Positions 1 through 64,000 of a stretch of DNA of 64,000 nucleotides are shown piece after piece. Where the stretch lies: assembly GCF_001424265.1 (NCBI RefSeq), contig NZ_LMOV01000010.1, positions 1-64,000 of the forward strand. Direction: 5' to 3'. The notes beneath the pieces are model-generated. The model made no database searches and was not told the origin of the DNA. It worked only from the letters and a program-made list of their open reading frames with translations. A program made the position numbers and the translations under genes. Within the stretch, counting starts at the first letter, position 1. Each line of letters begins with the position of its first letter. This stretch comes from Acidovorax sp. Leaf160. Its GTDB lineage: Bacteria > Pseudomonadota > Gammaproteobacteria > Burkholderiales > Burkholderiaceae_C.

Positions 1-1192
1 GAACGGGCATTGCGCGCGGGAAATCAGGCTGATCTCGCGCATTACGAAAAATCACCCCCGGTTCATCTGGCACAGGACGCAGGGAAGGGGTTTTGCAGAC
101 CTTCCTTAGCCGTACCCACTCCCACCCTTGCGGCAACTCAAACGGCTTTTCCTTGTCGGTGATGGGAGGCAGGGGCTTGTCGCGTCTGATCTGGCCGATG
201 GCGATGAGACGGTCTTTCTCGGCGCGAATTTTTTGCAGCAGGGCGCTGGCGGGTTCGTCGGTGGGGTCTTGGGGCACGAGCAGGCCGCGCACGGCCAGTT
301 GCAGCAGGGTTTGCTCCAGGGCGTCGATGGCTTCGGGGCGGTCCAGCAGCAGGTCAAAGTGCTGGGCCACGCGCTGCCAGTTGTCGGTCAGTTCTTCGGG
401 CGTGGTGCTGGCGGTGAGCGTGCCCAGCAGGGTGCTGACCAGTTGGGCGTGTTGCGCGGCCTCCAGCTGGTCCTTGGCCTCCAGCGCATCGCACAGGCGC
501 CTGAGGGCTTCGACGCGGGTGACGATGCGGGATTGTTCGGCGAGGGGTGGGAGCGCAATAACGATGCTGTTGAGTTTCGCCTGGTTCATCTTAGGCTGCG
601 CTGTACCCGTGACATACGGCTCAAGCGAAATCGCGTTGATGAACAGCGCCAAATAGGTCATCAACTCTGGATGCGTCGTATCGATAACGTGCGCATGGTT
701 GTTGACCCAGTACTTACCGTGCGCCAAAAACGCAATTGGAGTTGAACGGTTAATAAGGTTTGCACCGTCTTCCCCAATCAACAGCAATGTCTTATCGAAT
801 AGGAATCCATCGATCTTGTCGATCACGCCAGAGGCACCGTAGTAGTCATAGACTTTTGCTCGGTTCTCACGCTCCGATGATGAGACAGGAATACGCTCAC
901 CGTCTCGGTTGATTGAGGCATCGCCAAACCTCACCCACGCCCATCCCTGCGGCAACTCAAACGACTTTTCCTCTTCCGCAATCTCCGCCAGCGGCTTGTC
1001 CCGCTTGATCTTGCCCTCGGCCATCAGCCGATCCTTCTCCGTCCGAATCTTTTGCAGCAGCACACTCGCCGGTTCATCGGCTGGATCTTGGGGTACCAGC
1101 TTGCCTCGCACAGCCAGTGTGAGGATGAGTTCGCGCAGCTTGGCGACGCCACCAGGGGCGGTGGCGAGTAGCTCCATATTTGATAGCAGCAT
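1..1192 (-). CDS. hsdS: Type I restriction-modification specificity subunit HsdS, 3' end outside window
   Basis: DNA-recognition subunit of the type I enzyme encoded here; it directs HsdM and HsdR to a bipartite target. The frame is open from an ATG at 1192 to the left edge (397 codons) with no stop. The start has a GAGGA ribosome-binding site that overlaps the hsdM stop 11 bp upstream. A conserved half (residues about 8-82, ending LPQGWAWVRF) precedes target-recognition domain 1 (about 83-210). It is followed by LPPLAEQSRIV, a helical spacer, and a second copy of the same half (about 280-355, ending LPQGWEWVRL). This is the usual two-fold HsdS architecture. Domain 1 (roughly 570-900) is visibly richer in A/T than the flanking DNA, as is common for exchanged recognition domains. 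The second recognition domain is cut off. Confidence 0.93.
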   Translation of the reverse strand, partial: MLLSNMELLATAPGGVAKLRELILTLAVRGKLVPQDPADEPASVLLQKIRTEKDRLMAEGKIKRDKPLAEIAEEEKSFELPQGWAWVRFGDASINRDGERIPVSSSERENRAKVYDYYGASGVIDKIDGFLFDKTLLLIGEDGANLINRSTPIAFLAHGKYWVNNHAHVIDTTHPELMTYLALFINAISLEPYVTGTAQPKMNQAKLNSIVIALPPLAEQSRIVTRVEALRRLCDALEAKDQLEAAQHAQLVSTLLGTLTASTTPEELTDNWQRVAQHFDLLLDRPEAIDALEQTLLQLAVRGLLVPQDPTDEPASALLQKIRAEKDRLIAIGQIRRDKPLPPITDKEKPFELPQGWEWVRLRKVCKTPSLRPVPDEPGVIFRNARDQPDFPRAMPV

Positions 1193-1203
1193 GCGCTTGT
1201 TCC

Positions 1204-2685
1204 TCAGGCGCTGGCGGCTGTTTTAGCTGTTAATGACTGGGCGAGGATGCCCTTGAGTTCGTCGCGCAGGGCCTGGGCTTCGGCCTGCAGGCGGGCGTAG
1301 TCGGCCAGCAGCGCGTCGGGGTCGTGGCTTTGCTGTTCGCCGACGTGGGGGTTCTTTTGGTCCAGGTTGTAGCCTGCGGCCTTGATCTGGTCGATGCCGA
1401 CCTTCCAGGCCCGGTCGTTTTCCACGCGCGCGGCAAAGCCGTCGGCCTCGGTGCCCCACCAGGCTTTTTCGGCATCGAACTCGTCGATGCGGATGGGTTT
1501 GGTTTTGTTGTAGGTTTTGACGCCCTGCGGGTAGGGGTGCTCGTAGTACCAGATGTGCTGCGTGGGCTGGCCTTTGGTGAAGAACAGCAGGTTGGTCTTG
1601 ATGCCGGTGTAGGGTGCGAACACGCCATTGGGCAGGCGCACGATGGTGTGCAGGTTGCAGTGCTGCAGCAGTTGTTCTTTGATGCGGGCCTTGACACCTT
1701 CACCGAACAAAAAGCCATCGGGCAGCACCACGGCAGCACGGCCATGGGGTTTGAGCAGGTGCTGGATGAGCACGAGGAAAAGATCGGCGGTTTCCTTGGT
1801 GCGCACGTCGGCGGGAAAGCCCGCCTCGATGCCCGGCTCTTCGATGCCGCCGAAGGGCGGGTTGGTGAGGATGACGTTGACACGGTCTTCCGGGCGATAG
1901 TCGCGCAGCGGGCGGGCCAGGGTGTTGTCGTGCACGATCTGGCTGGGTACTTCAATGCCGTGCAGCAGCAGGTTGGTGACGCATAGCATGTGCGGCAGCT
2001 GCTTTTTCTCGACACCGCGAATGCTGTTTTGCAGCACGGCTTCTTGTTCTGCGTTGTGCACCTGTTTGCGCAGGTGCTCGATGGCGCAGACGAGGAAGCC
2101 GCCGGTGCCGGTGGCCGGGTCCATAACGCTCTCACCCAACTGGGGGTTGGTCATGTCCACCATGAACTGGGTGACGGCGCGGGGGGTGTAGAACTCGCCC
2201 GCGTTGCCTGCGCTTTGCAGGTCCCGCAATATCTTCTCGTACAGGTCGTTGAACTGGTGGCGCTCGGCCTGACGGTTGAAGTCGATCGCGTTCAGCTTGT
2301 TGACCACCTGGCGCAGCAGGTGGCCACTTTTCATGTAGTTGTAGGCGTCTTCGAACACGCCGCGCACCACGTAGCCCCGCGGGTTGCGCTGTGGGTCAGC
2401 GCTCAGGCCCTTGAGGGCAGGGAATAGCTGCTTGTCCACGAAGTCGAGCAGTGCGTCGCCCGTCATGCCCTCGGCATTGGCTGCCCAGTTGCGCCAGCGC
2501 AGGTGCTCGGCCATGGGGCTTTGATAGTCGTCGCGGGTGAGTTCGAGTTCCTCTTCCAGCGCGTCAAACACCTTGAGGAACAGCAGCCAGGTGAGCTGGC
2601 TGATGCGTTGGGCGTCGCCATCCACGCCAGAGTCCTGGCGCATGATGTCTTGAATGGATTTGATAACGGGGGTGAGGTTGGACAT
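1204..2685 (-). CDS. hsdM: Type I restriction-modification DNA methyltransferase HsdM
   Basis: N6-adenine methyltransferase subunit that modifies host DNA using S-adenosylmethionine and is also needed for restriction. The 493-residue product has an N-terminal helical HsdM domain. It then shows the SAM-binding motif DPATGTGGF (about 187-195) and the catalytic motif NPPFGG (about 272-277, the NPPF type of N6-adenine enzymes). Length is normal for the family. It starts 6 bp after the stop of the SHOCT-domain gene and ends 11 bp before hsdS, so the operon is probably co-translated. No damage is seen. Confidence 0.96.
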   Translation of the reverse strand: MSNLTPVIKSIQDIMRQDSGVDGDAQRISQLTWLLFLKVFDALEEELELTRDDYQSPMAEHLRWRNWAANAEGMTGDALLDFVDKQLFPALKGLSADPQRNPRGYVVRGVFEDAYNYMKSGHLLRQVVNKLNAIDFNRQAERHQFNDLYEKILRDLQSAGNAGEFYTPRAVTQFMVDMTNPQLGESVMDPATGTGGFLVCAIEHLRKQVHNAEQEAVLQNSIRGVEKKQLPHMLCVTNLLLHGIEVPSQIVHDNTLARPLRDYRPEDRVNVILTNPPFGGIEEPGIEAGFPADVRTKETADLFLVLIQHLLKPHGRAAVVLPDGFLFGEGVKARIKEQLLQHCNLHTIVRLPNGVFAPYTGIKTNLLFFTKGQPTQHIWYYEHPYPQGVKTYNKTKPIRIDEFDAEKAWWGTEADGFAARVENDRAWKVGIDQIKAAGYNLDQKNPHVGEQQSHDPDALLADYARLQAEAQALRDELKGILAQSLTAKTAASA

Positions 2686-2691
2686 CTAGGG

Positions 2692-3177
2692 TTAACGATC
2701 CAGAATCTTCTTTTTTTCGGAGGCGAATTCTTCTTCGGTCAGGACACCATTGACCTTGAGTTCATGGAGCTTGTTCAGCTCTTCAAATTTGTCGACCCCC
2801 GCTTTGTCGGTGGCGATGACGTCGATCACCGGGGGCGGCTGAAGGATAGGCTCATGCACCGGCCTCTCAGCCCGTCGCTCGCTGGGCCGCATGATGTTCT
2901 TGTAAACACCCAGCCCTGCGCCAATGACCGCACCCGCCATGGGCCCGATGAGCGGCACGGGGACGGCGATCACCGCGCCGATGGCGGCACCGGCGGCGGC
3001 ATCTTTGGCCATGTCCGACTTCAATACGTCCTTGCCCAAGCGACCTACTTCCCCTGCGACCTTGCCCGCAGTGTCTATCGCCACGTCCGCTGACCGTTTG
3101 ATGTCGGCAGCTTCGGGGCGCAGGTCGCGGGAGAGCTGGCCTGCTTTTGCTTTGGCCTTGTTCAGCATGTCTTTCAT
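2692..3177 (-). CDS. Glycine-zipper / SHOCT-domain protein inside the hsd operon
   Basis: Unrecognised 161-residue protein encoded between hsdR and hsdM. Residues 1-55 are charged and helical. Residues about 58-95 are rich in Gly/Ala with AAAGAAIGAVIAVPVP and AGAVIGAGLG, a glycine-zipper-like membrane-inserting segment. The C-terminus (about 130-161, KFEELNKLHELKVNGVLTEE onward) is a SHOCT domain, a short two-helix motif often found at protein ends. Both flanking gaps are only 6 bp, so it is co-transcribed with the restriction genes and probably coupled to hsdR translation. There is no signal peptide. No function is known to me; membrane tethering or an accessory role in the restriction system is inference from position. 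Confidence 0.85.
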   Translation of the reverse strand: MKDMLNKAKAKAGQLSRDLRPEAADIKRSADVAIDTAGKVAGEVGRLGKDVLKSDMAKDAAAGAAIGAVIAVPVPLIGPMAGAVIGAGLGVYKNIMRPSERRAERPVHEPILQPPPVIDVIATDKAGVDKFEELNKLHELKVNGVLTEEEFASEKKKILDR

Positions 3178-3183
3178 GTCATG

Positions 3184-5661
3184 TCACGTCACGTTGGTTG
3201 AGCCCGCATCCTGGGCCGAGAAGTACAACTCCCGCTCCAGGGTTTTCAGAGCGTTCACATATTGCGGCCGGCCGCCAAAGCTGCGCACCAGCTCCACGGG
3301 GCTGCCCAGGTCGGTGAAGGGCTGGAGTTTGAAGACTTCATTGCTTTCGATGGTGGCGATGCCTTCGTCGGCGTACTTGTCGAGCAGGGCGTCGAGCACC
3401 TTGCGGGCCACAGGGCCGTATTGGGTGAAGACGTTGCGCTTCTTGACGCGCTGGGCGCGCTCGCGGCGGGTAAGCGGCGGCTGGTCGTAGGCGACGTGCA
3501 GCAGCAGGTCGAAAGGGTCGAGGTCTTTGTCGACTTCAGCGGCCAAGGCGTCGATGAGCACGCCTTCCGCCTGCAGCTCGGCCAACAGGGCAGCCTTGCG
3601 GTCGGCCTGCTGCCAGGTTTGCAGGAAGTGGTCGAGCGAGTCGTATTTTTTGAGCAGGTTGATGCGGGTGTAGTCACGCAGGCTTTCGGTGATGAGCCTG
3701 CCGTCTGCGTTGAGGTATTGCACCCGCTCGCGCGCGACGGCCACGGTGACGTTTTGGCCCAGGGTGTATTTGCGGGGTTCGTCGGCGCCTGCGCCGGCCT
3801 CGCCCGGGCCTGCGGTGGTGGGTGGCCAGGCATCAGGACCCGTCTCAGCGGGCTGAGCAGTGGTGGATAAGTCCACCGGCGGGGGCGGGGCCATGGGCTC
3901 GCCGGGCTGGGGCTCGTACACCTGCACGGGTTCGCCGTCGAAGTCTTTGTCGGCAAAGAGTTCGGTAGCGCGCTTGAAGTCCAGGATGGTGAACCAGTTT
4001 TTGCCCAGGTCCTCGCGCAGGCGGGTGCCCCGCCCGATGATCTGCTTGAACAGCGTCATGGACTTGATGGTCTGGTCCAGCACGATGAGTTTGCAGGTCT
4101 GCGCGTCCACCCCTGTGCTCATGAGCTTGGAGGTGACGGCGATGATGGGGTAAGGCTTTTCGGGATCGATGAAGTTGTCCAGCTCGCGCTTGCCTTCGGT
4201 GTTGTCGCCAGTGATCTGAACCACGTACTTGGGCTGGCTGGCGCACAGATCGGCATTGGCGTTGCTGAGCGCCTTGCGCATGCGCTCAGCGTGCTCGATG
4301 TCTTCGCAAAAGACGATGGTCTTGGCGTAGCGGTCGGTAGCCTTCAAATACTCAGTGACCTTGGCGGCCACCACGGCATCGCGCTGCTCCAGAACGAGCC
4401 TGCGGTTCATGTCGGCGCCGGTGTAGATGCGGTCTTCGATGAGATGGCCGAACTTGTCGCGCTGGCCCTCGGTGGGGCGCCAGCCGAAGGTGTCTTTGTC
4501 GAGGTCCACGCGCACCACTTTGTAGGGCGCGAGGTAGCCGTCTTCAATGCCTTGCTTCAAGCTGTAGGTGTAGAGCGGCTCACCGAAGTAGTCGATGTTC
4601 GAGACGTCTTCCGTCTCCTTGGGCGTGGCCGTGAGGCCGATCTGTGTGGCGCTGGCAAAGTAAGTGAGGATGTCGCGCCATGCGGAGTCTTCGGCCGCGC
4701 TGCCCCGATGGCATTCGTCCACCACGATGAGGTCGAAGAAGTCGGGGCTGAACTGCTTGTAGATGTTGCGCTCTTCTTGCGTGCCGGTGACGGCCTGGTA
4801 GAGCGAGAGGTAGATCTCGTAGCTTTTATCGACGACCTTGGTGATCTTGTTCACGGCCAGATCCACGTCTTCCACGGTGACTTGGCCTTGGGCGTCTACC
4901 CGCTCCACGCCCTTGGCGTGGGGGCTGAGCTTGGCCATCGCGCCCTTGAAGGGGCGGAAGTCGTTGACCATGGTCTGGTCGATGAGGATGTTGCGGTCAG
5001 CCAAAAACAGGATGCGCTTCTTGGCCCCGCTTTTCCACAGCCTCCAGATGATCTGGAACGCGGTGTAGGTTTTTCCGGTGCCCGTGGCCATGACAAGCAG
5101 CACGCGGTTTTGGCCTGCGGCAATGGCCTCCACGGTGCGGTTGATGGCACCGAGCTGGTAGTAGCGCGGGGTTTTGCTGGGAGCGTAGTCAGTAGCGGCA
5201 ATGTGCTCGACCGCAGGCGTCCAGCCCTTCCACGCGCAGTACTTGGCCCACAACTCGGCAGGGGTGGGGAATTGGTCCAGCGTGAGGTCGCGCTCCAGGA
5301 CGCCATCCACCAGAGTGGCATCGCGGAACACGAAGCCGTCGCCATTGCTGGCAAAGCTAAAAGGCACGCCCAGCAGCTCGGCGTATTGAATGGCCTGGGG
5401 CATGCCCGCGCCGACGGAGTGCTTGGCGTCTTTGGCCTCCACTACCGCCAGCGGCACGTTGGGCTTGTGGAACAGCACGTAGTCGGCCCGCAGCATGGAA
5501 GCCTTGTCGCGGTGCGATGCCTGGCCGCGCACCACGACGCGGCCGGGGCGCAGCGTGTATTCGCGCAACATCTGCTCCATGGCGTTCCAGCCGGCACGGA
5601 CGATGGCGGGCGTGATCCGCTTGTCGCAGATGTCGCTTTCACTCCAAAGATGCTTCTCCAT
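3184..5661 (-). CDS. hsdR: Type I restriction endonuclease subunit HsdR (EcoEI-like)
   Basis: Motor and nuclease subunit, 825 residues from the chosen start. An N-terminal nuclease domain carries LAVVEAKD (E-x-K of the PD-(D/E)xK fold, about residue 80). It is followed by a superfamily 2 translocase: Walker A MATGTGKT (about 190), Walker B/DEAD-type DECHRGS (about 314), motif III TATPK (about 343) and motif VI GRGTRLRED (about 541). The C-terminal third matches the EcoEI R-subunit type. The frame opens at 5712, but the ATG at 5661 (MEKHLWSESD) has purine-rich AAAGGGCAAGG upstream and fits family starts better. It leads the operon hsdR, SHOCT gene, hsdM, hsdS. Confidence 0.93.
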   Translation of the reverse strand: MEKHLWSESDICDKRITPAIVRAGWNAMEQMLREYTLRPGRVVVRGQASHRDKASMLRADYVLFHKPNVPLAVVEAKDAKHSVGAGMPQAIQYAELLGVPFSFASNGDGFVFRDATLVDGVLERDLTLDQFPTPAELWAKYCAWKGWTPAVEHIAATDYAPSKTPRYYQLGAINRTVEAIAAGQNRVLLVMATGTGKTYTAFQIIWRLWKSGAKKRILFLADRNILIDQTMVNDFRPFKGAMAKLSPHAKGVERVDAQGQVTVEDVDLAVNKITKVVDKSYEIYLSLYQAVTGTQEERNIYKQFSPDFFDLIVVDECHRGSAAEDSAWRDILTYFASATQIGLTATPKETEDVSNIDYFGEPLYTYSLKQGIEDGYLAPYKVVRVDLDKDTFGWRPTEGQRDKFGHLIEDRIYTGADMNRRLVLEQRDAVVAAKVTEYLKATDRYAKTIVFCEDIEHAERMRKALSNANADLCASQPKYVVQITGDNTEGKRELDNFIDPEKPYPIIAVTSKLMSTGVDAQTCKLIVLDQTIKSMTLFKQIIGRGTRLREDLGKNWFTILDFKRATELFADKDFDGEPVQVYEPQPGEPMAPPPPVDLSTTAQPAETGPDAWPPTTAGPGEAGAGADEPRKYTLGQNVTVAVARERVQYLNADGRLITESLRDYTRINLLKKYDSLDHFLQTWQQADRKAALLAELQAEGVLIDALAAEVDKDLDPFDLLLHVAYDQPPLTRRERAQRVKKRNVFTQYGPVARKVLDALLDKYADEGIATIESNEVFKLQPFTDLGSPVELVRSFGGRPQYVNALKTLERELYFSAQDAGSTNVT

Positions 5662-5742
5662 CGCCTTGCCCTTTCCGCCATGGACATTGGCGGTACAGAA
5701 GGGCCCTCCCAAACGGGGATTATCGAAGAGATGCCCGAGGGC

Positions 5743-6315
5743 TCAGCTGCTGGGCGGCGGGACTTCCGCCACGATTCGCGCCTCCCCCACCGGCGCCAGC
5801 ACCAGATGCTCGTCGTTGCTCACATACGGCACAAAGCCCAACTGCCCCCGCACCTTGTGGAACGGCGTGGCGAACTTGTCCACAAGCGGCGCGGTCACGC
5901 GGTCGAAGAAGGCGGTGTGGGGTCCACTGACGGCGTAGAGGGCTTCCGTGCGGCCCCAGCGCACCTTCCACTGGTTGCGGCTGCGCTGCACGCCCACGCG
6001 GATGTGCTCGTCCAGGCAGTGGCCCGTTTCCTTAAAGAACAGCGTCAGGCCGAAGTACAGAAAACCATCGTCGCCGACCTGCAGCCGGGGCGATAGCGTG
6101 GTGCCTTCCGAAGGCACGCGCTCCAGCCGCTCGTCGAGCACGTGGAACTCCAGATCAGTCGATCGGGCGCCCAGGTAGGTGAGGTAGTCCACCCGCAGCT
6201 GTTCGCCGAACACCTTGCACGCCTCCTTGTACTGGGCGAAGTCACGGCACCAGGCCATGGCCTTGGCGTGCAGGTCCTGGTAGAGGGTGGCGGTGGCGGC
6301 AGGGCTGGCAGACAT
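5743..6315 (-). CDS. Conserved hypothetical protein upstream of hsdR
   Basis: Not recognised. The 190-residue soluble protein has no signal peptide or membrane segment and no motif I can name. It is rich in aromatic residues (DYLTYLG, GFLYFGLTLFF, HTAFFDRV). The open frame extends upstream to 6447, but the Pro/Arg/Cys-rich extension looks non-coding and the ATG at 6315 (MSASPAATA) was chosen. It ends 81 bp before hsdR on the same strand, so it may be transcribed with the restriction operon, though its function need not be related. Confidence 0.7.
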   Translation of the reverse strand: MSASPAATATLYQDLHAKAMAWCRDFAQYKEACKVFGEQLRVDYLTYLGARSTDLEFHVLDERLERVPSEGTTLSPRLQVGDDGFLYFGLTLFFKETGHCLDEHIRVGVQRSRNQWKVRWGRTEALYAVSGPHTAFFDRVTAPLVDKFATPFHKVRGQLGFVPYVSNDEHLVLAPVGEARIVAEVPPPSS

Positions 6316-6508
6316 GGAGGGATGGGACGTCTGAAGGAATTCCGACGAAGAGCCAAAACCTCGGCAGCAGGCGGGAAACGCCCGCCGGCCTGCGGCCGCA
6401 TAGAGCGTGGGCGCGCCATGCAGCGGCGGCACCGGGTGCCAAGGCACTTGGCGGCGGGCGTTGAGGGCAGCAGGAAGCCGCCCGCGAAGGCGCCTGCGGC
6501 CTTGACCG

Positions 6509-7000
6509 TTACTCCTGCTTCGTCTGCTTCCAGATGCGGTCGGCGCGTTCCCACGCAGCCTTGGCGGCAGGTTCTGCGTCTTTCCAGTTCAGGCGGCTGG
6601 ATTCGCGGTGATCGGTGTCCCAGCGGCGCTCCAGATCGGCGCGGGCTTCGTTCCAGTCGCGGCCACCGTCGATGACGTTCTGGTAGCCCGAGCGATAGGC
6701 AGGCGCGTAATCGTCGTAGTTGTAGGCCTCGGTGTAATAGGGCTCGCGGGCGTGGGCATCGCGCCAATAGGCGTCCTCGGCGGTGGGGTTGACGGCTTCG
6801 GCGGCGCCGTTGCCCGCCAGGCCTCCGACGACTGCGCCCACCACGGCCCCCACGGCCGTGCCAACCGGCCCACCGATGGAGCCGGCTGCTGCACCGGTGA
6901 CGGCACCGCCCGCCACGCCGACGCCTGTGCCGATGGGATGGGCCTTGGCCGCGTCAGTGACGGACTCGGCGGTGCTGCGATCTGAATTCGGAAGGGTCAT
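6509..7000 (-). CDS. Glycine-zipper domain protein
   Basis: 163 residues starting at an ATG with a strong GAGGAG ribosome-binding site 7 nt upstream; the frame extends to 7042 but that start is poor. Residues about 22-66 hold a long Gly/Ala/Val run with GxxxG spacing (GVGVAGGAVTGAAAGSIGG, then VGAVVGAVVGGLAG), typical of glycine-zipper membrane-associated proteins. The C-terminal half is acidic, aromatic and Trp-rich, with YNYDDYAPAYRSGY and repeated W residues. No enzyme motif is seen. Similar proteins often appear in stress regulons of beta-proteobacteria, so a general-stress role is a guess. Confidence 0.8.
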   Translation of the reverse strand: MTLPNSDRSTAESVTDAAKAHPIGTGVGVAGGAVTGAAAGSIGGPVGTAVGAVVGAVVGGLAGNGAAEAVNPTAEDAYWRDAHAREPYYTEAYNYDDYAPAYRSGYQNVIDGGRDWNEARADLERRWDTDHRESSRLNWKDAEPAAKAAWERADRIWKQTKQE

Positions 7001-7202
7001 GGCGTGCTCCTCGGATGGGTTGAAAGTGAAACGGGGGTGCATTCACTGCCGTTTCATGGTGCACAGGCAGGGCCGCACGCGGCGTAGGTCAAGCGCGCTT
7101 GGGCTCGCCGGTCGAGGCAAGCGATCCGCACACGGCGATGGCGTTCTGGGCTGAAGACTTCACAGCGCGCCCATCGCGGCCGGCGGGCACAATCGCTGCG
7201 CC

Positions 7203-7622
7203 ATGCGCTCTCCCATTTCCATCGTCAACATCGACAACCCCGCCACCTGGACGCGCTACCGCGCAGGCCTGTGCGACACCTGTGCGGCCAACTGCTGCAC
7301 CATGCCGCTGGAGGTGCAACTGTCCGACCTGGTGCGGCTGGGTTTGGTGGATGCATTCGAGGCCGAGCATGAAGAGCCCCGCCGCATCGCCAAGCGGCTG
7401 GAAAAGGCCCGGCTGATCGACCACTTCAACCACAAGAACGTGGTCTTCACGATGGCCCGGCGGGCCAGTGGCGACTGCCATTTTCTGGATGCGGTCACGC
7501 GGCGCTGCACGGTGTACGAGCAGCGCCCCGAGACCTGCCGGCTGCACCCCCGCACGAAGAGCCCGAAGCCGGGGTTCTGCGCGTATGGGGCGGTGGCCAT
7601 GGGGGTGGGTGCCCGGCGCTGA
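7203..7622 (+). CDS. YkgJ-family cysteine cluster protein
   Basis: 139-residue protein with the cysteine pattern of the YkgJ / CxxCxxCC family: CDTCAANCC near residue 24, then DCHFL, RRCTVYEQRPETCRLHP, and FCAY near the C-terminus. The family is thought to bind zinc or an Fe-S cluster; the biochemical role is not established. The ATG at 7203 lies next to a GCGCC segment with no clear ribosome-binding site. It stands alone, divergent from the glycine-zipper gene at 7000. Confidence 0.88.
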   Translation: MRSPISIVNIDNPATWTRYRAGLCDTCAANCCTMPLEVQLSDLVRLGLVDAFEAEHEEPRRIAKRLEKARLIDHFNHKNVVFTMARRASGDCHFLDAVTRRCTVYEQRPETCRLHPRTKSPKPGFCAYGAVAMGVGARR

Positions 7623-7777
7623 AGGTCTGGCGTGGCCGGACGGGAAGATCCCACAGGTCCCACCACCCGCCAGTGGGGCTGAGCCCGTCGGAGCCCGGGC
7701 CTCATGCGCAGGGCGAAGTCGCTGCCATGGTGAGTGCAGCGACTTCCGCTGCGCACAGCGGCCGGCTGCCAGCTGCC

Positions 7778-8215
7778 TCAACGGTCGTTCTTGTGGCTTT
7801 GGCTGCCGGCGCGGGCGTGCTGCTCGCTGCTGCCGCCACGGGTGCCCGACGAGCCGGTGTTGCCGCCGCCGTTACCGCCGCCATTGCCGCCGCCGTTGCC
7901 GCCGCTGGACGCATTGCCCTGGCCGCTGTGGCTCCTGGAGCCGGCGGCACGGGCTTCCTGCGAATTGAATTCGTGCGCGTTGCCCGAGGCATGGGCGGCG
8001 CGGCCGCCTTCGGCGGCGATCTCGCGCTGGCGTTGCGGGTCCATCGAGGCAAAGCCGCGGCCTGACGACTGGCCGCCCTGGTTGCTGTTGCCGCCATTGC
8101 TGCTGCTGTTGCTGCTGTTGCTGCTGTTGCTGCTGTTGCTGCTGTTGCTGCTGCCTTGGCTGCCACCCTGGTTGGAGGTGTGCTGGTTGCGGCCTTGGGG
8201 ATTGTTGCTGGGCAT
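7778..8215 (-). CDS. KGG-motif (stress-induced acidophilic repeat) protein with Ser-Ser-Asn tract
   Basis: 145-residue, highly hydrophilic protein. The start at 8215 (MPSNNPQGRN) has AGGAG 8 nt upstream. It has three parts: an Asn/Ser/Gln-rich head with a run of Ser-Ser-Asn repeats (about 21-39); one KGG-like motif, GFASMDPQRQREIAAEGG (about 55-72), with HEFNSQEARAAG after it; and a Gly/Asn/Ser tail with three GGGN repeats. The KGG motif is known from general-stress proteins such as E. coli YciG. The repeat tract arises from a 9-bp tandem repeat, so allele length may vary. Confidence 0.85.
   Translation of the reverse strand: MPSNNPQGRNQHTSNQGGSQGSSNSSNSSNSSNSSNSSSNGGNSNQGGQSSGRGFASMDPQRQREIAAEGGRAAHASGNAHEFNSQEARAAGSRSHSGQGNASSGGNGGGNGGGNGGGNTGSSGTRGGSSEQHARAGSQSHKNDR
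8102..8146. repeat. 9-bp tandem repeat (GCTGCTGTT)5
   Basis: Five perfect head-to-tail copies of a 9-mer inside the KGG-protein gene, encoding Asn-Ser-Ser units on the minus strand. Near-perfect copies flank it. Because the unit is a multiple of three, slippage would change protein length but not frame. Confidence 0.95.
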
Positions 8216-8519
8216 GTGAACGCTCCTGAAGATGGAAGAAAGAGAGGGACAAAACACACGGTGGTCACCGTGTGCACATCCACCTTGCCGGGCGCGAAAA
8301 ATCACTTCAGGTAGGCGCTGTCCGACGCAGCGGTAGGAGGGGGTCGCCCTCGGGTAAGCACTTGTTCGTCGCTCCAGGCGCCGCGAAACACCTGCTTTCG
8401 CCACGGATGAGTTGGGCGGCTGAAACGGCGCCTGTCATGCCGGCTCCACCCGGCAGGGCAGCGGAGCCTGCCAGGGTGCCGCGCCTGCTCCGCCTGTTCC
8501 GCCAGCCCCGCCCCTGCGT
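8216..8519. other. Intergenic, 304 bp
   Basis: Lies between the 3' end of the DUF2931-like gene (8520) and the start of the KGG gene (8215), both on the minus strand. It holds the KGG ribosome-binding site (about 8223-8229) and presumably its promoter. No terminator with a U-run or other recognisable element was found. Confidence 0.6.
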
Positions 8520-9611
8520 TCAACCCGGATCGGTGAAAGTGAAACCGCTGCGCCGGCCATCGACCAGCAACGGCTCGATGCGGTGGCCGTCCAGCCGCAG
8601 ATCGATGGTGTCGTCCACCTCGGACAGCCCCATGTGCAGCGTGGCGCCTGAGGGGGCGGCGGCGAAGATGTCGTGGGCCGTCTTCCAGTCCAGCACCACG
8701 CGGGTCACCAGCCCGATCCGCCGCGAGGAGCGCCAGAAGATGTTGAATTCCTGCGGCACGGCCCGCTCCGCCGGCGCCGGATGGGCGATCCAGGGGCGCA
8801 GCAGCATTTCCTTCTCGCCGTTGAAGTACGTAATCGACGCCTTGTAGAGCTTCTTGTCGTCGGTGGGCAGCACGATGCGCGGCACCCAGCGGTAGCGCAT
8901 CTGGTAGTTCTGCCAGGTGCGGGCGGAGGCCCGAGGGTTGAAATGGCGCGCGCGCATTTCCTCCCGGGTCACGGAGATGCCGGCGAAAAACTGCCGTGCG
9001 TATTCCGCGTCGTCCTGGATGCGCTCGGCGCGGAACTCCCCGATCTGGATGGACGTGAAGCCGAAGCAGAACCACACCACCACCATGCCCTCTGGCGCGA
9101 AGCCGAATACCACCTGCGACAGTGGCCGGTAGCTGGGCCCGAACCGGTTGTATTCGGCCTGGTAGCCGGGTTGGGCCGCCGTCTCGATGTAGGGTTGCAG
9201 CGGCTTCGTGGACGATTCGGAGTCGGAATCCGCATAGGCCCGGCCGACCAGTTCCTTCACGCGCTCGATCGGGAACCCGGCTTTCAGCCGATAGAAGACG
9301 TCTTCGTAGGGCGAGTAGTAGACGATGTTCGCGCCGACGGGCGTGCCGCGCTGCTCGGACCACCATTTGCCTGAGGCGCCCCACGTGCCCGAGGTGCTGC
9401 CGTACGGAAGAATCACGGGCGGCCCTTCCAGCGTGGGGAGGTCGCCCCCCAGCGGCGTGACCCGATACGCATTGGCCGGGTGCGACAGCTCCACGTTATA
9501 GACCGGCACCTTGCCGGGGCGGGCCGCCCACGCGGGCGGGCGCAGCAACAGCAGCCCCAGCGGCAGGCCGCCCAGGGCCAGCACGGCACGGCGATGGAGA
9601 TTCAGGCGCAT
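8520..9611 (-). CDS. DUF2931-like exported protein
   Basis: 363 residues from the ATG at 9611, which follows AAAGGACG. The N-terminus MRLNLHRRAVLALGG with a following Leu-rich stretch and PAWAARP is a signal peptide; the RR could make it a Tat substrate, though the motif is only partial. The mature part has many Trp/Tyr/Phe residues and the feel of the DUF2931 family of periplasmic or lipid-anchored beta-rich proteins, with no catalytic motif I can name. A longer frame upstream to 9920 is rejected because the signal peptide defines the start. Function unknown. Confidence 0.75.
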   Translation of the reverse strand: MRLNLHRRAVLALGGLPLGLLLLRPPAWAARPGKVPVYNVELSHPANAYRVTPLGGDLPTLEGPPVILPYGSTSGTWGASGKWWSEQRGTPVGANIVYYSPYEDVFYRLKAGFPIERVKELVGRAYADSDSESSTKPLQPYIETAAQPGYQAEYNRFGPSYRPLSQVVFGFAPEGMVVVWFCFGFTSIQIGEFRAERIQDDAEYARQFFAGISVTREEMRARHFNPRASARTWQNYQMRYRWVPRIVLPTDDKKLYKASITYFNGEKEMLLRPWIAHPAPAERAVPQEFNIFWRSSRRIGLVTRVVLDWKTAHDIFAAAPSGATLHMGLSEVDDTIDLRLDGHRIEPLLVDGRRSGFTFTDPG

Positions 9612-9831
9612 GGACGACGTCCTTTCACACATGTACGTTGCAATGACCGGATTCACCGGGTCGCGGCGAAAGAGCGTACCAGCGCGACGCATCGGCGCGG
9701 CAGCGTCCCACAGCCTGCGCGGCCCGTGGATGGTGTGATGCGGGGCGAGCGCGTAGGGCGCGCTCGTCACACCCTCCCTGGTCCTCGAACCCCATTCATC
9801 ACCCCGACTTTTTCGAAGGAGAAACGATTCC

Positions 9832-10272
9832 ATGGCCGCTGAAAAATCCGCATCCGTACATTGGGAAGGCGCTGGCAAATCTGGCGTGGGCCAGATCAGC
9901 ACCGAGACCGGCGCGCTCAAGCAGGTGCCCTACGGCTTCGCCAGCCGCTTCGGCGACGACACGAAGAACAGCAACCCGGAAGAGATCGTGGGCGCTGCGC
10001 ACGCGGCCTGCTTCACCATGGCTTTCTCTTTCGCCTGCGAAAAGGCCGGCATCTCGACCGAAACGCTGGACACCACCGCCAAGGTGCGCCTGGCCAAGGA
10101 AGGCGACGGCTTCAAGATCGACCGCATCGCGCTGACGCTGAACGCCAAGGTACCGGGCATCGACGAAGCCCAGTTCCAGAAAATCGCGAACGAAGCCAAG
10201 GCCAGCTGCCCGCTGTCCAAGGCGCTGGCGGGCGTGCCTGAAATCACGCTGACGGCGACGCTGCAGTCCTGA
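9832..10272 (+). CDS. OsmC-family peroxiredoxin
   Basis: 146-residue protein of the OsmC/Ohr family, which reduces organic hydroperoxides with two redox cysteines. Both are present: AAHAACFTMAFSF (about residue 62) and ASCPLSKAL (about 124). The surrounding NPEEIVGAAHA is the OsmC signature. The start has a strong GAAGGAG ribosome-binding site. Length is normal for OsmC (about 140). It is a single gene with its own promoter region upstream and a bidirectional hairpin terminator downstream. Confidence 0.93.
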   Translation: MAAEKSASVHWEGAGKSGVGQISTETGALKQVPYGFASRFGDDTKNSNPEEIVGAAHAACFTMAFSFACEKAGISTETLDTTAKVRLAKEGDGFKIDRIALTLNAKVPGIDEAQFQKIANEAKASCPLSKALAGVPEITLTATLQS

Positions 10273-10578
10273 TCTTCGCTGGTGCGGGCAGCCCGGTTCG
10301 GGTCGGGTCGGGCTGCCGACCTCTTGGCATCGAATCCCGGAGCTATCGTTGATGTAGCGACCGGACGGCTGCCGACATCGCACGGTACGCGCAGCCGTGG
10401 GTACTCCGCTGGTTCCATCGGCTCCCCAGCCATCCTCGCCTGATGAACTGTCAACAATGGAAAACCGCCGCGACCTGGAAAGGCCCGGCGGTTTTCTTGG
10501 CTGCTGCGATCAGAGGGCACGTCACGGTGCGGCTACGCCCTCCATACCGAGAAGCGCCCTATGCAGCACGGGGCGTCA
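10273..10578. other. Intergenic between convergent genes, 306 bp
   Basis: Separates osmC (plus) from a small minus-strand gene. The only structure seen is the hairpin at 10461-10495. The rest shows no coding signal. Confidence 0.6.
10461..10495. terminator. Probable bidirectional terminator
   Basis: Perfect 10-bp arms AAAACCGCCG / CGGCGGTTTT around a 15-nt loop, giving U-rich ends on both strands (TTTTC on plus, TTTTCC on minus). It sits between the convergent osmC and the 10579-10890 gene and can serve both. Confidence 0.7.
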
Positions 10579-10890
10579 CTACTTCTGCTTTTGATAGGCG
10601 TCGTGCGCGGGCTTGCCGCGGTCGGTGTCCTGCAGGCCGCGCTCCACGTCACGGAAGGCCTGCTGCACGTTCTCATCGGGCGCGCCATCCGTCATGCCGA
10701 CGGATTGGTCGCGCTCATGGGGCATCAGTGGTGCGGAGCCGTCCTCACCCTGGGTGGAGGCGTTGGGCGGAATCTCCTTGCGCGTCGTGTCCACCGACCG
10801 CTGGACCGAGGTGCCGGTGGCATCGGGCGGGGTCTTCGATTCCGGATCCTGCGGGGCCGGGCGCTGTGCTGGGGAGTCGGTAGGTTTCAT
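10579..10890 (-). CDS. Small hydrophilic hypothetical protein
   Basis: 103 residues, start at 10890 (MKPTDSPAQ) with GAAAGG upstream; an ATG at 10914 is an alternative. It is Pro/Asp/Gln-rich and probably disordered in its first half, with a short predicted helical segment VQQAFRDVERGLQDTDRG near the C-terminus. No motif recognised. Its composition resembles the small stress-type proteins nearby (for example 14550-14765). Confidence 0.65.
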   Translation of the reverse strand: MKPTDSPAQRPAPQDPESKTPPDATGTSVQRSVDTTRKEIPPNASTQGEDGSAPLMPHERDQSVGMTDGAPDENVQQAFRDVERGLQDTDRGKPAHDAYQKQK

Positions 10891-11063
10891 GTCGGGGGCC
10901 TTTCCAGTGGGCATGCGTGATCGTAGGGGCGCCTTCCTGCCCGGAATGTAGGCAAGCGCGCAGGCCCGCTGCCCGGCGCGCGCCTGCGTGGGCGCGGCCG
11001 ATGGAACGTGACGTTTCGCGCCGCGAGCGGTGCATGCGCTGGCGGCGCCATCCGGCCCCGGAC

Positions 11064-13298
11064 ATGTCACACTACTGTATGTCTCAACAGGAGTGGGCCG
11101 CCAAGGCCCTGCAGTCTTTCGATGCGGTGGTGTCGGCCACCGGGGGTTTCCGCAGCCGCGCGGGGCAGCGCCGCATGGCCGAGCAGGTGGCGCACACGTT
11201 CTCGCAGGCGCAGCTGGGCAAGGCGGAGGACGCCGATGCCGACGCGGCCGAATCGCCGCCCCCGCCAGCCCGCGCCATCGCGGTGGTGCAGGCAGGCACG
11301 GGGGTGGGCAAGTCGCTGGCGTACAGCGTGCCCGCCATCGCCATGGCGCTGGAGCGCGGCACGCGCGTGCTGATCTCCACCGCCACCGTGGCGCTGCAGG
11401 AACAACTGGTCAACAAGGATCTGCCGGCGCTGGCCGAGCGCATGGAACAGCCCTTTCGCTTCGCCCTGGCCAAGGGGCGCGGGCGCTACGTGTGCAAGCT
11501 CAAGCTGGAGCGGCTGGCGGGGGGCGGCGCAGCCGGCGGGGACGGGGCCGACGGGCATGACGACGACCTCTTCGCCGACGAGGAGGCCGAGGCCAACGCC
11601 CGCCGTCCGCGCCAGGAATCGGAGGCGCGCATGCAGTTCTACGCCAGCATGGCCGACGCGCTCGCCACCAGCGAATGGGACGGCGACCGCGACACGCTGC
11701 AGGCACCCCCCGAGCCCGAGGTCTGGAGCCCGGTGGCGGCCGAATCCAGCTCCTGCACCGGCAAGCACTGCCCGGTGTTCAGCCAGTGCACGTATTACGA
11801 CCGGCGCAAGGCGCTGGTGGCCGCGCAGGTCATCGTCGCCAACCACGACCTGCTGCTGTCTTCCATCGGCGCGCGGCTGCTGCCCGAGCTGGACAACTGC
11901 CTGCTGGTGCTGGACGAGGCCCACCACCTGCCCGCCACCGCGCTGCAGCAGTTCGCCTGCGAGGCCGACCTGAGCCGCCTGAACTGGATCGACAAGCTCG
12001 CGAGCCGCGCCCTGCGCATCGGCGCGCTGGTCGAGGTGGAGGAAATAGCCGACGTGCCCGCCCACGCCGCCCGCCTGCGCGCCGCGCTGCAGGACGCGGC
12101 CCGGCTGGCCATGGAGGTCTACGGCGACGAGCTGCGCGCCCCGCGCCCGGCCTGGGGCGGCCGCGCCCGCACGCCGGCGCCCGGCATTCCGACCCGCGCC
12201 CGGGTGGCGGGCGGCGTGCTGCCGCCGGAACTGGTCGAGCCGCTGGCCCAGGCCGCGCACCATGCGGAAGGCTTCCTGGACGCCCTGCGCGCCATCTCCA
12301 AGGCCCTGCGCGCAGAGATTCGCGACAAGCCCGACGAAGCGCGGCGCCTGTCCACGCTGTACGCACAGCTGGGCGCGCTGGCCCCCCGGCTGGAGGCCGT
12401 CCACGAAACCGCCCAGCTGCTGCTGCAGGACACACCCGAGGGCGCGGTGCCCGCCGCCAAGTGGTTCACGCTGCAGGTCGACGGCGACTACATCGTCGTC
12501 AAGGCGCATGCCAGTCCGGTGCTGCCGGGCAACACGCTGCGGCACAACCTCTGGTCGGCCGTGCGCGGCGCGGTGCTGACCTCGGCCACGCTCACCAGCT
12601 GCGGGCAGTTCGATTTCTTCCTGCGCGAAGCAGGCCTCTTCGGCGATGCCGCCGTGACCACGCTGGAAGTGCCCAGCCCCTTCGACTACGCACTGCAGGG
12701 CACGCTGATCGCCACCGAAACCACGGCCGACCCGCGCGAGGCGCAGGCCTTCACGGCCGAGATGGTCGATGCGCTGCTGAGCGACCTGGCGATGGTCGAA
12801 TCCGGCGCGCTGGTGCTGTTCACCTCGCGCGATCAGATGCGCCAGGCCGTCGATGCGCTGCCCACCGCCATGCGCGCCAGCGTGCTGGTGCAGACCGCCC
12901 TGCCCCGGCCGCAGTTGCTGGCACGGCACCGCGAGCGGGTGGCGAACGGCGAGCCGTCGATCATCTTCGGCATGCAGTCGTTCGGCGAAGGGCTGGACCT
13001 GCCGGGCGCGCTGTGCGAATCGCTCTTCATCACCAAGCTGCCCTTCGCCCCGCCCGACGACCCGGTGGGCGAGGCGCGCGCCGAATGGCTGCGCGCGGCG
13101 GGTCGCGACCCGTTCAGCGAACTGGTGGTGCCGGCCACCGCCATCCGCCTGGCGCAGTGGGTGGGCCGTGCCATCCGCACCGAGGAAGACCGTGCCCACA
13201 TCTATTGCTACGACAAGCGGCTGGTGCGCACGTCTTACGGGCAGCGGCTGCTCAAGGGACTGCCGCCCTTCACGCTGGAGCGGCGGGTGTCTGCCTGA
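11064..13298 (+). CDS. dinG: ATP-dependent DNA helicase DinG
   Basis: XPD-like superfamily 2 helicase that unwinds DNA 5' to 3' and resolves R-loops and forks. The 744-residue product shows Walker A GTGVGKS (about 78), the four iron-sulfur cysteines (about 144, 231, 236, 242, within YVCKLK and CTGKHCPVFSQC), the DEAH box LDEAHHL (about 283), and C-terminal motif VI GRAIRTEEDRAHIY. The cluster spacing is as in DinG rather than YoaA. Two in-frame ATGs (11064, 11079) lie at the start and neither has a good ribosome-binding site; the longer was kept. It is monocistronic. Confidence 0.9.
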   Translation: MSHYCMSQQEWAAKALQSFDAVVSATGGFRSRAGQRRMAEQVAHTFSQAQLGKAEDADADAAESPPPPARAIAVVQAGTGVGKSLAYSVPAIAMALERGTRVLISTATVALQEQLVNKDLPALAERMEQPFRFALAKGRGRYVCKLKLERLAGGGAAGGDGADGHDDDLFADEEAEANARRPRQESEARMQFYASMADALATSEWDGDRDTLQAPPEPEVWSPVAAESSSCTGKHCPVFSQCTYYDRRKALVAAQVIVANHDLLLSSIGARLLPELDNCLLVLDEAHHLPATALQQFACEADLSRLNWIDKLASRALRIGALVEVEEIADVPAHAARLRAALQDAARLAMEVYGDELRAPRPAWGGRARTPAPGIPTRARVAGGVLPPELVEPLAQAAHHAEGFLDALRAISKALRAEIRDKPDEARRLSTLYAQLGALAPRLEAVHETAQLLLQDTPEGAVPAAKWFTLQVDGDYIVVKAHASPVLPGNTLRHNLWSAVRGAVLTSATLTSCGQFDFFLREAGLFGDAAVTTLEVPSPFDYALQGTLIATETTADPREAQAFTAEMVDALLSDLAMVESGALVLFTSRDQMRQAVDALPTAMRASVLVQTALPRPQLLARHRERVANGEPSIIFGMQSFGEGLDLPGALCESLFITKLPFAPPDDPVGEARAEWLRAAGRDPFSELVVPATAIRLAQWVGRAIRTEEDRAHIYCYDKRLVRTSYGQRLLKGLPPFTLERRVSA

Positions 13299-13436
13299 GG
13301 CAGCGCGACTGCAGCAGCAGTCACAGAGGCCGCGGCCACAGCCGCCGCCACACCAGCCGCCGCTGCCGTGCAGCGCCGCAGGTGCATACTCCCCCGCTTT
13401 TTGCGCCCGCCCAGGGCGCCAAAGGCTTTGCCCACC

Positions 13437-13799
13437 ATGCCCCACACCACCCCTGCCTGCCCCCAGTGCGGCCTGGAGAACACCTACCCCGACGCCGGTC
13501 TGATCATCTGCCTCGATTGCGGCCACGAAGGGCCCCAGGCTGCGGACGCGGCGCAGAGCGATGACGCCTCCGAAGCTGGCGAGCGCATGGTGCGCGACGC
13601 GAACGGCAACCCGCTGGCGGACGGCGACGCCGTGATCTTGGTGAAGGACCTGAAGGTGAAGGGCGCAGGTGCCACGCTCAAGAAGGGCACCAAGATCAAG
13701 GGCATTCGCCTGGTGGATGGCGCCGACGGCCACAACGTCGACTGCAGGACCGATCTGGGCAGCCTGCTGCTGAAATCCGAGTTCCTGAAAAAAGCTTGA
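13437..13799 (+). CDS. yjdM: YjdM/PhnA-family zinc-ribbon protein
   Basis: 120 residues, start at 13437 (MPHTTPACPQC). An N-terminal zinc ribbon CPQCGLENTY...CLDCGHE is followed by the conserved YjdM core DANGNPLADGDAVILVKDL and the GTKIKGIRLV / NVDCRTDLG segment. It was formerly called alkylphosphonate utilisation protein PhnA, but the family is not part of the C-P lyase pathway and its role is unclear. It follows dinG by 138 bp. Confidence 0.9.
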   Translation: MPHTTPACPQCGLENTYPDAGLIICLDCGHEGPQAADAAQSDDASEAGERMVRDANGNPLADGDAVILVKDLKVKGAGATLKKGTKIKGIRLVDGADGHNVDCRTDLGSLLLKSEFLKKA

Positions 13800-13977
13800 G
13801 CCACGGCCCGCGCAGGGGACCTGTCGGACGTGCCCCACAGCCTGCGGGGCCGCCCACCGACCCCTGCGCCATGCCGCGCGGCCTACAGTGAATGAACCCG
13901 ATGCGCCCACCGAAATCCACGGCGTGGCGACCATCGATCCACCCGATCCATCCATTCACTCACGGGAGACTGCGCAC

Positions 13978-14484
13978 ATGAGCGACAACAAAGACACGCC
14001 CCACGCCACGCTGTGGAAGCTGATCAAGGACATCCGCTTCGGCATGTTCACGCACCGCCATGACAATGGCCAGCTGCATGCGCACCCGCTGACCACGCAG
14101 AACAAGGACATCGACGAGCAGTCGCAGCTGTACTTCTTCATTCCGAAGGACGGCGAGATCTACGCCCGCGTGCAGCGGGACAACCAGGTCAACGTGAACT
14201 ACGCCGACCCTGGCGACGACAGCTACGTCTCGCTGTCCGGCAAGGCTGGGTTCATCGAAGACATGGCCAAGAAGGAAGCGCTGTGGTCGCCCATGGCCAA
14301 GGCCTGGTTCCCTGCCGGCGTCACCGACCCCAATCTGGCCCTGATGGCCGTGCACATCGATCACGCCGAGTACTGGGACGTGAAGGAAAACAAGATGCTG
14401 CAGCTGTTCAAGATGGCCACCGCCGCGATCACGGGCAAGCCGCCCACCGGCATGGGCGAGCACAAGGAACTCTCGCTGGGCTGA
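13978..14484 (+). CDS. General-stress FMN-binding split-barrel protein (pyridoxamine oxidase-like)
   Basis: 168-residue protein of the pyridoxamine 5'-phosphate oxidase-like fold, closest in pattern to 'general stress protein 26'. Recognisable parts are LWKLIKDIRFGMFTH, a beta-barrel core LYFFIPKDGEI, and VNVNYADPGDDSYVSLSGKA. Members bind FMN/FAD or F420 and are linked to light or stress responses; the substrate here is unknown. The ATG at 13978 follows GGGAGACTGCG. Confidence 0.85.
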   Translation: MSDNKDTPHATLWKLIKDIRFGMFTHRHDNGQLHAHPLTTQNKDIDEQSQLYFFIPKDGEIYARVQRDNQVNVNYADPGDDSYVSLSGKAGFIEDMAKKEALWSPMAKAWFPAGVTDPNLALMAVHIDHAEYWDVKENKMLQLFKMATAAITGKPPTGMGEHKELSLG

Positions 14485-14549
14485 CACCCATGGGATGAGC
14501 GCAGGCCGCTCTTCTTTTCTTCATTGCTTTCTTTTCCAAGGAGACATGC

Positions 14550-14765
14550 ATGGCTGACCACGACAAGCAGGAACCCGGGACAGGCAAGGTCGAGAACGAT
14601 CACAACCGCCAGGGCGATCAGGACGCGACGCAGAAGAACGAGGGGCGCCGCACGCCCGAGAGCCGCCATGACCGCGATGCGCACATCGGCAGCGGCAACC
14701 AGGTGCAGTCGCGCCAGGGCGGCGGCGGACCATCGACCGGTGGCGGCGGGCGCGGAGCGGGCTGA
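14550..14765 (+). CDS. Small hydrophilic hypothetical protein
   Basis: 71 residues rich in Asp, Gln, Gly, Arg and His, with no hydrophobic segment, so probably intrinsically disordered; it ends in a glycine tract (RQGGGGPSTGGGGRGAG). A strong AAGGAGA ribosome-binding site supports the start. It follows the stress protein gene by 65 bp and is probably co-transcribed; a strong hairpin terminator lies about 105 bp downstream. Confidence 0.7.
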   Translation: MADHDKQEPGTGKVENDHNRQGDQDATQKNEGRRTPESRHDRDAHIGSGNQVQSRQGGGGPSTGGGGRGAG

Positions 14766-14870
14766 AAGCCGCAGGGAGTGCCCCTGAGGCATCGCAACTG
14801 TCCCAGGGCATTCCAAGGCGCTGACCCGGAGACCCCGCACCGCCACCTGGTGCATTGATTACGCACGCAC

Positions 14871-14920
14871 GACCCCGCCCCATCGGCGCGTCCTCCAGGC
14901 GCCGATGGGGCGGGGTCTTT
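14871..14920 (+). terminator. Rho-independent terminator
   Basis: Perfect 19-bp arms at 14871-14889 (GACCCCGCCCCATCGGCGC) and 14899-14917 with a 9-nt loop, followed by TTT. It ends the 13978-14765 transcription unit only about 40 bp before the exonuclease gene. Confidence 0.85.
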
Positions 14921-14958
14921 ACCGCGTGCCGAACCGGCGTCGCGGCGAGGCGGGGACA

Positions 14959-15597
14959 ATGGCGGCCATGTCGCAGCCTCCCACCATCGCCGTCATCGAC
15001 TTTGAAACCACGGGCATGACGCCCGCCCAGGGCGCGCGTGCCACCGAGATCGCCATCGTGCTGCTGGAAGGGGGCCAGGTGGTGGACCGGTTCCAGAGCC
15101 TGATGCGCACGGGGGTGTGGATCCCTTCGTTCATCACGCAACTGACCGGCATCACCAATGCCATGGTGGCCGCGGCACCCGATGCGGAGGGCGTGATGCG
15201 CGACGCGGCGCGTTTCGTGGGCCAGTCGCCCATGGTGGCGCACAACGCCTCGTTCGACAGCAAGTTCTGGAGCGCCGAGTTGGCCCGCGCCGATCTGCCC
15301 GCACCCCATGCCTTCGCCTGCACGGTGCTGCTGTCGCGCCGGCTCTATCCGGAATCGCCCAGCCACAAGCTCGGCTCCATCGTGGACCACCTGGGCCTGC
15401 CGCGTGCCGGCCGCGCCCACCGGGCGCTGGCCGATGCCGAGATGGCGGCCGCCCTGCTGGCCCGCATGCAGCACGACCTGCGCCACCGCTGGCAAGTGCG
15501 CGAACCCTGCCACGCCATGCTGAGCACCCTGCAGCGCTGCGCCCGGCCCAAGGTGGGCGCGATGCTGGCGGGCTACGCCAGCACGCTGGCCGCCTGA
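14959..15597 (+). CDS. DnaQ-like 3'-5' exonuclease
   Basis: 212-residue DEDDh exonuclease. It shows ExoI VIDFETTG (Asp/Glu pair, about residue 13), ExoII HNASFDSKF (about 98) and ExoIII HRALADAEMAA (about 156), so all catalytic residues are present. No polymerase-binding or helicase domain is attached, so it is a stand-alone proofreading-type or RNase T-like nuclease rather than the Pol III epsilon subunit. The ATG at 14959 has GAGGCGGGG upstream; 14968 is an alternative. It lies just beyond the terminator at 14871-14920, implying its own weak promoter. Confidence 0.88.
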   Translation: MAAMSQPPTIAVIDFETTGMTPAQGARATEIAIVLLEGGQVVDRFQSLMRTGVWIPSFITQLTGITNAMVAAAPDAEGVMRDAARFVGQSPMVAHNASFDSKFWSAELARADLPAPHAFACTVLLSRRLYPESPSHKLGSIVDHLGLPRAGRAHRALADAEMAAALLARMQHDLRHRWQVREPCHAMLSTLQRCARPKVGAMLAGYASTLAA

Positions 15598-16000
15598 CCG
15601 GCAGCGGTACCGGCAGACGCGGCGCTGTCGGCGGCAGCAGTCGGCATGCACTCCACCGCAGCTGCCGCATCCAGAATGCTACATTTTTTATAGCATATCG
15701 TGCCCTATCAGCAAGCGCCCGAGGCTCTTTTGGCCTTGAAATTGCTGCAATCTGTGCGTGGGCTTCGTGGCGTTTGAGGGCAGCGCCCGGCAGATGCCCG
15801 GCGGCGCCGAACCTCCAGGGGCACGGGCCTGCGCCCCGTGAGTCCCCCACGGGAGCCGCACACCACCGGGTTTTCTCTGCGTCCGGCAGGCGGCATTTCC
15901 CCGCCCGTCGGGCTTGCACCACACCGCAGGGCAGGGTGCAAATGGTTACCGCGCTGCCACGGGGCGGTGACTAGCATCCCCGCAGAGGAATATCTGCTAC
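15598..16000. other. Intergenic, 403 bp
   Basis: No gene seen. It holds a degenerate dispersed-repeat remnant (about 15676-15765) and otherwise GC-rich sequence leading to the WG-repeat gene. Confidence 0.6.
15676..15765. repeat. Degenerate copy of a Comamonadaceae-type intergenic repeat
   Basis: AT-rich island containing TTTTTTATAGCATATCG, CTATCAGCAAGCGCC and GAGGCTCTTTTGGCCTT. From memory, similar TATAGC...GCGC...AGGC...TTTTGGCCT strings are scattered between genes in Acidovorax and relatives. Looser relatives lie at 40494-40556, 52559-52612 and 55225-55282. Confidence 0.45.
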
Positions 16001-18718
16001 ATGAATGAACAACCGCATGCGCCACCCCGGCTCGCGCGCATCCCGCTGCAGGCCGACGACCAGGCACATGCGCTGCTCATCGTGCAGGGCGAACGGGCCA
16101 TCGAACCCACCGGCGGGCTGTGTGCAGTGCTGCGTTTCGTGCCGGGGGCGTCGGGTGGCTGGATAGCCGCAGCCCAGGCCGGCGACCAGCGCTGGGGTTA
16201 CATCGATGCCGAAGGTGCCTGGATCGTCGAGCCGACCCTGCGCCAGGCGCGCAGCTTCTCGCGCGACGGCATCGCGCGGTTCTGCGATGCGCAAGGCCTC
16301 TGGGGCTATCTCGACACTGCAGGCCGCGTGGTCGTCGCCGCGCGGTTTGCCGATGCGCGGCCCATGCGCGCAGGGCTGGCAGCCGTCAAGACCGAGGACG
16401 GCGCCTGGCGCATCCTGCGGCTGGGCGGGGACTTCGCCTGCGATGCCGCTTTCGAAGACCTCGGCCCCTTCGGCGCTCCGGGCCTCGCACGCGCCACCCA
16501 CCAGGGGGCGACGGGCTATGTGAACGCACACGGGCAGTGGGTCATCGCGCCCCAGCTGCGACACGGACGCGACTTCGAGGAACAGAGCGTCGTGCCCGCT
16601 TCGCCCGATGGCCGCAACTACGGCCTGCTGGACGCCACGGGCCACTGGGTGCTGTCGCCCCGCTATCCACGCCTGGAAGCGTTCAACGAAGAGGGCCTGG
16701 CGTTCTTCGCCGAACCCGACGCCTGGACCGCAGGACATGGCTACATCGACACGCAAGGCCGCGTCGTGCTGCGGGGCGGCGTGCATCTGTCGCGCCACAT
16801 GGCCTGCGGCCTGGCGGCCGACCACAGTGACGACGAAGGCACGCGCTACCGCAGCGCGCGCGCGGCGACCCGGTCCGGCGGGGTGGCCGGCGATGTGCCG
16901 CTGGGCGATGCGGCCTGGGACGATCCCCACGCCAACGTGCACTGGGGCTATGGCACCGCCTTTCGCACCGCCGGCTGCCTGGCCGTGGTACGGCGTGCGC
17001 CGCAGCCCGTGCAGGACGAAAGCGAGCGGGGCATGGGCCTTGCCACGCAGGGCGCCAGCCAGGGCGCCTGGGGACTGCTGCATGCCGACGGCCGGTTCGT
17101 CCCCGCGCCGGCCGGCCTGCTGGAACCCTTGACCCGCGCCGACGGCTGGCTGCCACAGCCCCAGCCGGATACGGCCCTGGTGGCCTTTCACACCCACGAC
17201 GGCCAGCTGGCCTGGATGGACGGTGAAGGCGCCGTGGCCTGGCGGGCGCATTACGACGGCCAGCAGGCCGCGCTGCTGGACGCCCAGGGCCGCCTGCTCT
17301 GGCACAGCGCCACGCGTGAGCACTGCTGGCCGCCCCGGCCGTTCTTCCATGCGCCGCTGGTCGATCTGCTGGAGGGGCTGAACGGCGTGGACCAGATTGC
17401 CACGCTGGCCGTGACGCTGGCCGCCAGCGCCGAACGCCGGCTGCATGCCCTGGCGGCCGGCCAGAGGGCGGAGGCCGATGCCGGCGTGCTGCAAGGCGCG
17501 CCCGCGGTTGCAGCGCCCGACCGCGAGGAGGCCGACCGCCGTGCCACCGCTGCGGCGCGCCGCGTGCTGCGCACCACGCTGGGCGCCGCGCACCAGGCCA
17601 CCTATGGCTTTCTGGCGCCCGAGCGGGAACGCATGCTGCGCGAAGGCCGCCGCGTGCTGGCCCAGCACCTGGGCCAGCGCCACGGCACACCCGACCAGCA
17701 GCCCGACCATGTCGCGCCGCAGGGCTGCGAGGGCGACGGTCTGCTGGCCTGGGCAGTGCCGCTGGCGCAGCCGGTGGCGGGCAGCGAAGCCCTGCTGGGC
17801 GTGCCGGATGGAACGCCCCATCTGTGGATATCTCTCTACGCCCGGCGCAGCCTGCCGGCGGGTGGCGGCGAGTCCGTCGCCGCACTGCCCGAAACCCATC
17901 GCAGCGTTGCCGAGGCCGATACCGATCAGGCCAGCGGCCACTGGCCGACCGACCGCATCGACGATGCCTGGTGGGAGCTGTGGCTGATGGCCGCCCCCAG
18001 CCTGGCTGCGCTGCGTGCGGCACAGGCCGTGCGCGACGAGTGGGCCGCGCTGGCCGCCAGCGACACGGTGGAACAGCCAGCCTCCGCGAGCGCCCACGCG
18101 CCGCCGACCGACGCATCGCACGCCAACCGCCTGCCCGACCCGGCCCTGCGCCCGGCCCGGTCACGCGCCGAAACGCCCTTGCCAGAGCCGGTCGCAGCGG
18201 GCGCTGCCATGGGGGCTCCGGCGGTGCCGCACACCTTGCCGCATGTCGTGCTGCCGCCGCTATCTCCGCCGCTGCTGGGCGACGCCGAGCCGGCCGCCAG
18301 CGCCCCCTTTCATGCACGGCCTGCCCGGCCTGCGGGTCCCGCGCCCGCCTTCCACGCCATGGCCGCCCAGCTGTCGCACAGGCCGGCGCGCACGCCGATG
18401 CCGCAGGCGCCGCAGTCCCGGCGCATCACGCCCGCCATGGCCTTGATGGCTCACTTCGTGCTGAGCGTGATGGCACTGGCCTGCCATGCCAGCGTGGCCC
18501 TGGCCGCCTGGCGTGCCGAGGGCCTGTGGGCCGGCCTCGGCACATTGGTGTTCATGGGGTTCGCCGAGCTGTACTGGGCGTGGCGCTTCGTGTTCCAGAC
18601 GCCGGAGAGCCTGGCGCTCGCGGCGGCCGCGATGGGCGTGGTGCTCTACCTCTTCGTCTGGTGCGTCGTCTACCGGCGCATGGGCCAGACCTTTTCAGCG
18701 CACGGGGCGACGGCCTGA
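16001..18718 (+). CDS. WG-repeat protein with C-terminal membrane segments
   Basis: 905 residues. The first ~300 hold several WG (KWG-like) repeats, seen as QRWGYIDAEGAWIVEP, GLWGYLDTAGRVVV, GATGYVNAHGQWVIAP and HGYIDTQGRVVL, a beta-propeller-like module of unknown ligand. The middle is a long soluble region. The last ~110 residues after a Pro/Ala-rich linker hold about three hydrophobic helices (LMAHFVLSVMALACHASVAL, LWAGLGTLVFMGFAELY, AAAAMGVVLYLFVWCVVY). There is no N-terminal signal peptide, so the WG part is probably cytoplasmic. No enzyme motif is seen; the function is unknown. Confidence 0.8.
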   Translation: MNEQPHAPPRLARIPLQADDQAHALLIVQGERAIEPTGGLCAVLRFVPGASGGWIAAAQAGDQRWGYIDAEGAWIVEPTLRQARSFSRDGIARFCDAQGLWGYLDTAGRVVVAARFADARPMRAGLAAVKTEDGAWRILRLGGDFACDAAFEDLGPFGAPGLARATHQGATGYVNAHGQWVIAPQLRHGRDFEEQSVVPASPDGRNYGLLDATGHWVLSPRYPRLEAFNEEGLAFFAEPDAWTAGHGYIDTQGRVVLRGGVHLSRHMACGLAADHSDDEGTRYRSARAATRSGGVAGDVPLGDAAWDDPHANVHWGYGTAFRTAGCLAVVRRAPQPVQDESERGMGLATQGASQGAWGLLHADGRFVPAPAGLLEPLTRADGWLPQPQPDTALVAFHTHDGQLAWMDGEGAVAWRAHYDGQQAALLDAQGRLLWHSATREHCWPPRPFFHAPLVDLLEGLNGVDQIATLAVTLAASAERRLHALAAGQRAEADAGVLQGAPAVAAPDREEADRRATAAARRVLRTTLGAAHQATYGFLAPERERMLREGRRVLAQHLGQRHGTPDQQPDHVAPQGCEGDGLLAWAVPLAQPVAGSEALLGVPDGTPHLWISLYARRSLPAGGGESVAALPETHRSVAEADTDQASGHWPTDRIDDAWWELWLMAAPSLAALRAAQAVRDEWAALAASDTVEQPASASAHAPPTDASHANRLPDPALRPARSRAETPLPEPVAAGAAMGAPAVPHTLPHVVLPPLSPPLLGDAEPAASAPFHARPARPAGPAPAFHAMAAQLSHRPARTPMPQAPQSRRITPAMALMAHFVLSVMALACHASVALAAWRAEGLWAGLGTLVFMGFAELYWAWRFVFQTPESLALAAAAMGVVLYLFVWCVVYRRMGQTFSAHGATA

Positions 18719-19025
18719 GGGTGTGGCATCCACCTTTTCTTCCTCGGGCACCCTGTGCTACGATCTTTCCCATGCAACGCCATCTGCGCCGCCCCCAACC
18801 AACGCTAAGCCTACTAGTGCTCGGCCGGGGTCTGCCTGCGTTCGCCTCTCTCGTTGCCTGATTCAAGCGCAACACCGACTTCTCCCCTGACCCCGGCCCG
18901 CGAACCAGCCTTCACTGAACGTGAAGGGCTGCAGGGAGACAGTCGGCCGCCGTTTCCCTGTCCAGTTGTCATCCTGCGCCAGCGCGGCCTTCACCGCCGC
19001 CAGTGCCTGTTTCGCGGAGCCCACT
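18719..19025 (+). promoter_or_regulatory. leuA leader region
   Basis: The 307 bp before leuA contain a -10-like TACGAT (18759-18764), a 29-codon leader ORF (18772-18861) and two hairpins: CCTTCAC/GTGAAGG (18909-18927), and a CAGGGAGAC...GTTTCCCTG pairing (about 18933-18963). No U-run terminator is obvious, so the exact attenuation mechanism is unclear. Confidence 0.5.
18772..18861 (+). CDS. Putative leucine leader peptide upstream of leuA
   Basis: 29-codon ORF starting MQRHLRRPQP with a Leu-rich centre TLSLLVLGRG. Three of the leucines use CTA, a codon that is rare in the GC-rich genes of this window. A TACGAT -10-like box 8 nt upstream of the ATG would place the transcript start at or beside the start codon, so translation could be leaderless. 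Leu-codon runs ahead of leuA are the known design of ribosome-mediated leucine attenuators in enteric bacteria; that the same logic applies here is inference. Confidence 0.55.
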   Translation: MQRHLRRPQPTLSLLVLGRGLPAFASLVA

Positions 19026-20714
19026 ATGATCGCCCAGCCTTCCACCAAGTACCAGGCCTTTCCCCCCATCGCGTTGAACGACCGTACCTGGCCGTCCAAC
19101 ACCCTCACCCGCGCGCCCATCTGGCTGTCCACCGATCTGCGTGACGGCAACCAGGCGCTCTTCGAGCCGATGAACGGCGAGCGCAAGATGAAGCTCTTCC
19201 ACGAGCTGGTGCGCATCGGCTTCAAGGAGATCGAGGTGGGCTTTCCCGCCGCGTCGCAGACCGACTACGACTTCGTTCGCCGCCTGATCGACGAGAACCT
19301 GGTGCCGGACGACGTCACGCTGATGGTGATGACGCAGTCGCGCGCCGACCTCATCGAGCGCACGGTCGAGGCCGTGAAGGGCGCGCCGCGCGCCATCGTG
19401 CACCTCTACAACGCCACGGCACCGGTCTGGCGCCGCGTCGTGTTCGGCATGGACGTGCCCCAGGTGATGGATTTCATCACCGAACACGTCTCGCACCTCA
19501 AGCGCCTGACCGATGCCCAGCCCGGCACGCAGTGGACGCTGCAGTACTCGCCCGAATGCTTCAGCGCGACCGAACTGGAGGTGTCGCTGCAGGCCTGCCA
19601 GACCGCCATCGCCGCCTGGGGCACGGGCCCGGGGCGCCAGATCATCATCAATCTTCCGACCACCGTGGAGAACGCCACGCCGAACGTGTTCGCCGACCAG
19701 ATCGAGTGGATGCACCGCCACCTGAGCCCGCGCGAGCACATCGTGCTCTCCGTGCACCCGCACAACGATCGGGGCACGGGCGTGGCCGCCGCCGAGCTGG
19801 CGATGATGGCCGGTGCGCAGCGCGTGGAAGGCTGCCTCTTCGGCAACGGCGAGCGCTGCGGCAACCTCGACGTGGTGACGGTGGCGCTCAACCTCTACAC
19901 CCAGGGCGTCCACCCCGGCCTCGACTTCTCCGACATCAACGCCATCGCCCGCGTGGCCGAGGAATGCACCGCCCTGCCCATCCATCCGCGCCACCCGTAC
20001 GCGGGCGACCTGGTGTTCACCTCGTTTTCCGGCTCGCACCAGGATGCGATCAAGAAAGGCTTCGCCGCGCAGGAGAAGCAGGAACTCTGGCAAGTGCCCT
20101 ACCTGCCGATCGACCCCGCCGACCTGGGCCGCACCTACGACAGCGTGATCCGCGTGAACAGCCAGTCGGGCAAGGGCGGCATCGCCTTCCTGCTGGAGCG
20201 CGAACGCGGCGTGGTGATGCCGCGCCGCATGCAGGTGGAGTTCAGCGCCGTGGTGCAGCGCCACACCGACACCAGCGATGGCGAGATGACCGGCGCAGCG
20301 CTCTGGGACCTGTTCCAGGCCACCTACCTGCGCATGCCGGCGCAGGCTCCGGGCGCGATGCACTACCACGCGCACCGGTTGGCGGGCGACGGCCAGAGCA
20401 TCGAGATCGACGTGACCATCGACGGCACCCGGCAGACGCTGCAGGGCCAGGGCAACGGCCCGATCGATGCCACCGTGGACGCGCTCGGCCTGCCGCTGCG
20501 GGTGCACGGCTATGAGGAACGCGCCACCGGCGCCGGCGCGAACGCCCAGGCGCTGGCGCTCGTCGAAGCGGGCCTGGACGGCCAGCCCGGCGCGACCTTC
20601 GGCGTCGGCCTGCACCACAACATCGTCACCGCATCGATCCAGGCGGTGGTGAGCGCGGCGAACCGCCTGATCGCGCGGCAGGGCCAGGGCAGCACCTCGT
20701 CCGCGGCGGCCTGA
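19026..20714 (+). CDS. leuA: 2-isopropylmalate synthase
   Basis: Condenses acetyl-CoA with 2-oxoisovalerate, the first committed step of leucine synthesis. The 562-residue length and STDLRDGNQALFEPMNGE motif (about residue 35) are typical of the long LeuA form. HPHNDRGTGVAAAE (metal ligands, about 245-260) and the GNGERCGNLD segment (about 277) follow. The C-terminal ~130 residues form the leucine-binding regulatory domain. The frame is open from 18921, but MIAQPSTKYQ at 19026 matches family N-termini and follows GCGGAG. It is probably controlled by end-product feedback and the upstream leader peptide. Confidence 0.96.
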   Translation: MIAQPSTKYQAFPPIALNDRTWPSNTLTRAPIWLSTDLRDGNQALFEPMNGERKMKLFHELVRIGFKEIEVGFPAASQTDYDFVRRLIDENLVPDDVTLMVMTQSRADLIERTVEAVKGAPRAIVHLYNATAPVWRRVVFGMDVPQVMDFITEHVSHLKRLTDAQPGTQWTLQYSPECFSATELEVSLQACQTAIAAWGTGPGRQIIINLPTTVENATPNVFADQIEWMHRHLSPREHIVLSVHPHNDRGTGVAAAELAMMAGAQRVEGCLFGNGERCGNLDVVTVALNLYTQGVHPGLDFSDINAIARVAEECTALPIHPRHPYAGDLVFTSFSGSHQDAIKKGFAAQEKQELWQVPYLPIDPADLGRTYDSVIRVNSQSGKGGIAFLLERERGVVMPRRMQVEFSAVVQRHTDTSDGEMTGAALWDLFQATYLRMPAQAPGAMHYHAHRLAGDGQSIEIDVTIDGTRQTLQGQGNGPIDATVDALGLPLRVHGYEERATGAGANAQALALVEAGLDGQPGATFGVGLHHNIVTASIQAVVSAANRLIARQGQGSTSSAAA

Positions 20715-20896
20715 ACGAGCGCCGCCGCACGGCCCATCCGGCCGACCGCCGGACAGGAACCGTTGCGCTGCCGCAGCCAGCCGCTGCGGCAGCGCCCGGG
20801 TCGCAGGCATCGCCTACCCTTCGATGCCCCCGCGACCCGTGCGGCGGCCCCCTCGCGTTACATCCCATCCGGGCGCTTCCGGTACCCTCACGGGCC

Positions 20897-21412
20897 ATGC
20901 ATGAAGCTGCCGTCGCCTCTCGCCGTGCTGCCGTTGTCCGTGTCGGTCTGCTGCTGGCTGCGTCGCCCGCCTGGCTGCTGGCGGGCTGCGGCTCCGCGCC
21001 GGCGCGGCGCGCGCCGCGCACCATCGCCTATTCGCGGCTCACGCCCGAGCAGTCCAGCGACATCGCCATCCACGCGCTGGGCCTGGTGGGCACGCCCTAC
21101 CGCTATGGCGGCAACACGCCCGAAGGCGGTTTCGACTGCAGCGGCCTGATCGGCTACGTGTACACCAGCCGCGCCGGCGTGGCACCGCCGCGCACGGTGG
21201 CCCAGCTCAGCGATTTCGGCGAGCGGGTGGATGCCGACGAGCTGCGCACCGGCGACCTGGTGGTGTTCGGCGCGGGCCGGCCTTCGCATGCCGGCATCTA
21301 TGTGGGCGAGGGCCGCTTCGTGCACGCGCCTTCGAGCGGCGGCACGGTGCGGCTGGACCGCATCACCGCAGGCTACTGGTCGCGCCAGCCCACCGCCTTC
21401 CGCCGTCCCTGA
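20897..21412 (+). CDS. NlpC/P60-family lipoprotein, putative cell-wall endopeptidase
   Basis: 171 residues. An N-terminal lipoprotein signal with lipobox LLAGC (about residue 33) is followed by an NlpC/P60 cysteine peptidase domain: GTPYRYGGNTPEGGFDCSGL holds the catalytic Cys, RPSHAGIYVGEGRFVHAP the catalytic His and partner. It would cleave peptide cross-bridges of murein from the outer-membrane inner face. It lies between leuA and aroG without close coupling. Confidence 0.92.
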   Translation: MHEAAVASRRAAVVRVGLLLAASPAWLLAGCGSAPARRAPRTIAYSRLTPEQSSDIAIHALGLVGTPYRYGGNTPEGGFDCSGLIGYVYTSRAGVAPPRTVAQLSDFGERVDADELRTGDLVVFGAGRPSHAGIYVGEGRFVHAPSSGGTVRLDRITAGYWSRQPTAFRRP

Positions 21413-21459
21413 CCTGCGGCAAAGCGCCACGCGCGCCCACCACGCGACAATCGTGGGCT

Positions 21460-22569
21460 ATGACGACCCACGCCCACCGCACCGCCACGCCGCTTTCCAC
21501 CCACGATACGACCCGCATCGACGACACGCGCATCGGCGCCGTGCGTCCGCTGCTCACGCCCGCCCTGCTGCAGGAATGGCTGCCCACGCCCGATGCGGCG
21601 CTGGCGCTGGTGGAATCCAGCCGCGCCGCGATTTCGCGCGTGCTGCACGGCGAGGACGACCGGCTGATCGTGGTGGTCGGCCCCTGCTCCATCCACGACC
21701 ACGGCCAGGCCCTGGACTACGCGCGCCAGCTCAAGGTGCAGGCCGATGCGCTGCAGGCCGACCTGCTGGTGGTGATGCGCGTCTACTTCGAGAAGCCGCG
21801 CACCACGGTGGGCTGGAAGGGCTACATCAACGACCCGCACATGGACGGCAGCTTCGCCATCAACGAAGGGCTGGAGATGGCCCGCGCCCTGCTGCTGGAC
21901 GTGCTGGCGCTGGGCCTGCCGGTCGGCACGGAGTTCCTCGACCTGCTGTCGCCGCAGTTCATCAGCGACCTGGTGAGCTGGGGTGCCATCGGCGCGCGCA
22001 CCACGGAGAGCCAGAGCCACCGGCAGCTGGCCAGCGGCCTGTCCTGCCCGGTGGGTTTCAAGAACGGCACCGACGGCGGCGTGAAGGTGGCGAGCGATGC
22101 CATCCTGGCGGCGCAGGCGCCGCATGCCTTCATGGGCATGACCAAGATGGGACAGGCGGCGATCTTCGAGACGCGCGGCAACAACGACTGCCATGTGATT
22201 CTGCGCGGCGGCAAGCAGCCCAACTACGGCGCGGCCGATGTGCAGGCGGCCTGTTCCCTGCTGCAGTCCGCCGGCCTGCGCGAGCAGGTGATGATCGACG
22301 TGTCGCATGCCAACAGCAGCAAGCAGCACCGCCGCCAGATCGACGTGGCGGCCGAAGTGGCGGCGCAGATCGCGGCGGGCGATGCGCGCATCACCGGCCT
22401 GATGATCGAAAGCCATTTGCAGGAAGGCCGCCAGGACATCATGCCGGGCCAGCCCCTGGCACCCGGCGTGTCGGTGACCGACGCCTGCATCAGCATGGCG
22501 CAGACGGTGCCGGTGCTGCAGGGCCTGGCAGCGGCGGTGCGGTCGCGGCGCGGCGGCGGTCTGGCGTAA
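21460..22569 (+). CDS. aroG: 3-deoxy-7-phosphoheptulonate synthase (class I DAHP synthase)
   Basis: Makes DAHP from phosphoenolpyruvate and erythrose 4-phosphate, entry to aromatic amino-acid synthesis. The 369-residue product has class I signatures VVVGPCSIHDH (about 70), EKPRTTVGWKGYINDP (about 108), GARTTESQSHRQLASGLSCP (about 180) and MIDVSHANSSK (about 280). The N-terminal extension of about 35 residues before PLLTPALL is where feedback inhibitors bind in this class. Which amino acid inhibits it cannot be told from the sequence with confidence, so the aroG symbol is by general similarity. Confidence 0.93.
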   Translation: MTTHAHRTATPLSTHDTTRIDDTRIGAVRPLLTPALLQEWLPTPDAALALVESSRAAISRVLHGEDDRLIVVVGPCSIHDHGQALDYARQLKVQADALQADLLVVMRVYFEKPRTTVGWKGYINDPHMDGSFAINEGLEMARALLLDVLALGLPVGTEFLDLLSPQFISDLVSWGAIGARTTESQSHRQLASGLSCPVGFKNGTDGGVKVASDAILAAQAPHAFMGMTKMGQAAIFETRGNNDCHVILRGGKQPNYGAADVQAACSLLQSAGLREQVMIDVSHANSSKQHRRQIDVAAEVAAQIAAGDARITGLMIESHLQEGRQDIMPGQPLAPGVSVTDACISMAQTVPVLQGLAAAVRSRRGGGLA

Positions 22570-22725
22570 AAGCCCTACAACGCTTTGTAAAAAAACGTTG
22601 CAAGGTGCCTTCCTCTAGGAATGAGCCTGCACCGGGCAGCGGTGTAGCATTGAGTAACCGATTGTGTTCACAGTGACGCCCGCCTTGCCCCTGTCTGGTT
22701 TCCCGCCCGATCCACTGTCCGCTCT

Positions 22726-25700
22726 ATGGCTCCCGGGCCTGTTGCGGGTTGGGGATCGCGCCGCGTCGCCGCGCCATTGACCATGCGCATGCCGCCCGTT
22801 CCCACGCAGCCTGCGTGGCCCGAGCGGCCTGTCGATCCGGGCATTCCCGACACTTCTGACGATCCGGCATTCGATCAGCTGGCCCGGCTCGCGGCGCGTG
22901 TCTGCGGCATGCCGATGGCGGCCATCGTTTTTCACCGCCCTCCGGCGGCGGGCCATGACAGCGAAGGCGGCATCGGCAGCGGCATCGAATGGTGCAAGTC
23001 CGCACACGGCCTGCCGCGCTCCGCACTGGAAGGCCCGCCCGCGCTCTGGGCGCTCGCCCGCAGTGCCGCAGGTCGCGCCGAAGCGCGGGCCGCGCCCCAT
23101 GCCCGGATCGCCGGGGTGCCCAACGCCCGCGCCCACCGCACGCTGGCGTGCCATGCCATCGCGCAGCCCCCCTGGCAGGTGCGGGCCGTCGCCTGCGTGC
23201 CGCTCTGGTCGGCCGATGGCACGGCGGTGATCGGCGCGCTGGCGGTGATGGACACGCTGGAACGCGGGCTGCAGGCGCCGCAGCGCGAATCGCTGCGGAC
23301 CGTGGCGGATCAGCTGATGCTGCTGCTGGAACTGCGCCGCGCGCACCATGCCGAGGCCCGCCAGGCGGCGGAACGCGACCGTCTGTTGGCACAGCTGCAG
23401 ATGCAGAGCGAGGTCATGCGCAACGTGGCGCGCGTGGCGCGGGTCGGCGGCTGGCAGGTGGACCTGGCCAGCCGGGTGCTGTCGTGGTCGCCCGAGGTGG
23501 CCGCCGCCTACGAACTGCCCCTGCTGCAGGCCCCGCTGGAAGCCAGCCTGGCCATCTACCCGGAAGCGGAGCGGGCCACGGTGCGCTCTGCGTTCGAGGC
23601 CTGTGCGCAGCACGGCACCCCCATCGACCTGCAGATGCCGGTGACCATGCCCAACGGCCGCAGCTACCGCGTGCGCCTGGTGGCCCATGCGGTCCGCGAC
23701 GGGCGCGGCGAGATCACCCAGGTGCAGGGCACCTTCCTGGACGTGAGCGACAGCCATGCGGCCAAGGCCGCACGGGCCACCAGCGACGAACGCTTCCGCC
23801 TCGTGGCCCGTGCCACCACCGACGCGGTCTGGGACTGGGACCTGCTGACCGACGCGCTGTGGTGGAGCGAAGGCATAGAAACCCTGTTCGGCGTGCCGCG
23901 CCACCTGCTGGCGCCCGACATCACCTCCTGGACGGACCGACTGCATCCGCAAGAGCGCGCGGACGTGCTGCGGCGCATCCGCGCGGTGCAGGCCGGCACC
24001 GGCAATGCCTGGGCCGACGAATACCGCTTCCGCCGCTACGACGGCAGCTATGCCTGGGTCAGCGACCGCGGCTTCGTCATCCGCGAGGGCGAGCAGCAAC
24101 GCGCCGTGCGCATGGTGGGCGGCATGTCCGACATCAGCGAGCGGCGGCAGGCGGCGCTGCAGGCACAGCACGAAGCGCGCGCCCATGCGGAGCTGGTGCG
24201 GGTGCAGCAGCGAATGGCCTCGCTGGAGGTCCCCACCGCCGAGGTGCTGCAGCTCACCGCGGACGCCGCGATGGCGCTCACGCAGGCCGATGCCGCCGTG
24301 GTGGATCTGCGCGACGGCCAGCGGCTGCGCACCTGCGTTCGCGCCCAAGGCAGCGTGCCTGGCCTGGGGCCGGCGATGGGCGACACGGCGGAGCTGGAAA
24401 CCGGGCCGGCCAGCGGCGCGTGCTGGCTCGCCGTGCCCGTGCGGGCGGGCGAGGAGGTACCGGGCCGGCTCCGGGTGCTGGCCCGGCGCGAGGGCACGTT
24501 CACTCCGCGCCATGCCGGCCTGCTGCAGACGCTCGCCGACTCGCTGGCCAGCACGCTGCAGCTGCGCGACGTCGAGTCGCGGCTGCGCGCCTCGGAGCAG
24601 CAGTACCGCGCGCTGTTCGCCGACCATCCGCAGCCGATGTGGGTGTACGAATGCGGCACGCTGCGCATCCTTGCCGCGAACCACGCCATGGTGCGGCACT
24701 ACGGTTATGCGGAGAGCGAGCTGCGGTCGATGACGATGCTGGACCTGGCCGTGCCCGAGGAGCGCGAAGCCATGGCGACCCTGCTGCGCGGCATCGCCCC
24801 CGACGCCCGCACCTTCGCCGCGCACCGCCGCCATGTGCGGCGCGACGGCACGCTGCTGGACATGGAGGTGTATGCCGGGGGCACGCACTTCGCCGGGCGC
24901 CTGGCGCGCCAGGTGCTGGGCAACGACGTGACCGGCCGGCTGCGCGCCGAACGTGAACTGGCGCGCGTGGGCCGCGCCCAGCGGCTGCTGAGCGCCGTCA
25001 ACGAGACCCTGGTGCGCGCCACTGCCGAGTCGGAAGTGCTGCATGCCGTCTGCCGCGTGGCGGTGGACATCGGCGGCTACCGCATGGGCTGGGTGGGCAT
25101 GGCGCGCGACGATGCCGCCCAGTCGATCGAGATCGTGACCCACGCCGGCCACAACGATCAGTTCGTCGAGCAGCTGGACCTGAGCTGGAACGGGGAGACG
25201 CCGGGCGGCTTCGGCCCGGCGGGCGTGTGCATCCGCAGCGGCCGCACGGTGATCGTGCGCGACGTGCGCCGCGCCCCCATCTTCACCGGCTGGTTCGAAC
25301 GCATGCACGCGCACGGCTTCCACGCCGTGGTGTGCCTGCCGCTCAGCGATGCGCAGCGCACCTTCGGCGTGCTGTATCTCTATGCGCCCGAGGTGCTGCA
25401 CCTGGGCGCGGAGGAAACGCAGCTGCTGGAGTCGCTCGCCAACGACGTGGCCTTCGGCATCACGAGCCTGCGCGCCCGCAGCGAGCAGCAGCATCTGCAG
25501 GACATGGTGCTCAAGGTGGCGTCGGCCGTGTCGGCCGGCACCGGCGAGCAGTTCTTCCAGCAGCTGGCGCGCAACATGGCCGACGTGCTGGGCGCGCAGG
25601 TCGCCTGCGTGGCGCGCCTGCTGCCGCCCGCGCCCGGCGAGCCGGCGCGCGTGCGCACGCTGGCGCTGGTGCAGGACGGGGTGGTGCAGCCGGCATTCGA

Positions 25701-27660
25701 GTACCTGATCGCCGGCACGCCGTGCGAGCCGTTGCTGACGCAGCGCCACCACATCGTGCCGGCGCAGGCCGCGCAGCTGTATGCGGCGGTGCCGGCATTC
25801 GCCGCCCTGCAGGCGCAAAGCTATGTGGGCTACCAGCTGACCGGCAACGCCGGGCAGGTGGCGGGCCTGGTGTTCGTGACGTTCCGCGAACCGCTGGCAC
25901 GGCCCGAGGTGGTGCTGCACACCCTGCAGATCTTCGCCGCGCGCGCGGCGGCCGAGATCGAGCGGCAGAGCTCGGACACGCGCATCCGCCAGCAGGCCTC
26001 GCTGCTGGACAAGGCGCGCGACGCGATCATCGTGCGCGACCTGAACCACTGCATCACGTTCTGGAACCAGGGCGCGGAGCGCATGTACGGCTGGACCCAG
26101 CAGGAAGTGCTGGGACGCTCCATCGAAAGCCTGCTCTACCAGGACACGCAGGATTTCCGCCATGCCACGCAGTCGACGCTGGAGCATGGCGAGTGGACGG
26201 GCGAGATCCTGCAATACGACCGCGACGGCACCGCGCTGGAGGTGGAAGGCCGCTGGACGCTGGTGTGCGACGAGCAGGGAGCGCCCGAGTCGGTGCTGGC
26301 CATCAACAGCGACATCCGCCAGCGCAAGGCGACCGAGCGCGAGATCCAGCGGCTGGCGTTCTACGACCCGCTCACCGGCCTGCCCAACCGCATGCTGCTG
26401 ATGGACCGCATCGACCACGCCCTGGCGATGGCGCAGCGCCGGAACATGGCGGGTGCGGTGCTGTTCATCGACCTGGACAACTTCAAGACGCTGAACGACA
26501 CGCTGGGCCACGACAAGGGCGACCTGTTGCTGCAGCAGGTCGCCCAGCGGCTCACCACCTGCGTGCGCGGCGTGGACACGGTGGCGCGCCTGGGCGGCGA
26601 CGAGTTCGTGGTGATGGTGGAAGAACTCAGCGCCGAGCCGGACGAACTGGCCCGGCACGCCCGCCAGGTCGGCGAGAAGGTGCTGTCGGTGCTGGCCGCG
26701 CCCTATGCGCTGGCCGGCTACCAGTACAGCAGCACGCCCAGCATCGGCATCGCGCCCTTCACCGGCGCGCACACCAGCGTCGGCGAAGTGCTGAAGCAGG
26801 CCGACCTGGCCATGTACCAGGCCAAGACGGCGGGCCGCAACACGCTGCGCTTCTTCGACCCCGGCATGCAGGCGGTGGTGAGCGCCCGCGCCACGCTGGA
26901 GTCCGACCTGCGCACCGCACTGGCACAGGAAGAATTCCTGCTGCACTACCAGCCCCAGGTGGACCACCACGGCCATGTGGTGGGCGTGGAGGCGCTGCTG
27001 CGCTGGGGCCAGCCCGCGCGCGGCATGGTGCCGCCCCATGAATTCATTCCGCTGGCGGAGGAAACCGGGCTGATCCTGCCGCTGGGCCGCTGGGTGCTGC
27101 ACACCGCCTGCAAGATGCTGGCGAGCTGGCGCGACGAGCCCGACCTGGCGCACCTGACCATGGCCGTGAACGTGAGCTCGCGCCAGTTCCGCCACGCCGG
27201 CTTCGTGGACGACGTGGCACGGGTGCTGGCCATCACGGGCGCGCCGTCCGCCCAGCTGAAGCTGGAACTGACCGAAACCCTGCTGGTGGAAGACATGGAA
27301 ACCACCATCGCCACCATGTCTGCCCTGCGCAGCTACGGGGTGCGGTTCTCGCTCGACGACTTCGGCACTGGCTACTCCTCGCTCAGCTATCTCAAGCGCA
27401 TGCCGCTGGACCAGCTGAAGATCGACCGCAGCTTCGTGGCCGACCTGCTGACCGATCCGAACGACGCCGCCATCGTGGACACCATCATCGCGCTGTCGCG
27501 CAGCCTGGGCCTGCAGGTGATCGCAGAAGGTGTCGAGACGCGCGAACAGCGCGACCGTCTGGCGCAGGCGGGCTGCCGGTTCTATCAGGGCTACTTCTTC
27601 AGCCGGCCCCTGGCGGCCGATGCTCTCGATCGCTTGCTCCACCCCGACCGGGATATTTGA
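22726..27660 (+). CDS. Multi-sensor diguanylate cyclase/phosphodiesterase (GAF-PAS array, GGDEF-EAL)
   Basis: 1644-residue cytoplasmic c-di-GMP enzyme with no membrane segment. Approximate order: GAF (30-200), PAS (225-340), PAS (345-480), GAF-like (485-610), PAS (625-745), GAF (760-920), GAF (925-1085), PAS (1085-1205), GGDEF (1210-1375), EAL (1395-1640). The cyclase signature RLGGDEF is intact (about 1287), as is the phosphodiesterase signature EALLRW (about 1420) with DDFGTGYSSLSYLKRMP and LKIDRSFV, so both activities look possible. The start at 22726 has no clear ribosome-binding site; 22783 is an alternative. The inputs are unknown. Confidence 0.92.
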   Translation: MAPGPVAGWGSRRVAAPLTMRMPPVPTQPAWPERPVDPGIPDTSDDPAFDQLARLAARVCGMPMAAIVFHRPPAAGHDSEGGIGSGIEWCKSAHGLPRSALEGPPALWALARSAAGRAEARAAPHARIAGVPNARAHRTLACHAIAQPPWQVRAVACVPLWSADGTAVIGALAVMDTLERGLQAPQRESLRTVADQLMLLLELRRAHHAEARQAAERDRLLAQLQMQSEVMRNVARVARVGGWQVDLASRVLSWSPEVAAAYELPLLQAPLEASLAIYPEAERATVRSAFEACAQHGTPIDLQMPVTMPNGRSYRVRLVAHAVRDGRGEITQVQGTFLDVSDSHAAKAARATSDERFRLVARATTDAVWDWDLLTDALWWSEGIETLFGVPRHLLAPDITSWTDRLHPQERADVLRRIRAVQAGTGNAWADEYRFRRYDGSYAWVSDRGFVIREGEQQRAVRMVGGMSDISERRQAALQAQHEARAHAELVRVQQRMASLEVPTAEVLQLTADAAMALTQADAAVVDLRDGQRLRTCVRAQGSVPGLGPAMGDTAELETGPASGACWLAVPVRAGEEVPGRLRVLARREGTFTPRHAGLLQTLADSLASTLQLRDVESRLRASEQQYRALFADHPQPMWVYECGTLRILAANHAMVRHYGYAESELRSMTMLDLAVPEEREAMATLLRGIAPDARTFAAHRRHVRRDGTLLDMEVYAGGTHFAGRLARQVLGNDVTGRLRAERELARVGRAQRLLSAVNETLVRATAESEVLHAVCRVAVDIGGYRMGWVGMARDDAAQSIEIVTHAGHNDQFVEQLDLSWNGETPGGFGPAGVCIRSGRTVIVRDVRRAPIFTGWFERMHAHGFHAVVCLPLSDAQRTFGVLYLYAPEVLHLGAEETQLLESLANDVAFGITSLRARSEQQHLQDMVLKVASAVSAGTGEQFFQQLARNMADVLGAQVACVARLLPPAPGEPARVRTLALVQDGVVQPAFEYLIAGTPCEPLLTQRHHIVPAQAAQLYAAVPAFAALQAQSYVGYQLTGNAGQVAGLVFVTFREPLARPEVVLHTLQIFAARAAAEIERQSSDTRIRQQASLLDKARDAIIVRDLNHCITFWNQGAERMYGWTQQEVLGRSIESLLYQDTQDFRHATQSTLEHGEWTGEILQYDRDGTALEVEGRWTLVCDEQGAPESVLAINSDIRQRKATEREIQRLAFYDPLTGLPNRMLLMDRIDHALAMAQRRNMAGAVLFIDLDNFKTLNDTLGHDKGDLLLQQVAQRLTTCVRGVDTVARLGGDEFVVMVEELSAEPDELARHARQVGEKVLSVLAAPYALAGYQYSSTPSIGIAPFTGAHTSVGEVLKQADLAMYQAKTAGRNTLRFFDPGMQAVVSARATLESDLRTALAQEEFLLHYQPQVDHHGHVVGVEALLRWGQPARGMVPPHEFIPLAEETGLILPLGRWVLHTACKMLASWRDEPDLAHLTMAVNVSSRQFRHAGFVDDVARVLAITGAPSAQLKLELTETLLVEDMETTIATMSALRSYGVRFSLDDFGTGYSSLSYLKRMPLDQLKIDRSFVADLLTDPNDAAIVDTIIALSRSLGLQVIAEGVETREQRDRLAQAGCRFYQGYFFSRPLAADALDRLLHPDRDI

Positions 27661-27701
27661 GCCCCTTCCCGGGGCTTTGAGAGGCCTTCCTGAGCCTCTC
27701 C
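27661..27701 (+). terminator. Possible terminator after the GGDEF-EAL gene
   Basis: Two GC-rich hairpins in tandem directly after the stop codon: GCCCC/GGGGC followed by TTTG, then GAGAGGC/GCCTCTC. Short U-run, so strength is uncertain. Confidence 0.5.
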
Positions 27702-27810
27702 AGATCCAAAAACCCTCCAGCCTTTTCGGAGCCGTCAGGTTCATTCCTGGGCGCTATTTCCTGCAAGGCCGTCCTGGACTGCGGACTTTCTCCCTGGTAT
27801 TCCTTCTTTT

Positions 27811-28020
27811 CTTTCTATAAATCCATAGTGGTAGTAGTAAGGACCGGCCAGTTCTGTGGATAACCCGGCTTTATCCAATCGCCACCGCAACTTGCCGGCC
27901 CGATAACGGTGTGGGCCGACCGGCCCTGCTGCCGTACCTCCAACGGGGATAAACCGCAGGCGCGCGCTTTTTCTGTGGATAACCGCCGAGTTGTGCCAGA
28001 ACTGTCCCCAGCCTTGTCCG
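27811..28020 (+). other. Origin-like module, copy A
   Basis: In order: AT-rich CTATAAAT (27815-27822); trio run TAGTGGTAGTAGTAA (27826-27840); exact DnaA box TGTGGATAA (27855-27863, reverse of TTATCCACA); partial box TTATCCAAT (27871-27879); GGGGATAAA (27945-27953); second exact TGTGGATAA (27974-27982, 119 bp after the first); and TTGTCC near the end. AT element, trios and adjacent box resemble the basal unwinding element described for bacterial origins. Confidence 0.6.
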
Positions 28021-28420
28021 CCATTCCTGTCTGACGCGGCGGTTTTGGACGGATCGAGCGGGGCTCGGCGCACGCGAGTCCACCTCGGCGCGTTTTGGGC
28101 CGCCTGTGCGCGCCGGCAGATCTGGCGATGCGGCTGATACGGCTGATGCGGCGCCGCAGCTTACGCGCGGGCTGTTCCGTTGACCGGCACTCCGATGGGC
28201 GCGCGCTGATCGGGGTGCAGAGTGCCGATGCAGCGCGTTTTCCGGACCGGGCGCTTGCTCCATCTGGGCGGAAAGCTATGAAAAAAATAGCAATCCCCCT
28301 TTTTTCTTTTGCGGGCCGCCCCGAACGGGTCGCGTTGTTTTCCCGCCCGCCCTTTCTCGGCCGCCGCTCCCATCGGCCTGCGGAACCGGCGCGGCCTTGA
28401 AGTTCGGTTGTTCTTCTAAA

Positions 28421-28632
28421 GGCTTTATAAATAGATAGCAGTAGTAGTAGAGCAGCCGTTTTTTTGTGGACAAGGCGCATTTGTCCAATGGCGACAGGGC
28501 TTTGCGTGGCCGCCAACCCTGTGGCCCCAACCCGGGAGTGGCAGCGGTCTGGGCGATAACAACTTCGGCGCACCGCCATCTTCTGTGGATAAGTGCCCGG
28601 TTGTTCGGAAATAATCCCCATGGTTGTCCATA
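28421..28632 (+). other. Origin-like module, copy B
   Basis: Same order and spacing as copy A, offset by exactly 610 bp: TTATAAATAGATAG (28425-28438); trio run GTAGTAGTAG (28441-28450); near-consensus box TGTGGACAA (28465-28473); partial box TTGTCCAAT (28481-28489); exact TGTGGATAA (28584-28592, again 119 bp after the first); and TTGTCCATA (28624-28632). Confidence 0.6.
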
Positions 28633-28659
28633 GGTCGTTCAGGCGGGTGCAAAAAAGGC

Positions 28660-28690
28660 GAACGAAAAAAAAGGCTCCTTGCGGAGCCTT
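28660..28690 (-). terminator. Rho-independent terminator of the pagL-like gene
   Basis: 8-bp arms AAGGCTCC / GGAGCCTT with a 4-nt loop (28671-28690), preceded on the plus strand by eight A's that become a U-run in the minus-strand transcript. Confidence 0.9.
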
Positions 28691-28727
28691 GGGCGCTGTG
28701 CGGGGGGCGGCTGGACAGCCGCTGCCC

Positions 28728-29321
28728 TCAGAAGTGGTAGCCGTAGCGCAGCTGCACCAGGTTCTCGCCGGGGTTGGGATGCTTGATGCCGGCGTTCGAC
28801 AGATGCTGCACCCGCAGCGATACCTCGTGACGGCGCTGCTCGCCGAAGTTCACGCCGAAGCCGACATGCGAGGCGAAATTGAAGCGGGTGCTGAATTCCT
28901 TGCGGTCGGTGACGAAGCGCTTGCTGGCCACCGTCGCGCCGATGCCGCCTTCGAAGAACCAGGCCGAGCGGCCCTGGTCCGGCCGCAGCCGCAGGGTGGG
29001 CGTGACGCCCAGCAGGTAGGAATGGCTGTAGCTGCCGGGCTCGCCGTCGAACGACCAGCGGCTGGCGTAGACGTCCCAGTGGCCACGGACTTCGCTGCCC
29101 CAGAGGTCGGTGCGCCAGGAATTCCACGGCAGGGTGGCGCCGAGGGTGATGGCGTCGGTGCCGTGTTCGCCCCGGCTGCCTTGCAGGTAGACGGAGGGGT
29201 TGTGGACGGCGTCGTTGGAAGCCGCGGTTTGCGCTGCGGCGCGCAGCGGCGCGGCCAGGGCCAGCAGGGCCAGTACGGGGGCGAACCGCTGAACCGGCAG
29301 GCGGCGAAGGGAAGTGAACAT
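28728..29321 (-). CDS. PagL-like lipid A 3-O-deacylase (acyloxyacyl hydrolase family)
   Basis: 197 residues from ATG 29321, with an N-terminal signal peptide (LLALAAPLRAAAQ). The mature part has alternating beta-strand patterns of a small outer-membrane barrel and ends in YGYHF, a C-terminal aromatic residue as in barrel proteins. The catalytic stretch RVQHLSNAGIKHPNPGEN contains the His-x-Ser and Glu of PagL, which removes the 3-O acyl chain of lipid A. A longer frame with a GTG at 29345 would lengthen the signal region; the ATG is preferred. Monocistronic with its own terminator. Confidence 0.88.
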   Translation of the reverse strand: MFTSLRRLPVQRFAPVLALLALAAPLRAAAQTAASNDAVHNPSVYLQGSRGEHGTDAITLGATLPWNSWRTDLWGSEVRGHWDVYASRWSFDGEPGSYSHSYLLGVTPTLRLRPDQGRSAWFFEGGIGATVASKRFVTDRKEFSTRFNFASHVGFGVNFGEQRRHEVSLRVQHLSNAGIKHPNPGENLVQLRYGYHF

Positions 29322-29340
29322 GGTGCGATGGGCGGTGAAG

Positions 29341-29355
29341 TACACAAATTGTGTA
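29341..29355. promoter_or_regulatory. Palindrome in the pagL-like promoter region
   Basis: TACACAA-A-TTGTGTA, perfect 7-bp arms with a 1-bp centre, 20 bp upstream of the chosen start. It is a plausible operator or part of the promoter; the binding protein is unknown. Confidence 0.45.
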
Positions 29356-29451
29356 ACTCACTGTAGGCGGGCACCGTTCCGCCCGGTGTAGGTGGGAATC
29401 GCCAGCGGGAACGCCGCCCGGGGGGCGGCGCTCACGGGGACCTCCGGTTGC

Positions 29452-30096
29452 TTACTGGGGCGCGGGGGTGGCGGAGGGCGCGCCGGGAGCCGTGGGTGCG
29501 CCGGTCATCGGCTTGCCATGGCGTGGGCCGTGGCGTGGGTCACCCCGGCCATCGGGGCCCGGGCCCTTGCCGCCCATCGGGCCGCCCATGTGGTGGCGGG
29601 CGGTTTCAGCGTCGAACACCTTTTGCTGGGCGGGCGTCAGCGCGGCGTAGAACGTCTTGGTCGCGTCGCCACGGCGGTCGGCTTCGGCGGCATGCTGGGC
29701 GCGCAGCGCCTTCATGCGGTCGATGCGCTCGGGCGTGGTCAGCTTTTCCAGGCTGCCGGGAGCCGGGCGGTCGGGGCCGGCGGCGGGCGGCTGCATGGCG
29801 GCGGTGTAGGTCGTCCAGGCCGATTCCTGCGCGGCCGTGAGCTGCAGCTTCTGCTTGAGCGCTGCCGCGTGGCGGGCCATGCGGTCCTTGCGTTCTTCGG
29901 GCGAGGGGGCACGGCGCTCCTGCAGGCGGGGTGCGGGCTTGGCGGCGTCGGCCGGTGCGGCGGCGGTCGGCGCGGTCACGGGCGCTGGAGCGGCGGGCGC
30001 TGCGGGCTGGGCGAAGGCGGGTGCCGCCAGGGCTGCTAGCAGGGCCGTGGCCAGCGTGGTGGATGCGAGGCGTTGTTGGAAGGTGGTGGTTGCCAT
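29452..30096 (-). CDS. Spy/CpxP-like periplasmic protein (LTxxQ motif)
   Basis: 214 residues from ATG 30096, which has GAAAGGA upstream. A signal peptide (ALLAALAAPAFAQ) is followed by an Ala/Pro-rich linker, then a helical domain with the family's LTxxQ motifs: QLTAAQESAW and ALTPAQQKVF. The tail is Gly/His/Pro-rich (MGGPMGGKGPGPDGRGD), possibly metal-binding. Spy and CpxP are periplasmic chaperone and stress-sensor proteins. This one is longer and the link is by motif only. Confidence 0.82.
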   Translation of the reverse strand: MATTTFQQRLASTTLATALLAALAAPAFAQPAAPAAPAPVTAPTAAAPADAAKPAPRLQERRAPSPEERKDRMARHAAALKQKLQLTAAQESAWTTYTAAMQPPAAGPDRPAPGSLEKLTTPERIDRMKALRAQHAAEADRRGDATKTFYAALTPAQQKVFDAETARHHMGGPMGGKGPGPDGRGDPRHGPRHGKPMTGAPTAPGAPSATPAPQ

Positions 30097-30481
30097 GATG
30101 CGGGTCCTTTCGGGGGGCGTCGTCTTGACGGGAGGGAGCGTTTCAGCGCCGGGGGTTGGAGGGGTGGTGTTCCCGGCGCCTGGAAGCCAGTGTCTGCCCG
30201 GCATGTATCGCCGGCGTGGCCGGATGATGTGGCTGTGTAAAGTTGTGCCAACGGCAGGTAGCGCACGCACCAGTGCCACCCTGGCCGCGCCGCCGGCCGA
30301 ACCGTGCCGGACGGCCTGATCCGCCCCTGGCGCCCGCCCCGCCTGCATCTCCTGCTATCGATTCCGATGCAGAACATCACGACCGTGGCCGGTAACCGGG
30401 CGTAGCACGCCACAGCGGCCGCCCGGCAGCGCCGACAATGGCGGCCGTTGAAGTCGATATCGCTGAAAAGGGTTTGAATCC
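30097..30481. other. Divergent intergenic region, 385 bp
   Basis: Lies between the Spy-like gene (minus) and rdgC (plus) and must hold both promoters. I see the two ribosome-binding sites but no clear -35/-10 pairs, repeats or RNA gene. Confidence 0.5.
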
Positions 30482-31474
30482 GTGTTCAAGAACATGATCG
30501 TGTACCGCATTGCCCCCGAATGGCAGGCGGAACTGACGCAGGTGGACGAGGCGCTCGCCAAGCTGCCTTTCGCCGAGTGCGGCGCCACGCAGGAAAAGTC
30601 CATCGGCTGGGTGCCGCCGCGCGGCGAGGCGCACGGCCCCATGGCCGAATCGGTCGGCGGGCACTGGGTGCTGCGCTTCATGGTGGAAACCAAGGTGCTG
30701 CCCGGCTCGGTGCTGGCGCGCAAGGTGAAAGACAAGGCGGCCCGCATCGAGCAGGAGACCGGCCGCAAGCCCGGCAAGAAGGAATCGAAGGAGTTGAAGG
30801 AAGAGGCCAAGCTCGACCTGCTGCCCATGGCCTTCACCAAGCAGGGCTCGATGTGGGTGTGGATCGACCCGAAGGCGCATTTCCTGGTGCTGGACACGTC
30901 CTCCCAGGGCCGCGCCGACGAGGTGACGAGCCTGCTGGTCGAGGCGCTGCCCGGCCTGTCGGTGTCGCTGCTGGACACGCAGGCCAGCCCTCAGGCCGCC
31001 ATGTCGCACTGGCTCAAGGAGCAGGAGCCGCCCGCCGGTTTCAGCGTGGACCGCGAGTGCGAGCTGAAAAGCGCCGACGAGACCAAGGCCGTGGTGCGCT
31101 ATTCGCGCCACCCGCTCGACATCGAGGAAGTGCAGGCGCACATCGACGCCGGCAAGCTGCCCACCAAGCTGGCGCTGACCTGGAACGACCGCGTGTCCTT
31201 TTTGCTGACCGAGGGGCTGCAGCTCAAGAAGGTGTCGTTCCTCGACACGGTGTTCGAAGGCCAGGGCTCGGGCAAGGACGACGGCGGCTTCGACACCGAC
31301 GTGGCCATCGCCACGGGCGAGCTGTCGCAACTGATCCCCGACCTGATCGAGGCGCTGGGCGGCGAGGGCCGCACGGGGTTGGGCGGCGAGGGCCGCACGG
31401 GGTTGGGCGACGGCGCGCCGGCCGCGTCGGCGGCGCCCGCCCCGGCGGGCGAGAACGACGACGCACCGTTCTGA
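30482..31474 (+). CDS. rdgC: Recombination-associated protein RdgC
   Basis: Ring-forming DNA-binding protein that limits RecA activity. The 330-residue product begins MFKNMIVYRIAP and contains ESVGGHWVLRFMVETKVLPG, LPMAFTKQGSMWVWID and IDAGKLPTKLALTWNDRVSF, all RdgC signatures. It is longer than the ~303-residue E. coli protein because of a Gly/Ala-rich tail containing a perfect 8-residue tandem repeat GGEGRTGL. It starts with GTG; AAAAGGG lies 10 nt upstream. Confidence 0.95.
   Translation: MFKNMIVYRIAPEWQAELTQVDEALAKLPFAECGATQEKSIGWVPPRGEAHGPMAESVGGHWVLRFMVETKVLPGSVLARKVKDKAARIEQETGRKPGKKESKELKEEAKLDLLPMAFTKQGSMWVWIDPKAHFLVLDTSSQGRADEVTSLLVEALPGLSVSLLDTQASPQAAMSHWLKEQEPPAGFSVDRECELKSADETKAVVRYSRHPLDIEEVQAHIDAGKLPTKLALTWNDRVSFLLTEGLQLKKVSFLDTVFEGQGSGKDDGGFDTDVAIATGELSQLIPDLIEALGGEGRTGLGGEGRTGLGDGAPAASAAPAPAGENDDAPF
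31358..31405. repeat. 24-bp tandem duplication in rdgC
   Basis: Two perfect adjacent copies of a 24-mer (31358-31381 and 31382-31405) that add GGEGRTGL twice to the RdgC tail, in frame. Confidence 0.95.
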
Positions 31475-31658
31475 GCCGGTGAGCCCGGCGTGGCCCACGC
31501 CGGCCGGCGGCAGCGCGCCAATAGCCATGATGCCGCCCATGCCTTGCACGCGGGTGGGCGGCGGCGGCTCTATAGTCCCTGCCCGATAGCCAGATCACTT
31601 GCCCTTCTTCGTCAGGTGCGGTCCAGCGAGACGACACCAACGACATCGAGGGGCTGGC

Positions 31659-34089
31659 ATGGGCCACATCATTTCGCAGTCGGGCAGCTTCGCTGCCCCG
31701 CGCGCCCACGGCGCGCTTCGTTTTCCACTTTCGCGTTGTGCGTCGGCGGCCGCGCTGGCCTGCGGCTGTGCGTTCGGCATCGGACTGCCCGGCACCGCGC
31801 TGGCCCAGTCGCCGGCACCGCAGAACCCGCCGCCGGTGCAGGCAACGCCTGCGCCACCACCCGTGCGCGTGCTGCCGGAAGTGCACGTGCGAGGCGAGGC
31901 GCAGCGGCCCGAGGCCGGCACGCGCACGGTCCTCACCCAGGACGACATCGAGAACACCGGCGCCACCGGCATGGGCGACGTCATGCGCTACCAGCCGCTG
32001 GTGGAGGCGCCCGGCAGCGTGACCGGCGCCACACGCGGCGCGAGCCGTTACGACCGGGGCGGCACCACGGGTTTCAACATCCGCGGGGTGGAGGGCAACC
32101 GCGTGGGGCTGGACGTGGACGGCATCGAGATGCCCGACGCCGTGGGCCGCGCGCCGATGAGCAACCGGGCGCAGGAAGGCAGCTTCGGCATGGGGCGCGA
32201 CTTCATCGACCCCGACATGTACTCGTCGGTGGAGATTCTCTCGGGCACCACCAACGCGCAGCGCACGGCCGGCGGCATCGGCGGCGCGGTGAGCTTTCGC
32301 AGCCTGTCGCCCGACGCGTTCGTGAGCGCGCAAAAACCGTTCTACGCCGGCGCCAAGCTGGGCTACAGCAGTGCCAGCGACACGTGGAGCAAGGGCGCGA
32401 CCGCCGCCGGCCTCGCGGGCGATGTGAGCGCGCTGGTGCGCTATGCGCGCCGCGACGGCCACGAGACCGGGAACCACGGCGGCAGCGGCACGGACAGTTT
32501 TCCACAGGACTGGCATTCCGACGCCCTGCTGCTCAAGGGCGTGTGGCGCGCATCGCCGCAGCACCGGCTGGAGCTGGCCGCCGACCTCTACCGCAAGCAG
32601 AACGATTCGGCCTTCGACGCCTGGAACCAGGCCGCCACGGCGGTGAGCGGGCGCGCTCGGCAGGACGCCGACACGGCGCGCAACACCGTCTACGCCGACC
32701 ACACCTGGACGCCCGCCGGCAGCCCCGTGCTGGATCAGCTCAACACCCGCGTCTTCTTCCAGAACACCGACATGGAAGACCTGACCCGCACCACGGCGTT
32801 GGCGGACGGCAAGGTGGACACCGACCTGTCGCGCAACACCACGCATGCGGCGGGCTTTTCCAGCGTGGCGGACAAGCGCTTTGGCGCGCACCAGGTCAAG
32901 CTGGGCCTCAACCATTCGCGCACCGGGAACGATCACCCGTTCGAGTCCACCAGTGATTCGGCCACGCGCCAGCCGTTTCCCGACACGCTGACGCAGCGCA
33001 CCGGCGTGTTCGTGGAAGACACCGCCGATGTCACCGTGGGCGGCCGGCGGCCGGCGGCTGGCGCTGGTGCCTGGGCTGCGGGTGGACCGCATCGACGCGC
33101 GCATCCGCAACGCGTCCGGCTTCGGCAACACGCGCATCACCCCGGCCGAGCTGGAGGCGATGTACGGCAACGCTCCGGCGCACACCATCGTCAGCCCCAG
33201 CTTCGCCGTGCTGTACGACCTGCAGCCGGGCTTCACCGCCTATGCCCAGTGGAAGCGCAGCGGGCGCGAGCCCAGCAACGCGGAGCGCTTCGGCTACTGG
33301 AACGGCGGCGGCGGCAGCTACGCGCTGCTGGGCGACCGCGATCTGAAGAAGGAAACCAGCAACGCCTTCGACGTCGGCGTGAAAGGCACGCCGGCCCCAG
33401 GCGTGACGCTGACGGCCTCGGCCTTCTACACGCGCTATCAGGACTTCATCGCCTACACCCGCTACACGCGCGCCAACAACCCGGAGAAGTTCGTCAACAT
33501 CCAGCGCAGCCTGAACATCCTCTACCAGGCCAGCAACCGCGACGCGGCCACCATCTACGGCACCGAGCTGAGCGCGCGGCTGGAGCACGGCACCTGGGCG
33601 CCCGCCGCGCGCGGCCTCTACAGCACCTGGGCGCTGGGCTGGAGCCGCGGCACCTCGCGCTCGGGCTATGCGGGCGACGGCGACGTGGCGCTCGACACGG
33701 TGCAGCCGGCCAAGGCCGTCGTGGGGGTGGGCTATGACGCGCCGCAGCGCGCCTGGGGCCTGAACCTGACCGGCACGCTGGTGCGCGGCAAACAGGCCGA
33801 GGCCACCAACCGCAACGCCTTCAGCAACAACCCCGGCGCCACGCTGGCCCCCGCCACCACCGAACTCTTCCGCGTGCCGGGCTTCGCGCGCTGGGACCTG
33901 GCAGGCTACTGGCGCATCTCGCGGCATGCCCGCTGGTTCGCGGGCATCTACAACCTGGGCGACAAGCGCTACTGGTCGTATTCCAACAGCCGCAGCCTGC
34001 AACCGGCCTCCGCGCAGGACCGCCAGCAGATCGCGCTGTCCACCGCGCCGGGACGCACCTATGCCGTGGGGCTGAGCGTGGATTTCTGA
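31659..34089 (+). pseudogene. TonB-dependent outer-membrane receptor interrupted by a frameshift
   Basis: The receptor is read in two frames: 31659 to about 33057, then about 33058 to 34089. The first part holds a signal peptide (CAFGIGLPGTALAQ), a plug domain (VLTQDDIENTGATG, TTGFNIRGVEGNRVGLDVDG) and early barrel strands; the second the rest of the barrel, ending in YAVGLSVDF with terminal Phe. The pattern resembles haem/haemoglobin or siderophore receptors; the ligand is uncertain. The break is a tandem CCGGCGG duplication (33044-33050, 33051-33057). Deleting one copy restores VGGRRLALVPGLRVD and a continuous protein of about 807 residues. It could be a true mutation, a phase-variable tract or a sequencing error. 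No Fur box was seen upstream. Confidence 0.88.
33044..33057. repeat. 7-bp tandem duplication causing the receptor frameshift
   Basis: CCGGCGGCCGGCGG. Seven bases shift the frame by +1; with a single copy the two halves of the TonB receptor join in frame. Confidence 0.9.
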
Positions 34090-34158
34090 TCCCCATCCAC
34101 GGCTCCTTTCGCCACTCATCCAATCTTGTCATCCACAACGTTCGAGGAAAACAGCGCC

Positions 34159-34746
<588 letters not shown>

Positions 34747-34787
34747 CGCGGGCGCCCGCCCGGGCGGGGCCGCTACCATCGCGAGCC

Positions 34788-36044
34788 ATGGTGCTCAACT
34801 GGCTCTGGATCGGGTTCTTCACGGTGGCGTTCGCCACGGCCGCCGTGCGCTGGCTGCTGGGCGAGCACGCCATCTTCCAGGCGCTGATGACCGCCCTGTT
34901 CGACGGCGCGCGCTCGGGCTTCGAGATCTCGCTGGGCCTGGCCGGCGTGATGGCGCTCTGGCTGGGCCTCATGCGCGTGGGCGAGCGGGCCGGCGTGATC
35001 GCGCTGCTGGCGCGTGCGGCCGGGCCGCTGCTGCGGCGGCTCTTTCCCGGCGTGCCCGACGGCCATCCGGCGCAGGGCGCGATGACCATGAACGTGTCGG
35101 CCAACCTGCTGGGGCTGGACAACGCGGCCACCCCGCTGGGCCTGGCGGCCATGCGCGAGCTGCAGTCCATCAACCCGCGCGCGCCCGATGAAGCGGCCAG
35201 CGACGCGCAGATCATGTTCGTGGTGATGAACACGGCCGGGCTGACGCTGATTCCCACCTCGGTCATCGCCATCCGCCAGAGCGTGGCGCTGCAGCAGGGC
35301 CTGGGCGCGGGCTTCAACGCGGCCGACATTTTTCTGCCCACGCTGATCGTCACCTTCATCTCGCTGCTGGCCGGCGTGCTGGCGGTGGCCGTGGCGCAGC
35401 GGCTGCCGCTCTGGCGCCCGCGCCTGCTGCTGCCGGTGCTGGCCGTGGGCGGGCTGATGGCGGCGGCGGTCGCGGCGCTCTCGCGCCTGCCTGCCGAACA
35501 GGCTGCGCGCGTGGCCGGCGCCACGGGCGCCGGCGTGATCCTGGGCGTGGTGATGCTCTTCGTGCTGGCCGCCGCGTGGCGGCGGGTGAATGCCTACGAG
35601 GCCTTCATCGACGGCGCCAAGGAAGGCTTCGGCGTGGCGGTGCAGATCGTGCCCTACCTCATCGCCATCCTGATCGCGGTGGGCGTGTTCCGCGCGGCGG
35701 GCTGCATGGACTTTGTGCTCTCGGGCATCGGCGCGGGCGTGTCGGCGCTGGGCTGGAACACCGACTTCCTGCCCGCCCTGCCCGTGGGGCTGATGAAGGT
35801 GCTCTCGGGCGCGGGCGCGCGGGGCCTGATGATCGACGTGATGCAGGCCCACGGCGTGGATTCCTTCGCCGGGCGGCTCGCGGCCATCGTGCAGGGCTCC
35901 ACCGAAACCACGTTCTACGTGCTGGCCGTGTATTTCGGCAGCGTGGGCGTGAAGCACACCCGCCATGCGCTGGCCTGCGCGCTGTTCGCCGACGCGGTGG
36001 GGCTGGTGGCGGCCATCGGCGTGGGCTACGCGCTGCTGCGCTGA
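34788..36044 (+). CDS. Fused SpmA-SpmB-type nucleoside-recognition membrane protein
   Basis: 418 residues with about ten hydrophobic helices. The N-terminal half (1-200) matches SpmA (FEISLGLAGVMALWLGLMRV, MTMNVSANLLGLDNAATPLG), and the C-terminal half (about 235-418) SpmB (FIDGAKEGFGVAVQIVPYLI, IVQGSTETTFYVLAVYFGSV). In Bacillus these are separate spore-maturation proteins. Fused forms are widespread in non-sporulating proteobacteria, where the role is unknown though transport is suspected from the nucleoside-recognition (Gate) domain. Confidence 0.9.
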   Translation: MVLNWLWIGFFTVAFATAAVRWLLGEHAIFQALMTALFDGARSGFEISLGLAGVMALWLGLMRVGERAGVIALLARAAGPLLRRLFPGVPDGHPAQGAMTMNVSANLLGLDNAATPLGLAAMRELQSINPRAPDEAASDAQIMFVVMNTAGLTLIPTSVIAIRQSVALQQGLGAGFNAADIFLPTLIVTFISLLAGVLAVAVAQRLPLWRPRLLLPVLAVGGLMAAAVAALSRLPAEQAARVAGATGAGVILGVVMLFVLAAAWRRVNAYEAFIDGAKEGFGVAVQIVPYLIAILIAVGVFRAAGCMDFVLSGIGAGVSALGWNTDFLPALPVGLMKVLSGAGARGLMIDVMQAHGVDSFAGRLAAIVQGSTETTFYVLAVYFGSVGVKHTRHALACALFADAVGLVAAIGVGYALLR

Positions 36045-36073
36045 AGGCGCGGCAGGGCTGTGGCATCGGAGAG

Positions 36074-36082
36074 TTATCCACA
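36074..36082 (+). other. Exact DnaA box in the arsR promoter region
   Basis: TTATCCACA, opposite in orientation to the exact boxes at 27.8-28.6 kb. It may be coincidental. Confidence 0.4.
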
Positions 36083-36083
36083 T

Positions 36084-36105
36084 CATTTCCAAATTACTGG
36101 AAATG
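36084..36105. promoter_or_regulatory. Probable ArsR operator
   Basis: Inverted repeat CATTTCCA-N6-TGGAAATG ending 15 bp before the arsR start, within its promoter. Position and symmetry suit autorepression by a dimeric ArsR protein. Confidence 0.7.
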
Positions 36106-36120
36106 TCGTAGCATCGCCGC

Positions 36121-36474
36121 ATGGATGAAACCGAAGCTTCCGCCACGCTGGGCGCCCTCTCCCACCCCATGCGCCTGCGCATCTTCCGGGCCCTGGTCGT
36201 GGCCGGGCCGGACGGGCTGACGCCGGGCGTGATGGGCGAGGCGCTGGGCCTGGCCAATGCCACGCTGTCGTTCCACCTGAAGGAGCTGGCCCAGGCGGGA
36301 CTGGTGTCGCAGGAGCGCGCCAGCCGCCACCTCATCTACCGTGCCAGCTTCGACCGCATGGACAGCCTGCTGGGCTTTCTCACCGACAACTGCTGTGCCG
36401 GCGTGCCGTGCAGCGCCAGCCTGTCGGGCGCTGCCGCCTGCGCTCCTTCGTTCTCTTCTTCCCGCAAAAACTGA
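36121..36474 (+). CDS. arsR: ArsR-family arsenic-responsive repressor
   Basis: 117-residue winged-helix repressor with [14 protein letters not shown] (helix 1) and [17 protein letters not shown] (recognition helix). The CxCxxC site of E. coli-type ArsR in the DNA-binding helix is absent. Instead Cys91, Cys92 and Cys97 (NCCAGVPC) sit at the C-terminal end, as in the Acidithiobacillus ferrooxidans ArsR type, where a C-terminal Cys triad binds As(III). It heads arsR-arsB-arsC and should repress from the inverted repeat at 36084-36105. Confidence 0.92.
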
Positions 36475-36481
36475 GCCACCC

Positions 36482-37777
36482 ATGATCGCCGCCCTCTGCA
36501 TCTTCCTCGCCACGCTGACGCTGGTCATCTGGCAGCCCCGCGGCCTGGGCATTGGCTGGAGCGCATCGGCCGGCGCGCTGGCCGCGCTGGCGCTGGGCGT
36601 GGTCCACCTGGCCGACGTGCCGGTGGTCTGGGGCATCGTGTGGAACGCGACCGCGACCTTCGTGGCGCTGATCGCCATCAGCCTGCTGCTGGACGAAGCG
36701 GGCTTCTTCGAATGGGCCGCGCTGCACGTGGCCCGCTGGGGCCGCGGCCGCGGCCGCGGCGCGCGGCTCTTCGGCCTCACGGTGCTGCTGGGCGCGGCGG
36801 TGTCGGCGCTGTTCGCCAACGACGGCGCGGCGCTGATCCTCACGCCCATCGTCATGTCGATGCTGCTGGCGCTGGGTTTCTCGCCTGCCGCGACCCTGGC
36901 CTTCGTGATGACGGCGGGCTTCATCGCCGACACGGCCAGCCTGCCGCTGGTGGTCTCCAACCTGGTGAACATCGTCACGGCGGATTTCTTCCAGCTGAGC
37001 TTCAGCGACTACGTGGCGGTGATGGTGCCAGTGAATCTCGCCTCCGTCGCCGCCAGCCTGGCCGTGCTCTACCTCTTCTACCGCCGCGACCTGCCCGCGG
37101 CCTACGACCTGCGCCAGCTGAAGGCACCGGCCGAGGCGGTGCGCGATGTGGCCACCTTCCGCGCCGGCTGGGTGGTGCTGGCCCTGCTGCTGCTGGGCTG
37201 CTTCGCGCTGGAGCCGCTGGGCGTGCCGATCAGCGCCGTGGCCGCGGTCTGCGCGGCGCTGCTGCTGGCCGTGGCCTGGCGCGGCCATGCCATCGGCGTG
37301 GGCCGGGTGCTGCGCGGCGCGCCCTGGCAGATCGTGGTCTTCTCGCTGGGCATGTACCTGGTGGTCTATGGCCTGCGCAACGCGGGGCTGACCTCGTACC
37401 TGGCCGGCGTGCTCGACGGCTTTGCGCGCGGCGGCGTCTGGGGCGCGGCCTTCGGCACGGGCTTCCTCGCGGCGGGGCTGTCTTCGGTGATGAACAACAT
37501 GCCCACGGTGCTGGTGGGCGCGCTGTCCATCGACCAGTCCTCGGCCGCCGGGTCGGTAAAGGAGGCCATGGTCTATGCCAACGTCATCGGCTGCGACCTG
37601 GGCCCGAAGATCACGCCCATCGGCAGCCTGGCGACGCTGCTGTGGCTGCATGTGCTGGCCCGCAAGGGCACGACCATCACCTGGGGCTACTACCTGCGCG
37701 TGGGCGCGGTGCTGACGCTGCCGGTGCTGGCCGTGGCGCTGGCCGCGCTGGCGCTGCGCCTCAGCCTCTTTGCGTGA
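36482..37777 (+). CDS. arsB: ArsB-type arsenite efflux protein
   Basis: Inner-membrane carrier expelling arsenite or antimonite by the proton gradient. 431 residues from ATG 36482 with about eleven hydrophobic helices. Family motifs include [31 protein letters not shown] and [14 protein letters not shown]. It begins 7 bp after arsR; the frame is open further upstream but only over arsR. There is no ArsA ATPase gene, so it probably works as a secondary transporter. Confidence 0.93.
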
Positions 37778-37815
37778 ACCCGTTCCACCCCGATCCTTCT
37801 TCTCTGCCTCGCACC

Positions 37816-38259
37816 ATGGCCGCTTCCATCACGATCTATCACAACCCTGCTTGCGGCACCTCGCGCAACACGCTGGCGCTGATCCGCAATTCGGGCGAAG
37901 AGCCCACCGTCGTCGAATACCTGAAGACCCCGCCCGACCGCGCCACGCTGGAGGCGCTGATCGCCGCCATGGGCCTGCCGGTGCGCGAGGTGATGCGCCG
38001 CAAGGGCACGCCCTACGACGAACTGGGCCTGGACGATGCGACGTGGAGCGACGAGGCGCTGATCGGCTTCATGCTGGAGCACCCCATCCTCATCAACCGG
38101 CCCATCGTCGCCACGCCGCTGGGCACGCGGCTGTGCCGGCCTTCGGAGCGGGTGCTGGACATCCTGCCCCAGCCGCAGCGCGGCGCCTTCGCCAAGGAAG
38201 ACGGCGAGCCGGTGGTCGATGCCCAGGGCCGGCGCGTGGCGCCGGAAAAAACTAAGTAG
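37816..38259 (+). CDS. arsC: Arsenate reductase (glutaredoxin-dependent)
   Basis: Reduces arsenate to arsenite for ArsB. The 147-residue length and IYHNPACGTSRNTLALIRN with the catalytic Cys (about residue 12) place it in the glutaredoxin-coupled E. coli R773 type. Downstream, EYLKTPPDRATLEALI and HPILINRPIV supply the conserved Arg residues. It starts 38 bp after arsB. Its last 8 bp overlap the 3' end of the convergent MFS gene, so read-through antisense is possible. Confidence 0.94.
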   Translation: MAASITIYHNPACGTSRNTLALIRNSGEEPTVVEYLKTPPDRATLEALIAAMGLPVREVMRRKGTPYDELGLDDATWSDEALIGFMLEHPILINRPIVATPLGTRLCRPSERVLDILPQPQRGAFAKEDGEPVVDAQGRRVAPEKTK

Positions 38260-39535
38260 CAGCCGCCGTAGCAGCAGCCCGCTGCTGCGCCGCCCGTGCT
38301 GCCACGCCCACGCCCACCACGCCGGCGGATGCCACGCCCAGCACCAGGGCGGCGGCCGAGCCGTAGAAGATGCCCGAAGTCATGCCTGCATCGAGCATGG
38401 CGCCGAACACCGGGGCGGCGGTGCAAAAGCCCAGGTCCAGCCCCGAATACACCGTGCCATAGACGCGGCCGGTGGCGCCGGGAGGCGCGGCGCGCTTGAT
38501 GAGCATGTCGCGCGAGGGGCCTGCCAGGCCCGTGCCCACGCCGGCCAGCGCCACCAGCACCATCGTGCCCATGCCCGGCAGCCAGCCGGTGCCGGCCACC
38601 ACCAGCATGGCGGCGGTGGTCAGCATGCAGACGGTGATGGTGCGTTCCAGCCGCGCCACGCGGCCGGCCAGGAAGCCGCCCACCACCATGCCGGCGGCGC
38701 CGCACAGCATGTAGCCGGTGACGACCAGGGAGGTGACCGACAGCGGCAGGCCGTACATCTTCTGCAGCGTGGGGCTGGCGAAGCTCTGGATCACGCTGAG
38801 CGAGCAGGTGGTCCAGAAGAAGAACGAGAAGCACAGCCACACCGAGGGCAGCTTGAGGAAGGCCATGGGGTGCTCGGCCGTGGCGCCGGGCGCGGGCTTG
38901 GCGCCGGCCTGCGCACCGGCGGTGCCGCGCCGGTCGTCCAGCGCGTCGCGGTTGATGACCATCACCGTGAGCACCAGGGCCGCGAGCACGCCGCCGCACA
39001 GGCATGCCGTGCGCCAGGAGCCGGTGGCGGCGGTGATGCCGGCCATGAAGATGGGCGCCGTCGCCCAGCCCAGGTTGCCCGAGATGCCGTGCACCGAGAA
39101 GCCGTGCCCCAGCCGCTGGGCCGACACGCGCTTGTTGAGGATGGTGAAGTCCACCGGATGGAAGGGCGCGTTGCCCAGCCCCGCCAGCGCGGCGGCGGCC
39201 ATCAGGCCGAAGTAGCCGGTGGCGAGGCTGGCCACCACCCCGGCCGCCGTGAAGCACGAGAGCGCGAAGAACATCACCGGCCGCGCGCCGACCCGGTCCA
39301 CGATGAAGCCCGAGAGCGCCTGGCCCACGCCGGAGATGACGAAGAACACCGACACCAGCAGGCCCAGCTCGGAATAGCTGAAGCCGAATTCCTTGATGAG
39401 AAAGGGAAAGAGCGGCGGCAGCAGCAGGTGGAAGAAGTGCGAGGAGCCGTGCGCCAAGCCGATCAGGCCGATGGTGCGGGCGTCTTCGCGCAGCGTGGCG
39501 GTGGCTTCGGCGGTGGGTGGGTTGATCGATGTCAT
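38252..39535 (-). CDS. Major facilitator superfamily transporter, fosmidomycin-resistance-like
   Basis: 427 residues from ATG 39535 with about twelve transmembrane helices. HGSSHFFHLLLPPLFPFL at the first helix and the GFIVDRVGARPVMFF loop-2/3 motif (MFS motif A) place it near the Fsr/YfnC type of efflux carriers. The substrate is unknown. It diverges from an AraC-type regulator gene over a 65-bp gap, which suggests that regulator controls it. The C-terminus is an Ala-rich tail. Confidence 0.85.
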   Translation of the reverse strand: MTSINPPTAEATATLREDARTIGLIGLAHGSSHFFHLLLPPLFPFLIKEFGFSYSELGLLVSVFFVISGVGQALSGFIVDRVGARPVMFFALSCFTAAGVVASLATGYFGLMAAAALAGLGNAPFHPVDFTILNKRVSAQRLGHGFSVHGISGNLGWATAPIFMAGITAATGSWRTACLCGGVLAALVLTVMVINRDALDDRRGTAGAQAGAKPAPGATAEHPMAFLKLPSVWLCFSFFFWTTCSLSVIQSFASPTLQKMYGLPLSVTSLVVTGYMLCGAAGMVVGGFLAGRVARLERTITVCMLTTAAMLVVAGTGWLPGMGTMVLVALAGVGTGLAGPSRDMLIKRAAPPGATGRVYGTVYSGLDLGFCTAAPVFGAMLDAGMTSGIFYGSAAALVLGVASAGVVGVGVAARAAQQRAAATAAAT

Positions 39536-39600
39536 GGCGGCGATCTTAGGCAGGGGGGCCGCGTCCGAATTACGATAGCCGGCCAAACTCTGTCGAGAAA

Positions 39601-40488
39601 ATGCCAAACACCGCCCTGCTGCTGCGCCCACCCGCCGCCCGGCCGCGCGCGCGGCCCCTGTCCTACGTCGATTCGCTCACGCCACACCTCTTCGTGCCGA
39701 GCGCGGCGCGGCCGGTGCGGGCCAAGGTGCGCGCGCTGAGCGCCGACACGCAGGTGATGCCGCACAGCCATCCCTGGGCGCAGGTGGCGATCTCGACCCA
39801 GGGCGTGATCCGGCTGACGGTGGCAGGCGGCACCTACATCGTGCCGCCCTCGCGCGCGGTGTGGATTCCGCCTGGCGTGGAGCATGCGGTGACCATGGTG
39901 GAGGACGCCGATCTGCGCACGCTCTACTTCCACCAGCCGCGCGGCCGCTGCGGCCCCGGCGTGGCGCGGGCCGACGAGGCGCCCTGGCGCCAGTGCCGCG
40001 TGCTGGAGATGTCCGAGCTGCTGCGAGCCCTGGTCTGCGAGATGCCCGCCGAGAACGACGACGCCCCGCCCTTGCCGCTCGAGGCGCTGCGCCGAGAGCG
40101 CCACCTGAGCGCGCTGATCCTCGAAGAACTGCGCCGCGCCAGCGCCGTGCGCCTGGGCGTGCCGCTGCCGCGCGACAAGCGCCTGCGCCATCTGTGCGAG
40201 GCGGTGCTGGCCGATCCGACCCGCCACGAGGCGCTGGCCGAATGGGCGCGCGACACCGGCGCCAGCCCGCGCACGGTGGCGCGGCTTTTCCGGCAGGAGT
40301 TATCCACAACCTTCACGCAATGGCGCCAGCAGGTGCTGCTGGCCCAGGCGGTGGCGCTGGCCGCGGGGCGCAAGCCCGTCAACCAGATCGCGGCCGAGCT
40401 GGGCTACGCCAGCCCCAGCGCCTTCAGCGCCATGGTGCGGCGCGCGGTGGGCATGCCGCCGGCGCGCTTCCTGGGGCTGCAGCAGTGA
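39601..40488 (+). CDS. AraC-family regulator with cupin sensor domain
   Basis: 295 residues. The N-terminal cupin (about 45-115: MPHSHPWAQVAISTQGVIRL, WIPPGVEHAV) would bind a small molecule. The C-terminal double helix-turn-helix (about 200-290: ASPRTVARLFRQEL, PVNQIAAELGYASPSAFSAM) is typical AraC. It diverges from the MFS gene with 65 bp between starts, so the pair probably forms an inducible export system. Confidence 0.92.
   Translation: MPNTALLLRPPAARPRARPLSYVDSLTPHLFVPSAARPVRAKVRALSADTQVMPHSHPWAQVAISTQGVIRLTVAGGTYIVPPSRAVWIPPGVEHAVTMVEDADLRTLYFHQPRGRCGPGVARADEAPWRQCRVLEMSELLRALVCEMPAENDDAPPLPLEALRRERHLSALILEELRRASAVRLGVPLPRDKRLRHLCEAVLADPTRHEALAEWARDTGASPRTVARLFRQELSTTFTQWRQQVLLAQAVALAAGRKPVNQIAAELGYASPSAFSAMVRRAVGMPPARFLGLQQ
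40300..40308 (+). other. Exact DnaA box inside the AraC-type gene
   Basis: TTATCCACA in the coding sequence of the DNA-binding domain. It encodes part of QELSTTF, so it may be coincidental. Confidence 0.3.
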
Positions 40489-40493
40489 GGTGA

Positions 40494-40556
40494 ATTTTTG
40501 AGGCGTTTTCGGGCTGTAGCGCTTGTCTGGACTGCGCATTGCGCTATCGAAAGATG
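40494..40556. repeat. Degenerate intergenic repeat remnant
   Basis: AT-richer string after the AraC-type gene containing GAATTTTTGAGGCGTTTTCG, TGTAGCGCTTGTCTGGA and GCGCTATCGAA. It is loosely similar to the remnants at 15.7, 52.6 and 55.2 kb. Confidence 0.35.
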
Positions 40557-40569
40557 AGCGAACGGGTTC

Positions 40570-41487
40570 TCAGCCCGTCTGCGGCTCAGACACCATTTCG
40601 CGGATCAGCGCGATGGTGGCCTGCTGCGCCAGCGTGGCCGCTCGCCGCGCCGAGGTGACCAGATGCACCTGCCCCACCACGCGCGGCGCGTCGATGGGGT
40701 GCAGCAGGTAGCGCTGCGGATGGGCCGAGGCGCGCACCGCGTGCCCGGGCAGCACGGCATAGCCCACGCCTTCGGAGACCAGGTCGAGGATGGCCGAGAC
40801 GCCGTCGATCTCCATGGCGATGCGCGGCGTGCAGCCGATGTCGGCCATGCGCCGCTCCAGCAGCATGCGCAGGGCGTTGGGCCGGCTGGGCACGACCAGC
40901 GGGTGCGTGGCCAGAGTGGCCAGGGGCATGGGCGACTCGGTGCCGCCGCTGCCTGTGCCGGGGCGGGTGTCCGGGCGCGGGGCGATGGCGAAGAGTTCCT
41001 CGTCCATCAGGTGCTCGGCGGCCAACTCGGGCGAGGTGGGCGGGTTGTAGAGCAGCGCCACGTCCAGCCGGCCGGTCTGCAGCCATTCCTGCATCTGCAC
41101 CGACAGGCCTTCGCTGATCGACAGCGCCGCATCGGGCAGGCGCTGGCGGAAGGCGCGCGAGAGCGGCACCGTGAGCCGCCGCGCCAGGCTGGGCGGCAGG
41201 CCGATGCTCACGCGCCCGGTGAGCGCGCCGCGTGCGCGGCCCAGGTCTTCGCGGGCGCGCTCCACCTGGTGCAGGATGCCCCGGCCGTGCTCCAGCATCA
41301 GCTGGCCGGCGTCGGTCAGCGTCACGCCCCGGCCGTTGCGCAGCAGCAGGTTCTGGCGCAGTTCCACCTCCAGCAGGCGGATCTGGCGGCTCAGCGCGGG
41401 CTGGGCCACCGCCAGCGCCAGCGCGGCGCGGGTGAAGCTGCCCAGCTCGGCCACACGCACGAAGTATTCGATTTGCTTGAGATCCAT
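40570..41487 (-). CDS. LysR-type regulator, probable regulator of the protocatechuate cluster
   Basis: 305 residues from ATG 41487 (MDLKQIEYFVRVAEL). The N-terminal winged helix (1-65: SFTRAALALAVAQPALSRQI) is followed by a periplasmic-binding-protein-like effector domain. It is divergent from the protocatechuate 4,5-cleavage genes, the position held by pmdR in Comamonas, so it is the likely activator of that operon; the effector (protocatechuate or an intermediate) is not deducible. A symmetric ATAAC-N9-GTTAT site lies 66 bp upstream of its start. Confidence 0.88.
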   Translation of the reverse strand: MDLKQIEYFVRVAELGSFTRAALALAVAQPALSRQIRLLEVELRQNLLLRNGRGVTLTDAGQLMLEHGRGILHQVERAREDLGRARGALTGRVSIGLPPSLARRLTVPLSRAFRQRLPDAALSISEGLSVQMQEWLQTGRLDVALLYNPPTSPELAAEHLMDEELFAIAPRPDTRPGTGSGGTESPMPLATLATHPLVVPSRPNALRMLLERRMADIGCTPRIAMEIDGVSAILDLVSEGVGYAVLPGHAVRASAHPQRYLLHPIDAPRVVGQVHLVTSARRAATLAQQATIALIREMVSEPQTG

Positions 41488-41552
41488 GGATGAAAAAAGG
41501 GGCAGCCCGCCCCGGCGTGCTCCAAATCCTGGGGTTAACCCTGAAAAGTCAT

Positions 41553-41571
41553 ATAACTGCCTCCATGTTAT
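41553..41571. promoter_or_regulatory. Probable LysR-type binding site
   Basis: ATAAC-N9-GTTAT inverted repeat, matching the T-N11-A layout of LysR boxes, placed between the regulator and the cluster it faces. PcaQ- and LigR-type regulators are known to use ATAAC/GTTA-type half-sites. Confidence 0.55.
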
Positions 41572-41724
41572 GCCGGTTTGCTCTAGCTGATAGCGGGCCA
41601 TGCCAGTGTGCAGGGGCCGGAGGGCGCGCAAGAATGCGCCAACGCCTGCAGTGCCGGGCTGCCTGGCTCCCGAGCCCAGGCCAGCCGGCTTGACGCCGTG
41701 CCGGGTGACTGCCCTCGCTTCGAC

Positions 41725-41766
41725 CCTTCGACAAGCTCAGGGCAGGCCCAGCTCGGCCCGAACGGA
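41725..41766. repeat. Dispersed CCTTCGACAAGCTCAGGGC-type element
   Basis: Contains CCCTTCGACAAGCTCAGGGC followed by a GGCCCGAACGGA end, with partial self-complementarity to the preceding GCCCTCGC. Strings of this form recur between genes in many GC-rich proteobacterial genomes. It lies between the LysR box and the first cluster gene. Confidence 0.6.
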
Positions 41767-41842
41767 CTGGAATGAGCGGGCAGGCAGACCTGCACAGGCC
41801 CGGTCCATGACAACAAACACTCGCACGGAGACACGCCTCAAC

Positions 41843-42541
41843 ATGTCCACCCCCCCGGTTCTTCGCGGTATTTCATCCATGGCCACCCGGGCCTTGCTGG
41901 CCGAGCTGATCGCCGCATGGCAGCAGCAATCGGGTGGCGAGGCCGCCATCGAATCGGTGGGCGGCGTGGATGCCGCCCGGCGCGTGCGCGAAGGCGGCGA
42001 GCCCTTCGACGTGGTGGTGCTGGCTTCCGACGCCATCGCCAAGCTGGAGGCCGCCGGCCGCATCGTGCCCGGCAGCGTGACGCCGCTGGTGCGCTCCGGC
42101 GTGGCCGTGGCGGTGCCGGCCGGCGCGCCGCACCCGGCCATCGGCACCGAGGCCCAGCTGCGCGAGGCCGTGCTGGCCGCGCCCACCATCGGCTATTCCA
42201 CCGGCCCGAGCGGCGTGGCGCTGCAGCAGCTGTTCGAGCGCTGGGGCATCGCGGACGTGGTGAAGGACCGCACCGTGCAGGCGCCGGCCGGCACGCCCGT
42301 GGGTACCCTGGTGGCGCGCGGCGAGGTGGCGCTGGGCTTTCAGCAGCTGAGCGAACTGCTGCACCTGGAAGGCATCGACGTGGTCGGCCCGCTGCCCGAC
42401 GCGGTGCAGATCACCACCGTCTTCAGCGCCGCCGTGGTGGCCGGCGCCGCGCAGGAGGCGGCCGCGCGCGACCTGCTGGCCTTCCTGGCCTCGCCCGCCA
42501 CGGCCGACGCCAAGCGCCGCCAGGGCATGGACCCGGCCTGA
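41843..42541 (+). CDS. ModA-like substrate-binding-fold protein without signal peptide
   Basis: 232 residues with the pattern of the molybdate/ sulfate-binding (type 2 periplasmic binding) fold: VLRGISSMATRALLAELIAA, FDVVVLASDAIAKLEAAGRI and GVAVAVPAGAPHP. It has no signal peptide, so it should stay in the cytoplasm. The chosen ATG follows GGAGACACG; 41807 is an alternative start, also without a signal. It is the first gene of the protocatechuate cluster, 61 bp before the hydratase. Its role is unknown: a cytoplasmic sensor or binding protein, or an enzyme on this fold. The 4-oxalomesaconate tautomerase expected in such clusters was not found, but nothing here shows that this is it. Confidence 0.82.
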   Translation: MSTPPVLRGISSMATRALLAELIAAWQQQSGGEAAIESVGGVDAARRVREGGEPFDVVVLASDAIAKLEAAGRIVPGSVTPLVRSGVAVAVPAGAPHPAIGTEAQLREAVLAAPTIGYSTGPSGVALQQLFERWGIADVVKDRTVQAPAGTPVGTLVARGEVALGFQQLSELLHLEGIDVVGPLPDAVQITTVFSAAVVAGAAQEAAARDLLAFLASPATADAKRRQGMDPA

Positions 42542-42602
42542 CCCTCGGCCACCCCCTTTTTCCCTTGTCTTTCTTTCCCATTCCCACGGAGCGCCCCGCA
42601 CC

Positions 42603-43631
42603 ATGATCATCGACTGCCACGGCCACTACACCACCGCGCCCAAGGCGCTGGAGAACTGGCGCAATGCCCAGATCGCGGGCATCCAGGACCCGTCCGCCCG
42701 GCCCCGCCCGTCCGACCTGAAGATCAGCGACGACGAGCTGCGCGAGTCCATCGAAAGCAACCAGCTGCGCCTGATGAAGGAACGCGGCAGCGACCTGACC
42801 ATCTTCAGCCCGCGCGCGAGCTTCATGGCCCACCACATCGGCGACTTCGAGGTTTCCAGCACCTGGGCCGCCATCTGCAACGAGCTCTGCCATCGCGTCG
42901 CGCAGCTGTTTCCCGACCACTTCGTGCCCGCCGCCATGCTGCCGCAGTCGCCCGGCGTCGATCCCAGGACCTGCATCCCCGAGCTGGTCAAGTGCGTGGA
43001 GCAGTACGGCAACGTGGGCATCAACCTGAACCCCGACCCGAGCGGCGGCCACTGGACCAGCCCGCCCCTGACCGACCGCCACTGGTACCCCATCTACGAG
43101 AAGATGGTGGAGTACGACATCCCCGCCATGATCCACGTGAGCACCAGCTGCAACGCGTGCTTCCACACCACCGGCGCGCACTATCTGAACGCCGACACCA
43201 CGGCCGTGATGCAGTGCATCCTGGGCGATCTGTTCAAGGACTTCCCCACGCTGAAGTTCGTCATTCCGCACGGCGGCGGCGCCGTGCCCTACCACTGGGG
43301 CCGCTTCCGCGGCCTGGCGCAGGAGATGAAGAAGCCGCTGCTGGAAGAGCACCTGCTGAACAACATCTTCTTCGACACCTGCGTCTACCACCAGCCGGGC
43401 ATCGACCTGCTGACCAAGGTGATCCCGGTCAAGAACATCCTCTTTGCCAGCGAAATGATCGGCGCCGTGCGCGGCATCGACCCGCAGACCGGCCACTACT
43501 ACGACGACACCAAGCGCTACGTGAACGCCACCGCCAACCTGAGCGACGAGGAGCGCTACCAGGTCTTCGAAGGCAACGCGCGCCGCGTTTTCCCGCGCCT
43601 GGACGCGCAGCTGAAGGCCAAGGGCCTCTGA
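42603..43631 (+). CDS. ligJ: 4-oxalomesaconate hydratase
   Basis: Adds water to 4-oxalomesaconate giving 4-carboxy-4-hydroxy-2-oxoadipate in the protocatechuate 4,5-cleavage pathway. The 342-residue amidohydrolase-fold protein begins [13 protein letters not shown] with the metal-binding HxH. It contains the later metal/catalytic elements [27 protein letters not shown] and [15 protein letters not shown]. It matches LigJ (PmdE in Comamonas). CACGGAG precedes the ATG. It is 50 bp before the aldolase, as in known pmd/lig operons. Confidence 0.93.
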
Positions 43632-43681
43632 GCCCTTCGAGTCCCGGACTGCCCCCGCCAACGAAAACGGAGAAACCAGCC

Positions 43682-44365
43682 ATGTACGAACTCGGAGTCG
43701 TCTATCGCAACATCCAGCGCGCCGACCGCGCCGCCGCCGACGGCCTGGCCGCGCTCGGCTCTGCCACGGTGCACGAGGCCATGGGCCGCGTGGGCCTGCT
43801 CAAGCCCTACATGCGCCCGATCTACCCCGGCGCGCAGGTGTCGGGCACGGCCGTGACGGTGCTGCTGCACCCGGGCGACAACTGGATGCTGCACGTCGCG
43901 GCCGAACAGATCCAGCCCGGCGACATCGTGGTGGCGGCCATCACCGCCGAATGCACCGACGGCTACTTCGGCGACCTGCTGGCGACCAGCTTCCAGGCGC
44001 GGGGCGCGCGGGCGCTGGTGATCGACGCCGGCGTGCGCGACGTGAAGACGCTCAAGGAGATGGACTTTCCCGTCTGGAGCCGATGCGTCAGCAGCAAGGG
44101 CTGCATCAAGGCCACCATCGGCTCGGTGAACATCCCGGTGGTGTGCGCCGGCATGCTGGTCACGCCCGGCGACGTGATCGTGGCCGACGACGACGGCGTG
44201 GTCTGCGTACCTGCCGCCCGGGCCGTGGAAACGCTGGCCGCCGCGCAGAAGCGCGAATCCTTCGAGGGCGAAAAGCGCGCCAAGCTGGCCTCGGGCGTGC
44301 TGGGCCTCGATATGTACAAGATGCGCGAGCCGCTCGCGGCGGCGGGCCTGAAGTACATCGACTGA
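43682..44365 (+). CDS. ligK: 4-carboxy-4-hydroxy-2-oxoadipate aldolase
   Basis: Splits CHA into pyruvate and oxaloacetate, the last step of the pathway; it may also decarboxylate oxaloacetate. The 227-residue product is of the RraA-like class II aldolase family, with [34 protein letters not shown] and [20 protein letters not shown] (conserved Asp/Arg ligands). Start with CGGAG ribosome-binding site. It corresponds to PmdF/LigK. Confidence 0.93.
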
Positions 44366-44452
44366 GGTCCATCGACTGACGGTGGCGAAACCCGCCGCGT
44401 TCCCCTTTCCCTGGCCTTTCCTATTCATTCCCATAAAGAGAGACAAAAAGCC

Positions 44453-45457
44453 ATGAAGAACCGCCCGACCTCCCTCGCCCGCCGCACGCTGCTGGCCTTT
44501 GCCGCCACCGCCGCCTGCGCGCTGCCCCTGGCCAGCCAGGCGCAGGCCCCGGCCGCCTGGCCCACCAAGCCGGTGCGCATCATCACGCCCTTCCCGGTGG
44601 GCGGCGGGCCCGACGGCGTGGCGCGGCTGGTGGCCGATCGCCTCTCGCGCACCTGGGGCCAGCCGGTGACGGTGGACAACCGCCCGGGCGGCAACGGCTT
44701 CATCGCCATCGACGCCTTCAAGCGCGGCGCCAAGGACGGCAGCGACATGATCGTGCTGGACAACGTCCACCTGGCCGCCTACCCCAGCCTGTTCAAGAAG
44801 CTGCCCTACGACCCGGTGAAGGACTTCGACCCGCTGCTGCCGCTCTTCAAGGCCTACTTCTTCTTCACCGTGGGCACCACCAGCCGCTACCAGTCGGTGG
44901 CGGACCTGATCGCCGATGCGAAGGCCCAGCCGGGCAAGCTGAACTACGGCTCCTGGTCGGTCGGCAACCCGGTGCACCTGGGCTCGGAGCTGTTCGAGTC
45001 GATCACCGGCACGCAGATGGAGCACGTGGTCTACAAGGAAACCACCCAGCTCTACAGCGCGGTGTCCACGGGCGACCTGGCCTTCGCGCTGGGCACCGCC
45101 GCCACCGCCGGGCCGCTGCAGCGCGGCGGCAAGCTGCGCTTCCTGGCCATCGCCGCGCCGCAGCGCTCGGCCTCGTATCCGGACGTGCCCACGGTGGCCG
45201 AATCGGGCGGGCCGAAGGGCTTCGAGGTCACGGGCTGGAACGCGCTGGCCGTGCCCCCGGGCCTGCCGGCAACCGTCACCGACAAGATCCGCCGCGACGT
45301 GGAGGAAGCGCTGAAGGCGCCCGAGGTGCAGGAGAAGTTCAAGAGCTTCGCCTACGAGCCCTTCCCCACCACGCGGCCGCAGTTCACGCAGTTCATCCAG
45401 GCGGAGAGCCAGCGCTTCGGCGACGTGATCCGCAAGGCCAACGTGTCGCTCGATTGA
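44453..45457 (+). CDS. Bug-family tripartite tricarboxylate transporter solute-binding protein (1)
   Basis: 334-residue periplasmic protein. The signal peptide RTLLAFAATAACALPLASQAQA is Tat-like only in its RR. The Bug/TctC fold follows: WPTKPVRIITPFPVGGGPDG near the mature start, then VTVDNRPGGNGFIA and KKLPYDPVKDFDPL. Bug proteins bind carboxylates for tripartite carriers, here presumably an aromatic acid or a related carboxylate. No TctA/TctB membrane gene is in the window. It follows ligK in the same orientation with GAGAGAC before the start. Confidence 0.9.
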   Translation: MKNRPTSLARRTLLAFAATAACALPLASQAQAPAAWPTKPVRIITPFPVGGGPDGVARLVADRLSRTWGQPVTVDNRPGGNGFIAIDAFKRGAKDGSDMIVLDNVHLAAYPSLFKKLPYDPVKDFDPLLPLFKAYFFFTVGTTSRYQSVADLIADAKAQPGKLNYGSWSVGNPVHLGSELFESITGTQMEHVVYKETTQLYSAVSTGDLAFALGTAATAGPLQRGGKLRFLAIAAPQRSASYPDVPTVAESGGPKGFEVTGWNALAVPPGLPATVTDKIRRDVEEALKAPEVQEKFKSFAYEPFPTTRPQFTQFIQAESQRFGDVIRKANVSLD

Positions 45458-45464
45458 GGCCGCC

Positions 45465-46490
45465 ATGACGATGCCTGCCGCTTCCCATCGCTCCGCGCCC
45501 TTCCGCTCACGCCGCCACTGGCTGGCCGGACTGTCCGCCCTGGGCGCCGCTGGCGTGCTGGCGGCCCTGCCCCGGCCCGCCCGCGCGCAATCCGGCTACC
45601 CGGCCCGGCCGGTGCGGCTCATCGTCGGCTATTCGGCCGGCGGCGCGGTCGATGCGGTGGCGCGCAGCGTGGGCCAGGCGCTGTCGGCCAGCCTGGGCCA
45701 GCCCTTCGTGGTGGAGAACAAGCCGGGCGCGGGCACCAACATCGCCGTCAAGGCCACCATCGACGCGCCGGCCGACGGCTACACGCTGATGGTGACGGCC
45801 AACGCGCTGGCCGCCAACATGGCGCTCTACCAGCCCGCGCCGTTCGACGCCGAGCGCGACCTGGTGGCGGTGTCGCTGATCGGCCGCGTGCCGGTGGTGA
45901 TCGCGGCGAACGCCGACACGCCCTACGCCGGCATCCGCGATCTCATCGCCGCCGCGAAGGCGCAGCCGCGCGGCATCGCCTTCGCCTCGCCGGGCAACGG
46001 CTCCACGCCGCACATGGCGGTGGAATTCTTCGAGCGGGCCGCCGGCATCGAGCTGCAGCACGTGCCCTACCGCGGCGGCGCGCAGGCGCTCACCGACGTG
46101 ATCGGCGGGCAGCTGCCGCTGATCGCCGTGAACGCGCTGGAAGTGCAGCCGCACGTCAAGAGCGGCAAGCTCAAGGTGCTGGCAGTGCTGAGCCCGCAGC
46201 GCAGCGCCGTGTTTCCCGACGTGCCCACCATCGCCGAATCGGGCTTTCCCGGCTTCGAGGCCTCGGTCTGGTATGGCGTGGTGGCGCCTGCGGCCACCCC
46301 GATGCCGCTGGTCGAGCGCCTGCATGCCGAAGTGCAGAAGGCGCTGCAGACGCCGGCCGTGCGCGAACGCATGGCCCAGGTGGGCGGCGAGGTGCTGCCC
46401 GGCCCGCGCGATGCGTTCGTGCAGCTGATCCGCTCGGAACGCGCGCGCTACGACAAGCTGGTGCGCGACGCGCAGATCAAGCCCGACTGA
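45465..46490 (+). CDS. Bug-family tripartite tricarboxylate transporter solute-binding protein (2)
   Basis: 341 residues, only 7 bp after the first Bug gene. Signal peptide RHWLAGLSALGAAGVLAALP with cleavage near ARAQ. The Bug core includes YPARPVRLIVGYSAGGAVDA, FVVENKPGAGTNIAVKATID and PYRGGAQALTDVIGGQLPL. It is clearly homologous to its neighbour but well diverged, so not a recent duplicate. The ligand is probably different; the membrane partner must lie elsewhere. Confidence 0.9.
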   Translation: MTMPAASHRSAPFRSRRHWLAGLSALGAAGVLAALPRPARAQSGYPARPVRLIVGYSAGGAVDAVARSVGQALSASLGQPFVVENKPGAGTNIAVKATIDAPADGYTLMVTANALAANMALYQPAPFDAERDLVAVSLIGRVPVVIAANADTPYAGIRDLIAAAKAQPRGIAFASPGNGSTPHMAVEFFERAAGIELQHVPYRGGAQALTDVIGGQLPLIAVNALEVQPHVKSGKLKVLAVLSPQRSAVFPDVPTIAESGFPGFEASVWYGVVAPAATPMPLVERLHAEVQKALQTPAVRERMAQVGGEVLPGPRDAFVQLIRSERARYDKLVRDAQIKPD

Positions 46491-46565
46491 CGCCGCTGCG
46501 CCACCGCCCGACCCCCTTCGATCCCTTCCGATCCCCTTCCGTTTGTCCCACCGATCCGCACCACC

Positions 46566-47498
46566 ATGAGCAAACCGACTTCCGGCCCCTTCGAGAAAAC
46601 CCCTGGCTGGCTGGACTGGTACACCGGCCCGTCCCAACCCCGCTTCCAGGTGCCCGCGGGCAGCGTGGACGCCCACTGCCACGTGTTCGGCCCCGGCGCC
46701 GAATTCCCCTATGCGCCCGAGCGCAAGTACACGCCCTGCGACGCCAGCAAGGCGCAGCTCTTCGCCCTGCGCGACCAGCTGGGCTTTTCGCGCAACGTGA
46801 TCGTGCAGGCCACCTGCCACGGCGCCGACAACCGCGCCATGGTCGATGCCTGCCAGGCGGCGGGCGGCAAGGCGCGTGGCGTGGCCACGGTGCGCCGCAG
46901 CATCAGCGATGCCGAGCTGCAGGCGCTGCACGATGCCGGCGTGCGCGGCGTGCGCTTCAACTTCGTCAAGCGGCTGGTGGACTTCACGCCCAAGGACGAG
47001 CTGATGGAGATCGCCGGCCGCATCGCCCAGCTGGGCTGGCATGTGGTGATCTACTTCGAGGCGGTGGACCTGCCCGAGCTGTGGGACTTCTTCACCCAGC
47101 TGCCGACCACCGTCGTAGTGGACCACATGGGCCGGCCCGACGTGACGAAACCCGTCGACGGCCCCGAGTTCGAGCTGTTCCTGAAGTTCATGCGCCAGCA
47201 CCCGAACGTGTGGAGCAAGGTCAGCTGCCCCGAGCGCCTGTCCACCGCCGGCCCCGAGGCGCTGCATGGCGAGCAGAACGCCTACCGCGACGTGGTGCCG
47301 TTCGCCCGCCGCGTGGTGGAGGAGTTCCCCGACCGCGTGCTCTGGGGCACCGACTGGCCCCACCCCAACCTGAAGGGCCACATGCCCGACGACGGCCTGC
47401 TGGTGGACTTCATCCCGCACATCGCGCCCACGGCCGAGCTGCAGAGGAAGCTGCTGGTGGACAACCCCATGCGCCTCTACTGGCCCGAGGAGCAATGA
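46566..47498 (+). CDS. ligI: 2-pyrone-4,6-dicarboxylate hydrolase
   Basis: Opens the lactone PDC to 4-oxalomesaconate. The 310-residue amidohydrolase carries VDAHCHVFGPG (about residue 35), GVRGVRFNFV, VVDHMGRPD (about 195) and the catalytic Asp in LWGTDWPHPN (about 260). It corresponds to PmdD/LigI. It is followed by a 98-bp gap that contains a palindromic repeat, then ligA. Confidence 0.95.
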   Translation: MSKPTSGPFEKTPGWLDWYTGPSQPRFQVPAGSVDAHCHVFGPGAEFPYAPERKYTPCDASKAQLFALRDQLGFSRNVIVQATCHGADNRAMVDACQAAGGKARGVATVRRSISDAELQALHDAGVRGVRFNFVKRLVDFTPKDELMEIAGRIAQLGWHVVIYFEAVDLPELWDFFTQLPTTVVVDHMGRPDVTKPVDGPEFELFLKFMRQHPNVWSKVSCPERLSTAGPEALHGEQNAYRDVVPFARRVVEEFPDRVLWGTDWPHPNLKGHMPDDGLLVDFIPHIAPTAELQRKLLVDNPMRLYWPEEQ

Positions 47499-47576
47499 CC
47501 CCCACGCTCCGCCGCTTGGCGGGCCGCTGCCCCCCGAGGGGCCGCGAATCGCCTTGCGGCGGCCCGGCGGCGATTC
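47499..47576. repeat. Palindromic dispersed repeat between ligI and ligA
   Basis: Begins CCCCCACGCTCCGCCGC, continues through CTGCCCCCCGAGGGG and ends in a stem GAATCGCC / GGCGATTC (47546-47553, 47569-47576). From memory, strings of the form CCCCACGCTCCGCC...CCCCCCGAGGGG are common intergenic repeats in Comamonadaceae. Lying inside an operon it may fold in mRNA and tune expression between ligI and the dioxygenase. Confidence 0.65.
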
Positions 47577-47596
47577 ATCAGTAAGGAGGAACCACC

Positions 47597-48070
47597 ATGG
47601 CACTCGACAAACCCTACATGGACGTGCCCGGCACGATCATCTTCGACGCCGAGCAGAGCCGCAAAGGCTACTGGCTCAACCAGTTCTGCATGAGCCTGAT
47701 GAAGGCCGAGAACCGCGAACGCTTCAAGGCCGACGAACGCGCCTACCTGGACGCATGGCCGATGACCGAGGAGCAGAAGCAGGCCGTGCTGGCGCGCGAC
47801 CTGAACTGGTGCATGCGCACGGGCGGCAACATCTACTTCCTGGCCAAGATCGGCGCCACCGACGGCCGCAGCTTCCAGCAGATGGCCGGCAGCATGACCG
47901 GCATGACCGAGCAGGAATACCGCGACATGATGATCGGCGGCGGCCGCAGCGTGGAAGGCAACCGCTACCTGGGCGAGGACGGCACCGCGCAGCCGCACCG
48001 CCAGCCGCAGGGCGCATCGCACCCCGCCGCCGCACCGCAGCAGCCACCCGCCACCAGCAAGGGAGCCTGA
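47597..48070 (+). CDS. ligA: Protocatechuate 4,5-dioxygenase alpha subunit
   Basis: Small subunit of the extradiol dioxygenase; it caps the active site of LigB. 157 residues: the core (about 10-120) shows YWLNQFCMSLMKAENRERF, RDLNWCMRTGGNIYFLAKI and MIGGGRSVEGNRYLGEDG. The tail is Pro/Gln/Ala-rich. A near-consensus AAGGAGG ribosome-binding site is present. Corresponds to PmdA. Confidence 0.95.
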   Translation: MALDKPYMDVPGTIIFDAEQSRKGYWLNQFCMSLMKAENRERFKADERAYLDAWPMTEEQKQAVLARDLNWCMRTGGNIYFLAKIGATDGRSFQQMAGSMTGMTEQEYRDMMIGGGRSVEGNRYLGEDGTAQPHRQPQGASHPAAAPQQPPATSKGA

Positions 48071-48955
<885 letters not shown>

Positions 48956-49016
48956 GGCGCACCGGCTGGAGCCCTACACCCCGCTCAACCTCCATCGCTC
49001 ACAAGGAACCCACCGC

Positions 49017-49979
49017 ATGACCATCAAAGTCGCACTCGCCGGCGCCGGCGCCTTCGGCATCAAGCACCTGGACGGCATCCAGAACATCGAGGGCGTCGAA
49101 GTCGTCTCCCTCATCAGCCGCGACCTGGACAAGACCCGCGAAGTGGCCGAGAAGTACGGTATCGCGCACGTCACCACCGACCTGGCCGACAGCCTGGCCA
49201 TCAAGGAAGTGGACGCCGTGATCCTCTGCACCCCCACGCAGATGCACGCCGCCCAGACCCGCGCCTGCCTGCAGGCCGGCAAGCACGTGCAGGTCGAGAT
49301 CCCGCTGTGCGACGTGCTCAAGGAAGGCCAGGAAGTGCTGGCGCTGCAGCAGCAGACCGGCAAGGTCGCCATGGTGGGCCACACCCGCCGCTTCAACCCC
49401 AGCCACCAGTACGTGCACCGAAAGATCCAGGCCGGCGAATTCAACATCCAGCAGATGGACGTGCAGACGTATTTCTTCCGCCGCACGAACATGAACGCCC
49501 TGGGCCAGCCCCGCAGCTGGACCGACCACCTGCTGTGGCACCACGCCGCCCACACGGTCGATCTGTTCGCCTACCAGGCCGGCAGCCCCATCGTGCGCGC
49601 CAACGCCATCCAGGGCCCGATCCACAAGGACCTGGGCATCGCCATGGACATGAGCATCCAGCTGCAGGCCGCCAACGGCGCCATCTGCACGCTGTCCTTG
49701 AGCTTCAACAACGACGGCCCGCTGGGCACCTTCTTCCGCTACATCGGGGACACCGCGACCTACATCGCGCGCTACGACGACCTGGTGCAGTCGCACAGCA
49801 AGGGCGCGGAAGAGGCCGTGGACGTGAGCCGCGTGGACGTGTCGATGAACGGCATCGAGCTGCAGGACCGCGAATTCTTCGCCGCCATCCGCGAAGGGCG
49901 GGAGCCGAACAGCAGCATCGCGCAGGTGCTGCCGTGCTATGAGGTGCTGCACCAGCTGGAGCAGCAGCTGAACAGCTGA
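49017..49979 (+). CDS. ligC: 4-carboxy-2-hydroxymuconate-6-semialdehyde dehydrogenase
   Basis: NADP-dependent enzyme that oxidises the ring-cleavage product to PDC. The 320-residue Gfo/Idh/MocA-fold protein has a Rossmann start VALAGAGAFGIKHLDGIQNI, LCTPTQMHAAQTRACLQAGK and HVQVEIPLCDV. The substrate domain includes GHTRRFNPSHQYVHRKIQAG. Corresponds to PmdC, the last gene of the cluster, followed by a hairpin (50011-50040). Confidence 0.94.
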   Translation: MTIKVALAGAGAFGIKHLDGIQNIEGVEVVSLISRDLDKTREVAEKYGIAHVTTDLADSLAIKEVDAVILCTPTQMHAAQTRACLQAGKHVQVEIPLCDVLKEGQEVLALQQQTGKVAMVGHTRRFNPSHQYVHRKIQAGEFNIQQMDVQTYFFRRTNMNALGQPRSWTDHLLWHHAAHTVDLFAYQAGSPIVRANAIQGPIHKDLGIAMDMSIQLQAANGAICTLSLSFNNDGPLGTFFRYIGDTATYIARYDDLVQSHSKGAEEAVDVSRVDVSMNGIELQDREFFAAIREGREPNSSIAQVLPCYEVLHQLEQQLNS

Positions 49980-50010
49980 TCCGGGCGCCCATCGCGAGCC
50001 GGATAAGATC

Positions 50011-50040
50011 GCGGGTAGGTGCTGAGGGGCGCCTACCCGC
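50011..50040 (+). terminator. Hairpin after ligC
   Basis: Arms GCGGGTAGG / CCTACCCGC with a 12-nt loop, 31 bp after the ligC stop. No U-run follows, so it may be a weak or Rho-assisted end. Confidence 0.45.
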
Positions 50041-50146
50041 ACAAGAGGCACTCACCCTCCTCACCTTTCTCCCTGATGGACAGACCAAGGTCATCGTTCG
50101 AGCCCCACGCGGGACCGGCTCGCATTCGATGGCCTGGAGTACTGCC

Positions 50147-50539
50147 ATGACCGATTCCCTTTCCCCGCAGGCGCGCCGCGAACTCACGCGCCAGTACAAG
50201 CAAGCCTTTCCCTGCATGGGCGTCTATGCCGTGCGCTGCGAGGCCGCAGGCCTGCTGCGCCTGGGCCGAAGCCGCAATGCCGAGGGCATGCTCAACCGGG
50301 TGCGGTTCGAGCTTGCGCGCGGCGGCCACCACGACAAGGCCGTCCAGGCGGCCTGGAATGCGCACGGCGCCGAGGCCTTCCGTTTCGAGGTGATCGATCG
50401 CTTGAGGGAGCGCGATGACCCCGCTTACGACTACGACGCCGAGCTGGAGGCGATGCTGATCCTGTGGACGGCTGAGCTGCAGCCCTCAATGCCACCCGCG
50501 GCCTCGCAGGCCCCCCGGCAGAACGGCGGTGCAGCGTGA
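50147..50539 (+). CDS. GIY-YIG nuclease-family protein
   Basis: 130 residues from ATG 50147 (GGAG 8 nt upstream). The GVYAVRCEAAGLLRLGRSRN segment fits the start of a GIY-YIG domain: the GIY is GVY here and the second motif is LLRLGRS rather than a clear YIG, so catalysis is doubtful. AWNAHGAEAFRFEVIDRL follows, as in bacterial GIY-YIG stand-alone proteins. It heads a run of four overlapping plus-strand genes; its stop overlaps the next GTG start by 4 bp. Confidence 0.7.
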   Translation: MTDSLSPQARRELTRQYKQAFPCMGVYAVRCEAAGLLRLGRSRNAEGMLNRVRFELARGGHHDKAVQAAWNAHGAEAFRFEVIDRLRERDDPAYDYDAELEAMLILWTAELQPSMPPAASQAPRQNGGAA

Positions 50540-51009
50540 GGCCCGCCCGCTGCGAAGAAGCGCTCCATCTGGGCCTGGCTCTGGCGCATGCCCATGCCCG
50601 CCAGAAGCAATGCCTGGACGAACGCCTGGGCCTGTGGCATGGCCTGGACATGGCCGACCTGTTGCTGCTGCAGGTGCTGGCGCAAGCGCCGGAGGGCCGG
50701 CTCGCCACGATGCCGCTGGCCCGGGCCCTGTCGCTGGCGCCGTCGGCACTCGTACGGCAGTCGCTGCCGTTGGAGAAAACCGGGTGGCTTGCCCGCGAGG
50801 CCGGAGCCATCCGGCTCAAGCCTGCCGGCAGGCAGTTGCATGGCGAGGCGATGCAGACGTTCGGGGCGGCCTGTGCCCAGGCGTGGCGCAGCGTCCCCTT
50901 GACCGATGACCTCATCGCCGCATTGCACGCGCAGCTCGACGCGGTGGCCTGCAGCGCAGCGGCTGCGACGCCTTCGGCGCCTTCGGCTTCACCCAGGAGC
51001 GAACGATGA
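50536..51009 (+). CDS. Probable winged-helix (MarR-like) transcription regulator
   Basis: 157 residues, GTG start in a GTGA overlap with the previous gene. GLDMADLLLLQVLAQAPEGR, MPLARALSLAPSALVRQSLP and WLAREAGAIRLKPAGRQL give the helix-turn-helix and wing pattern of MarR-type proteins, though the match is not strong. The C-terminus is an Ala/Ser tail. Its stop overlaps the next gene's ATG by 4 bp (ATGA), implying coupled translation. Confidence 0.6.
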   Translation: MRPARCEEALHLGLALAHAHARQKQCLDERLGLWHGLDMADLLLLQVLAQAPEGRLATMPLARALSLAPSALVRQSLPLEKTGWLAREAGAIRLKPAGRQLHGEAMQTFGAACAQAWRSVPLTDDLIAALHAQLDAVACSAAAATPSAPSASPRSER

Positions 51010-51530
51010 CGGTGCAGGCCCCGGTGGAGGAGCTCAAGGTCCGTGCGCGCGTGCGGTTGAATCGTGCCCGCCGCGAAGATCCCGGCACTGCGCAGACCCT
51101 GGGCGCGCACTTGCAGACGGTGGCACGCGAAGTCGGCTTCCTGCATTGGGAGCATGCCCGCCGCGTGCTGGGCGGAGCGGCTGCACCGGACACCGACATG
51201 GGCGATTTCTGGCACGTACCCCGCACGGGGTTGCTGCTGCACAGCTGGTTCGCCCGCCATGGCGAAGCGGCGGCGGCGCTTACCGGTCAGCCGGACGGGT
51301 TCCTGCTGCCCTACCGCCGCCAGTGTTTCATCGTGAGTGCGCCTTTCATCGAGGCCCTTGGCCTCGCAGCCGCCGATCCCGCGTGGCAGGCGCTGGGTCG
51401 CGACATGGTGGCAGGCTACGGAACCCCCGCCTGGCGGCACCTGGCCTGGCAGAGAATCCGCGCACCGCTGCCTACGTTTCAACCCCGACCAAGCTCTTTC
51501 CATGCTCACACGACGTATCGCGAACTTTGA
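51006..51530 (+). CDS. Uncharacterised protein in overlapping gene run
   Basis: 174 residues. The N-terminal ~60 residues (VRLNRARREDPGTAQTLGAH, REVGFLHWEHARRVLG) resemble the short helical module seen before some glyoxalase-related proteins, with an 'Arg-rich helix, ...GFxxWxxA' pattern; this is a tentative reading. The rest (FWHVPRTGLLLHSWFARHGE, FLLPYRRQCFIVSAPFIEAL) is unfamiliar. It overlaps the preceding gene by 4 bp and the aldo/keto reductase gene by 29 bp. Confidence 0.65.
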   Translation: MTVQAPVEELKVRARVRLNRARREDPGTAQTLGAHLQTVAREVGFLHWEHARRVLGGAAAPDTDMGDFWHVPRTGLLLHSWFARHGEAAAALTGQPDGFLLPYRRQCFIVSAPFIEALGLAAADPAWQALGRDMVAGYGTPAWRHLAWQRIRAPLPTFQPRPSSFHAHTTYREL

Positions 51531-52503
51531 AGTCTCGGCCATCGGCCTGGGCTGCATGAACCTCTCCCACGCCTACGGCGCGCCGGTCTCCCCCGAACAG
51601 GGCGAGCGCGTGCTGCTCACCGCGCTGGATGCCGGCGTGACGCTGTTCGACACCGCCGCGCTCTACGGCTTCGGCGCCAACGAGACGCTGGTGGGCCGCG
51701 TGATGAAGCCGCACCGCCACCGCTTCACGCTGGCCAGCAAGTGCGGCATGCAGGGCGTGGACGTGAACGGCGACGGCAAGCCGGTGCGCGTGATCGATGG
51801 GCGGCCCGAGACGCTGCGGCAGACCTGCGAGGACAGCCTGCGCCGGCTGCAGACCGACGTGATCGACCTCTACTACCTGCACCGCTGGGACCAGCGTGTG
51901 CCCATCGAGGACAGCGTGGGCGCGCTGGCCGACCTGGTGCGGGCGGGCAAGATCCGCAGCATCGGCCTGTCGGAGGTGTCGGCCGCCACGCTGCGCCGCG
52001 CGGCTGCGGTGCATCCCATCGCCGCGCTGCAGACCGAGTATTCGCTGTGGACGCGCAACCCCGAGATCGCCGTGCTGGACGCCTGCCGCGAGCTGGGCAC
52101 CGCCTTCGTGGCGTTCAGCCCGGTGGCGCGGGGCTTTCTGTGCGGGCCGATGGATGTGAATGCGCTGGACGCCAAGGACATCCGCCGCGCCATGCCGCGC
52201 TTTTCGCCCGACCACTACGCCGCCAATGCGCGCCTGCTGCCCGCCTACCAGGCGCTGGCGGCCGAGGCCGGCTGCACGCCCGCGCAGCTGGCGATCGCCT
52301 GGCTGCTGCAGCGCGGCGAGCACATCATTCCCATCCCGGGCACGACGAGCGTCGATCACCTGCTGGAAGACCTGGGTGCTGCCAAGGTGCAGCTTTCGGC
52401 CGATGTGGTGGCGCGGGTGGAGGCGCTGATCAACCAGCAGACGGTGAGCGGCCCGCGCTACAACCCACAGGGCACGGGCGAGGTCGATACCGAATCGTTC
52501 TGA
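51502..52503 (+). CDS. Aldo/keto reductase
   Basis: NADPH-dependent oxidoreductase of 333 residues with VSAIGLGCMNLSHAYG, GVTLFDTAALYGFGANETLV (catalytic Asp and Tyr), LQTDVIDLYYLHRWD (catalytic His) and IPIPGTTSVDHLLEDLG (cofactor-binding). It is closest in pattern to the AKR family related to pyridoxal reductase and YajO/AKR13. The substrate is unknown. The start at 51502 lies inside the 3' end of the previous gene. Confidence 0.9.
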   Translation: MLTRRIANFEVSAIGLGCMNLSHAYGAPVSPEQGERVLLTALDAGVTLFDTAALYGFGANETLVGRVMKPHRHRFTLASKCGMQGVDVNGDGKPVRVIDGRPETLRQTCEDSLRRLQTDVIDLYYLHRWDQRVPIEDSVGALADLVRAGKIRSIGLSEVSAATLRRAAAVHPIAALQTEYSLWTRNPEIAVLDACRELGTAFVAFSPVARGFLCGPMDVNALDAKDIRRAMPRFSPDHYAANARLLPAYQALAAEAGCTPAQLAIAWLLQRGEHIIPIPGTTSVDHLLEDLGAAKVQLSADVVARVEALINQQTVSGPRYNPQGTGEVDTESF

Positions 52504-52558
52504 ACGTTCGGGCCGCGCGCGGCGCCTGGTGCACCCGCACGGCCATGTGCTGGGTGCC

Positions 52559-52612
52559 GCGTTGGATTTGCTATTGATTGCATAGCAAGGTGCGCAGACC
52601 AATCAAGGGCTG
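52559..52612. repeat. Degenerate intergenic repeat remnant
   Basis: AT-richer segment with GATTTGCTATTGATTGCATA and GCAAGGTGCGCAGACCAATC. It looks like another decayed member of the set at 15.7, 40.5 and 55.2 kb. Confidence 0.35.
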
Positions 52613-52715
52613 CAGGGCAAAAAGGCATTGAAACGGAGGGAAGGCATGGCGCATGGGCCGCGCCGTTTCCCCTGCTTCCTGCTCTCCCTGTGTTCGTCCT
52701 GCGATCCCTTTGCGC

Positions 52716-53660
52716 TCACAGCATGGGCCGCAGCTCCCGCGCTGCGTCCTGCAGCAGCGGCAGCAGGTCGCGTTTCAGGCGCTCGGGCGATAGCCGGTCC
52801 GGCGCGGTGACCACGTTCAGCGCGGCCACCGCGTGGCCCTGCAGGTCGCGCAGCGGCACGGCCAGGGCCAGCACGCCCAGTTCGTGCTCTTCGCTGGCAA
52901 GGCAGCAGTCGTCGGCGCGGGCCTGGTCGATGGCGGCGCGCAGCGCGGGGGCGTCGGTCTGCGTGTAGGCCGTCAGGCGCGGCAGGGGGTGGCCGCGCAG
53001 CCAGTCGCGCACGGCGCTCTTGGGGCGGGTGGCCAGCAGCATGCGGCCGGTGGAGGTGGCGTGCGCGGGCAGCCGGCTGCCCAGGTGCAGGCCGTAGGCC
53101 AGCACGCGGTCGGCAGACGCGCCCTGGCCGCTGCTGTAGCGGCCCGGGCCGCGCACCGCATCGCCCTGCGGCGTGGCGGCGCTGCGCGCCACGATGACCA
53201 CCTCGCGCCCTTCCAGCACCACGGCGGAGAACGGCAGCTGCGTCTGCGCGGCCAGGCGGTTGAGCGTGGGCTGCACCACGCGCGGCAGCCGGGCCGACGC
53301 CAGGTAGCTGCCCGCCAGCCGCAGCACCTTGGGCGCCAGCCAGAAGTACTGGCCATCGCTTTCCAGATAGCCCAGATAAGCCAGCGTGAGCAGATGGCGC
53401 CGCGCCGCCGCGCGCGTGAGGCCGGCACGCTCGGCCGCCAGCGTGGCGTTGAGTCGCTGGCGCTCGGTGTCGAAGCTTTCCAGCACGGCCAGGCCCTTGG
53501 CCATGCCGGCGATGAAGTCGGCATGGGCGATGCCGGCGGGCGCCGTTGACCTGGTGGCTGCTGCTGGTTTTGTCGTTGCTGTTGATGTCGCTGTAGCTCT
53601 AGCGGTTGCCGTGGCTGTTGCCTTGCGGGCGTCGGCCCGGCTTGCTGTGCGTGATGCCAT
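52716..53660 (-). CDS. IclR-family regulator, probable PobR-type activator of pobA
   Basis: 314 residues from ATG 53660. An unusual Ala/Thr-rich N-terminal stretch (residues about 7-45, KATATATARATATSTATTK) precedes the winged helix (about 50-110: MAKGLAVLESFDTERQRLNA, LTRAAARRHLLTLAYLGYLE). The effector domain (about 130-310) has TSTGRMLLA and DDCCLASEEHELGVLALAVP. It matches the IclR branch with PobR/PcaR regulators of 4-hydroxybenzoate and protocatechuate genes, and it is divergent from pobA across a 242-bp region holding paired operator-like repeats. 4-hydroxybenzoate as effector is inference. Confidence 0.88.
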   Translation of the reverse strand: MASRTASRADARKATATATARATATSTATTKPAAATRSTAPAGIAHADFIAGMAKGLAVLESFDTERQRLNATLAAERAGLTRAAARRHLLTLAYLGYLESDGQYFWLAPKVLRLAGSYLASARLPRVVQPTLNRLAAQTQLPFSAVVLEGREVVIVARSAATPQGDAVRGPGRYSSGQGASADRVLAYGLHLGSRLPAHATSTGRMLLATRPKSAVRDWLRGHPLPRLTAYTQTDAPALRAAIDQARADDCCLASEEHELGVLALAVPLRDLQGHAVAALNVVTAPDRLSPERLKRDLLPLLQDAARELRPML

Positions 53661-53730
53661 GAAGGGCGCCTGATCGGATGGATGTGCGTTCGCGGGCGCG
53701 GGTGTGCGGGTGCGCCGGCCAGATTCTTTC

Positions 53731-55126
<1,396 letters not shown>

Positions 55127-55224
55127 AAGGCGGCGAATGGCGGTGAATGGCAGCGATGGCGCCGGCGGCGGTTTGCCGGTGGATGCATTCCCCAGGCCAG
55201 GCGTCGCACCACGTTCTGCATGAA

Positions 55225-55282
55225 ATGAGCCGTTTGCGCCCTATGTATAAGGACTTTTAGCTATTTATTTGATAGCAATTGC
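55225..55282. repeat. Degenerate intergenic repeat remnant
   Basis: ATGAGCCGTTTGCGCCCTAT followed by AAGGACTTTTAGCTATTTAT and GATAGCAATT. This form (GCGCCCTAT...AAGGACTTT...AGCTATT...GATAGC) is one I associate with intergenic repeats of Acidovorax-like genomes. Confidence 0.5.
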
Positions 55283-55315
55283 AGGCCTGCGCCAATGCCG
55301 GTATGGTGCCTTCGC

Positions 55316-55975
55316 ATGAACGCAACCAACTCACCTTCCACCGGCGTGGGCAACGACGACGCCCGTTTCCACAGCTACCAGCCGCGCCAGGGCCACGGCC
55401 TGCCGCACGATCCCTTCAACGCCATCGTGGGGCCGCGCCCCATCGGCTGGATCAGCACGCAGAACGCGGCGGGCGCGCTCAACCTGGCGCCCTACAGCTT
55501 CTTCAACGCCTTCAACTACGTGCCGCCCATCGTGGGCTTCGCGAGCATCGGCGCCAAGGACACGCTGGCCAACGTGCAGGCCACCGGCGAATTCGTGTGG
55601 AACCTGGCCACCCGCGATATGGCCGAGGCCATGAACCAGACCTGCGCGGCCGTGCCGCCCGAGGTGGACGAATTCACGCTCGCGGGCCTCACGCCCCTGG
55701 CCTCGTCGCTGGTGGCCCCGCCCCGCGTGGCCGAGAGCCCCGTGGGCTTCGAGTGCCGCTGCACGCAGATCCTGCAGCTGCAGGGCGCCGACGGCGTGCA
55801 GGTGCCGACCTGGCTGGTGCTGGGCGAGGTGGTCGCCATCCACATCGACCGGGCGCAGCTCAAGGACGGCATCTACGACACCGCCGGCGCCGGCCACATC
55901 CTGCGCGCGGGCGGCCCGGCCGACTACTTCACGGTGGGGCCGGAACAGCTGTTCAAGATGTTCCGCCCGCGTTGA
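55316..55975 (+). CDS. Flavin reductase-like domain protein (DIM6/NTAB family)
   Basis: 219 residues from ATG 55316. FMN-binding split-barrel signatures: FNAIVGPRPIGWISTQNAAG, NLAPYSFFNAFNYVPPIVGF and GEFVWNLATRDMAEAMNQT. These proteins reduce flavin for partner monooxygenases or are oxidoreductases themselves. It sits downstream of pobA, but PobA carries its own FAD and needs no separate reductase, so the partner is unknown. The 3' end overlaps the convergent MFS gene by 23 bp. Confidence 0.88.
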   Translation: MNATNSPSTGVGNDDARFHSYQPRQGHGLPHDPFNAIVGPRPIGWISTQNAAGALNLAPYSFFNAFNYVPPIVGFASIGAKDTLANVQATGEFVWNLATRDMAEAMNQTCAAVPPEVDEFTLAGLTPLASSLVAPPRVAESPVGFECRCTQILQLQGADGVQVPTWLVLGEVVAIHIDRAQLKDGIYDTAGAGHILRAGGPADYFTVGPEQLFKMFRPR

Positions 55976-57188
55976 CGCGGCGCGCCCACCGCACCGGCCG
56001 CATCGCCCACGCTGCCGCCACGGCGGCCAGCAAGGCGATGGCGGCGCCCACGAACGCCACGCTGCCCACGCCCCACAGGGGAATGCTGGCGCCACCCAGC
56101 ACGGCGCCCAGCGCAATCCCGCCGTTGGCCGCCGACACGTTGATGGTCCCCGCCAGCGCCTGCGCCTGTGGCGCCGATTGCATCACGCGGATCTGGCAGA
56201 CGGGATAGAGCGCCGTGTTGGCCACGCCCCAGACCGCCAGCGCCGCAGCGAGGCCGAGCGTCCAAGGCGCCAGCAGGACCGACGCCACCATGCCGGCCGC
56301 CAGCAGTGCGCTGAACCCCGCCGTGGCCGCCAGCGGCCTGCGGTCCACCCAGCGGCCGCCCAGCCAGTTGCCCAGCAGGCCGACCGCACCGAAGCCCATC
56401 AGCCACCAGCCGACGTGCGCGGGCGGAATGAGCGCCACCCGCTCCAGCAACTCGGCCAGGTAGGTGTAGCCCGTGAACATGGCGGTGAACACCACCACCG
56501 ACAGCGCCACCTGTGCCAGGAACACGCGGCTGCGAAGCCTGCGCGCCTGTTCGGCGAACCCCACGCGCGCCGCCGCCGGCAGGGTGGGCATGACCAGGGC
56601 CAGCACCACCGCCACCAGCAACGACAGCGCTGCCAGCATCCAGAACGCCCCGCGCCAGCCGATGGCATCGCCCGCCAGCGTGCCGAGTGGAATGCCGAAC
56701 AGCAGGGCTCCGGAGATGCCCAGGTAGACCGTCGCCACCGCCCGCCCCGCGCGCTGCGGGCCGGCCAGTTGCGCGGCCGTGTCGCTGGCAGTGCCCCAGA
56801 ACACCGGCAGCGCCAGTGCCGGGATCACCCGGGCGACCGCCAGCGTCCACAGCTGGGGCGCCAGGGCCGCCAGCGCATTGGACACGGCGAACAGCACCAG
56901 CACCGCGAGAAACAGCCGCTTGCGTTCGATGTGCGCGAGCGAAGCCGTCAGCACCGGGCCGCACAGCATCACCACCACCGCGAACAGCGTGACCAGTTGG
57001 CCTGCTTCGGAAACCGAGACGCCGAGGTCGCGCGCCAGCGCGGGCAGCAGGCCGACCATCAGGAATTCGGTGGTGACGATGACGAAGGCGGCGACCGCCA
57101 GCACGACGATGGAGGCGGTGCCACCGCCGGCGTGTGGCGCCGTGGCGGACGGGCGGATGGTCGAGGTGGCGGGGGAACGGGTGGACAT
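55953..57188 (-). CDS. Major facilitator superfamily exporter (DHA1, AraJ/YdhP-like)
   Basis: 411 residues with twelve transmembrane helices. VAAFVIVTTEFLMVGLLPAL in helix 1, LVTLFAVVVMLCGPVLT and AHIERKRLFLAVLVLFAVSN identify the DHA1 drug/sugar-efflux type related to AraJ and YdhP. The substrate is unknown. It is divergent from the LysR gene at 57349, which probably controls it. Confidence 0.9.
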   Translation of the reverse strand: MSTRSPATSTIRPSATAPHAGGGTASIVVLAVAAFVIVTTEFLMVGLLPALARDLGVSVSEAGQLVTLFAVVVMLCGPVLTASLAHIERKRLFLAVLVLFAVSNALAALAPQLWTLAVARVIPALALPVFWGTASDTAAQLAGPQRAGRAVATVYLGISGALLFGIPLGTLAGDAIGWRGAFWMLAALSLLVAVVLALVMPTLPAAARVGFAEQARRLRSRVFLAQVALSVVVFTAMFTGYTYLAELLERVALIPPAHVGWWLMGFGAVGLLGNWLGGRWVDRRPLAATAGFSALLAAGMVASVLLAPWTLGLAAALAVWGVANTALYPVCQIRVMQSAPQAQALAGTINVSAANGGIALGAVLGGASIPLWGVGSVAFVGAAIALLAAVAAAWAMRPVRWARRVNAGGTS

Positions 57189-57264
57189 GACGGCAGCAGT
57201 GAAAAGAGGCGGTGGGAGCGGAACATGAGGTTATTCAAGAACGGGCATCCGCAGTGCGATGCTT

Positions 57265-57294
57265 TTTCCTGATTCAATGGAGCCTGTTTCCTGA
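57265..57294. promoter_or_regulatory. Direct repeats between the MFS and LysR genes
   Basis: TTTCCTGA occurs at 57265-57272 and 57287-57294 with a 22-bp period, each within TTTCCTGA(T/A)TCA. Possible LysR half-sites serving both divergent genes. Confidence 0.5.
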
Positions 57295-57348
57295 ATCACC
57301 GCTTGCGGCGGCCACCCGCCCGTCGCAAGCCCACACCCTTTTTTGTTC

Positions 57349-58257
57349 ATGCACAGCTCAGAACGGCTCAAGGGCATCGACGTGTTCGTCGCCGCCGTCG
57401 CATCAGGCAGTTTCACGGCGGCGGCCGACCGGCTGAACCTCACTGCGTCGGCGGTCGGCAAGTCCATCGCGCGGCTGGAGGCGCGTTTGAATACGCGGCT
57501 GTTCGAGCGCACCACGCGCCGGCTCCGGCTGACCGATGCCGGCGTCGCCTTCCACCGCGTCTGCGTGCGTGTGCTGGACGACATCGAATCGGCCGAGCGG
57601 GTGCTGGCGGAAGACGCGACGGAACCCTCCGGACGCCTGCGCATCGACCTGCCCGCCACCTTCGGCCGCCGCCAGGTGATGGGCCTGCTGCTGGCCTTCG
57701 TGGCGGAGCACCCGGCCGTGCAGCCGAATATTTCTTTCACCGACCGCTTCGTCGATGTGATCGACGAGGGCATCGACGTGGCCGTGCGCATCGGCGGCCC
57801 GGACACCTGGCCCGATGCACTGGGGCACCGGTTCCTGGGCCGGGAGCGGCTGATTTTCTGCGCCGCGCCGGCCTATCTGGCGCGCCGGGGCACGCCCGGA
57901 ACGTTGGCCGACCTGGCGCACCACGATGCCGTGACCTATGGCCGTGCCGACGGCACCACCAGCCCCTGGCTGGTCGCGGCCGGCGGTGGGCCGACCGAGC
58001 GGCGCGCCGTGGAAAGCCGGGCCGTCGTCGGCCATGGAGAGGCGCAACTCGACGCCGTCGTCGCCGGGCTCGGCGTGGCGCAGATGGCGACCTGGCTGGT
58101 CGGCGATGCGTTGCGCGCGGGCCAGCTGGTGCCCCTGCTGCCCGGCCAGGACATCGACGGCCTGCCGCTGCACCTGGTCTGGCCGCGCAGCAAGCAGTTG
58201 CTCTCCAAGGTGGACGGCCTGGTGAAGCATCTGGCAAGACACCTGCAGATCCGGTGA
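57349..58257 (+). CDS. LysR-type transcription regulator
   Basis: 302 residues from ATG 57349 (a TTG two codons upstream is possible). The N-terminal winged helix (FVAAVASGSFTAAADRLNLT, GKSIARLEARLNTRLFERTT) belongs to the CrgA/DsdC-like LysR branch that often controls neighbouring efflux genes. The effector domain is of normal length. It is divergent from the MFS gene. Confidence 0.92.
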   Translation: MHSSERLKGIDVFVAAVASGSFTAAADRLNLTASAVGKSIARLEARLNTRLFERTTRRLRLTDAGVAFHRVCVRVLDDIESAERVLAEDATEPSGRLRIDLPATFGRRQVMGLLLAFVAEHPAVQPNISFTDRFVDVIDEGIDVAVRIGGPDTWPDALGHRFLGRERLIFCAAPAYLARRGTPGTLADLAHHDAVTYGRADGTTSPWLVAAGGGPTERRAVESRAVVGHGEAQLDAVVAGLGVAQMATWLVGDALRAGQLVPLLPGQDIDGLPLHLVWPRSKQLLSKVDGLVKHLARHLQIR

Positions 58258-58425
58258 GTCCGCCACCGTGCTCGGCGTCCCCGACGGCCTTGCAGGCAAC
58301 CCGGATCGGAAGACTCGGCGTGCCGCTGTCGCTGCCGCTGCCGCTATGCTTGCGCAGGTCGGCCGCAGGCTGTCCTGCAGCGCCTTCCCGCCCTTCTGAT
58401 GGGCTTAGCACCGGAACTCGATTCC

Positions 58426-58644
58426 ATGAACGCCACCCGCATCCTCGCCATCGTCCTCATCGCTGCCGGCGCCCTGGGCCTGGTCTACCGCAGCTTCAGC
58501 TACACCAAGGACACCACGGTGGTGAAGATCGGCCCGCTGGAGCTGCAGGCCGAGGAAAAGCAAACCGTGAACATCCCGCTCTGGGCCGGCATCGGCGCCA
58601 TCGTGGTCGGCGGGCTGCTGCTGGTGGTCGGTGGGCGCAAGTGA
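58426..58644 (+). CDS. Small two-helix membrane protein
   Basis: 72 residues: a hydrophobic helix (ILAIVLIAAGALGLVY), a short polar loop with FSYTKDTTVVKIGPLELQAE, and a second helix (AGIGAIVVGGLLLVVG) ending in GRK. It resembles small DUF-type inner-membrane proteins of beta-proteobacteria; function unknown. Its stop overlaps a possible GTG start of the next gene. Confidence 0.75.
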   Translation: MNATRILAIVLIAAGALGLVYRSFSYTKDTTVVKIGPLELQAEEKQTVNIPLWAGIGAIVVGGLLLVVGGRK

Positions 58645-58649
58645 GCGGC

Positions 58650-58961
58650 ATGATTCTCGAAGCCGCCCCGCTGCACGTGCGCCCCGGCCAGGGCGCGGCG
58701 TTCGAGGCCGCCTTCCTCCAGGCCCAGCGCATCATCGCGTCCATGCCGGGCTATCGCTCCCACCGGCTGGAGCGCTGCATCGAGCGGCCGGACGAATACC
58801 TGCTGCTGGTGGAGTGGGACACGCTGGAGGCGCACGAACAGGGCTTTCGCGGATCGGCCGGCTACCAGGAGTGGAAGCGCCTGCTGCACCATTTCTACGA
58901 TCCGTTCCCCGTCGTGTCGCACTACGCGGCGGTGGGCGGCGCCTCGTCTTCCGCGTCCTGA
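58650..58961 (+). CDS. Antibiotic biosynthesis monooxygenase (ABM) domain protein
   Basis: 103-residue dimeric alpha/beta-barrel type protein: MILEAAPLHVRPGQGAAF, IIASMPGYRSHRLERCIERP and YLLLVEWDTLEAHEQGFRGS are the ABM pattern. These small proteins act on quinones, haem or polyketides without cofactors, or are of unknown activity. A GTG at 58641 would add three residues. Its 3' end overlaps the convergent gene by 40 bp. Confidence 0.85.
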   Translation: MILEAAPLHVRPGQGAAFEAAFLQAQRIIASMPGYRSHRLERCIERPDEYLLLVEWDTLEAHEQGFRGSAGYQEWKRLLHHFYDPFPVVSHYAAVGGASSSAS

Positions 58962-59416
58962 ACGTTGGGGCCGTTGCCGTGCAACGGCAGCTGGATGCCC
59001 GATGCCGCGAACACCTCGCGCACCACGCCCAGCCCGTTGAGCGCGGCCGGAAAGCCGGAGTACACGGCCATCTGCATCACCACCTCGACGATCTCGGCCG
59101 GCGTACAGCCCACGTGCAGCGCGGCATGCACATGCACGCGCAGCTGCGGCAATGCATGGCCCATGGCGCAGAGGGCCGCCACGGTGGCCAGCTCGCGTTC
59201 GCGCAGGCCGAGCGCGGGCCGGGCGTAGATGTCGCCAAACGGGAATTCCACCAGCAGGCGGGCGAAGTCAGGGAAGGACTGCGCGAGCTGCTCCACCACG
59301 GCGAGGCCGGCGGGGCCGTCCACCTGGGACAGCATGCGGGCGCCGCGTTCATAGCGCGCGCCGCCGGTGCCGGCAGGTCGGGCCTGGGTGGGTGTCGATG
59401 GGGTGGTGTGGGGCAT
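58922..59416 (-). CDS. Carboxymuconolactone decarboxylase-family protein
   Basis: 164 residues from ATG 59416 with AAGGAG upstream. It has the CMD/AhpD-like helical domain: LREREL-ATVAALCAMGHALPQ, VHVHAALHVGCTPAEIVEVV (with the usual Cys-x-His region reduced to HVGC) and MQMAVYSGFPAALNGLGVV. True 4-carboxymuconolactone decarboxylase (PcaC) belongs to the 3,4-cleavage route, not found here, so this may be a related protein of other function. It is divergent from a LysR gene. Confidence 0.85.
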   Translation of the reverse strand: MPHTTPSTPTQARPAGTGGARYERGARMLSQVDGPAGLAVVEQLAQSFPDFARLLVEFPFGDIYARPALGLRERELATVAALCAMGHALPQLRVHVHAALHVGCTPAEIVEVVMQMAVYSGFPAALNGLGVVREVFAASGIQLPLHGNGPNVQDAEDEAPPTAA

Positions 59417-59484
59417 GCGGGGCTCCTTGAGGCTTTCGGGTGAGTGAGCCGCGAATGTAGGAAGCCTGCGATGCCCCGGGAATG

Positions 59485-59509
59485 ACCGTTTCGGTGATAC
59501 CTTTTCGGT
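59485..59509. promoter_or_regulatory. Repeated ACCG-TTT-CGGT sites at the LysR start
   Basis: ACCGTTTCGGT (59485-59495) is palindromic and recurs as ACCTTTTCGGT (59499-59509), directly abutting the LysR ATG and 69-93 bp from the divergent decarboxylase-like start. Probable operator. Confidence 0.5.
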
Positions 59510-60418
59510 ATGTCTTCCAGGCTCGATTCCCGATCCCTCGCCCTCTTCCTCGCCGTGGCCGATGCCTTGAGCTTCCGGCAGGCGGCCGAGGCACTGCACC
59601 TGTCGCAGCCACCCCTGAGCCGCGCGATCCACGAACTGGAGGCGCGGCTGGGCACGCCGCTCTTCGACCGCAACGCCCGTGGCGTGAACCTCACGGCTGC
59701 CGGGCACAAGCTGCTGCCCTATGCGCGCGGCGTGGCCGATCTGCTGCGGCAGGCCGAGGCCGCCTTCCAGGGTACGGCCGTGCCGCTCACGCTGCGGCTG
59801 GGACTGACCAGCGCGGCCGAGCCGGCATGGTTCCGCGGGCTCGCGGATCGTGCGCAGGCGCTGCAGCCTGGAACGCGGGTGGAGGTGGCTTCGGACACCT
59901 CGCCGCGCCTGGTGCGGCAACTGCGCAAGGGCCACCTCGATGCCGCCTTCATCGCGCTGCCCACCGATGTGCGCGGGCTCGATGTGCTGGAGATCGACCG
60001 CCTGCCGATGGTGGTGGCGCTGCCCTCCGCGCACCCGCTGGCCCGCCGCCGGCTGCTGCGGCTGGCCGACCTGGCGGATGAACCCATCTTCTGGTTCGAG
60101 CGCGCCCGGCAGCCTGCGTTCTACGACCACTGCGAACAGGTCTTCGCGCGGCACCGCTTTGCGCCGCACCGGCTGCGCGAGCCGGCGGACCACCCCGTGC
60201 TGCTGGCAGAGGTGGCGGCCGGGCGCGGCATGGCGCTGCTGGCGGCCACCTTCGCCGGACTGCGGCGCGCGGGCGTGGCCTACCGCCGGCTGGCCGAGGG
60301 CGATGCCCTGGCGCTGGGCATCGGGCTGGCCGTGCCGCCGGGCCGGCCGGCTCTGCAGGCGCTGTGGGTCCAGGCCCGCAGCGTGCCGCCGCGGCAGCGG
60401 GCCTCGGCGCAGCGTTGA
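59510..60418 (+). CDS. LysR-type transcription regulator
   Basis: 302 residues: winged helix LALFLAVADALSFRQAAEAL, LSRAIHELEARLGTPLFDRN, then an effector domain. It has no ribosome-binding site; the operator-like repeats touch its start, so it may be leaderless or autorepressed. It diverges from the carboxymuconolactone decarboxylase-like gene and probably regulates it. Confidence 0.9.
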   Translation: MSSRLDSRSLALFLAVADALSFRQAAEALHLSQPPLSRAIHELEARLGTPLFDRNARGVNLTAAGHKLLPYARGVADLLRQAEAAFQGTAVPLTLRLGLTSAAEPAWFRGLADRAQALQPGTRVEVASDTSPRLVRQLRKGHLDAAFIALPTDVRGLDVLEIDRLPMVVALPSAHPLARRRLLRLADLADEPIFWFERARQPAFYDHCEQVFARHRFAPHRLREPADHPVLLAEVAAGRGMALLAATFAGLRRAGVAYRRLAEGDALALGIGLAVPPGRPALQALWVQARSVPPRQRASAQR

Positions 60419-60440
60419 GTTCGCGGCGATGCATCGCGGC

Positions 60441-60460
60441 TTGACAGATCGTTGTACGAT
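60441..60460 (+). promoter_or_regulatory. Promoter -35 with overlapping palindromic operator
   Basis: TTGACA (60441-60446) followed by the palindrome ATCGT-TGT-ACGAT (60448-60460). It lies 25 bp before the MarR-GNAT gene and is a likely site for autoregulation by its MarR domain. Confidence 0.55.
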
Positions 60461-60484
60461 GCAACCAAAAGGAAGGACCGCGAC

Positions 60485-61471
60485 ATGCAGCCCCAGGCAG
60501 ATTTCATCGAAGACGTTCGCTCGGCCTCGCGTTCCATGGTGCGGGCACTGGGCTTCATGGGCGGCGATTTCGCCGGCACCGATCTGTCGCCTTCCGCCGT
60601 GCATGCGCTGATCGAGATCGAGCAGGGCGGCGGCCGGTTGTCGGCGCGCGAGCTGGGCGAGCGGCTGCGGCTGGAAAAATCCAGCGTGAGCCGGATGCTG
60701 CGCAAGCTGGTCGGCGCAGGCCACGTGCGGGAAGGTGCCGCAGCGGACGATGCGCGGGTGAAATGGCTGGCGCTCACTGCCCTGGGGCAGCGCTGCGTGG
60801 CGTCCATCCATGCGTTCGCACGTGCGCAGGTGACCGGCGCAATGGCGCGGCTGCCGCCGCAGCAGTACCGCACGGTGCTGGAGGGCGTGCGCCTCTATGC
60901 CGACGCGCTGGAGCGTGCCGGCGATGCGGGCGCCGGGCCTGCGGTATCGCCATCCGCTGCGCCGGTCACTTTGCATTCCGGCTATCGCGCCGGCCTGATC
61001 GGCCGCATCACCGGGATGCACGCGCTCTACTACGCTCGCGAGGCTGGCTTCGGCCTGCGCTTCGAGGCCGTGGTGGCCTGCGGGCTGGCGGATTTCTGCG
61101 GCCGGCTGCACGCGCACGGCGATGCACCGCATGCGTTGCACGGCCTCTGGTGGGCCGAGGTGCAGGGACGTATCGTGGGTTCGGTCGCCATCGACGGCGA
61201 GGACCTGGGGCCGGGCATCGCCCATCTGCGCTGGTTCATCGTGGACGACGGCGTGCGCGGAGCCGGCGTGGGGCGCCGGCTGCTGCAGGCGGCGCTGGAT
61301 TTCGTGGACCGGCGCGATGCCTTCCGGGAGACGCAGCTATGGACGTTCAGCGGCCTGCATGCCGCGCGCCGCCTGTACGAAGCCCACGGCTTCGCCTGCG
61401 TGGAAGAGCGCCCCGGCGACCAGTGGGGTCGGCGGGTGCTGGAGCAGCGCTTCGTGAGGCCGAGGCCCTGA
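60485..61471 (+). CDS. MarR-GNAT fusion protein
   Basis: 328 residues from ATG 60485 (AAAGGAAGGA upstream). N-terminal MarR winged helix (about 15-140: LSPSAVHALIEIEQGGGRLS, LRLEKSSVSRMLRKLVGAGH). The C-terminal GNAT acetyltransferase (about 165-325) contains LRWFIVDDGVRGAGVGRRLL (acetyl-CoA loop VRGAGVGR) and RLYEAHGFACVEE. Such fusions are known; typically the helix-turn-helix part autoregulates and the acetyltransferase substrate is unknown. Confidence 0.9.
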   Translation: MQPQADFIEDVRSASRSMVRALGFMGGDFAGTDLSPSAVHALIEIEQGGGRLSARELGERLRLEKSSVSRMLRKLVGAGHVREGAAADDARVKWLALTALGQRCVASIHAFARAQVTGAMARLPPQQYRTVLEGVRLYADALERAGDAGAGPAVSPSAAPVTLHSGYRAGLIGRITGMHALYYAREAGFGLRFEAVVACGLADFCGRLHAHGDAPHALHGLWWAEVQGRIVGSVAIDGEDLGPGIAHLRWFIVDDGVRGAGVGRRLLQAALDFVDRRDAFRETQLWTFSGLHAARRLYEAHGFACVEERPGDQWGRRVLEQRFVRPRP

Positions 61472-61487
61472 AGGCGCAGGCTCGTGC

Positions 61488-61889
61488 TCAGCTCCCCGAC
61501 GGCCCCTGGTGGAACACCAGCTCCTGCACCGGCTGCCCGCCCACCAGGTGCTGCTCGATGATGCGGTCCATGTTGGCGGGCGTGACGTCGTAGTACCAGG
61601 TGCCGTCGGGCTGCACGCACATCACCGGGCCGCCCTTGCAGGCGGCGAAGCAGCTCACGCGGCTGCGCTTGACGCGCAGGTCGCCGTCGTTCAGGCCCGC
61701 GGCCTTGAACTTCTCGCCCAGGCTGTCGAACAGGGCCTGGGCCTGCCCGTCTTCCGCGCAGCGCGGGCCGGTGCAGATGAGGATGTGGCGGCGGTAGCTG
61801 CCGATCTTGGGCTTGACGGCCACGCGCACGCCTTCGGGGGCGGTCGCTGCGGCGGCGGCGGTGGTGTTCTCGGGCGTGTCGGTGCTCAT
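61488..61889 (-). CDS. Thioredoxin-like [2Fe-2S] ferredoxin
   Basis: 133 residues. After an Ala/Thr-rich lead, a thioredoxin-like ferredoxin domain: HILICTGPRCAEDGQAQALF and RVSCFAACKGGPVMCVQPDG supply the four cluster cysteines (CxxxxC and CxxxC pattern). Such ferredoxins are often in cobalamin clusters, where electrons are needed for cobalt or ring reduction. ATG overlaps the cobJ stop by 4 bp, so it is translationally coupled. Confidence 0.88.
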   Translation of the reverse strand: MSTDTPENTTAAAAATAPEGVRVAVKPKIGSYRRHILICTGPRCAEDGQAQALFDSLGEKFKAAGLNDGDLRVKRSRVSCFAACKGGPVMCVQPDGTWYYDVTPANMDRIIEQHLVGGQPVQELVFHQGPSGS

Positions 61890-62890
61890 GCCTCTTCCTC
61901 GGTGGTGGCGGCCTCGGCGATGACCAGCGGTTGCGCCAGGGTGTCGCGGATGTAGTCGGCCGGCAAGCGGTGGCGCAGCGCCAGCGCTTCGATGCTTTCG
62001 CCGGCGGCGTGGTCGATCTGCAGGTTCTCCAGCCAGCCGTTGAGGCCCGTGGAGAGGGAGCGGCCGGGGCGTTCGCCCTCGCGCGTGGCGCCGCCGCCTT
62101 CCACGTCGTATTTGTTGGCGTAGCCGCGCGGCGTGACCATCAGGCCGTGCTGCACGATGGTGTTGCTGTTGCCGATGAGGACCGTGCTCAGCATGCCGAT
62201 GTCGGCATCGCACATGGTGGCCAGCGTGGCGAACTCGATGCGCTCGCGGCGGCGGTAGGCGCTCTTGACGATGGCCACGGGCGTGTCGGGGCTGCGGTGG
62301 CGCAGGAAGAGGCGCTGCGCTTCCTCGATCTGGCGCGTGCGGCGGCCGCTCTTGGGGTTGTAGAGCGCGACGACGAAGTCGGCCATGGCGGCGGCGTCGA
62401 GCCGGCGCGCGATGGTGGGCCAGGGCGTGAGCAGGTCCGAGAGCGAGATGGCGCAGAAGTCGTGCGTGAGCGGCGCGCCCACGCGGGCCGCGCAGCTGTT
62501 GAGGGCCGATGCGCCGGGCACGATCTCGACCTCGATGCCGCCGGGTTCGACCACGCCGTTCTCGTCGAAGGCGGGCGGCGTCCAGCCGGCCTGGAACAGC
62601 ACCTCGAACGTGGGGCCGGCCATGCCGTACACGCCCGCATCTCCGGAGGAGATGAGCGCCACCTTCTTGCCCTCGCGGGCGCGGGCCAGCGATTCGATGG
62701 CGCGGTCCAGCTCCTCGGTCATCGACTTGCGGATGATCTCCTTGCCCTCGATGAGATCGGCCACGAGCTTGATGTAGGTGACGTAGCCGATGATGGTGTC
62801 GGCCTCGGCGATGGCGGCGCGGGCGCGCGCGGTCATGTGGTCGGTGCTGCCGGGGCCGATGCCCACGAGCATGATCTTTCCTGCGGACAT
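61886..62890 (-). CDS. cobJ: Precorrin-3B C17-methyltransferase
   Basis: Methylates C17 and contracts the corrin ring. 334 residues: an SAM-dependent tetrapyrrole methylase domain with KIMLVGIGPGSTDHMTARAR, ALISSGDAGVYGMAGPTFEV and LYNPKSGRRTRQIEEAQRLF. The C-terminal extension (about 240-334, GLNGWLENLQIDHAAGESIE) is a short added domain of the kind seen in some CobJ/CbiH proteins. It is upstream of the ferredoxin and downstream of the CbiM-like gene. Confidence 0.92.
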   Translation of the reverse strand: MSAGKIMLVGIGPGSTDHMTARARAAIAEADTIIGYVTYIKLVADLIEGKEIIRKSMTEELDRAIESLARAREGKKVALISSGDAGVYGMAGPTFEVLFQAGWTPPAFDENGVVEPGGIEVEIVPGASALNSCAARVGAPLTHDFCAISLSDLLTPWPTIARRLDAAAMADFVVALYNPKSGRRTRQIEEAQRLFLRHRSPDTPVAIVKSAYRRRERIEFATLATMCDADIGMLSTVLIGNSNTIVQHGLMVTPRGYANKYDVEGGGATREGERPGRSLSTGLNGWLENLQIDHAAGESIEALALRHRLPADYIRDTLAQPLVIAEAATTEEEA

Positions 62891-62920
62891 GTGCGTGTGT
62901 TCTTTCGTGGGGGTGGGCGG

Positions 62921-63580
62921 TCAGGCAGCGGCGGCGCGCGGCGCGGCGATGCGGGCCAGCGTGCGTTCGTCGATGCAGGCAGCGAGCCAGCGGCCGCCGC
63001 GCAGGCGAACGGCGCCCAGGGTGATGGCGATGGTCAGCAGCGGTTCGACGGCGACGAGGCTCAGGTACGACGCGGCGAACAGCGCCCAGTCGGCCACGGG
63101 GGCCGGGTCGCTGCTGATGAAGAGCCAGAAGCCGACCATGAGGGTCACGCCCGCGTAGTACGCGGCATCGAGCTTGAGCACGTTCGCGACGCTGATGCGC
63201 TGCATGCGCTTGCCCAGGCCGTGGTGCACGGCCACCAGCGGCACGGCCAGGCTCAGGAAGTTGATGGCGAAATGCGCCAGGTCCTGCGGCTCGAAAACGA
63301 GCGCCTGCACCAGCAGCCCCAGCCCGAAGCCGAACAGCGTGGGGATGAAGCCGAACAGCAGGTAGATGGGCATGGCGCCGACGAAATGCAGCTCCGACGG
63401 GCCGATGGGCATGTGCCAGACCTGCATCAGCACGCTGAAGAAGAAGGCGGCCAGCAGCGTGCGCAGCCAGGCCGTGGGGCTCTTGAGCAGGGGCAGCGCG
63501 TGCGCGCCCAGCAGCGCCGTGGCGGCGACGGAGGCGTAGGCGATCTTGTCCTGGGAGAGGATGCCGATTTCGATGTGCAT
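62921..63580 (-). CDS. CbiM-like energy-coupling factor transporter permease
   Basis: 219 residues with about six transmembrane helices. MHIEIGILSQDKIAYASVAA and VWHMPIGPSELHFVGAMPIY contain the N-terminal Met-His and HMPIGPSE motif of CbiM, which binds Co(II) for the ECF cobalt/nickel transporter. CbiN/CbiQ/CbiO partners are not in the window. AAAGG precedes the ATG. It is in the cobalamin operon, 30 bp before cobJ. Confidence 0.88.
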   Translation of the reverse strand: MHIEIGILSQDKIAYASVAATALLGAHALPLLKSPTAWLRTLLAAFFFSVLMQVWHMPIGPSELHFVGAMPIYLLFGFIPTLFGFGLGLLVQALVFEPQDLAHFAINFLSLAVPLVAVHHGLGKRMQRISVANVLKLDAAYYAGVTLMVGFWLFISSDPAPVADWALFAASYLSLVAVEPLLTIAITLGAVRLRGGRWLAACIDERTLARIAAPRAAAA

Positions 63581-63651
63581 GGGGGACCTTTCAGGGGTTG
63601 GAGATGAGGAATGGCCGGGGCGAACGCGATGCAGACATGCGTTGCGCTGCC

Positions 63652-64000
63652 TCAGCCGCCGGAATCGGATGTGCCTTGCGGGGCCTGCGGAATGCGGGCG
63701 ATGGACACGGTGGCGTGGCGCCCGTCCGCCCCGCGCAGGCGGTGTTTTTCGACCAGCAGGGCCGACGCATCGGCCGCGCCCGCCGCCAGCAGCGCGGCGG
63801 CTTCGCTGACCGAAGGCGTGCCCATGTAGCGCAGCACGGTCTCGGATGGGTTGGGCACGCGCACGGCCGCGAGCTGCGCGGCGGCGTACCAGCGCAGCGG
63901 CCAGCCGTGGCGCGCTGCCAGGGAGAGGAAGGCGGCTTCGTCGTGCTTGGCTTCGATGCTGGCGGCCACGGCCACCTGGGCGATCTGCGCGCCGGCCTGG
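63652..64000 (-). CDS. Cobalamin biosynthesis protein, CbiG/CobE C-terminal domain, 5' end outside window
   Basis: Open frame entering from the right edge and ending at 63652, 116 codons visible. AVAASIEAKHDEAAFLSLAA, RWYAAAQLAAVRVPNPSETV and MGTPSVSEAAALLAAGAADA match the CbiG C-terminal / CobE domain, needed for the lactone opening step in corrin synthesis or its aerobic equivalent. Only the C-terminal part is inside, so whether it is a stand-alone CobE or the end of a longer CbiG-type protein cannot be told. Confidence 0.85.
   Translation of the reverse strand, partial: QAGAQIAQVAVAASIEAKHDEAAFLSLAARHGWPLRWYAAAQLAAVRVPNPSETVLRYMGTPSVSEAAALLAAGAADASALLVEKHRLRGADGRHATVSIARIPQAPQGTSDSGG

Follow-up and report, generated by a model that had tools for sequence, protein, structure and literature searches.

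The window analysed here, a stretch of 64,000 nucleotides from Acidovorax sp. Leaf160, carries two direct-repeat modules at a constant offset of 610 bp. They lie between a gene for a PAS/GAF/GGDEF/EAL protein (22726..27660, + strand) and a PagL (lipid A 3-O-deacylase family) gene (28728..29345, − strand), which is followed by an LTXXQ-motif protein gene (29452..30348, − strand) and rdgC (30482..31474, + strand; Pfam E 2.4e-108), all four being supported by Pfam and synteny. The upstream copy, candidate oriC module 1 (27784..28023, + strand), scored 186.5 bits with nhmmer, and the downstream copy, candidate oriC module 2 (28401..28638, + strand), 173.5 bits; R1, a sequence-only module model built from an alignment of 27 modules and applied at a cut-off of E 1e-4, recovered them in their own genome at E 6.1e-36 and E 2.3e-38, respectively, the training sets of both models having included the two modules themselves. 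The RdgC encoded in the window is 94% identical to that of Paracidovorax wautersii over 292 residues, suggesting that the window is Paracidovorax-like. ARAGORN placed a tRNA-Pro at 31398-31489, overlapping the 3' end of rdgC, which is probably a false positive at a repetitive coding end.

In each module an AT-rich element is followed by a run of GTA trios, a DnaA box lies beyond a spacer of 15 bp, and a second box follows at a distance of 119 bp; the motifs, as read from the sequence, span 27816-27982 and 28426-28592. Motif searches located the AT-rich TATAAAT, a candidate unwinding element, at 27816..27822 in module 1 and at 28426..28432 in module 2, and the (GTA)3 DnaA-trio run GTAGTAGTA at 27831..27839 and 28441..28449, all on the + strand; A+T content reaches 15/20 at 27800-27819. 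The trio-proximal DnaA box of module 1 is TTATCCACA on the − strand (27855..27863; TGTGGATAA at 27855), and that of module 2 is TTGTCCACA with one mismatch (28465..28473, − strand; TGTGGACAA at 28465), the spacers occupying 27840-27854 and 28450-28464. Read outward from the box, the TAG trios on the + strand correspond to 3'-GAT-5', beginning after the 15-bp spacer and followed by the AT element. Both distal boxes are TTATCCACA on the − strand (27974..27982, TGTGGATAA at 27974; 28584..28592, TGTGGATAA at 28584), each 119 bp from its proximal box, and copy 1 thus has perfect boxes at both places. Partial boxes of the TTNTCCAAT type were read at the same relative place on the + strand of both modules (TTATCCAAT at 27871..27879 and TTGTCCAAT at 28481..28489), and module 1 has a central GGGGATAA site (27945..27952, + strand), which takes the form GGGGA(C/T)AA in aligned module-1 orthologues of the genus.

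An earlier, sequence-only reading of this DNA had described two diverged copies with these motifs in fixed order and places, and all of them were found, at offset 610 throughout. Its count of 117 identical positions out of 210 between 27811-28020 and the copy 610 bp on was reproduced, and this placement ranks first among the 63,789 + strand placements in the window, itself included (mean 55.8, sd 6.2, next best 83). Two points in it need correcting: the module extends to about 28638, with a central GGGGATAA-type site in copy 1, and the partial box that it listed as TT(A/G)TCCAAT, present in both window copies, is not kept in the first copies of most relatives. The drift that it noted outside the motifs holds between genomes too: in comparisons with seven members of the genus, counting gaps as differences, identity was 58-70% in the modules, 27-43% in the inter-module spacer, and 38-53% in the flanks.

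DnaA boxes are denser at the module pair than in the genome background. Exact TTATCCACA occurs 14 times in the genome (both strands, 4.72 Mb, 29 contigs), three of these inside this 0.74 kb, and the combination GTAGTAGTA-N5-30-TGTGGA occurs twice genome-wide, both times in the module pair. Further exact TTATCCACA copies were seen at window positions 36074-36082 and 40300-40308, placing five of the 14 within 13 kb. An Rfam search of the window returned no match.

The anatomy of the module is maintained among relatives. Among 60 modules from 30 sources, 57 have the second box at 118-120 bp, where the second box was taken as the best one within +105 to +134 and ties were resolved to +119. A site resembling the IHF consensus WATCAANNNNTTR with at most one mismatch lies exactly +27 from the first box in 22 of the 60 modules (the next offset accounts for 6/60), and a by-eye reading of the window found this site degenerate, with five mismatches in copy 1 and four in copy 2. 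As set out in the portion of the published trio survey available to us, the criterion for a basal unwinding element (BUS) is at least three trios (3'-NAN-5') no more than 16 bp from a DnaA box, with 3'-GAT-5' as the trio consensus (PMC8287927). Both copies have three GTA repeats and a 15-bp spacer, which backs the proposed assignment of each as a putative basal unwinding element.

Modules of this type are nearly universal in the family. In a sample of 250 genomes from the family of the window, where training genomes are bound to match, R1 had matches in 243; in a sample of 250 from the order it had matches in 74, of which nine belong to the family. A hand count over the 250 family genomes gave one match in 159, two in 74, three in ten, and none in seven, under strict filters that may lose weak copies; with 159 genomes at a single match, the pair is evidently not required. 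The window's own genome has exactly two R1 matches, both of them the window modules. Among 37 named loci, 15 have two like-oriented modules inside 1.6 kb, 11 have one (some at the edge of the locus), and the remaining 11, which are Oxalobacteraceae-like, gave weaker matches. A pattern search of named loci found the pair in Paracidovorax wautersii, Acidovorax, Simplicispira, Curvibacter, Delftia acidovorans, and Comamonas composti.

Some matches fell outside these groups. A genome of another family in the order (G319, C1:1853645-1855270) has three tandem module-like matches about 346 kb from dnaA. Two further records, titled Pantoea sp. 18069 (L187) and Chitinophaga pinensis MAG (L252), carry modules of this type with matching neighbours, and given the identity of those neighbours (74% for rdgC in L187 and 84% for aroG in L252), the record names or the binning look wrong.

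The surroundings of the modules are conserved as well. The gene order GGDEF/EAL - module(s) - PagL - LTXXQ - rdgC is found again both within the genus and outside it, and displaced modules often adjoin rdgC, G023 being an exception to the rdgC-side neighbourhood; in G020 and G102 the gap between the GGDEF/EAL and PagL genes holds one module, with a further module 4-9 kb on. Loss of the motif pattern in close relatives that keep the flanking genes had been put forward as an outcome that would speak against the locus, and the genus members examined show the opposite. The sequence-only reading had also reported no dnaA nearby, in agreement with the position of the genome's own dnaA on a different contig (C5). 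By eye, the rpmH-dnaA gap of this genome has one perfect box plus CTATCCACA and lacks a trio run, and the dnaA promoter region was rejected as a candidate oriC on that basis.

In other genomes, homologous modules lie inside the dnaA-dnaN gap. This placement was established by tblastn in G117, G124, G176, and G052, the last belonging to another family, and is suggested by distance only in G089 and G186; of these six genomes, only G052 was in the training set. The single dnaA-dnaN gap of G176 holds two convergent modules (L340 8201-8409 and 8704-8468). In 33 family genomes picked for their listed positions rather than at random, in which module and dnaA were placeable on one contig, the module was adjacent to dnaA in five and about 17-300 kb away in 27, and the remaining one, G259, was left unassigned because the pair spans the contig end.

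Two origin-associated signals were considered, parS sites and strand composition. A search with the parS consensus matched in 11 of 12 genomes (G006 had no match). In all ten genomes with dnaA, module, and parS on one contig the order was dnaA - module - parS, and parS was closer to the module (about 14-48 kb) than to dnaA (about 61-171 kb); these ten genomes share gene order and are not independent events. In the window's own genome, parS is on a contig other than that of the module pair. In six of six relatives, the module gave a better fit than dnaA for a gene-strand-corrected GC3-skew step, with fit gains (module / dnaA) of 54,385 / 11,949 in G034, 13,190 / 2,350 in G004, 2,095 / 238 in G023, 20,592 / 11,582 in G019, 5,293 / 677 in G006, and 9,932 / 9,001 in G013. 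The best point lay less than 5 kb from a module in G034 and G004 and 32-64 kb away in the other four relatives, and was closer to dnaA than to the module in G013, G019, and G023.

A skew minimum at the module, which had been proposed as a check on the locus, is seen in some relatives but not in the contig of the window itself. In G034, the lowest point of the plain cumulative GC skew is 2.7 kb away from the second module and 118 kb from dnaA. Twenty coarse samples of this genome give negative skew between 0.1 and 2.26 Mb, positive skew between 2.86 and 5.15 Mb, and negative skew again at 5.42 Mb, the pattern that an origin at about 2.5 Mb would produce. The plain minima of G023 and G004 were not at the module in the stretches used, and ten sparse 6-kb samples of G237, with its module and dnaA 300 kb apart, lend the module no support, being uninformative or slightly contrary. 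In the contig of the window, which offers only 71.5 kb, GC3 skew has no origin-type switch at 28 kb, and the fitted step is even negative.

Taken with the comparisons above, the locus is very probably where this Paracidovorax/Acidovorax-like bacterium has its main oriC, made up of two complete tandem modules and shifted away from dnaA into the rdgC area. The sequence-only reading had offered three options, namely a chromosomal origin separated from dnaA, an accessory or alternative origin, and a DnaA-binding control locus. The first is well supported by the homologues in dnaA-dnaN gaps, the near-universal presence in the family, parS, and, less sharply, the skew of relatives, and the last has become unlikely.

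The two copies form separate lineages. A tree built from 20 modules of ten genomes separated all first from all second copies with support of 100/99 and in 100% of 200 bootstrap trees, which indicates that the duplication predates the split of these genomes and that the copies have not been homogenised. The copies also differ in their boxes in this set: among first copies, 9/10 have TGTGGATAA (perfect) as proximal box and 7/10 have an imperfect distal box, and among second copies, 10/10 have TGTGGACAA as proximal box and 9/10 have TGTGGATAA (perfect) as distal box. A 60-row tree was less clean than the 20-row tree, and its bootstrap was not settled. There, the main copy-1 group excludes G004_1, G019_1, and G266_1, and the copy-2 group takes in G023, G117, and G176. 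The two copies of one genome pair with each other in Simplicispira, G023, G176, and G042, so later duplications or conversions have also occurred. The distance between modules is variable among genomes.

For the mechanism, we infer DnaA binding, unwinding, firing, and a division of labour between the modules. DnaA-ATP would bind the trio-adjacent box, aided directly or via a loop by the box 119 bp away, and a DnaA filament would extend across the 15-bp spacer onto the GTA/TAG trios, stretching that strand; the TATAAAT element would then open, and the DnaB helicase would be loaded there. Opening would take place mainly in module 1, which has the perfect proximal box. In module 2 the proximal box is weakened and the distal one perfect; this module would keep DnaA alongside and may act as a second or regulatory opening site.

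How the two modules share this work within a displaced oriC can be envisaged in several ways. A single module may fire, with the other acting as a nearby DnaA-titration or regulatory site whose opening element would persist through descent alone; this overlaps with the oriC reading, of which it is a sub-case, and we regard it as a credible possibility, if somewhat short of an even chance. The box pattern specific to first and second copies in the ten genomes is consistent with it, as is the single match in most relatives under the hand count given above. However, the trios and the AT-rich element are kept in module 2 of the eight aligned second copies of the genus, and among genus members module 2 is conserved as well as module 1 (58-69% versus 59-70%), beyond the need of a mere box cluster. 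A doubled origin in the full sense, in which two anciently duplicated and specialised modules both open and both can start replication of one chromosome, conserved in Acidovorax/Delftia/Comamonas-type bacteria, is in our estimation rather unlikely, and we raise it tentatively. Somewhat more doubtful again is a further sub-case of the oriC reading, that of two independent adjacent origins, either of which could start replication in any one cycle. Both modules have all parts of a basal unwinding element, and modules 2-20 kb apart still persist in G034, G165, G020, G026, and G076, which would suit independent origins, but at 610 bp a shared DnaA complex is equally likely.

Loci of the datA and DARS type, which alter the nucleotide state of DnaA or how much of it is free, carry DnaA boxes plus IHF sites, are distinct from the origin, and are not known to have an opening element. 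That the window modules are such a control locus and no origin would fit their distance from dnaA, their make-up of boxes and an IHF-like site, and the lack of a skew switch in their own contig, but trios and an AT element are found in both copies, and the modules are present almost throughout the family. We set this explanation aside as very improbable because homologues occupy the dnaA-dnaN gap of relatives and there is no further module match in the window's own genome. A resemblance by chance, or a local duplication that is recent and functionless, for which the unconserved inter-copy spacer might speak, is negligible in probability, being contradicted by the family-wide matches, by the placement ranking (117/210 versus 83 for the next placement), and by the age of the copy lineages with their support of 100/99.

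Other DnaA-box sites in the genome may have control functions of their own. Two boxes 323 bp apart, both in TCAACAAAGTTATCCACAGAAA, lie between hemE and priA (L007 7452-7460 and 7775-7783; own contig C28 292451 and 292774), and G004, G006, G013, G019, and G034 have box pairs spaced at 324-334 bp, about 0.5-0.6 Mb from the module. A hemE-adjacent putative origin has been listed in Ralstonia pickettii (Gao 2015; PMC4403523), and the hemE-priA pair may be the same site; a DARS- or datA-like role for it is a candidate worth testing. Three units 134-138 bp apart, each with TGGACAATCATGTGGATAA, were observed between a DUF427 gene and a ribBA-type gene (L006 10907, 11045, and 11179; own contig C14). 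Box pairs spaced at 135 bp recur in G004, G006, G013, and G019, and the three-unit array is a candidate DnaA control element. A second, weak DnaA-domain match (L002 1501-1677; own contig C24; E 6.1e-4) falls in a 339-aa frame, which is possibly, as a guess, an Hda-like regulator.

The individual module resembles known origins in several respects. The oriC of Escherichia coli is about 250 bp long and present in one copy, with an opening element beside a strong box, 13-mers, and an IHF-type site. The module is alike in its size of about 250 bp, in its opening element by a strong box, and, in the family consensus, in an IHF-type site near the box; it is unlike E. coli oriC in having a GTA run rather than 13-mers and two copies rather than one, and its IHF-like site is degenerate in the window. 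From the portions of the sources at hand, the BUS of Bacillus subtilis incC and its predicted relatives share with the module a DnaA box, a spacer of at most 16 bp, and 3'-GAT-5' trios, and the B. subtilis element likewise has proximal and distal box groups (PMC6669920, PMC8287927). As far as those portions describe it, the B. subtilis element uses boxes 6 and 7, in contrast to the one trio-adjacent box here, and the window differs further in having two complete tandem copies, away from dnaA.

Bipartite origins such as those of Helicobacter pylori and B. subtilis are similar in that two DnaA-box clusters make up one origin (PMC5043019, PMC4403523). In H. pylori, as the available section has it, the box clusters flank dnaA and oriC2 holds the opening site (PMC5043019). 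Unlike that arrangement, at least as described there, both window modules are full units, each with its own AT element and trios, and neither dnaA nor any conserved gene lies between them. In chromosome 1 of Cupriavidus metallidurans CH34, according to the accessible part of the report, the skew switch lies about 90 kb from dnaA, beside a 213-nt region with three perfect DnaA boxes (PMC2864759). A displaced skew switch in this order is thus already in print in that part of the report, which describes neither paired modules nor trios; the two loci are likened here by description (PMC2864759).

Chromosomes normally have a single origin, according to a survey that also lists a small number of putative double origins, for example in R. 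pickettii 12D (Gao 2015; PMC4403523). Those double origins are 150, 291, or 882 kb apart, flank a duplicated dnaA, or stem from a large duplication (M. bovis BCG Pasteur) (PMC4403523). They resemble the present case in having more than one origin-like region per chromosome, but none is an old tandem pair of one short module (PMC4403523). We found no published conserved tandem oriC pair in the literature searched, which comprised few subscription papers and did not include DoriC. The origin module itself is thus of an ordinary type; its doubling and its relocation are unusual, and the tandem pair is the apparently new part.

One origin per bacterial chromosome is the usual assumption. Here, two full modules, both equipped with an opening element and each showing a distinct arrangement of strong and weak boxes, have stood side by side since before the ten compared genomes parted, and the pair lets the role of a second opening site be asked, be it in timing, robustness, or the direction of helicase loading. 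If the reading of the locus as the displaced main oriC is true, placing the origin at dnaA by default would miss it by 17-300 kb in 27 of the 33 placeable genomes of the family.
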